A DNA stretch of 23,953 nt from a virus. The notes under the pieces are model-generated. The model was not told the DNA's origin. It saw nothing but the letters and a program-made list of their open reading frames with translations, and searched no databases. The position numbers and the translations under genes are program-made. Where the stretch lies: IMG/VR virus record IMGVR_UViG_3300033571_029008, positions 1 through 23,953 of that record. One strand, written 5' to 3'. This document shows, in pieces, positions 1-23,953 of the stretch. Every line of letters starts with the position of its first letter. Within the stretch, counting starts at the first letter, position 1.

Positions 1-86
1 GAGTGAGACTTGGTAGTCAGAGGAGCCTTATAAACTCTTTCCGCCAGATTAGCGGCTTTGACCTGGTTCGAATCCAGGCACTCGTA
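1..86 (+). tRNA. tRNA, 5' end cut by the window; type II-like, anticodon uncertain
   Basis: The T arm is clear: CCTGG, loop TTCGAAT, CCAGG at 62-78. The 3' acceptor strand CACTCGT (79-85) pairs with GAGTG at 1-5, so about two 5' bases lie outside the window. A76 of the discriminator type follows at 86; CCA is not encoded. A GGTAGTC D-loop is at 12-18. A CCGC/GCGG hairpin at 41-55 acts as a long variable arm, as in Leu, Ser and Tyr tRNAs. The best anticodon arm is GGAGC (22-26) with ACTCT (34-38), including one C-A mismatch, which puts UAU at 29-31. A Leu UAA tRNA would differ by one base (position 31). The gene converges on the tail operon. Confidence 0.75.
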
Positions 87-101
87 CTTTACTGATAAAA
101 T

Positions 102-671
102 TCATCCTATTATATTATTGATAACTTTACTAGTAGGTCCTCCAGTTACTTTATCAAGAATATCTGCACCAACAAAACTACCATCAAAAACTTGTTTGGT
201 AAAACCAGATCCTAAAGCATTAACTAAATTACCAGTTGCGCCTTTTACATCTAATTTGATGCCATCCATCATAATTCTACCCGAACCAGACTTCATACTT
301 ATATTTCTACCAGCTTTAAACTGAATATCTTCATCAGCTTCTATCATAATATTTGTGGCATATATTCTTACCATTCCATTTTTAGCGGAAATTGAAACAT
401 TTCCATTGAGTCCAATAATAACTATATCTTCTCTACCTTTTTCATTTTTTGAACCACCACAAATTTCTATTGTTCGATCATTATAGAGTGAGAATAATCC
501 TCCACTGGTTAAATTAATGGAAGATTGATTATCTCCATTATCAGTTACTCCATATATTTTGTATACATCAGTACCAGTCGCTCCCATTTGAGGGTTTGCA
601 GTATCAATTCTGAAATTTGGATTAAAACTAATAAGTTGTCTTTTAAAAATATTTTTATTTCTTGCTGCCAT
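102..671 (-). CDS. Baseplate spike beta-helix protein (gp5 C-terminal-like)
   Basis: This 189-aa protein follows the gp5-like gene by one base and ends the tail operon. Residues from about 70 to 140 show short alternating strands with Gly or Asn turns (NGNVSISAKNGMVRIYATN, then DEDIQFKAGRNISMKSGSGRI). That pattern is typical of the trimeric beta-helix of T4 gp5C and VgrG-type spikes. By inference it forms or extends the membrane-piercing needle under the hub. I see no PAAR motif and no catalytic residues. The start ATG at 671 is the first one after the upstream stop. The identity is inferred from position and strand pattern; a generic baseplate structural protein is the alternative. Confidence 0.55.
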   Translation of the reverse strand: MAARNKNIFKRQLISFNPNFRIDTANPQMGATGTDVYKIYGVTDNGDNQSSINLTSGGLFSLYNDRTIEICGGSKNEKGREDIVIIGLNGNVSISAKNGMVRIYATNIMIEADEDIQFKAGRNISMKSGSGRIMMDGIKLDVKGATGNLVNALGSGFTKQVFDGSFVGADILDKVTGGPTSKVINNIIG

Positions 672-672
672 T

Positions 673-3453
673 TTAAATAGTACAATTTACAGAAGTTTGA
701 ACATTTCCAGTAGTTTTCAATACACCCAAGATTGGATGAAGTATAGCACCGGAACCAGTATCCGAACTAACTGTAATGATTGGAAAACTATCGACAACTG
801 TATTTATGGATATATTCTCATAGATTTGACCATTAACAGGAATGCCATTTATTGTTGCAGTTAATGAAGTGATCTGATATGTCTGATCATCAATCGTAAT
901 TACATTTGTTGAAGGAGTTGCCTGATAATTTTGATTATCTACAACAATATTATCATTAAATTGAATTGGTTGATTATCAATTTGAACATTTTCATCCACA
1001 GGACTAATTTCATAATTTTGACCGTCAATAGAAATTATACTTGTCGAAATGACTAATTGACCATTTACAATATCAACTGAAGGAATAAACTGACCATCAA
1101 CAATATTAATCGAAGGTATTAATTTCCCATCAATGGCATCAATCGGGAGAGACAATTCTCCATTAATTATTGAATTAATAGGTATCGATTTACCATCAAC
1201 AATAATTGATAAAGGTGCTGTAGAAGGTATTATTTCGTAGTTCAATCCATTTATTTGAATTATATTTGAAGGAGTATCATCTCCAAAATAACGTGTTACT
1301 TGATAATTTGTTCCACCAATTTGAATAATATTTGAATCAGATCCAGTTTCAAGATCTTCATCTCCAACTATAATATCATCACTTAGAGGTGTTATCTGAT
1401 AATTAATCTCATTTATTTGAACAATACTTGGAGAAGGATTTACCTGAAATTGTTCATCACCAATTACCAAATTATCATCAGAAAGTGTTAATTGATAATT
1501 TCGTCCATCAATAATTATATTATTATTCAATGGATTTATTTGATAATTTTGCCCACCAATTATATCATTATTATTCGATGGCGTAATTCTATAAATTTGC
1601 CCTTCAATCACGACAATTGCATCTTTTTTATTTGAAGGTTTAACTTGATAGATTTGTCCATTAACAATTTGGAAATTATAATAATTGCCAAAATTATCTC
1701 TAACTTGAGCATCTCTATAACCATTACCACCATCTTCGATATACACATCAATAATAGAATAATCACGAATATTGCCGACAGTATAATTTTCACCTTCAGA
1801 AACAATATAAATTGATTTTACTTGCCCCTTTGAATTAATTGTTGCTCTTGCAACCGCACCATATCCTTGATCATTATCATCAACGATCTCAACAAAAGGT
1901 GGGAAAGTATATCCAGAACCTCGATTTGTAACTTGAACACCAATAACGCTTGCAGTAGTTTGACCACCATTAGTTTGAACTATATTACCAAAAATTGGCG
2001 ATGCGGTAGCACCTTTACCATCTGCACCAAAAATTCTAACTTTAGGAGGATTTGCTCTTTTTAGTGATCCTGTAAAACATTTCTTTACAGAATTAATATC
2101 TGCTCCAGATTTTATAATATCTACAGTATCTTTTACTGAATTATAAGTATTCGCCATGGAATTTACTAATGATGAAACAGATCCAGACGATCCACCTCCA
2201 ATTGCCCATTCATTTACCATTCCTTTGAATGATTGTGTACTTTGATTACATGCAAATCCAACGACTGCTTTAGTAAGTGCTCCTGCCCCCTCTCTTAAAA
2301 TATTTCCCAAATCAAATCCTGAAACGAATTTCAATATAGTTTTAACAGCCCCTAAAGGACCACCCATTAAATTTTCTATTACTCCAACAATAGAATTTAA
2401 TAATGAACCTGTAAATTGTTCTGCCGCACAACTCACAAATCTTTTCACATTTGATAAAGTTGAATCTAAGATTTTCGAAACATAACCCTTCAAGGAATTC
2501 ATTACATTTCCAAGTACACAAGAAAAAGATTCCTCCAATGCTTTCACTGGACCAGTCATTGCCTTTTGTGCAGCAACACCTGCGAGATGAGATACGACAG
2601 GATTTCCAGTAGCAGCAAATACCGTAGCATAAACGAATTTATATAACGCATCCAATCCCATTTTTAAGAGAGGTGTTAATTGACTAATCATGAAATCAAA
2701 TACAGTTCCAACTAAGTCATTAGCTAATGTGACTACTTTATCTACAACATTACTAATTTCGGAACGAATTCTTTCAACATTTCCTTGAAATTTTTCAATT
2801 TTTCTGATAAGATTATTAACTGTAGATGTAATCTTATCAAATTGAGTATTTTTTGTGGTATTTGCGAGTGGAGTTTTTTCTCCAATTGCAAAATTTAATG
2901 AAACTATTTTTTCTCCAACTTTACTAGATACTTCTCTTGCCTGCTTATCTGAAATATTTTGAGGAGTGCGATTCGACGTTTCTTTTGGTTCGTTTGATTC
3001 CGCATTCGAATTAGGTGATGGAGTAAGTGCACTATTTTTAGGAATTAAACTAGAATACCCAGTAAATGCCTCGAATGGTGATCTCCAAGTTTTCGATGGA
3101 GTGGAATCTGTTCTTCCAAAAGTGGAAAGAATCACAGGAATTTGAGCATTATCTCCATCAAGAAAGAATCCAAGAACAACATCTCCAGGTTGTAATTGAA
3201 CTCCAGTACAAGCATTTGCTGCTCCTGATCCAGCAGTTGTTGGAATTAATGCCTGTGCCCAAGGAAGATCTTTACTGGGAAGTTCTGCCTCACTATATGG
3301 ATGATACCCAAGTATTCTAACCTTAAATCTATTACCCCATCCACCACCAGTTAATTGATTCCCCATAGATTCTATAGGTGGAATTTGTCCTATCCACCAA
3401 CGAAATCCATCTCTTCCTATAAAATGACTTTGAAGTAATGATTGGTCTAACAT
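673..3453 (-). CDS. 5: gp5-like baseplate hub/spike protein with OB-fold and long repeat array, no lysozyme domain
   Basis: The protein is 926 aa, against 575 in T4 gp5. Residues 10-115 match the gp5 OB-fold: WWIGQI near the start, FKVRILGYHPYSEAELPSKD, LPWAQALIPTTAGSG, QLQPGDVVLGFFLDGDNAQIPVILSTFGRT. Residues about 200-450 are amphipathic helical segments with several cysteines. About 480-570 is a Gly-rich beta module. From about 590 to 885 (nt 800-1680) a short motif, roughly I-x-G-x-x-Y-Q-I-x-P-S, recurs many times with drift. The C-terminus resembles the bacterial-type module again (SGAILHPILG). The T4 gp5 lysozyme domain is absent. It probably sits in the tail hub with the next upstream product (gp27-like) and carries the spike. 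Confidence 0.8.
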   Translation of the reverse strand: MLDQSLLQSHFIGRDGFRWWIGQIPPIESMGNQLTGGGWGNRFKVRILGYHPYSEAELPSKDLPWAQALIPTTAGSGAANACTGVQLQPGDVVLGFFLDGDNAQIPVILSTFGRTDSTPSKTWRSPFEAFTGYSSLIPKNSALTPSPNSNAESNEPKETSNRTPQNISDKQAREVSSKVGEKIVSLNFAIGEKTPLANTTKNTQFDKITSTVNNLIRKIEKFQGNVERIRSEISNVVDKVVTLANDLVGTVFDFMISQLTPLLKMGLDALYKFVYATVFAATGNPVVSHLAGVAAQKAMTGPVKALEESFSCVLGNVMNSLKGYVSKILDSTLSNVKRFVSCAAEQFTGSLLNSIVGVIENLMGGPLGAVKTILKFVSGFDLGNILREGAGALTKAVVGFACNQSTQSFKGMVNEWAIGGGSSGSVSSLVNSMANTYNSVKDTVDIIKSGADINSVKKCFTGSLKRANPPKVRIFGADGKGATASPIFGNIVQTNGGQTTASVIGVQVTNRGSGYTFPPFVEIVDDNDQGYGAVARATINSKGQVKSIYIVSEGENYTVGNIRDYSIIDVYIEDGGNGYRDAQVRDNFGNYYNFQIVNGQIYQVKPSNKKDAIVVIEGQIYRITPSNNNDIIGGQNYQINPLNNNIIIDGRNYQLTLSDDNLVIGDEQFQVNPSPSIVQINEINYQITPLSDDIIVGDEDLETGSDSNIIQIGGTNYQVTRYFGDDTPSNIIQINGLNYEIIPSTAPLSIIVDGKSIPINSIINGELSLPIDAIDGKLIPSINIVDGQFIPSVDIVNGQLVISTSIISIDGQNYEISPVDENVQIDNQPIQFNDNIVVDNQNYQATPSTNVITIDDQTYQITSLTATINGIPVNGQIYENISINTVVDSFPIITVSSDTGSGAILHPILGVLKTTGNVQTSVNCTI
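800..1680 (-). repeat. Tandem short-repeat array inside the gp5-like gene
   Basis: The translated array has well over ten copies of a 16-22 residue unit centred on GQ-x-YQI-x-PS with Asn/Asp-rich linkers (for example GQNYQINPLNNN, GRNYQLTLSDDN, GTNYQVTRYFGDD). Copies differ at the DNA level, so the array is old or selected at protein level. Unit length and linker vary. A beta-solenoid or stacked beta-hairpins is the likely fold, by inference. Confidence 0.8.
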
Positions 3454-3456
3454 TTA

Positions 3457-4812
3457 CTAGTTTCTTGCGCCTACATTAATACCAAATGTATCTCTCACTA
3501 ATTTCATAGAAGTATATGAACGAGAAGCATCAAAATGATGACACAACTCCTTAATCATATATAGTCCACTTATTTCCTGATCATATTCTTTTGCATCTGT
3601 TTGAGTAATTTTTGGAAATAAGCATTCAATCACATCACCTGCTCTTAAGTTTGTGTTTGAAGGTACAATAATACTTAAGGTCTGAGTGAATAAAATATTA
3701 TACCTCATCAAAACTTGTGATTGGTATTCAGTTTGATTCGAATTGATCTGAGTAGAAACTCCTACATCTAAGGTACCAACATCATAAATGGATGTAATAA
3801 TTCTAGTCGGTACATCACCTAAACTCTTATTTGATCCATCAGATAATGGAGGAAGTTTAATTTTACTTCCGAGATTTTTAGTTTTTGATACATAATTTTT
3901 CAGTGTGAATAAACCTTCTTCTGGTTTAGAAAAAGAAAAATTCAACGGATTGAAAAACATTCTATGAGTCGCATAAGTCCCAAGTTTAAGTTTTTCAATT
4001 AAATTTTGATTTTTTTCTGTAAAATAATTTAGAATTTTAAAATCATTATTAATTTTATTGTCATTTACATCGTAAGACACATTAGCCTGATTATAAGTAT
4101 AAACTATACTTCTTCCATTTACATCTTTTCTTGGTTTTTGATTAACCAACCGATCTACAGATCGAAATTGAAAACCATCTTGAGTTTGATAAAATAAGAA
4201 ACCTGCAGTTGCGCCACCAGAACTCTCTGGAACTGCTTTAGATGCTAACCAAACTAAAACAGTAAAAGGTTTTCTCATATTACCAATAAAACCATATTTG
4301 TTTGAGGTTTTATCAATAACTCCAATTTTAGAAGTTTTAAGAGTATTTCTTAAGATATCTTGAACAGAATCACTAATTTTTAAACTTGTTGGATATTTTC
4401 TAGAAACTCTTGTAGTTTCATTTGTAATCGCTTCTCTTGAAACTAAATGAAGAGTAAAACTCTCTTGATTTGTTTCTGAAATTACATCTGTAATACTTGA
4501 AACATATAAGTAATCTTCAACTCTTCTTGAAAAATTTAATCCAGGATTTGTGGTAGAATTTCCAGCAATTTTCATTGAAAGTCTTTCACCACCTCTTAAA
4601 GGAAGTCCATTGTAAATAGATTGTTTTGTTGCACCATTCTGGGAAACAATTGAGTTTCCTGTATTTACAACTTTAATTTTTGCAGTAATTGTAGGTGAAA
4701 AAATGTCTTCATAATAATCTATTGAAATTACACCAGTGGAGATATTAACAGATCTCTTACGATCATTTGATTCTAAAGTTAATTCTTCGTATATAGATTT
4801 TGTAATTGACAT
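3457..4812 (-). CDS. 27: gp27-like baseplate hub protein
   Basis: This 451-aa protein sits directly upstream of the gp5-like gene and its start overlaps the stop of the 932-aa gene by one base (TAATG). It is rich in beta strands: N-terminal ISTGVISIDYYEDIFSPTITAKIKVV, a domain with SITDVISETNQESFTLHLVSREAI, then DSVQDILRNTL and FTVLVWLASKAVP. The C-terminal part has LRAGDVIECLFPKI and SGLYMIKELCHHFDASRSYTSMKLVRDTFG, typical of the hub fold shared by T4 gp27, Mu gp44 and VgrG N-terminal domains. T4 gp27 is 391 aa. The assignment rests on these motifs, length and position next to gp5; sequence identity to T4 gp27 is too low to see by eye. Confidence 0.65.
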   Translation of the reverse strand: MSITKSIYEELTLESNDRKRSVNISTGVISIDYYEDIFSPTITAKIKVVNTGNSIVSQNGATKQSIYNGLPLRGGERLSMKIAGNSTTNPGLNFSRRVEDYLYVSSITDVISETNQESFTLHLVSREAITNETTRVSRKYPTSLKISDSVQDILRNTLKTSKIGVIDKTSNKYGFIGNMRKPFTVLVWLASKAVPESSGGATAGFLFYQTQDGFQFRSVDRLVNQKPRKDVNGRSIVYTYNQANVSYDVNDNKINNDFKILNYFTEKNQNLIEKLKLGTYATHRMFFNPLNFSFSKPEEGLFTLKNYVSKTKNLGSKIKLPPLSDGSNKSLGDVPTRIITSIYDVGTLDVGVSTQINSNQTEYQSQVLMRYNILFTQTLSIIVPSNTNLRAGDVIECLFPKITQTDAKEYDQEISGLYMIKELCHHFDASRSYTSMKLVRDTFGINVGARN

Positions 4813-7610
4813 TATAAGTACGCCATATCCAATAAGAGTTTATTTTTAATAAAATTATTTAACATATCAAAATCTGATATTTGAGGCATGGTATTTGCAG
4901 ACTCATTTTGATTTGAAATTATAATATTCTTATTCGAAGGATTTTGTATCACAACAATATCTTGCCCTCGTCTTTCTGGAGTAATAGAAGAAGGAACTTC
5001 TTTACTTTTTTCAGGTGAAGACATTTTTACAGGAGATGGATTAATATTTACATCTTCTTGATCAGTTGGAGATAAATTTACTTCTCCAGATTCAGACAAC
5101 GAATTAATATTCTGAATTATGTTTGAAGACATAAAAACATTTTCATTATTTATAATTGAAGGTATATTTTTAATTTCTTGTGAAATCGTACTCATCTTTT
5201 CTGGAATCATAGTAAAAGAAGTTTCAGGAGATCGTTCAGAAGAAATAAATGCATCACTCGAAAAAGGAACAAAAGAATTGAGATTAGTCTTTAATATCTG
5301 AGAAATATTTGTGAAATTAAAAGTCTGAGTCTGAGGATTGATAACTTGAGACTCATTCATTTGTAACTGATTTGGTAAATTATTATCAGGAATCACTTCT
5401 TCTGTTTGAGGAATTGAATAAGATATTTTCTGAGGAGTTAATGAATTTGTCGAAAAAGTTGGAATAATTGGTGCTGCTTTTGCAGTTATTAATTGTGTTT
5501 GTGGTTGATTTAAAACATTGACATTTTCTTCTTCTTTTATCAACGGAGAAGATAAAGGTTCAACTGATTCATCTCTATTCACCAGAATAATTGGAGATGT
5601 TATCTCTGAATTCATTAATTGTGTCTGTGGTTGAATTTGAATATTATTATTTGGAATCTCATTCTCTCTTCTTGGAATTGAATAAGATACTTTCGGAGGA
5701 GTTAATGAATTTGTTGAGGTAATTGATGCTATTTCTGAATTCACTAATCGTGTTTGTGGTACAGAAAAGATAGAATCTATTTCTCGCAAACTCTGAAGAG
5801 ATTGTTGGGGATTTCTAGGAGTAATCGACGATCTAACTGGTGGACTTGCATTAGATTTATTAGATGGTGGAGTTACAACTCTATTTTGCTTAAAACTTTG
5901 ATTTGAAATATTTGGTTTCGAAATTGGCGCTGCTGGTACTTGTCTTGGTTTTTCTATTCTAGGAGAAGTATTAGTTTCGGGTTCAGTATAAAATGGTGCA
6001 TTTGCACTATATCTATTAAGTGGAGAAAATTTATTTGTTATTTGATATCCAGTCCACCCTGTTCCTGCTTCCCAGTGAAGATGTGGCCCAGTACTTCTTC
6101 CCGTAGATCCAACAGATCCAATCACTTCACCTTTTTTAACCTTACCTCTTTTTTTATAACCAGGTAACATATGACCATATAAATGATGAATTCCTTTATC
6201 ATCTACCATTATTAAAAAATACCCCCATCCTTTGTGATAATCAGAATCGATAATTTCTCCATCTGAAATTGCTCTTAATGGTGTTCCAGAAGGCATTGCT
6301 AAGTCATCACCGTGATGTATCCTACCAAATTTACCTTCCTTATCATATCTACCAGTAATTGTTGGTTTGATTTTATTTTTTGGAATAGGTACCTGTTTAA
6401 TAGATGTTTCGGGTCTTGTTGCAGGTATTTCTGAACTTTTTTTAACTTTATTTAAAGCAGATAGAATATCATTTGGTTTTAAATAACTACGTTGACCTGA
6501 ATATGAAAAATTACCACTAGCGTTTGGTAAAGCTGCCCATTCATTTGCAAGACCTTGCATAAAACTTTCATTGGACATTTTTCCCGCTAACCATTGATTA
6601 CCACCCCGTTTTTCGATTAATTTTATAGCAAGTACATCTTGTACGGCAGGAGTAAAAATAGTTTTTTCATTATATCCAGCATCTTTTGCACGTTGTAATA
6701 AAAATTCTGGCATCTGTTGATAACGTCCTGACGCACCAGGAGCATTTCTAGCAATTTCCCCAATTGTCATTTGACTCAAACCAGGTCTTACTCCACGAGG
6801 AGCGCCATTCTGAGCATCATATCCATTATTTTTTTTGTCCGTTGAAGATTCTACAGAAGCAATCAAATCTAATAATGGTTTCCATCTACCTCCTCTGGAT
6901 AATGATCCGGATGGTGGTTGTTTTTCATATGCACCTTCACCAGTTACTTGAGTACCGAATTCAGGTATTTCTGCTCCACTATATTTCGGTTGAGTGAGTG
7001 GAGTTGTGACTAATCCAAATGCCTCTTCGATTTGATTACCCAGACCACCCATTGTTGTATTTAATTGATCTAAAGAATTTCTTAGGCGCTTAGATGAATC
7101 AAAAAAATCAAATGTCATTATATTCTGACCCAAAGATCCCAGAAGACCACCAAAATTTCTAAACAAATCAATTGTTCCACCCAAAAATTTAGTCATAATT
7201 TCAACTGTTTTTTGAATTCGGGCAATAAATTCTTTACCCATCCCAATAAAAGTTGAAAGATTATTTAATACCCATCCTGCAGACAGATATCCAATAAATC
7301 CTAAAATTCTATCAAAAAATCCACTATAGGTGTCAGATTGTATAAGTTGAAAAGGTCCACCGGGTTGTATCACCACATTAGGACTTTCAAGTTCATCTTC
7401 AGACTGTTTTCTTCGTTCATATTCAAATCTTTTTTCTTTATAAGATTTAATTTGAGTATAAGAATCTTTTTTTGCCTTTACATTTTCAGAAATTGTTTCA
7501 TAAACTTTTTTAATATTCTTATTAGAATTTAAAATTCCTTTATTTAAGGATGTTGTAGTTTTTTCTACTTTCTGAATATCTAAAGGTGATTTTAATGCTA
7601 AAGCTGCCAT
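4812..7610 (-). CDS. Tail-associated cell-wall hydrolase: lysozyme-like (GH104-type) plus M23 endopeptidase
   Basis: This 932-aa protein has two cell-wall enzymes. Residues 1-75 look coiled coil; 95-165 are hydrophobic helices. Residues 242-378 resemble the lambda R-type transglycosylase (GH104): LLDLIASVES with candidate catalytic Glu254, GYDAQNGAPRG, ASGRYQQMPEFL, VQDVLAIKLIEKRG, ANEWAALPNASG. Residues 420-515 are an M23 zinc endopeptidase: HHGDD (ligands His432, Asp436), LYGHM, GSVGSTGRSTGPHLHW (His510, His512). Residues 540-932 are Ser/Asn/Gln/Pro-rich with repeated PQTQL-NSEI-type blocks. By inference it digests the wall during injection, taking over the role of the T4 gp5 lysozyme domain, which this phage lacks. 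The N-terminal half shares a FDRI-x8-GW motif with the 1041-aa neighbour. Confidence 0.85.
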   Translation of the reverse strand: MAALALKSPLDIQKVEKTTTSLNKGILNSNKNIKKVYETISENVKAKKDSYTQIKSYKEKRFEYERRKQSEDELESPNVVIQPGGPFQLIQSDTYSGFFDRILGFIGYLSAGWVLNNLSTFIGMGKEFIARIQKTVEIMTKFLGGTIDLFRNFGGLLGSLGQNIMTFDFFDSSKRLRNSLDQLNTTMGGLGNQIEEAFGLVTTPLTQPKYSGAEIPEFGTQVTGEGAYEKQPPSGSLSRGGRWKPLLDLIASVESSTDKKNNGYDAQNGAPRGVRPGLSQMTIGEIARNAPGASGRYQQMPEFLLQRAKDAGYNEKTIFTPAVQDVLAIKLIEKRGGNQWLAGKMSNESFMQGLANEWAALPNASGNFSYSGQRSYLKPNDILSALNKVKKSSEIPATRPETSIKQVPIPKNKIKPTITGRYDKEGKFGRIHHGDDLAMPSGTPLRAISDGEIIDSDYHKGWGYFLIMVDDKGIHHLYGHMLPGYKKRGKVKKGEVIGSVGSTGRSTGPHLHWEAGTGWTGYQITNKFSPLNRYSANAPFYTEPETNTSPRIEKPRQVPAAPISKPNISNQSFKQNRVVTPPSNKSNASPPVRSSITPRNPQQSLQSLREIDSIFSVPQTRLVNSEIASITSTNSLTPPKVSYSIPRRENEIPNNNIQIQPQTQLMNSEITSPIILVNRDESVEPLSSPLIKEEENVNVLNQPQTQLITAKAAPIIPTFSTNSLTPQKISYSIPQTEEVIPDNNLPNQLQMNESQVINPQTQTFNFTNISQILKTNLNSFVPFSSDAFISSERSPETSFTMIPEKMSTISQEIKNIPSIINNENVFMSSNIIQNINSLSESGEVNLSPTDQEDVNINPSPVKMSSPEKSKEVPSSITPERRGQDIVVIQNPSNKNIIISNQNESANTMPQISDFDMLNNFIKNKLLLDMAYL

Positions 7611-7611
7611 T

Positions 7612-10600
7612 TTATATCACCACATTATAACTAAGTTGAGAATATAAAATATAAAAATTATCAACATTTCCGGAAGGAATAAACGGCACATCTGTTAGAG
7701 GTTCTTCTTGTGGAGTACCAATAATTTGAGTTTCATTTTTGTCACTATTTGCAATAATAATATTAGGTTTTGGTTCAGGTAAAGAAGTAACTTGATTCAA
7801 AGGTTTTTGAGGTTTTTGAATATTTGCAGGAGATACAGTTTCCACATCCTTTAACTTCATTTCTTTCCAATCATATCCTTTTGATATTGCCCAATTTTTT
7901 GCTTGTTGTTTTTGCTCTGGATTTAATTCATTCCACTTCTGCTGTATCTTACCTCTCGCTAAAGGATTATTTCTATATTTCCATGCCATCTCAAATCCTT
8001 GAATCATTTCTGGACTTGGTGGTTTTGTTTGTGATTGAATTTGAGGTTTTGCAGATGTTTGGGGTTGAATAGATGGTGGTGTAGGAACCTTTGACTGAAT
8101 TGAAGTTGAATTTGAAACTGTAGTTTCCATATTCTTTAACTTCATTTCTTTCCAATTATATCCTTTTGATGTGGCCCAGTCCTTTGCTTGTTGTTTTTGC
8201 TCTGGACTCATTTGATCCCATTTTTGTTGTATTTTCCCTTTTGCTAAAGGATTATTTCTATATTTCCATGCCATCTCAAATCCCCGAATCATCTCAGGAC
8301 TTGGTGGTTTTGCTTGTGATTGAATTTGAGGTGTAATAGGAGTTTGTGATTGAACAGATGATGTAGGAATTGTAGAAATTTTCGGAACTGATGTAGAAAG
8401 TAAGGGAGTTTGTGATTTATTCTCAGGTATTGTAAAAGTTGTCGGTGATTGCGATGAAGTTTGATTTTCAGAGTTAACTGGAATTTGTGATTGAGTCGAA
8501 GGAGTTGCAAGAGTCTGTAATTGATTTAAAGGAGGAGAAGAAGTATTAAAAAAATTAGAAAAAGATTGAATAAGCGAAGAAACTATAGATTTTTGTGGTT
8601 GAGTTATAGATTTCTGAAGAATTAAAGAGGATTGTGATTCTGTTGAAGGAATTACAGGAGTTTGTAATTCACTTTTAGGAGTTGTAGGAGTTTCTAAGGA
8701 TTGTGAATCATTTGATGAAAATATAGATTTGGGCAATTGAACAAAAGAATATGGTGAAGATGTAGGAGTCTGCTGTTGAATTATAGGTACAGCAGATGTT
8801 TGTGGTTGATTAGAAGATATTTCCGTTGTTATAAAAGGTTGAGATTGAATAGAAGAAGGTTGTATAATTATAGGTGTCTGAGGTTGAATTGGAGAAAATG
8901 AAGGAGATTGAGAAGTTATCTGAGATTTCTCTAAAGGAGATGCGGATGTCTGTGGTTGAATTGTAGGAGTTGTAGGTGCCTGTGGTTTAATCGAAAAGTT
9001 CGTAGAGGTTACAGGTGTCTGCGGTTGAATTGTAGGAGTTGTAGGAGTTGTAGGTTCCTGTAGTCGAACCATAGGCGATGCAGATCCCTGTGATTGAACA
9101 GGTGATGGCATAAGCGATGTGGTTCCCTGTGATTGTCCAGGTGATGGCATAGGCGATACAGATCCCTGTGATTGAACAGGTGATGGCATAAGCGATGTGG
9201 TTCCCTGTGATTGTCCAGGTGATAACATAGACGCTGCAGGGATCTGCGATTGAACAGGTGATGGCATAAGCGATGTGGTTCCCTGTGATTGTCCAGGTGA
9301 TAACATAGACGCTGCAGGGATCTGCGATTGACTAGATGCACCTTCAGGCATTTGTGAACGGGATAAAGATGTTGTAGGAGTTTGTGGTTGAACAACAGGC
9401 ATCTGTGATTTGCCAGGAGATGTTGCAGGAGTTGGTAAAGATTGTGATTGTCTCTGAGATGAAGATTTTAAAGGTGAAGATGGTGGGGAAGGTTTATTTG
9501 ATTGTGTTGCAGGTTTTTGTTTATCTTTGTTTTCAGAATCATAAACCATAGATTGACCAAATGCCGCTGCGCTTAATCCCAAAGAAGGTAATTGTAATCC
9601 AGGAATTAATGAAGTTAATGCTGCAGCACCATATAATCCTGCACCTGCAAGATTACCTTTACCTAATTCAGTACCAGCACCATAAACATCTATGGCAGTT
9701 CCGATAACAGGTAATCCTTTTCCAAGCATTTTTGCGCCTTTACCGAAAAAGGAAGGAATTTTTTTAACTGAAGTAAAGAAATTATCAACAGCACCACCAG
9801 ATTTAGATAAAGGTTTACTTCCACTTTTTGCCGCAGAAGAACCAGTGGATGAAGATGGTTTAGGTGTAGTCATTGCTTTTGCGGCACTAGCACTTGCCCC
9901 AAGAGCCTTTGCTGCAACAAATCCAGCAGCTTTAAATGGTGCAGATACAATTTTAGCAGTTAATCCAGCAAGTCTTAAAGAAAGACCAGTAATTGTCCTA
10001 ATTACAAGATCAAATCCAATTTTAATTGCCGTAAATGCACCTACTGAATATAAAACATTTTTAATTACATGATTTTTAATTTCTTCAAGTTTTTTTGTAT
10101 TTCCTTCCGTATATGCTCTTATAGTTTCAATTAATTGATTGGTTAACCAACCAAAAAATAATGTAGTTAAAGAATTTTTAATTCTATCAAATAAACCAGT
10201 AATATTTTTCTGTAAACTAACAATAGGACGAGATAAAGCAGCAGTAATTCTCCTTTCAAGAAGATTTTCTTTTCCTATTCTTACATTTCTTTCATTTAAT
10301 TTTCTTTCAGAATCTTGTTGATCCTGAAGATTTTTCTTTTCTATTAAACCTTCGAGTTTAAGTTGTTTCGAAGTATTCTGAATACCATCATTTAAAAATC
10401 GAATATTTGCCGCAATAATGTTTAAACTTTTTTGTAGAGTTCCAACATATTGCTGAGTTTGAGTAATTCTAGAATTCTGAGTCTGGTCCACCAAACTCAC
10501 TTGAGGTCTTACTACAATTGCACTACTTTTATTTGATATACCACTACCACCTCCTCCACCAATTACACTTCTTCCACCACCCCCACTACCTGTATTTTTT

Positions 10601-10737
10601 CTGAAAACCGAACTCGGTAAAGTTCTAATTCTTCCTAAAGAGAATTTTTGCAACTGAACTCTTTCATTGCTGGTATAATAACCACCCTCAGGCCTTTCCC
10701 CACTTTGAGCCCTTATACCAGCTTCTTCTCTATTCAT
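7612..10737 (-). CDS. Probable tape-measure protein, 1041 aa, low-complexity repeats
   Basis: It lies directly after the gp26/frameshift chaperone genes, the position of the tape measure in tailed phages. Residues 48-70 are Gly-rich; 85-165 form a probable coiled coil; 175-290 and 340-395 are hydrophobic or Ala/Gly-rich segments, as in many tape measures. About 405-960 is Pro/Ser/Gln/Thr-rich, including near-perfect 26-residue repeats (nt about 9070-9330). Two copies of a roughly 60-residue module (PSPEMI, GFEMAWKYRNNPLA, GKIQQKW, PEQKQQAK, KGY-WKEMKLK) follow at nt about 8130-8310 and 7840-8025. T4 gp29 is 590 aa; no sequence match to it is visible, so the role is inferred from order and composition. 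A late-promoter motif lies about 36 bases upstream. Confidence 0.5.
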   Translation of the reverse strand: MNREEAGIRAQSGERPEGGYYTSNERVQLQKFSLGRIRTLPSSVFRKNTGSGGGGRSVIGGGGGSGISNKSSAIVVRPQVSLVDQTQNSRITQTQQYVGTLQKSLNIIAANIRFLNDGIQNTSKQLKLEGLIEKKNLQDQQDSERKLNERNVRIGKENLLERRITAALSRPIVSLQKNITGLFDRIKNSLTTLFFGWLTNQLIETIRAYTEGNTKKLEEIKNHVIKNVLYSVGAFTAIKIGFDLVIRTITGLSLRLAGLTAKIVSAPFKAAGFVAAKALGASASAAKAMTTPKPSSSTGSSAAKSGSKPLSKSGGAVDNFFTSVKKIPSFFGKGAKMLGKGLPVIGTAIDVYGAGTELGKGNLAGAGLYGAAALTSLIPGLQLPSLGLSAAAFGQSMVYDSENKDKQKPATQSNKPSPPSSPLKSSSQRQSQSLPTPATSPGKSQMPVVQPQTPTTSLSRSQMPEGASSQSQIPAASMLSPGQSQGTTSLMPSPVQSQIPAASMLSPGQSQGTTSLMPSPVQSQGSVSPMPSPGQSQGTTSLMPSPVQSQGSASPMVRLQEPTTPTTPTIQPQTPVTSTNFSIKPQAPTTPTIQPQTSASPLEKSQITSQSPSFSPIQPQTPIIIQPSSIQSQPFITTEISSNQPQTSAVPIIQQQTPTSSPYSFVQLPKSIFSSNDSQSLETPTTPKSELQTPVIPSTESQSSLILQKSITQPQKSIVSSLIQSFSNFFNTSSPPLNQLQTLATPSTQSQIPVNSENQTSSQSPTTFTIPENKSQTPLLSTSVPKISTIPTSSVQSQTPITPQIQSQAKPPSPEMIRGFEMAWKYRNNPLAKGKIQQKWDQMSPEQKQQAKDWATSKGYNWKEMKLKNMETTVSNSTSIQSKVPTPPSIQPQTSAKPQIQSQTKPPSPEMIQGFEMAWKYRNNPLARGKIQQKWNELNPEQKQQAKNWAISKGYDWKEMKLKDVETVSPANIQKPQKPLNQVTSLPEPKPNIIIANSDKNETQIIGTPQEEPLTDVPFIPSGNVDNFYILYSQLSYNVVI
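7839..8310 (-). repeat. Two copies of a ~60-aa module about 290 bp apart
   Basis: Copy A is at about 8130-8310 and copy B at about 7839-8025. Both read PPSPEMI(R/Q)GFEMAWKYR, then NNPLA(K/R)GKIQQKW, (D/S or N)-PEQKQQAK, W-x-SKGY-(N/D)-WKEMKLK. Copies differ by scattered substitutions, so the duplication is not recent. The helical, charged, Trp-rich module contrasts with the low-complexity sequence around it. Confidence 0.85.
9070..9332 (-). repeat. Tandem DNA repeat, 78-bp period, in the tape-measure-like gene
   Basis: The string TGATGGCATAAGCGATGTGG begins at 9181 and again at 9259, exactly 78 bp apart, and the copies stay essentially identical to about 9330. A half-unit of 39 bp (13 residues ending MPSPVQ or MLSPGQ) is repeated more loosely from about 9070. 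The unit encodes 26 residues, so length changes by whole units keep the frame. Near-identity suggests recent or ongoing duplication. Confidence 0.9.
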
Positions 10738-10755
10738 TTCGTTGATTCTTTAGAA

Positions 10756-10793
10756 TTCTCTTCAATATAACTTATTTATCTAATTGAAGAGAA
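10756..10793. repeat. Perfect 11-bp inverted repeat enclosing a late promoter
   Basis: TTCTCTTCAAT at 10756-10766 is the exact reverse complement of ATTGAAGAGAA at 10783-10793. The 16-base loop holds the minus-strand late-promoter motif GATAAATA. It lies between the small chaperone ORF and the 1041-aa gene. It has no adjacent T run, so it is not an obvious intrinsic terminator. Confidence 0.85.
10773..10780 (-). promoter_or_regulatory. Late promoter motif GATAAATA
   Basis: It matches the T4 late -10 element TATAAATA at seven of eight positions and lies about 36 bases upstream of the 1041-aa gene start. It probably depends on the gp55/gp33/gp45 system of which gp33 is encoded at 17412-17714. 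Confidence 0.5.
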
Positions 10794-10803
10794 GGTAAAT
10801 CAT

Positions 10804-10974
10804 TTATTTTTGTTGATTTTTCAAGTTTTCTTCTTCAATATGTTGTTGAAGAAGACTAATATAAACCTCTCGTTCCCAAGGAAGCATATCTTCAATTTCA
10901 CTTAAAGACCAATGATGATGTTGTATAAGGGAGAAGTTAGTCTGATAATAAGATGCAAGATTTGTATGCATCAT
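10804..10974 (-). CDS. Small tail-assembly chaperone ORF (second ORF of a frameshift pair)
   Basis: This 56-aa ORF starts ATGATG two bases after the stop of the gp26-like gene. It reads MMHTNLASYYQTNFSLIQHH, followed by HWSLSEIEDMLPWER and EVYISLLQQHIEEE. The W-x-L-x-EI-x-x-M-x-x-x-E pattern is typical of the short T-type or second chaperone ORF found after gpG-like genes in many tailed phages. There is no good Shine-Dalgarno for its own ATG. Its frame is entered exactly by a -1 slip at the T TTT TTC heptamer 10983-10989, so it is probably made mainly as the C-terminal extension of the gp26-like protein. It lies immediately before the putative tape measure. Confidence 0.75.
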   Translation of the reverse strand: MMHTNLASYYQTNFSLIQHHHWSLSEIEDMLPWEREVYISLLQQHIEEENLKNQQK

Positions 10975-10976
10975 TC

Positions 10977-11705
10977 CTAGACGAAAAAAGAGTTTAATCC
11001 CTCTAACACTACTTTACTTTCAACTTTAGTATTTGGATTTTTTATTTTAATCGTATGAGAAAGTTTAGGCATGGTATCGAAAAATTTCTCAATTTCTTTG
11101 AACTGTTTTGAAGTTAATTGATCCACAAATTCTCGAATTTCATCTTTACTAAAATCAGTTGCCACCCAAGTCTCTTCTTTATCATAAATCTGTTCAATGC
11201 AAGAACATATAATATCTAAAGTTTCATCAACTTTTGGAGAAGACTCATCATTACTAAATGAAAAATTATTTTTCACGAATTGAGACATAGAAGGATACTT
11301 CATTCTTATTGACAATTCATTATTTAATTTAATATCTTTCTTATGCTCTTTACTAAAAACAACTTTAATTTCATCCAGATCAACATTTACTGGAACCTGA
11401 GTCGTCCCATCATCTGGGCAAGTAATAAGAACTTCTACATTTTCTCCTACAGATTTTCCTCTAATGTTAAGAAATAGATATTCGATATCAAATGTCGTTA
11501 ATTGATCAACATCTAAATCGGATGTAAGAATACAATTCGTAATAACAGTTTTAACTGCTTCTGCAATCTGTTTAGAATCTTCACTTTCCATTGCAATAAT
11601 TAAAACTTTTTCTTCCTTTACTAAAAAAGGGCGATATTTTATTGTTTTCTTTATTGATGGTATTTCCAATTCATAAGTAGGCGTTGCAATTTTAGGTAAT
11701 GCCAT
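10977..11705 (-). CDS. 26: gp26-like baseplate/tail assembly protein (T4_baseplate family, chaperone-like)
   Basis: This 242-aa protein begins MALPKIATPTYELEIPSIKK and continues YRPFLVKEEKVLIIAMES, AVKTVITNCI, LTTFDIEYLFLNIRGKSVGE, ITCPDDGT and a C-terminal Asp/Glu- and Lys-rich domain with IICSCIEQIY. This is the pattern of the T4 gp26/gp51 baseplate family (T4 gp26 is 208 aa). In T4 the family helps to assemble the baseplate hub. Here it lies between the gp54-like tube initiator and the tape-measure candidate and ends in a slippery sequence, which suggests a tail-assembly chaperone like lambda gpG. A late-promoter motif is 32 bases upstream. Confidence 0.85.
   Translation of the reverse strand: MALPKIATPTYELEIPSIKKTIKYRPFLVKEEKVLIIAMESEDSKQIAEAVKTVITNCILTSDLDVDQLTTFDIEYLFLNIRGKSVGENVEVLITCPDDGTTQVPVNVDLDEIKVVFSKEHKKDIKLNNELSIRMKYPSMSQFVKNNFSFSNDESSPKVDETLDIICSCIEQIYDKEETWVATDFSKDEIREFVDQLTSKQFKEIEKFFDTMPKLSHTIKIKNPNTKVESKVVLEGLNSFFV
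10983..10989 (-). promoter_or_regulatory. Predicted -1 ribosomal frameshift heptamer T TTT TTC
   Basis: In the zero frame the codons are AAC TCT TTT TTC GTC TAG. The heptamer fits X XXY YYZ with X and Y both T. A one-base slip back continues CGT CTA GGA ATG ATG CAT, in frame with the 56-aa ORF, with no stop between. The slip site is two codons before the zero-frame stop. The fusion would be 300 aa (10804-11705). Confidence 0.75.
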
Positions 11706-11736
11706 AATCTATAACACGAAATAATACTGTTTGAAC

Positions 11737-11744
11737 TATTTATT
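11737..11744 (-). promoter_or_regulatory. Late promoter motif AATAAATA
   Basis: It differs from the T4 late consensus TATAAATA only at the first base and sits 32 bases upstream of the gp26-like start, in the 59-base gap after the gp54-like gene. Confidence 0.5.
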
Positions 11745-11764
11745 CACTAAATCTAAGCTTTGTT

Positions 11765-12439
11765 TTAGGATGGGACTCTATTATTATTATTTCCGGATAT
11801 AAATTGACTAAATGTACTCGTTTTTCCTGGAATATAATAATCGTAAGAAAAAAATGCAGTAAATTTAAGAATATCATTATTCGAATAACTTACTGGTAAT
11901 GAAGATATATTTTTTGGATAAAGTCCTCTGAATTCATATTCAATTTCTTTTCGATAATCTCTATCAAATTTGATAATTTTTACTGAATTTGCTTTATAGT
12001 ATGCTGGATATTGCATTCGAATAAAATATCCATCAGAATTTTGATTAATTTCAGTTGTTTCTCCATTCAATCCAATATGATTGAACGATCCACTTGAAAT
12101 AAATTCCATCCAACTTTCCATAAATACTAACATTTTATAATCACTATCTACATAAAAATCCAATGAAATTTCATCATATGATCTAGTATGTGCAAATTTC
12201 TCTTGAACTCCGATATAATTTGTAACAGAATTTGATGCAAGATTTGTTGTAGGAAGAGATGCAGAATAGCACAAAAGTCCAGCATTTTCAGAAATAAATC
12301 TGGATGTAATTCCTTTTGTTGAAAGATATCTTTGTAACTCAGGAGGAAGTGTACCAAATCTCACTTCATAATGAGTAGTTTGGGCAAGATTCGTGAGTAT
12401 TGGTTTAATCTCTGATATTTTACGAGGTCTTACGGCCAA
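11765..12439 (-). CDS. 54: gp54-like baseplate tail-tube initiator
   Basis: This 224-aa protein reads LAQTTHYEVRFGTLPPEL, then GLLCYSASLPTTNLAS, EKFAHTRSYDEISLDFYVDS, YKMLVFMESWMEFISSGS, and MQYPAYYKANSVKIIKFDRD. This is the pattern of the tail-tube-like fold used by gp54 and gp19, and marine T4-like phages annotate this protein as the tube initiator. T4 gp54 is 320 aa, so this is a shorter form. It would polymerise on gp48 (encoded divergently at 13363-14265) to start the tube. It is the first gene of the leftward late operon. The alternative is a second tube-like protein. Confidence 0.7.
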   Translation of the reverse strand: MAVRPRKISEIKPILTNLAQTTHYEVRFGTLPPELQRYLSTKGITSRFISENAGLLCYSASLPTTNLASNSVTNYIGVQEKFAHTRSYDEISLDFYVDSDYKMLVFMESWMEFISSGSFNHIGLNGETTEINQNSDGYFIRMQYPAYYKANSVKIIKFDRDYRKEIEYEFRGLYPKNISSLPVSYSNNDILKFTAFFSYDYYIPGKTSTFSQFISGNNNNRVPS

Positions 12440-12472
12440 TCTATATACCTTATGTGAATTTTATAATATAAG

Positions 12473-12479
12473 TATTTAG
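12473..12479 (-). promoter_or_regulatory. Late promoter motif CTAAATA (leftward)
   Basis: On the minus strand TCTAAATAC lies 34 bases before the gp54-like start. The same heptamer recurs upstream of other minus-strand genes here, so it may be this phage's variant of the late -10 element. It overlaps the rightward motif by one base. Confidence 0.4.
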
Positions 12480-12486
12480 ATAAATA
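12479..12486 (+). promoter_or_regulatory. Late promoter motif GATAAATA (rightward)
   Basis: It matches TATAAATA at seven of eight positions and lies 43 bases before the gene 4 start. It would drive the plus-strand head/baseplate operon. Confidence 0.5.
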
Positions 12487-12529
12487 ATTGAAAATTTAGA
12501 TTTTTAGAAAATCTATAAAAGATTAAAGA

Positions 12530-12967
12530 ATGTCATATAAAGGAAAGTTTAAACCATTAAATACTCAAAAATATAAAGGAAATATTTTAGATATAACATA
12601 TCGTTCTTTATGGGAAAGAACTTTTATGATTTACTGTGATACTAATGAAAATGTAATTGAATGGGAATCAGAAGAGAAATTTATTTTTTATCGCTCACCA
12701 TTGGATGGAAAAATACACAAATATTATCCAGATTTTCTCATCAAAGTTAAAGAATCTAATGGCACTATTAAAAAATACATGATCGAAATTAAACCTTTAA
12801 AACAAACAATCCCTCCACCTAAACCAAAAAGACAAACTAAAAAATATATTAGTGAAGTTTATGAGTACGCTAAAAATCAATCAAAATGGGCAGCGGCTAA
12901 AGAATGGTGTGCCGATAGAGGATATGAATTCAAAGTCATTTCAGAAAAAGAAATTTACGGAAAATAA
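12530..12967 (+). CDS. 4: Head completion protein gp4
   Basis: This 145-aa protein (T4 gp4 is 150 aa) begins MSYKGKFKPLNTQKYKGN. It then has the family features YRSLWERTFMIYCDTNENVIEWESE, FYRSPLDGKIHKYYPDFLIKV, YMIEIKPLKQTIPPPKPKR, and a C-terminal KWAAAKEWCADRGYEFKVISE. The YYPDF ... MIEIKP pair is the PD-(D/E)XK nuclease signature known from this family. In T4 gp4 completes the filled head before tail joining. It opens a four-gene plus-strand operon; in T4 gene 4 is also next to gene 53, and here gp53 lies three genes on. The start has AAAGAATG with a weak ribosome site. Confidence 0.9.
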   Translation: MSYKGKFKPLNTQKYKGNILDITYRSLWERTFMIYCDTNENVIEWESEEKFIFYRSPLDGKIHKYYPDFLIKVKESNGTIKKYMIEIKPLKQTIPPPKPKRQTKKYISEVYEYAKNQSKWAAAKEWCADRGYEFKVISEKEIYGK

Positions 12968-12974
12968 TTAATTC

Positions 12975-13355
12975 ATGCCCAGAAAATCACTTAAAAATAG
13001 GAAAAATAATAATCGTATATCACCATTGGTTAAAAAACTCATCGGGACAGAAACTGCCGATGATTTAATGTTGAAATTGACAAGTATTTTAGAAGAAACT
13101 AAAGAAATTCCAGTAGTTGGGCAAATATATATTTTTAGATATCGAGCAAAAACTCCTTTAATTCGTTATGATAGACATCCTTTAATACAAGTTACAAACG
13201 TTTACATATGGGGATTCAGTGGATTTAATTATCATTGGAATGAAATAAGACAATATACTTGGGATGAAATCTATAATGGAATGTATGAAATTCATAAAAA
13301 TGAACTTCAAGATTTGAGACGAATTCCTTTTGGTGATATTCAACTAAATATTTAA
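12975..13355 (+). CDS. Conserved marine-phage protein of unknown function between gp4 and gp48
   Basis: This 126-aa product starts after a basic tail (MPRKSLKNRKNNNRI). It has a compact domain with VVGQIYIFRYRAKTPLIRYD, HPLIQVTNVYIWGFSGFNYHW and IRQYTWDEIYNGMYEIHKNEL. I do not recognise a T4 counterpart. There are no membrane segments and no cysteine clusters. Tight spacing (7 bases either side) inside a structural late operon suggests a virion or assembly role. The aromatic-rich RYD...GFNYHW block looks conserved enough to be functional. Confidence 0.8.
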   Translation: MPRKSLKNRKNNNRISPLVKKLIGTETADDLMLKLTSILEETKEIPVVGQIYIFRYRAKTPLIRYDRHPLIQVTNVYIWGFSGFNYHWNEIRQYTWDEIYNGMYEIHKNELQDLRRIPFGDIQLNI

Positions 13356-13362
13356 AAAATAA

Positions 13363-14265
13363 ATGGAACGTTTTAGATACCCATTAAAAAAATTAGATAT
13401 AGCCGAAGATTATTTAATGATTGAATGTCTAGAATATATTCCTCCGGGTGTAAATGAAACCCCAAATACTTTTTTTCAACCAAGTTCAGATGATGCTTAT
13501 AGTAGCATAGGAACAAAAGATATTCGAGGTACCATTATTCTACCGATACCAGAAAACTTACCATCAAACGGTAATGCAACAAATTGGGGAGATAGTTCTA
13601 TGGGACCCTTAACAACTGCAGGTATAGGAGTTGCAGAATCAGCAATTGAAGGTGGATTTTTTAAAGGAATTGATGCATTAAAAACTGCAGCTACTGCAGG
13701 AATAGATGCAATTAGTCAAACAGGTAGAGGTCAAAAAATGGTTCAGTCATTTTTTGCAACAAAAGCAGTAGAACAACTTTTAGGTCAAAATGACAATTTA
13801 TTTGGAACAGTTTTAGGAAGAACAACTGGTGCAGTTTTTAATGAAAATATTGAACTTTTATTTCGCGGATTAACTCTTCGAGATCCTTTTAATTTCACTT
13901 TTAATATGACACCTAGATTTAAAGAAGAAGGTGAAATCATAAAGTCAATGATTCGATTCTTAAAAAAGGAAATGTCCGCAAAGAAAGGAAACAGAGAAGG
14001 GGCGGCTGCAGGTTTATTTCTTACTGCGCCAAGTGTTTTTAGAATTAGATACATGAGTGGACAAAATCCACATCCTTATTTGAATCGTTATAAAATTTGT
14101 GCATTACAGAATATAAATGTAAATTTTAATGGTTCAAACATATATTCAACTTATTCAGATGGTACTCCAGTTCATATGATTCTATCATTGGATTTTAGAG
14201 AACTCACTCCGATTTATAATGAGGATTATGATTCGGGTGAAGGTCAATTGGGAGTTGGATACTAA
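13363..14265 (+). CDS. 48: gp48-like baseplate tail-tube cap
   Basis: The protein is 300 aa (T4 gp48 is 364). It has GTIILPIPENLPSNGNATNW, an Ala/Gly-rich central region (residues 85-160), then LRDPFNFTFNMTPRFKEEGE, IKSMIRFLKKEMSAKKGNRE, LTAPSVFRIRYMSG, HPYLNRYKICALQNINVNF and SDGTPVHMILSLDFRELTPI. The last segments match the tube-like C-terminal domain shared by gp48, gp54 and gp19. It caps the baseplate and nucleates the tube. Its stop overlaps the gp53 start by one base (TAATG). Confidence 0.8.
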   Translation: MERFRYPLKKLDIAEDYLMIECLEYIPPGVNETPNTFFQPSSDDAYSSIGTKDIRGTIILPIPENLPSNGNATNWGDSSMGPLTTAGIGVAESAIEGGFFKGIDALKTAATAGIDAISQTGRGQKMVQSFFATKAVEQLLGQNDNLFGTVLGRTTGAVFNENIELLFRGLTLRDPFNFTFNMTPRFKEEGEIIKSMIRFLKKEMSAKKGNREGAAAGLFLTAPSVFRIRYMSGQNPHPYLNRYKICALQNINVNFNGSNIYSTYSDGTPVHMILSLDFRELTPIYNEDYDSGEGQLGVGY

Positions 14266-14942
14266 TGACATACTTCAGAGAGTTACCAGATTTAGCATAT
14301 CCATCATTTTTATCAGATAAAAATTCATCGGATCAATATCTGGTTGTAAAAAATCTTTTCCGTAGAGTTAAACTTCGTGATGATTTGCAAAATATTTTTA
14401 CTGCTTTCGATAAGTATCAAATACCAGATGGACATCGACCTGAATTAGTTGCGGAAGAACTTTATGGAAGTACTCAATATGATTGGATAGTTTTAATCTG
14501 TGCTGGAATCACAAGAGTTAGAGATCAATGGCCATTATCTGATAAACAAATTTATAATTATTCAGAAGAAATATATGGATCTGATTTAAATTCAATTCAT
14601 CATTATGAAACAATTGAAGTTAAAGATTCTCAAAATAAATTAATTCTTCCTGCAGGTAAAGTTGTAAATTCAAATTTTAAAATTTCCTATTACGATAATG
14701 GACAGATTTATACAAATGAAGTCTCATTAGGTCCAAATAAAGTGAATATTCCAGATCCTATTATTGGAATTAGTAATTATGAATATGAAGTGAGAAAAAA
14801 TAATCAAAAGAGATCTATATACGTATTAAAACCCAGATATCTACAACAAGTTTTAAATGATACCAGAAAAGCAATGATATATGATAATTCATCATCATAT
14901 GTTAATGATAAATTAATCAAGACAGAAAATATCGTTTCATGA
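14265..14942 (+). CDS. 53: Baseplate wedge subunit gp53
   Basis: The protein is 225 aa (T4 gp53 is 196). The diagnostic segment is HRPELVAEELYGSTQYDWIV followed by LICAGITRVRDQWPLS, which lines up with RPEELANAIYGNPQLYWVLL in T4 gp53. The N-terminus (FRELPDLAYPSFLSD, DLFRR-type) and a C-terminal helix before PRYLQQVLNDTRKAM also fit. It joins wedges to the hub in the baseplate. It ends the plus-strand operon; the stop TGA runs directly into a strong bidirectional terminator. Confidence 0.88.
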   Translation: MTYFRELPDLAYPSFLSDKNSSDQYLVVKNLFRRVKLRDDLQNIFTAFDKYQIPDGHRPELVAEELYGSTQYDWIVLICAGITRVRDQWPLSDKQIYNYSEEIYGSDLNSIHHYETIEVKDSQNKLILPAGKVVNSNFKISYYDNGQIYTNEVSLGPNKVNIPDPIIGISNYEYEVRKNNQKRSIYVLKPRYLQQVLNDTRKAMIYDNSSSYVNDKLIKTENIVS

Positions 14943-14944
14943 AA

Positions 14945-14968
14945 AAAGGGGGAGGTAAATCCCCCTTT
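14945..14968. terminator. Bidirectional intrinsic terminator between gp53 and gene 32
   Basis: AAAGGGGG (14945-14952) and CCCCCTTT (14961-14968) form a perfect 8-bp stem with an 8-base loop. On the minus strand it is followed by a run of six T's (good terminator for gene 32). On the plus strand the T run is only three, so it is weaker for gp53. Confidence 0.88.
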
Positions 14969-14972
14969 AATC

Positions 14973-15458
14973 TTAGTCTTCTTCTGTTAATTTTTGAAAA
15001 TATTCCAGTGGATCTTCATCATCTTCACTAAGAGATGATGTCGAATTTCTTGAAGACTGAAGACTCATAATTTCATTTCGAAGATCATCATCAAGATCTC
15101 TTGATCTTTCGTTATCTTCATTTTCAGTTTCTTCATCGATAACTACATTCTTTGCACCAAGAACAAAGTTAAGACGACGCTTCAATTCTTCATATGTTTT
15201 GAATTTGTCTGGTGAAACAAATTCAGATAAAGAATACTGTTTTTTCCAGATTGCTTCCAAAACATCATCATCAGAATTTAAGGGAGCGACTTTAGTAAAT
15301 TCACTAGAATCATAATTACGATAACCCGCTACATTTTTTGCTTTGAGTTTAAAGTTTGCACCTTTCCAGAAATCAAATGGATCAATTGGATCCTCATCAT
15401 CAAATTCCGGTTGCATTGCTGCAGTCAATTTATCAAAGATTTTTTTTCCGTATTTAAA
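14973..15458 (-). CDS. 32: Gene 32 exon 2: C-terminal part of ssDNA-binding protein gp32
   Basis: This exon gives 161 codons after splicing: FKYGKKIFDKLTAAMQPEFD, DPFDFWKGANFKLKAKNVAG, YRNYDSSEFTKVAPL, YSLSEFVSPDKFKTYEELKR and an acidic Ser-rich tail ending LEYFQKLTEED. These match the second half of the T4 gp32 core (there YRFGKKIWDKI and SGFSNYDESKF) and its acidic protein-binding A domain. The open frame could begin at 15488, but the ten extra residues (MDLQTNLNIK) are intron sequence. The exon ends at the terminator. The mature protein would be 143 + 161 = 304 aa (T4 gp32 is 301). Confidence 0.9.
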   Translation of the reverse strand, partial: FKYGKKIFDKLTAAMQPEFDDEDPIDPFDFWKGANFKLKAKNVAGYRNYDSSEFTKVAPLNSDDDVLEAIWKKQYSLSEFVSPDKFKTYEELKRRLNFVLGAKNVVIDEETENEDNERSRDLDDDLRNEIMSLQSSRNSTSSLSEDDEDPLEYFQKLTEED

Positions 15459-15974
15459 CTTTATGTTCAGATTGGTTTGCAAGTCCAATCCCGATCTTAT
15501 TCAGCTACATTTCTCAATGCAGAACAGACTATATCATAATCCACAATTAGTGGACCCCAAGCACTTCGGTTATCATTTGCTTATAACCTACTCCGATAAA
15601 CGGATAGTCGTTGAACCTTACCTTCTGTGATAGGTCTTGGCTGCTGATTGTCTCTATTAAACTGTTTTTACACATTTCAGATTCTTTAGGTTCCCATACA
15701 ACTAGAAATGGTACATATCCTGCATTTTTAGATGCTTTCATTTTTGACAATACATTATCCTTATGGATTTTTAAAGTATAAAAAGATTTTACTTCAAATA
15801 GTAAATTATCAACTATGATATCTGGATAATAACGTCTTGTTTTTCCGTTTTTATCTTTGTACCTTACAGTTTTCTTTCACAGTGAATCTGTTTTAGTCAG
15901 TTTACCTAACAAGAGTTTCCAGCAATTCACTTGGTTTTCATATAGTATTACTACTATATGCCTCTTTTAAATTA
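15459..15974 (-). ncRNA. Group I (IA-type) self-splicing intron in gene 32
   Basis: The 516-base insertion begins with an in-frame TAA and ends in G (15459). P1: CCUU^U (15978-15974) pairs with AGAGG (15965-15961), giving the U-G at the splice site. P10: UUUAAA at 15971-15966 pairs with the first six exon 2 bases. P2: 9-bp stem with GUAA loop (15960-15939). The core has AATTGCTGGAAACTC (P/Q region), GTTCAACGACTAT (R) and GATATAGTCT (S): P7 is GACUAU 15609-15604 with AUAGUC 15532-15527. P7.1, P7.2 and P8 hairpins lie between; P9 has a GAGA loop (15522-15505) and P9.2 is GAUUGG/CCAAUC. Extra P7 hairpins fit subgroup IA, as in T4 td. Confidence 0.93.
15547..15876 (-). pseudogene. Decayed PD-(D/E)XK homing endonuclease inside the gene 32 intron
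   Basis: The frame opens after TGA at 15877-15879 and runs 109 codons to TAA at 15547. It reads KKTVRYKDKNGKTRRYYPDI, then IVDNLLFEVKSFYTLKIHKD, SKMKASKNAGYVPFLVVWEP. The YYPD-x8-FEVKS block is a PD-(D/E)XK catalytic signature (Asp, Glu-x-Lys) of Vsr-like phage endonucleases. There is no ATG or GTG ahead of it; the only usual start, TTG at 15750, lies after the catalytic block. The last 25 or so codons overlap the intron core (P7-P8). An N-terminally lost enzyme is the simplest reading; use of a rare start (ATC, ATT) or read-through cannot be excluded. Confidence 0.65.
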
Positions 15975-16403
15975 AAGGAAGACTTTACCTTCGTTTTCTG
16001 GATTTGCTGGGTCTTTTACAACGTAGATATTACTAATATAAGTAAGTTTACGTTTCTGTTTTCTTGCTTGCTCTTTACCTGCTTCTGTGCCATTGTTCCA
16101 CAATTGAGTATTCAATTCACCCAGAGGATCTTTTTGTCCCAGAGTAGTTAAACTCTGTTCAATATACCATCCAGACGGACCTTGGAAAGCATGACTATAA
16201 ATTTTGACAAAAGGTAGATCTTCATCCGGAGGTGAAGGAAGAAAACGAATAATAGCAGAACCATTATTTGCTTTATCTACAGTCAACTTCCAGAATCTAT
16301 TATCTTCAGATGAAGTTGAGGAATTCATTTTTTCGACTTCATCGACAAGTTTTTGTGTCAGTGAACCGAGTTTGGATTGTTTTTTTAAATCTTGAAATGA
16401 CAT
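15975..16403 (-). CDS. 32: Gene 32 exon 1: N-terminal part of ssDNA-binding protein gp32
   Basis: This exon gives 143 codons: MSFQDLKKQSKLGSLTQKL, DNRFWKLTVDKANNGSAIIR, FLPSPPDEDLPFVKIYSHAF, QGPSGWYIEQSLTTLGQKDP, and ISNIYVVKDPANPENEGKVF-L. The VKDPANPENEGKVF segment is nearly identical to T4 gp32. gp32 coats ssDNA in replication, recombination and repair and regulates its own translation. Where T4 has the zinc ligands His and three Cys (THGDYDSCPVC), this protein has TLGQKDPLGEL, so zinc binding is lost. In-frame TAA follows at the intron boundary, so unspliced RNA gives a truncated 143-aa product. It has its own sigma70-like promoter and no clear Shine-Dalgarno. Confidence 0.92.
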
Positions 16404-16453
16404 TTGAATAATTGGTATTGTTGGATTGTTTTTGTGTTTGCGCTTGAGTGCGC
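16404..16453 (-). promoter_or_regulatory. Gene 32 leader: GC hairpin then G-free CA-rich tract, candidate autoregulatory operator
   Basis: After the promoter the RNA reads a short GCGC-ACTCAA-GCGC hairpin (about 16453-16438), then about 35 bases with no G up to the ATG. There is no Shine-Dalgarno. T4 gp32 represses its own mRNA by binding an unstructured leader nucleated at a 5' pseudoknot; the layout here is similar. This is inference by analogy. Confidence 0.4.
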
Positions 16454-16459
16454 TTTGGT

Positions 16460-16488
16460 ATTATAGAATGATTTTCATTAAAAGTCAA
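16460..16488 (-). promoter_or_regulatory. Sigma70-like promoter of gene 32
   Basis: -35 TTGACT (16488-16483), 17-base spacer, -10 TATAAT (16465-16460). This is a near-consensus host-type promoter, placed 57 bases before the gene 32 start and just after the stop of the upstream gene. Confidence 0.8.
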
Positions 16489-16490
16489 AT

Positions 16491-16829
16491 CTAGGCATAT
16501 TTTTCGAGATAATTAATTAAAGAATGAATCGTATGTTTAAGACTCTTGAATAATGAATTCATTTCAGTATTTGACGAATACCCAAAAAAAGAAAAAGATT
16601 GTTGAATATATTCTTTTAATTGAATTGCTCTTGGGTCATTTGAAAGAGAAAGTCTCATATACATAATATTTTGTTTTTCAATCAATTCTTCCATTTTTTT
16701 AAGTTTGTCTATTTTTTCTTTGACACTTTTTGTACTGAATTCAAGAATATCTTCATAGACATCATCTTGAAGTTTTTTAATCTCATTTAATTCTTCAATA
16801 ATAATATCAGATTCAAAAAAATTACTCAT
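16491..16829 (-). CDS. Probable DUF1825 family protein
   Basis: This 112-aa helical protein reads MSNFFESDIIIEELNEIKKL, QDDVYEDILEFSTKSVKEK, LIEKQNIMYMRLSLSNDPRA and KSLKHTIHSLINYLEKY. The FF-x-S-x-I-x-x-E start and the L-x-EKQ-x-x-Y-x-RL-x-LS-D block fit DUF1825, small proteins known from cyanobacteria and their phages. T4 has no such gene between 59 and 32. It overlaps the end of gp59 by 8 bases. Function is unknown; its location beside gp32 suggests a role near replication, perhaps with the loader. A gp33 identity was considered and given to the 100-aa gene instead. Confidence 0.6.
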   Translation of the reverse strand: MSNFFESDIIIEELNEIKKLQDDVYEDILEFSTKSVKEKIDKLKKMEELIEKQNIMYMRLSLSNDPRAIQLKEYIQQSFSFFGYSSNTEMNSLFKSLKHTIHSLINYLEKYA

Positions 16830-17412
16830 TCACAATCTCCTGTAATATTTTTTTATAAGAAGGGGCATCAATAGAGAGAAATGGTGAGTATTTCTCAATT
16901 TTTAAGTTCACAATTTCCCATACGGGATCCAAAAGTTTTGAATTAAAATATTTTGAAAAATGGAATATTTTCTCGTAAATGACTAAGACTTCTGGATCTA
17001 TTTTACTACTTAAAAAACTTTTTAAAATAATTGGATGCCCTCTATCACAATTAAAGAGAGATTCCAATTCATTTTTTGATAAAAGTTCTTCCGATTGTTC
17101 TTTAAATAAGTATCTTAAACTTTGCTTGCGACGAATCCAATCTTTATATATTTTTTCTCCAGAATTTATAATCTCTCCAATCCACATACTTTGAATACTA
17201 CTAGATGCTATAAAGTTTGAAACAAAAAAATCTACTATTTCTTTGTCTTCGTATTTTCTACTTATTTTTTCAAACCAATAAATATCCTTTCGTTTTTTAA
17301 ATGAATTTTCAGTTACTCTAACTTTTTTATTATATTTAAAGTAATCGTATTTTGGATTAGAGAAATGACTTTTTAAGGCCAAATATTCACGGTATACATT
17401 AAATGGAGTCAT
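16822..17412 (-). CDS. 59: Loader of gp41 DNA helicase, gp59
   Basis: The protein is 196 aa (T4 gp59 is 217). Residues 1-70 read MTPFNVYREYLALKSHFSN, YDYFKYNKKVRVTENSFKKR, DIYWFEKISRKYEDKEIVDF FVSNFIA, close to YDVIKYNWCMRVSDAAYQKR in T4 gp59. The all-helical rest fits the family, including WIGEII and VIYEKIFHF. gp59 loads helicase gp41 onto gp32-covered forks. The neighbours gp33 (upstream, one-base overlap) and gp32 (downstream) are the T4 33-59-32 order. Confidence 0.87.
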   Translation of the reverse strand: MTPFNVYREYLALKSHFSNPKYDYFKYNKKVRVTENSFKKRKDIYWFEKISRKYEDKEIVDFFVSNFIASSSIQSMWIGEIINSGEKIYKDWIRRKQSLRYLFKEQSEELLSKNELESLFNCDRGHPIILKSFLSSKIDPEVLVIYEKIFHFSKYFNSKLLDPVWEIVNLKIEKYSPFLSIDAPSYKKILQEIVNE

Positions 17413-17714
17413 TATATAGGCAATTTTGCTTGAGAAGTTTTTTTAATAAAATTTAATTCAATTGCATCATGTTTGAGTTTTTCTTTTAAAGATTTTGAAA
17501 CTAATTTTGTAACAGAATCAATTTCAAGATCATTTTTTTCACAAAACATTACAATAGCATCAATGTAATTAACTTTTTCTTGACTTACAATAGTTTCAAT
17601 TTCTGATGAAAATTTTGCAGAAGTTAAGAATTTATTTTCTATAATTTCATTTAATTCTTTATTTATTTTTTTATTTGAGGTCATACCCAATAATCGTTCT
17701 AAGGTGTTAAGCAT
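17412..17714 (-). CDS. 33: Late promoter transcription coactivator gp33
   Basis: This 100-aa protein (T4 gp33 is 112 aa) reads NKELNEIIENKFLTSAKFSS, EKVNYIDAIVMFCEKNDLEI, VTKLVSKSLKEKLKHDAIEL and ends FIKKTSQAKLPI. The YIDAI...CEKN-x-EI-x-x-V-x-K pattern, an acidic N-terminus and a short hydrophobic C-terminal tail fit gp33, whose tail binds the sliding clamp and whose core binds the RNA polymerase flap. It overlaps the gp59 start by one base. It would serve the late promoter motifs noted elsewhere in this window. Confidence 0.78.
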   Translation of the reverse strand: MLNTLERLLGMTSNKKINKELNEIIENKFLTSAKFSSEIETIVSQEKVNYIDAIVMFCEKNDLEIDSVTKLVSKSLKEKLKHDAIELNFIKKTSQAKLPI

Positions 17715-17725
17715 TTTTCAACAAA

Positions 17726-18463
17726 TTATTTATAAGAATTTGAAATTAATTGTAATTTATCATTTACATATTTTTGAGTATAATCATATACTAATCTCAT
17801 GTATTTTGAAAGATCTCTTTCTTGATAAGTTACACATTCACCATTTTCACATGTCATGATAATTACAAGTTTTTTCACTTTTTTACCAGTCATTTCATAA
17901 TATGCCATAGCATAAAACATTGCCTGAACAAAATAATGTTCGATCCATTCTAGTGGTTTTGGTTTTTCTGCAGTTTTAAAATCTATAACAGAAAGTTCAC
18001 CATCATGTTCCGCAATACAATCGGTTGTACCGGCAACACCGAGAATTTTACTATATAAAGATCCTTCAAGGCAATGAATATTATTAATTCGATTTAATTC
18101 ATCTTTAGCAATGTTAAAAAGAATTTTGGATAGTGGTTGAACCTCTGGAAGTTCTTTATTGAGTAAATAATTCTCGATTAGAGTATGAGTATCGGTTCCA
18201 CGACTAGTTGCTCTTTGAGTAATTCTATTTGCTACATCTTCTCCAACTCTCTTACGCCATCTGACAAAAATTTCTTTATTGTAATGACTAATTACGGATG
18301 TTATCGAAACAAGTTTAATGAAATCATCACCGTCTTTTACTTTATAATAACGAGTATTATCAATAGTAACTCTTTCTAAAGTTGGAAGATTGATTTTCAC
18401 AAAAGTAAATTTTTCTTTTTTTACTTTTTTTAATTCATAATATTTTTCAATTAAAGCAGACAT
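17726..18463 (-). CDS. RecB/MGME1-like PD-(D/E)XK exonuclease
   Basis: The protein is 245 aa. Motif order is that of RecB-family single-strand exonucleases: RGTDTHTLIENYL (His93), GVAGTTDCIAEHDGE (Asp148), SVIDFKTA (Asp161, Lys163), and YFVQAMFYAMAYYE (Gln180, Tyr184). These give a complete PD-(D/E)XK active site. Relatives in marine T4-like phages are annotated as exonucleases similar to mitochondrial MGME1. It may process recombination or replication intermediates, or degrade host DNA. It lies between phoH (4 bases away) and gp33 in the same leftward run. Confidence 0.85.
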   Translation of the reverse strand: MSALIEKYYELKKVKKEKFTFVKINLPTLERVTIDNTRYYKVKDGDDFIKLVSITSVISHYNKEIFVRWRKRVGEDVANRITQRATSRGTDTHTLIENYLLNKELPEVQPLSKILFNIAKDELNRINNIHCLEGSLYSKILGVAGTTDCIAEHDGELSVIDFKTAEKPKPLEWIEHYFVQAMFYAMAYYEMTGKKVKKLVIIMTCENGECVTYQERDLSKYMRLVYDYTQKYVNDKLQLISNSYK

Positions 18464-18466
18464 ATT

Positions 18467-19219
18467 TTATAAACCAAGAGATTTTTTAGCAATAACAAAT
18501 TCTTTAACCAATGGCGATCTTACGATATCATCAACATTAAATTCAATTTTTTCAAAGGATGGCATAACTTCAATTACACGAATAAAATCAATAATTCCTT
18601 GTCTTTCTGTCATTTTCACTAAATCTGATTGCTCAATATCACCCGAGAACATGATTTTGGTGTTTTCACCGCAACGGGATATTACAGAAAAACTTTCATG
18701 TGAAGATAAGTTTTGAGTTTCATCCACAATAATGATGGCATTATCGAGAGTAATTCCTCGAATAAACGAAGTTGACCAAAAAGAAATAGTATCTTGTGCT
18801 TTTAGATTTCCATAGAGCATTTCGAATTCATCATCGCTTGCCATCTGAAACATGTATTTTACCATACTTTTGTATGGAACTTCAAAAAGAGATTTCTTTT
18901 CCTGGTCATTTCCAGGCATAAAACCGATTTCTCTAGTTTGAACAAGAGATCTTATAATATAAATTTTTTCATAAGGAGTGGATACATCTAAAACATCTTT
19001 AAGTGCTTTATATAATAGACAGAACGTTTTACCTGATCCTGGAACTCCATGAGCAAAAATGTTTTTACCTTTATCATAATACTCATATAAAAGTTTTTGA
19101 TTTTCAGTAAGAGGTTCAATATCAATTAATTGTTGTGAATTAATAGGTTTTCTGCGTTTTTTTTGATAAGTCGTTAAATTAACGTCTTCCGATTTTCCGT
19201 TTCTTTTTCTTCTTGTCAT
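18467..19219 (-). CDS. phoH: PhoH-like ATPase
   Basis: The protein is 250 aa with a basic N-terminus. Walker A is GVPGSGKT (58-65), Walker B IIIVDETQNL (163-171) and sensor MFSGDIEQSD (190-199), with IIRSLVQTREIGFMPG (88-103) between. These are the hallmarks of PhoH, here the short phage form. phoH is widespread in marine phages infecting autotrophs and heterotrophs. The cellular function is unclear; RNA-related nucleotide binding is suspected. No Pho-box-like regulatory site is evident upstream. Confidence 0.92.
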   Translation of the reverse strand: MTRRKRNGKSEDVNLTTYQKKRRKPINSQQLIDIEPLTENQKLLYEYYDKGKNIFAHGVPGSGKTFCLLYKALKDVLDVSTPYEKIYIIRSLVQTREIGFMPGNDQEKKSLFEVPYKSMVKYMFQMASDDEFEMLYGNLKAQDTISFWSTSFIRGITLDNAIIIVDETQNLSSHESFSVISRCGENTKIMFSGDIEQSDLVKMTERQGIIDFIRVIEVMPSFEKIEFNVDDIVRSPLVKEFVIAKKSLGL

Positions 19220-19225
19220 GAGTAA

Positions 19226-19468
19226 TTACAGTTTTTTTACGTTTGAACCTGGAGTCTTACCAACTTTTTCTAAAATAGAATTCCATGAAGGATGTTTTTG
19301 AGTCAATTTTGACCTCCATTCACCAACTTCTCCAACATTCATCTGAGTTGGAATTAATGGTTTTAAATGAGGATTTTCTTTTAAATATGGTTCTTTTTCG
19401 CTCATAAGCATCCATTTTTCAAAAATTTCATTGGTCTTAGTATCTTCAAATCGATAAGTTGGGCACAT
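19226..19468 (-). CDS. Small FmdB-like conserved phage protein
   Basis: This 80-aa product starts MCPTYRFEDTKTNEIFEKWM and has EKEPYLKENPHLKPLIPTQM and PSWNSILEKVGKTPGSNVKK. The PTY-x-F-x-D-x-x-T-x-E start and NPHL...P pattern resemble the FmdB-like putative regulatory proteins carried by cyanophages, but the zinc-ribbon cysteines are missing (only Cys2). The function is unknown. It sits between thyX and phoH with short gaps. Confidence 0.7.
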   Translation of the reverse strand: MCPTYRFEDTKTNEIFEKWMLMSEKEPYLKENPHLKPLIPTQMNVGEVGEWRSKLTQKHPSWNSILEKVGKTPGSNVKKL

Positions 19469-19491
19469 AAGTTATAAATTCAAGATAAAAA

Positions 19492-19499
19492 TATTTATG
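19492..19499 (-). promoter_or_regulatory. Possible late promoter motif CATAAATA
   Basis: The motif overlaps the stop codon of thyX and lies 24 bases before the start of the FmdB-like gene. It matches TATAAATA at seven positions. Position is plausible but AT-rich sequence makes chance matches likely. Confidence 0.3.
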
Positions 19500-20247
19500 G
19501 CGATAATTTTGCCTTTCTTAATCTCTTCTCTTCATAATATTGCCAAACATTAGGCGACCATTTCTTAAGTTCGGGCGCAATTGCTTCACATAATGCTTGT
19601 ATTTCAAGTTGAGCATCAAGTTTTGCTCTTAGATCCATAAAGTGAAGAACAGAACGTAGATTGAATGAAACCACAAAGTTCTGTCGAATTGCCTGAGGAA
19701 GATAATCACGAATATGTTCTTCACACATTCCTTGCTCATAGTAATGAGAATACTCCTCACATTCATCCATAATACGCCTTAGTTTGCGTTGGCGATGATC
19801 TTGTGTCCATTCGTACTTCTTACCACTACGGTTAGTATAGAACCCCTCAGGACGTACATAGAAGACTTCTTCGATATCAAGTTCATGTTTAGCAACTTTA
19901 ATCACACGCTTACCCGTATATCGTTGCGATTGAACGTCCCAACTAGTTCCAATACGATGAGTTCTTGCCTGAACAATTACACTATGCACAAATCCAGCAC
20001 AAGAAAATGTAATTTGTGGATGTTCCAAGGGACCCCAATGACCTCTTTCATTTGCAAGTAATTGGTCAACAATCCATTCACCACATTCCTGATGATTAGA
20101 TACTTCCACCTTATGAATCGGAATCTCAGAATAATCACCCTTTCCAGCCTGCCAAATAACTTGTTCTGGAATCGGATAACACTGAAGTTTCACTACTTCA
20201 AGATGTTTATCAAGTTCCAATAGATCTTTTGCTTTAATAGGTTTCAT
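19495..20247 (-). CDS. thyX: Flavin-dependent thymidylate synthase ThyX
   Basis: The protein is 250 aa from the ATG at 20247; a TTG three codons earlier (20256) is a weaker choice. The ThyX signature is VQARTHRIGTSWDVQSQRYT (residues 92-111), the flavin and dUMP-binding motif. Further family features are LANERGHWGPLEHPQITFS, YLPQAIRQNFVVSFNLRSVL and FMDLRAKLDAQLEIQALCEA. It converts dUMP to dTMP with folate and FAD, supplying thymidine for phage DNA. Codons here are visibly less AT-rich than in neighbours (for example many G/C third positions), which may reflect selection or a different origin. It overlaps the upstream 65-aa gene by 14 bases. Confidence 0.95.
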   Translation of the reverse strand: MKPIKAKDLLELDKHLEVVKLQCYPIPEQVIWQAGKGDYSEIPIHKVEVSNHQECGEWIVDQLLANERGHWGPLEHPQITFSCAGFVHSVIVQARTHRIGTSWDVQSQRYTGKRVIKVAKHELDIEEVFYVRPEGFYTNRSGKKYEWTQDHRQRKLRRIMDECEEYSHYYEQGMCEEHIRDYLPQAIRQNFVVSFNLRSVLHFMDLRAKLDAQLEIQALCEAIAPELKKWSPNVWQYYEEKRLRKAKLSP

Positions 20248-20431
20248 TTTTCCCAAATCCTTTTGATATTTTTGATTCGATTGCAGATAGTTCTTGTTTC
20301 AATATTCTCAACTGTTTTTTCATTTCTATTATTTTTTCTGCATCATAAATATGATCTTGTTTAATTAATTTTTCCATCAATTTAATTAATTTTCTTGCCC
20401 GACTATTCTTTGTCATGTTCGTCATAATCAA
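20234..20431 (-). CDS. Small basic helical conserved phage protein
   Basis: The 65-aa protein reads MIMTNMTKNSRARKLIKLME, KLIKQDHIYDAEKIIEMKKQ and LRILKQELSAIESKISKGFG. It is a charged, probably coiled-coil helix. Similar short proteins (ARKLI-x-LM-x-KLIKQ ... MKKQLRIL) are common next to thyX in cyanophages. The likely start is one of Met1, Met3 or Met6. It is immediately downstream of the 63-aa gene. Function is unknown. Confidence 0.7.
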   Translation of the reverse strand: MIMTNMTKNSRARKLIKLMEKLIKQDHIYDAEKIIEMKKQLRILKQELSAIESKISKGFGKNETY

Positions 20432-20599
20432 TTATTCCTCGTCAGATTCGTAGAAAATTTCATCATAATCATATGACATTACTTGTTTAATTTCCTCATA
20501 TCCATCTCGAATTGGGGTATCGGAATAAAGTTCTGCCTTTAATGAATTTACCAATATTTCCAAATTTCTAGTAATTAATTTTAATCGTTCTTTGTCCAT
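20432..20599 (-). CDS. Small acidic conserved phage protein
   Basis: The longest frame starts at 20623 (63 aa), but that ATG overlaps the -10 box of a good promoter, so it would lie upstream of the transcript start. The internal ATG at 20599 gives 55 aa beginning MDKERLKLITRNLEILVNSL, then KAELYSDT, YEEIKQVMSYDYDEIFYESD. Related cyanophage proteins also begin MD-x-ERL. It is the first gene of the leftward thyX-phoH run. Function is unknown. Confidence 0.65.
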   Translation of the reverse strand: MDKERLKLITRNLEILVNSLKAELYSDTPIRDGYEEIKQVMSYDYDEIFYESDEE

Positions 20600-20621
20600 C
20601 GTTTGAAAACCAATTTTATTC

Positions 20622-20650
20622 ATAATAACAGAAAATTAGAAGTAAGTCAA
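20622..20650 (-). promoter_or_regulatory. Sigma70-like promoter for the thyX-phoH run
   Basis: -35 TTGACT (20650-20645), 17-base spacer, -10 TATTAT (20627-20622). It sits just downstream of a bidirectional terminator, as expected for a new transcription unit, and its -35 is identical to that of gene 32. Confidence 0.72.
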
Positions 20651-20664
20651 GATTTTTTGATATT

Positions 20665-20704
20665 AAAAAACCCCTGAACTTAAAAAATTTTCCGGGGATT
20701 TTTT
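20665..20704. terminator. Bidirectional intrinsic terminator
   Basis: A-run plus CCCC (20671-20674) pairs with GGGG plus T-run (20694-20704); inner GAA/TTC pairs add to the stem. Each strand has a U-rich tail. It ends the leftward unit 23680-20722 and separates it from the thyX unit. Confidence 0.8.
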
Positions 20705-20721
20705 TGGGAGTTTAGGGGATT

Positions 20722-21060
20722 TTAATCCTCTTTTTTCTTTTGAGGTTTTTTAGAATTCCAAATTCTTGGATTACTTATACCGCAACCGAATTCAATAGTT
20801 TTTAAGTTTTCACGAAACTTATCCCAATACATATCGAAGATATTATTTCTTGCACCTCTTGTTAAATCAAAACATATTTTTTGATTTACATGATATTTAA
20901 CAATATAAGTATCATTTGGAACTTGTTTGTTACACACATCAGAATAGGACCCATTTTCAATAATAATTTCGCAGTTATAGAATAATTTACAGTTTTCTTT
21001 TTCTACTGGAGTCCAATATTGCTCATCCGTATTACTATCTGGCGCATCTATTGTTGTCAT
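20722..21060 (-). CDS. Conserved hypothetical phage protein
   Basis: The 112-aa product reads YWTPVEKENCKLFYNCEIII, CNKQVPNDTYIVKYHVNQKI, CFDLTRGARNNIFDMYWDKF, ENLKTIEFGCGISNPRIWNS and a basic tail. The V-x-Y-x-V-x-x-x-x-C-x-DL-x-RG-x-R...IFDMYWDKF and G-G-x-x-x-P-x-x-WN segments resemble small proteins of cyanomyoviruses without known function. Five Cys are present but no clear metal motif. Followed by a strong terminator. Confidence 0.7.
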   Translation of the reverse strand: MTTIDAPDSNTDEQYWTPVEKENCKLFYNCEIIIENGSYSDVCNKQVPNDTYIVKYHVNQKICFDLTRGARNNIFDMYWDKFRENLKTIEFGCGISNPRIWNSKKPQKKKED

Positions 21061-21091
21061 AATTTACCATTCAAAAAGTGACTTTTAGAAA

Positions 21092-21700
21092 TTAAGATCT
21101 TCCACCCCATTGAATATCGGGATATGCTTCCATTACATTTGCTTGTGTAATATTGTATTTTGTTTCTAATTTTTTATCCTTAACTAAGCAGAGAACTTCA
21201 GCTTCTAATGGATGAAGTCCTTGTAACAAATTAATAAACATGGTCTCTCTACGCATAGAAGAAAGTCCATCATTTCCACCTTTTACAAAATTATAGAATT
21301 TGGTATATTCTTTACGAATAGAAGATCTTCCTTGATCCTGAGAACCAAGAGAATTACTTCCAATTTCATTCATTTTATTCACAGCATCGTCAATTTTCTC
21401 GGATAAAGTACCTTGAAATGAATGTTGTTCATCTAATCCAGCATAAGGAACTTCTCCAGGAGGAAGTGCTGAAATTATACTCGAATCAAAATTCCAAATT
21501 AAAATTGTTTTAAGTGAAGGAGTAGAATACTTTTGAAGTACTTCAACTTTTTTTACATCACTTTTAAGTTGTGATACTAGATTTAGAATTTCAAAAATAA
21601 AAGGATTTGCTGGAAGTTCTAAAATTTTTTCCGAAGAAGTTTTTTTAGTTGTTCTACGATTTGCGGGTCTTGCACTCTTTGTTTCGGTCATCATTGCCAT
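21092..21700 (-). CDS. Conserved marine T4-like phage protein (possible DUF6433)
   Basis: The protein is 202 aa. The N-terminus is basic (KSARPANRRTTKKTSSEK). The body has KVEVLQKYSTPSLKTILIWN, FDSSIISALPPGEVPYAGLD, KEYTKFYNFVKGGNDGLSSM, RRETMFINLLQGLHPLEAEV, LCLVKDKKLETKYNITQANV and ends YPDIQWGGR. The LL-x-GLH-x-x-EAEVL-x-x-VKDK block is shared by a family found in many T4-like marine phages, which I believe is DUF6433. Function is unknown. Possible starts are Met1, Met3 and Met4. Confidence 0.7.
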   Translation of the reverse strand: MAMMTETKSARPANRRTTKKTSSEKILELPANPFIFEILNLVSQLKSDVKKVEVLQKYSTPSLKTILIWNFDSSIISALPPGEVPYAGLDEQHSFQGTLSEKIDDAVNKMNEIGSNSLGSQDQGRSSIRKEYTKFYNFVKGGNDGLSSMRRETMFINLLQGLHPLEAEVLCLVKDKKLETKYNITQANVMEAYPDIQWGGRS

Positions 21701-21728
21701 AAAAATATAAAATTAAAAATTATAGGAA

Positions 21729-21735
21729 TATTTAG
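21729..21735 (-). promoter_or_regulatory. Possible late promoter motif CTAAATA
   Basis: The heptamer overlaps the stop codon of the 77-aa gene and lies 29 bases before the 202-aa gene. It equals the leftward motif at 12473-12479. Confidence 0.3.
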
Positions 21736-21965
21736 TCTTCATCGATGTTGTCTGCATCATCGTCATCAAAATAATCAGGATTAAAACTAATTGCTAAGAC
21801 TTCATCTGGTATAATGTTTCCATTTTTGTCATAAAATTCTGGATGAAGTTTGGGTCTATCTTGATAATTCATCATATATTCTCGAATATTCCAACCAATC
21901 GTAACTCCGATTAAAAAGAATAGAATAATTATCGAGGAAATAAAAATTGAACCAGATACTAACAT
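21732..21965 (-). CDS. Small single-pass membrane protein
   Basis: The 77-aa protein has one hydrophobic segment at residues 5-25 (GSIFISSIIILFFLIGVTIG), then WNIREYMMNYQDRPKLHPEF, YDKNGNIIPDEVLAISFNPD and a very acidic tail. HPE-x-x-D-x-NGN-x-x-x-DE-(I/V)-L is shared with small cyanophage membrane proteins. Topology is probably N-out, C-terminal tail in the cytoplasm, by inference. It has a good ribosome site (ACGGAG, 8 bases before ATG). Function is unknown. Confidence 0.75.
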   Translation of the reverse strand: MLVSGSIFISSIIILFFLIGVTIGWNIREYMMNYQDRPKLHPEFYDKNGNIIPDEVLAISFNPDYFDDDDADNIDED

Positions 21966-22122
21966 TTTTTTCTCCGTGAAGTTATAAAAAATTCAAAATG
22001 AATATTTACATCCCATTTTGAAAGGGAGAAAATTCTTTTAAAAATAAGATTAAAAAATTTAGACTGCTTTTTTTTACCTCCGTTCAAGATAAAATCTACA
22101 CCACGATTTTGATGTATATTAC

Positions 22123-22129
22123 TATTTAG
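22123..22129 (-). promoter_or_regulatory. Possible late promoter motif CTAAATA
   Basis: The motif CTAAATAG lies just after the glutaredoxin stop, at the head of a 168-base gap before the membrane-protein gene. The gap holds no convincing gene, which would make it a long leader. Confidence 0.3.
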
Positions 22130-22133
22130 ATCT

Positions 22134-22373
22134 TTATTTGACAATTTGTTTTTCTTTTAGAAATTGAATAGATTGAACACATCCACCTAACTTTTCTCCA
22201 TCACAGAGTACTTGAGGAAAAGTTGAACCTTCTCCAAACTCCGAATAGAATTGTTCTTTAGTGAAATGTTCATCCAGATTATACACGACAAACTTATTTC
22301 CTGTCAATTCTAAAATCATTTCAATTTTTTTGCAGAAGGGGCATCCTTCTTTGGAATAAACTACAAAATTCAT
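22134..22373 (-). CDS. grx: Glutaredoxin
   Basis: The 79-aa protein has the CPFC redox site (residues 11-14), the STFPQV cis-proline segment and LGGCVQSIQFL, the glutathione-binding GG motif. This is a compact glutaredoxin like T4 nrdC. It would supply electrons to ribonucleotide reductase for deoxyribonucleotide synthesis, matching the nearby thyX in purpose. No reductase gene lies in this window. Confidence 0.92.
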   Translation of the reverse strand: MNFVVYSKEGCPFCKKIEMILELTGNKFVVYNLDEHFTKEQFYSEFGEGSTFPQVLCDGEKLGGCVQSIQFLKEKQIVK

Positions 22374-22399
22374 ATTTTTTAAGAATAAGTTAAAGATTT

Positions 22400-22615
22400 T
22401 TAGTATTCATCAGAAGATTCTTCTTCCGCTGCAATTTCTACAGAGTTTTCATCTGAAATTGATACTCCGATTTGTTTTAAATATTGTACTATACCTTCGA
22501 GCAAAAGAATGGTTTTTTGTTTGGTGTTAATTTCTTCATTCAGAGTATTGATTTCAACCTGTAATTGCTTCTGTTGATCAAGTGCATTTTTTAAATGTTT
22601 TTGTTGTTCAGTCAT
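22400..22615 (-). CDS. Small coiled-coil phage protein
   Basis: The 71-aa product is one long predicted coiled coil: MTEQQKHLKNALDQQKQLQV, EINTLNEEINTKQKTILLLE, GIVQYLKQIGV, then an acidic tail EIAAEEESSDEY. Similar short proteins with L-x-x-EI-x-x-L...LEG-x-x-QYL occur in cyanophages. Function is unknown. Confidence 0.7.
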   Translation of the reverse strand: MTEQQKHLKNALDQQKQLQVEINTLNEEINTKQKTILLLEGIVQYLKQIGVSISDENSVEIAAEEESSDEY

Positions 22616-22655
22616 AATATTTTAAATAAAATTATTTCATAATATATATTCTGTT

Positions 22656-23300
22656 TTATTCCTGTTTGAAAATGGCAATAAATTCTTCAGGTGAATTAGA
22701 TTCCTTTGCGAGATCTATCAGTTTTTCTATTAATTCTGGTGGAGGTGGAATAGTATTCACCATAGAAGTCCAGACAAAGATAAAATCATCATAAGATCCC
22801 TGTGTCAAATTATTGAATATATCTGGAATTGAAGTTATCATTAAAGGATAATATGGAAAAATTTGTAGAATATAATCATTTAATTCTTTTAAAACTGATG
22901 CTCCTGTCCGAAATTTTTTCCAATCTGGTTCTTGAGGTTTTTCATCAGTAGAATTATCTCCATTATCAATTGGATCATAATATTGAATATCTGAAATTAT
23001 ACTCGTACTATCCTGATAAATCAATTCATTGATACTAGTATCAACAATTATGAATTTACGAAAATATCTATACCAGGCAATCTTTTGAGTTCGTGGATCA
23101 TAATCATAAGTTTCTACAATATTATCTTCAGTATCAATAACATGAGGAGTTGGAATTTGAATTGGACCAATCCAATCAATACTACTAAGTTGTTGATCTG
23201 TCAATGATTGCAAATTATTCATTATCATTCCACCGGGAAATCTCCATCTATCCGGAAGTTCTTGGGGATACTCTCCTCCAGGTGGACTATATAAATTCAT
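22656..23300 (-). CDS. Conserved phage protein, possibly tail-fibre associated
   Basis: The 214-aa protein begins MNLYSPPGGEYPQELPDRWR and has FPGGM, LTDQQLSSIDWIGPIQIPTP, DYDPRTQKIAWYRYFRKFII, DWKKFRTGASVLKELNDYIL, and a C-terminal helical part from ENEDIFNN-type to EFIAIFKQE. The DPRT-x-K-x-x-W-R/Y layout is seen in short structural proteins near tail-fibre genes of cyanophages. It starts with a 4-base ATGA overlap with the DUF6165 gene and lies near the lectin gene, so a host-recognition or fibre-assembly role is possible. No enzyme motif is seen. Confidence 0.65.
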   Translation of the reverse strand: MNLYSPPGGEYPQELPDRWRFPGGMIMNNLQSLTDQQLSSIDWIGPIQIPTPHVIDTEDNIVETYDYDPRTQKIAWYRYFRKFIIVDTSINELIYQDSTSIISDIQYYDPIDNGDNSTDEKPQEPDWKKFRTGASVLKELNDYILQIFPYYPLMITSIPDIFNNLTQGSYDDFIFVWTSMVNTIPPPPELIEKLIDLAKESNSPEEFIAIFKQE

Positions 23301-23680
23301 ATTTTCTCTGACTTATGTGAGTATTTATGAAGTTTAATTTCACGATATTCAGAATTTGTTTTTTGGTTAATTCTTTTTTTAATCTCTGCTCTTTCATCAT
23401 TTGTCAGATAAACTTGTCGAGCTAACTGAATAAAATTTTCAGAAAAATCTTTTTGATTTTCGTATTCTCTAATCTCATCTTCAATTTTCCAAAGTTTTTG
23501 ATTTACGAGTAAAAGTTCTGATAATTCATTTTCATGATAAACAGAATTTGATTTTGCTATGCTGATTAATTCAGAAAGTTCTTTATGTATAAAAGAATTA
23601 TTTGAATATTGAGACTTGATTTGTAAGATTGTAATCTTATCTAAAAGTTCGCCTACTGATATTGGAATCGTAATGTTCAT
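23297..23680 (-). CDS. DUF6165 family protein
   Basis: From the ATG at 23680 the product is 127 aa: MNITIPISVGELLDKITILQ, IKSQYSNNSFIHKELSELIS, VNQKLWKIEDEIREYENQKD, FSENFIQLARQVYLTNDERA, EIKKRINQ. This is the complete DUF6165 pattern (ISVGELLDKITIL...LW-IED-IRE...FI-LAR-VY-TND-RA-IK). An upstream start at 23707 would add nine residues encoded by the T-rich tract after the lectin gene; homologs begin at the ISVGE end, so the shorter start is preferred. The family occurs in bacteria and phages, often near glycan genes, without a known function. Confidence 0.85.
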   Translation of the reverse strand: MNITIPISVGELLDKITILQIKSQYSNNSFIHKELSELISIAKSNSVYHENELSELLLVNQKLWKIEDEIREYENQKDFSENFIQLARQVYLTNDERAEIKKRINQKTNSEYREIKLHKYSHKSEKI

Positions 23681-23710
23681 AATTAAAAAACAAGTAACAA
23701 GAAACAAGTA

Positions 23711-23953
23711 TCAATAAGTAACACACCGGAAGGCACGCACGCAGCAGGTGCTCGTCTTATTGTTGCAGTACGTAGTACCATTGTTAAAGCACAGAAAGCA
23801 ACCGAGAGTAGCACTAAGCTCCGTAGAAGACCAATAAATGGCGGCGGAGAACGTATCCCACTGAGATCTACAAATATAACCAGGATTATTTAATTGTGAT
23901 ATTGAAGGAACAAACCAATCAGAAGGATTAAATCCACAATTAGCCAATTGAGA
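23711..23953 (-). CDS. C-terminal end of a DUF1566/C-type-lectin-like tail adhesin (partial)
   Basis: The frame is open through the window edge (no start seen; the first in-window codons are TCT CAA TTG), so this is the last 80 codons of a longer gene. It has FNPSDWFVPSISQLN, AIYWSSTE and a terminal CVRAFRCVTY. DWF-P-x-x-x-x-LN...YWSSTE...FNNG...VRAFR is the DUF1566/C-type-lectin fold found at tips of phage tail proteins. The last 25 codons are GC-rich and use many NNC codons with five cysteines, unlike the AT-rich neighbourhood. That is what mutation of AAC codons by a diversity-generating retroelement leaves. It probably binds the host surface. Confidence 0.8.
   Translation of the reverse strand, partial: SQLANCGFNPSDWFVPSISQLNNPGYICRSQWDTFSAAIYWSSTELSATLGCFLCFNNGTTYCNNKTSTCCVRAFRCVTY
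23741..23809 (-). other. Candidate variable region of a diversity-generating retroelement
   Basis: The 23 codons include CTC, TGC four times or more, TAC, AGC, ACC and AAC; most sites that are AAC in known templates end in C with the first two bases changed. The constant flank GTGCGTGCCTTCCGG (VRAFR) follows at 23740-23726. No reverse transcriptase or template repeat is inside the window. Confidence 0.5.

Follow-up and report, generated by a model that had tools for sequence, protein, structure and literature searches.

Predicted -1 frameshifting at the end of a gp26-like gene

The gp26-like gene of this virus very probably encodes two forms of a tail assembly chaperone. A -1 slip at the heptamer T TTT TTC, stimulated by an SD-like element and, in the clade, by a hairpin, would give a short protein of 242 aa and a long protein of 300 aa (probability about 0.93). 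We infer the shift itself, its rate, the action of the stimulators and the chaperone roles from what was observed directly, namely the sequence, frame, conservation, codon choice, covariation and homology to T4 gp51. The features below lie in the window, i.e., the whole stretch of 23,953 nucleotides that was analysed.

10977..11705, minus strand: predicted short chaperone form, a gp26-like baseplate hub protein of 242 aa (PF12322, T4_baseplate, E 2.7e-73; phrog_150, E 9.5e-82)
10999..11003, minus strand: SD-like GAGGG (Glu-Gly codons), 9 nt upstream of the heptamer (AGGG in 78/80 relatives)
10983..10989, minus strand: slippery heptamer T TTT TTC, phased X XXY YYZ (80/80 relatives)
10977..10979, minus strand: zero-frame stop TAG of the short form
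10804..10983, minus strand: -1 extension past the Phe-Phe of the heptamer, 59 aa and a stop, including the 56-aa ORF 10804-10974, the cyanophage 'gp51' (phrog_634, E 1.1e-25; C-terminal end of phrog_150; a module shared with the T4 gp51 C-terminus)
10952..10972, minus strand: hairpin GAUGCA-loop-UGCAUC, a possible 3' stimulator overlapping the ATG codons of the 56-aa ORF (covariation across the clade, stability compared with synonymous recoding; weak in the copy of the window)

The gene runs from 11705 to 10977 and ends GAG GGA TTA AAC TCT TTT TTC GTC TAG, so that a single codon (GTC) separates the heptamer from the stop. After a slip, the reading would continue as TTT TTT CGT CTA GGA ATG ATG, free of stops until 10804-10806. 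The predicted fusion has a mass of 34.9 kDa, and the short form 27.8 kDa. The original prediction had T TTT TTC feeding the frame of the 56-aa ORF without a stop; this placement is correct and gives the 300-aa reading. Among the 84 phased X XXY YYZ heptamers in the genes of the window, two lie within a few codons of a stop and open into a long -1 frame: T TTT TTC at 10983-10989, with an opening of 61 codons, and an A AAA AAA at the end of the ORF 22144-21959, with an opening of 79 codons. The latter stands four codons ahead of the stop of a 61-aa ORF with a TTG start (21959-22144, minus strand), and its -1 opening leads into a membrane-like 77-aa ORF (21732-21965, minus strand).

Conservation of the slip site among relatives

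For comparison, 161 IMG/VR matches and the window were reduced to 101 distinct genes and then to 80 non-redundant representatives with less than 85% DNA identity to each other; Caulobacter phage Cr30 was set aside. All 80 carry T TTT TTC exactly one codon ahead of the stop, and every complete -1 frame continues for 58-65 further codons without a stop. Because the sequences are mutually related, the counts are not independent, but the representatives have diverged considerably. The invariance of the heptamer is far beyond chance. Thus, the slip site and the downstream frame, whose alignment across marine relatives had been suggested as a check, are both kept without exception, which supports the proposal of a -1 shift that joins the small ORF to the end of the gp26-like protein, after the manner of lambda G/GT.

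The arrangement had been ascribed to marine T4-like phages, but it is wider. T TTT TTN stands at the equivalent place in KVP40 and in Aeromonas CC2, Pseudomonas, Stenotrophomonas, Caulobacter, Rhizobium and Agrobacterium phages, the site having been inspected in about a dozen of 713 matching phage records. A scan with gp26 of Vibrio D490 found nothing, and one with gp26 of Cr30 found only Cr30 itself and one distant locus.

The two protein parts and the T4-type gene pair

The 242-aa protein matches the Pfam profile PF12322 with 246.7 bits, above the gathering cut-off of 24.5 (E 2.7e-73). Two profiles are hit by the 56-aa ORF: phrog_634, annotated 'baseplate hub assembly catalyst' (gp51), which T4 gp51 matches as well, and phrog_150 of the gp26 family, at its C-terminal end. 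Since T4 gp51 (249 aa) holds PF12322 and the phrog_634 module in a single ORF, and T4 gp26 (208 aa) holds PF12322 alone, the marine 'gp51' corresponds to the last part of a long chaperone. Cyanophage gp51 has been described as only ~20% of the usual length, with the first ~200 residues missing (Sullivan et al. 2010, PMC3037559); frameshifting would account for this truncation. A search of solved structures by sequence found no relative. A fold search of the PDB gave nothing significant; the HK97 chaperone 2ob9 appeared at ranks 4 and 5 with a non-significant E of 1.4-1.6.

T4-type phages, in which gp26 and gp51 are the short and long paralogues and the heptamer is absent, are a natural control. 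PF12322 occurs twice in T4, Muldoon, Klebsiella phi1_146002 and Aeromonas 50AhydR13PP, and once in P-SSM2 and ten other single-gene phages. The window record, a fragment of 23,953 bases, contains one copy, as does its complete relative P-SSM2; the two-gene arrangement of T4 was found in neither. Where there are two genes, gp26 encodes its Phe-Phe site as TTC TTT or has it altered; the site is never slippery, and the heptamer is absent. The C-terminal module is then read in frame as part of gp51, and the junction, mostly (V/I)F(K/R/N)(L/I), aligns with the predicted FFR(L/I/V). Among the single-copy records, 9/11 have T TTT TTN.

A tree separated all single-copy proteins from gp26 and gp51 together (support 99/98), the pattern that a single duplication in the T4 lineage would leave. 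As the tree was midpoint-rooted, we infer the direction of this duplication. With that rooting, the view that the frameshift is the ancestral chaperone mechanism holds up: it is probably older than the two genes of T4.

In Vibrio K355 and Erwinia phiEa2809, there is a single PF12322 protein with the C-terminal module in the -1 frame and no canonical heptamer, only T TTC at the end of gp26. This sequence might allow the slippage of one tRNA-Phe. The missing heptamer of these two phages counts against the frameshift reading.

Candidate stimulators on both sides of the heptamer

The original prediction was right about the heptamer and the frame but overlooked an SD-like element upstream and a hairpin downstream. 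AGGG lies 9 nt from the heptamer in 67/80 representatives, the window included, and 8 nt from it in another 11/80, i.e., 78/80 in total. The window's spacing of 9 nt falls inside the 9-14 nt that Atkins et al. (2016, PMC5009743) quote for -1 shifts stimulated by SD-like elements. The Glu codon of the element is GAG in 66/79 cases, compared with 29% in the gene bodies. Where it is GAA, the following Gly codon is GGG in 11 of 13 genes, against 8 of 66 genes with GAG (Fisher p 5e-7). These codon counts indicate that the SD-like AGGG is kept through coupled codon changes.

The 50 nt beginning 3 nt past the heptamer are more stable than dinucleotide shuffles (mean z -2.6). Against synonymous recodings with an unchanged -1 peptide, the hairpin region is again the more stable fold (mean z -3.4 over n=79; 0.0 and -0.7 in control regions). 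In the clade of the window, a 10-bp stem starts 5-6 nt past the heptamer and changes on both sides at three pairs; 93.7% of cells pair, and such percentages lean towards the structures because sequences were sorted into the two hairpin alignments after the folds had been inspected, while the synonymous-recoding test was ungrouped and used all 79. At stem columns 21/35, the synonymous third base of Ala tracks Glu/Ala/Val changes across the stem (UA 22, GC 12, AU 6). The second set of sequences forms a compact 5-bp hairpin at nearly the same place, also with double changes. In this alignment (A3: L064, L148, L152 and others), the compact hairpin lies 10-31 nt past the heptamer start and replaces the 10-bp stem in one subclade. 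The compact hairpin gives the impression of a stimulator that was built anew in a different register.

The window's own hairpin is weak (-7.1 kcal/mol), with z of about -1 to -2 and -1.0 against synonymous recodings, which is not clearly better. It retains six core pairs, three of them unlike the consensus. Thus, the downstream hairpin of a dnaX-like cassette is present for the clade and weak in the window itself. Since the hairpins of Rhizobium, Agrobacterium, Pseudomonas and Aeromonas CC2 phages were no better than shuffles, we make no claim of stimulators for the whole family.

Alternative explanations

Current annotations imply another origin for the 56-aa gp51: separate synthesis by termination-reinitiation at TAGGAATGATG, the heptamer being incidental. 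We consider this very unlikely. It is true that the window has an ATG 2 nt past the stop, that 63/80 relatives have one among their first -1 codons, and that gp51 is annotated as a separate CDS in GenBank records. However, 17/80 relatives have no such early ATG, and 4/80 have none within 14 codons. The SD-like AGGG is ~24 nt from the ATG, beyond the ordinary initiation distance, and the ATG is overlapped by the hairpin. Moreover, FFR(L/I/V) is kept in the codons ahead of the ATG, and the fusion is made in frame by T4-type phages. On these grounds, reinitiation as the sole source of the product was rejected; since most relatives, including the window, have an ATG close to where the small ORF begins, some separate initiation may accompany the -1 slip.

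That TTTTTT is kept merely because the protein needs Phe-Phe and prefers AT-rich codons has almost no probability: G-(L/V/I)-x-x-F-F is indeed kept at the C-terminus as protein sequence, also in T4 gp26 (GLKEFF), but T4 encodes the same Phe-Phe as TTC TTT, and TTT-TTC is fixed at the site in 80/80 representatives against the bias of the same genes (3/79 for their other Phe-Phe pairs), a contradiction on which we rejected it. The codon ahead of Phe-Phe also ends in T in 80/80. Equally negligible is the joining of the frames by transcriptional rather than ribosomal slippage on the T run: in some systems polymerase can slip on T runs, but six T are short for this, and the fixed final C, the SD-like spacing within the quoted -1 range of 9-14 nt and the hairpin all fit ribosomal slippage.

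Proposed mechanism and relation to known systems

With -1 ribosomal slippage as the preferred reading, the majority of ribosomes would terminate at TAG and release the 242-aa short form. A fraction would shift into the -1 frame at T TTT TTC and produce the 300-aa long form with the C-terminal 'gp51' module. The slip may be aided by pairing of the upstream SD-like element with 16S rRNA and, in the clade, by the downstream hairpin. By analogy with lambda G/GT, the short form might coat the tape measure or hub proteins, and the C-terminal module of the long form might recruit tail tube or hub subunits.

The original prediction knew of no description of frameshifting in the gp26/gp51 family. However, T4-like tail assembly chaperones were identified by Vladimirov, Gautam & Davidson (2022, Virology 566:9-15), as reported in two citing papers (PMC10885494, PMC12846349). 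One of these credits that work for poly-T -1 sites in T4-like phages and the other for the alternative of a short gene and a long gene. As cited there, the core of our finding is therefore known in kind: the gp26/gp51 family, the short and long forms and the poly-T sites are shared. T4 and its close kin use two genes, whereas the window has one gene and a predicted shift. A search of mainly open-access literature did not find the SD-like element or the hairpin described at the gp26/gp51 site.

Lambda G/GT is analogous: its -1 shift also falls close to where the short form ends, and its C-terminal module also lies in the -1 frame, but its heptamer is unlike that of the window. According to Atkins et al. 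(2016, PMC5009743), stimulators apparently play no part in the shifts of certain tailed phages, in contrast to the SD-like element and hairpin at the gp26-like site. The E. coli dnaX cassette is similar in having an SD-like element upstream at -1 spacing, a slippery heptamer and a hairpin shortly downstream. It differs in its heptamer (A AAA AAG), and at the gp26-like site the frameshift product is the longer one. In Vandenendeviridae/Andersonviridae, as in phage Adele (PMC12846349), a myovirus tail chaperone also shifts -1 at a poly-T motif, but the motif is GTTTTT and the phage families are other than that of the window.

The stimulators would imply a higher shift rate than in lambda. We give even odds to a more specific proposal, namely that the chaperone shift of Kyanoviridae runs on a stimulated cassette of three parts (SD-like element, T TTT TTC and a covarying hairpin, rebuilt in a second register in one subclade) that sets the long:short ratio above the unstimulated lambda type and was replaced in T4 by the separately controlled gp26/gp51 pair. 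In the gp26/gp51 family, the same pair of products would come from recoding in one lineage and from gene duplication in another. As the stimulators are conserved, the ratio in which the two chaperones are needed can be tested directly, and the gp51 annotation of many cyanophage genomes would be corrected.

In the record of Citrobacter phage Moon, gp27 and gp28 are joined as a 'GT-like fusion' (3750-5388); apparently, the chaperone frameshift was sought in other genes.

Neighbouring genes in the window

The long gene downstream of the chaperone (7612-10737, minus strand) gave no tape-measure match and has no similarity to the Cr30 gene annotated as tape measure. It encodes a 1041-aa protein with Pro/Gln/Ser-rich tandem repeats (SPGQSQGTTSLMPSPVQSQ), whose only family match is a weak PHROG of unassigned function. 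The product of the gene at 673-3453 (minus strand) is 926 aa long and contains numerous diverged repeats of the IIQINGLNYEI type. The 932-aa protein encoded at 4812-7610 (minus strand) combines an M23 peptidase domain with an endolysin-like stretch and is probably tail-associated.
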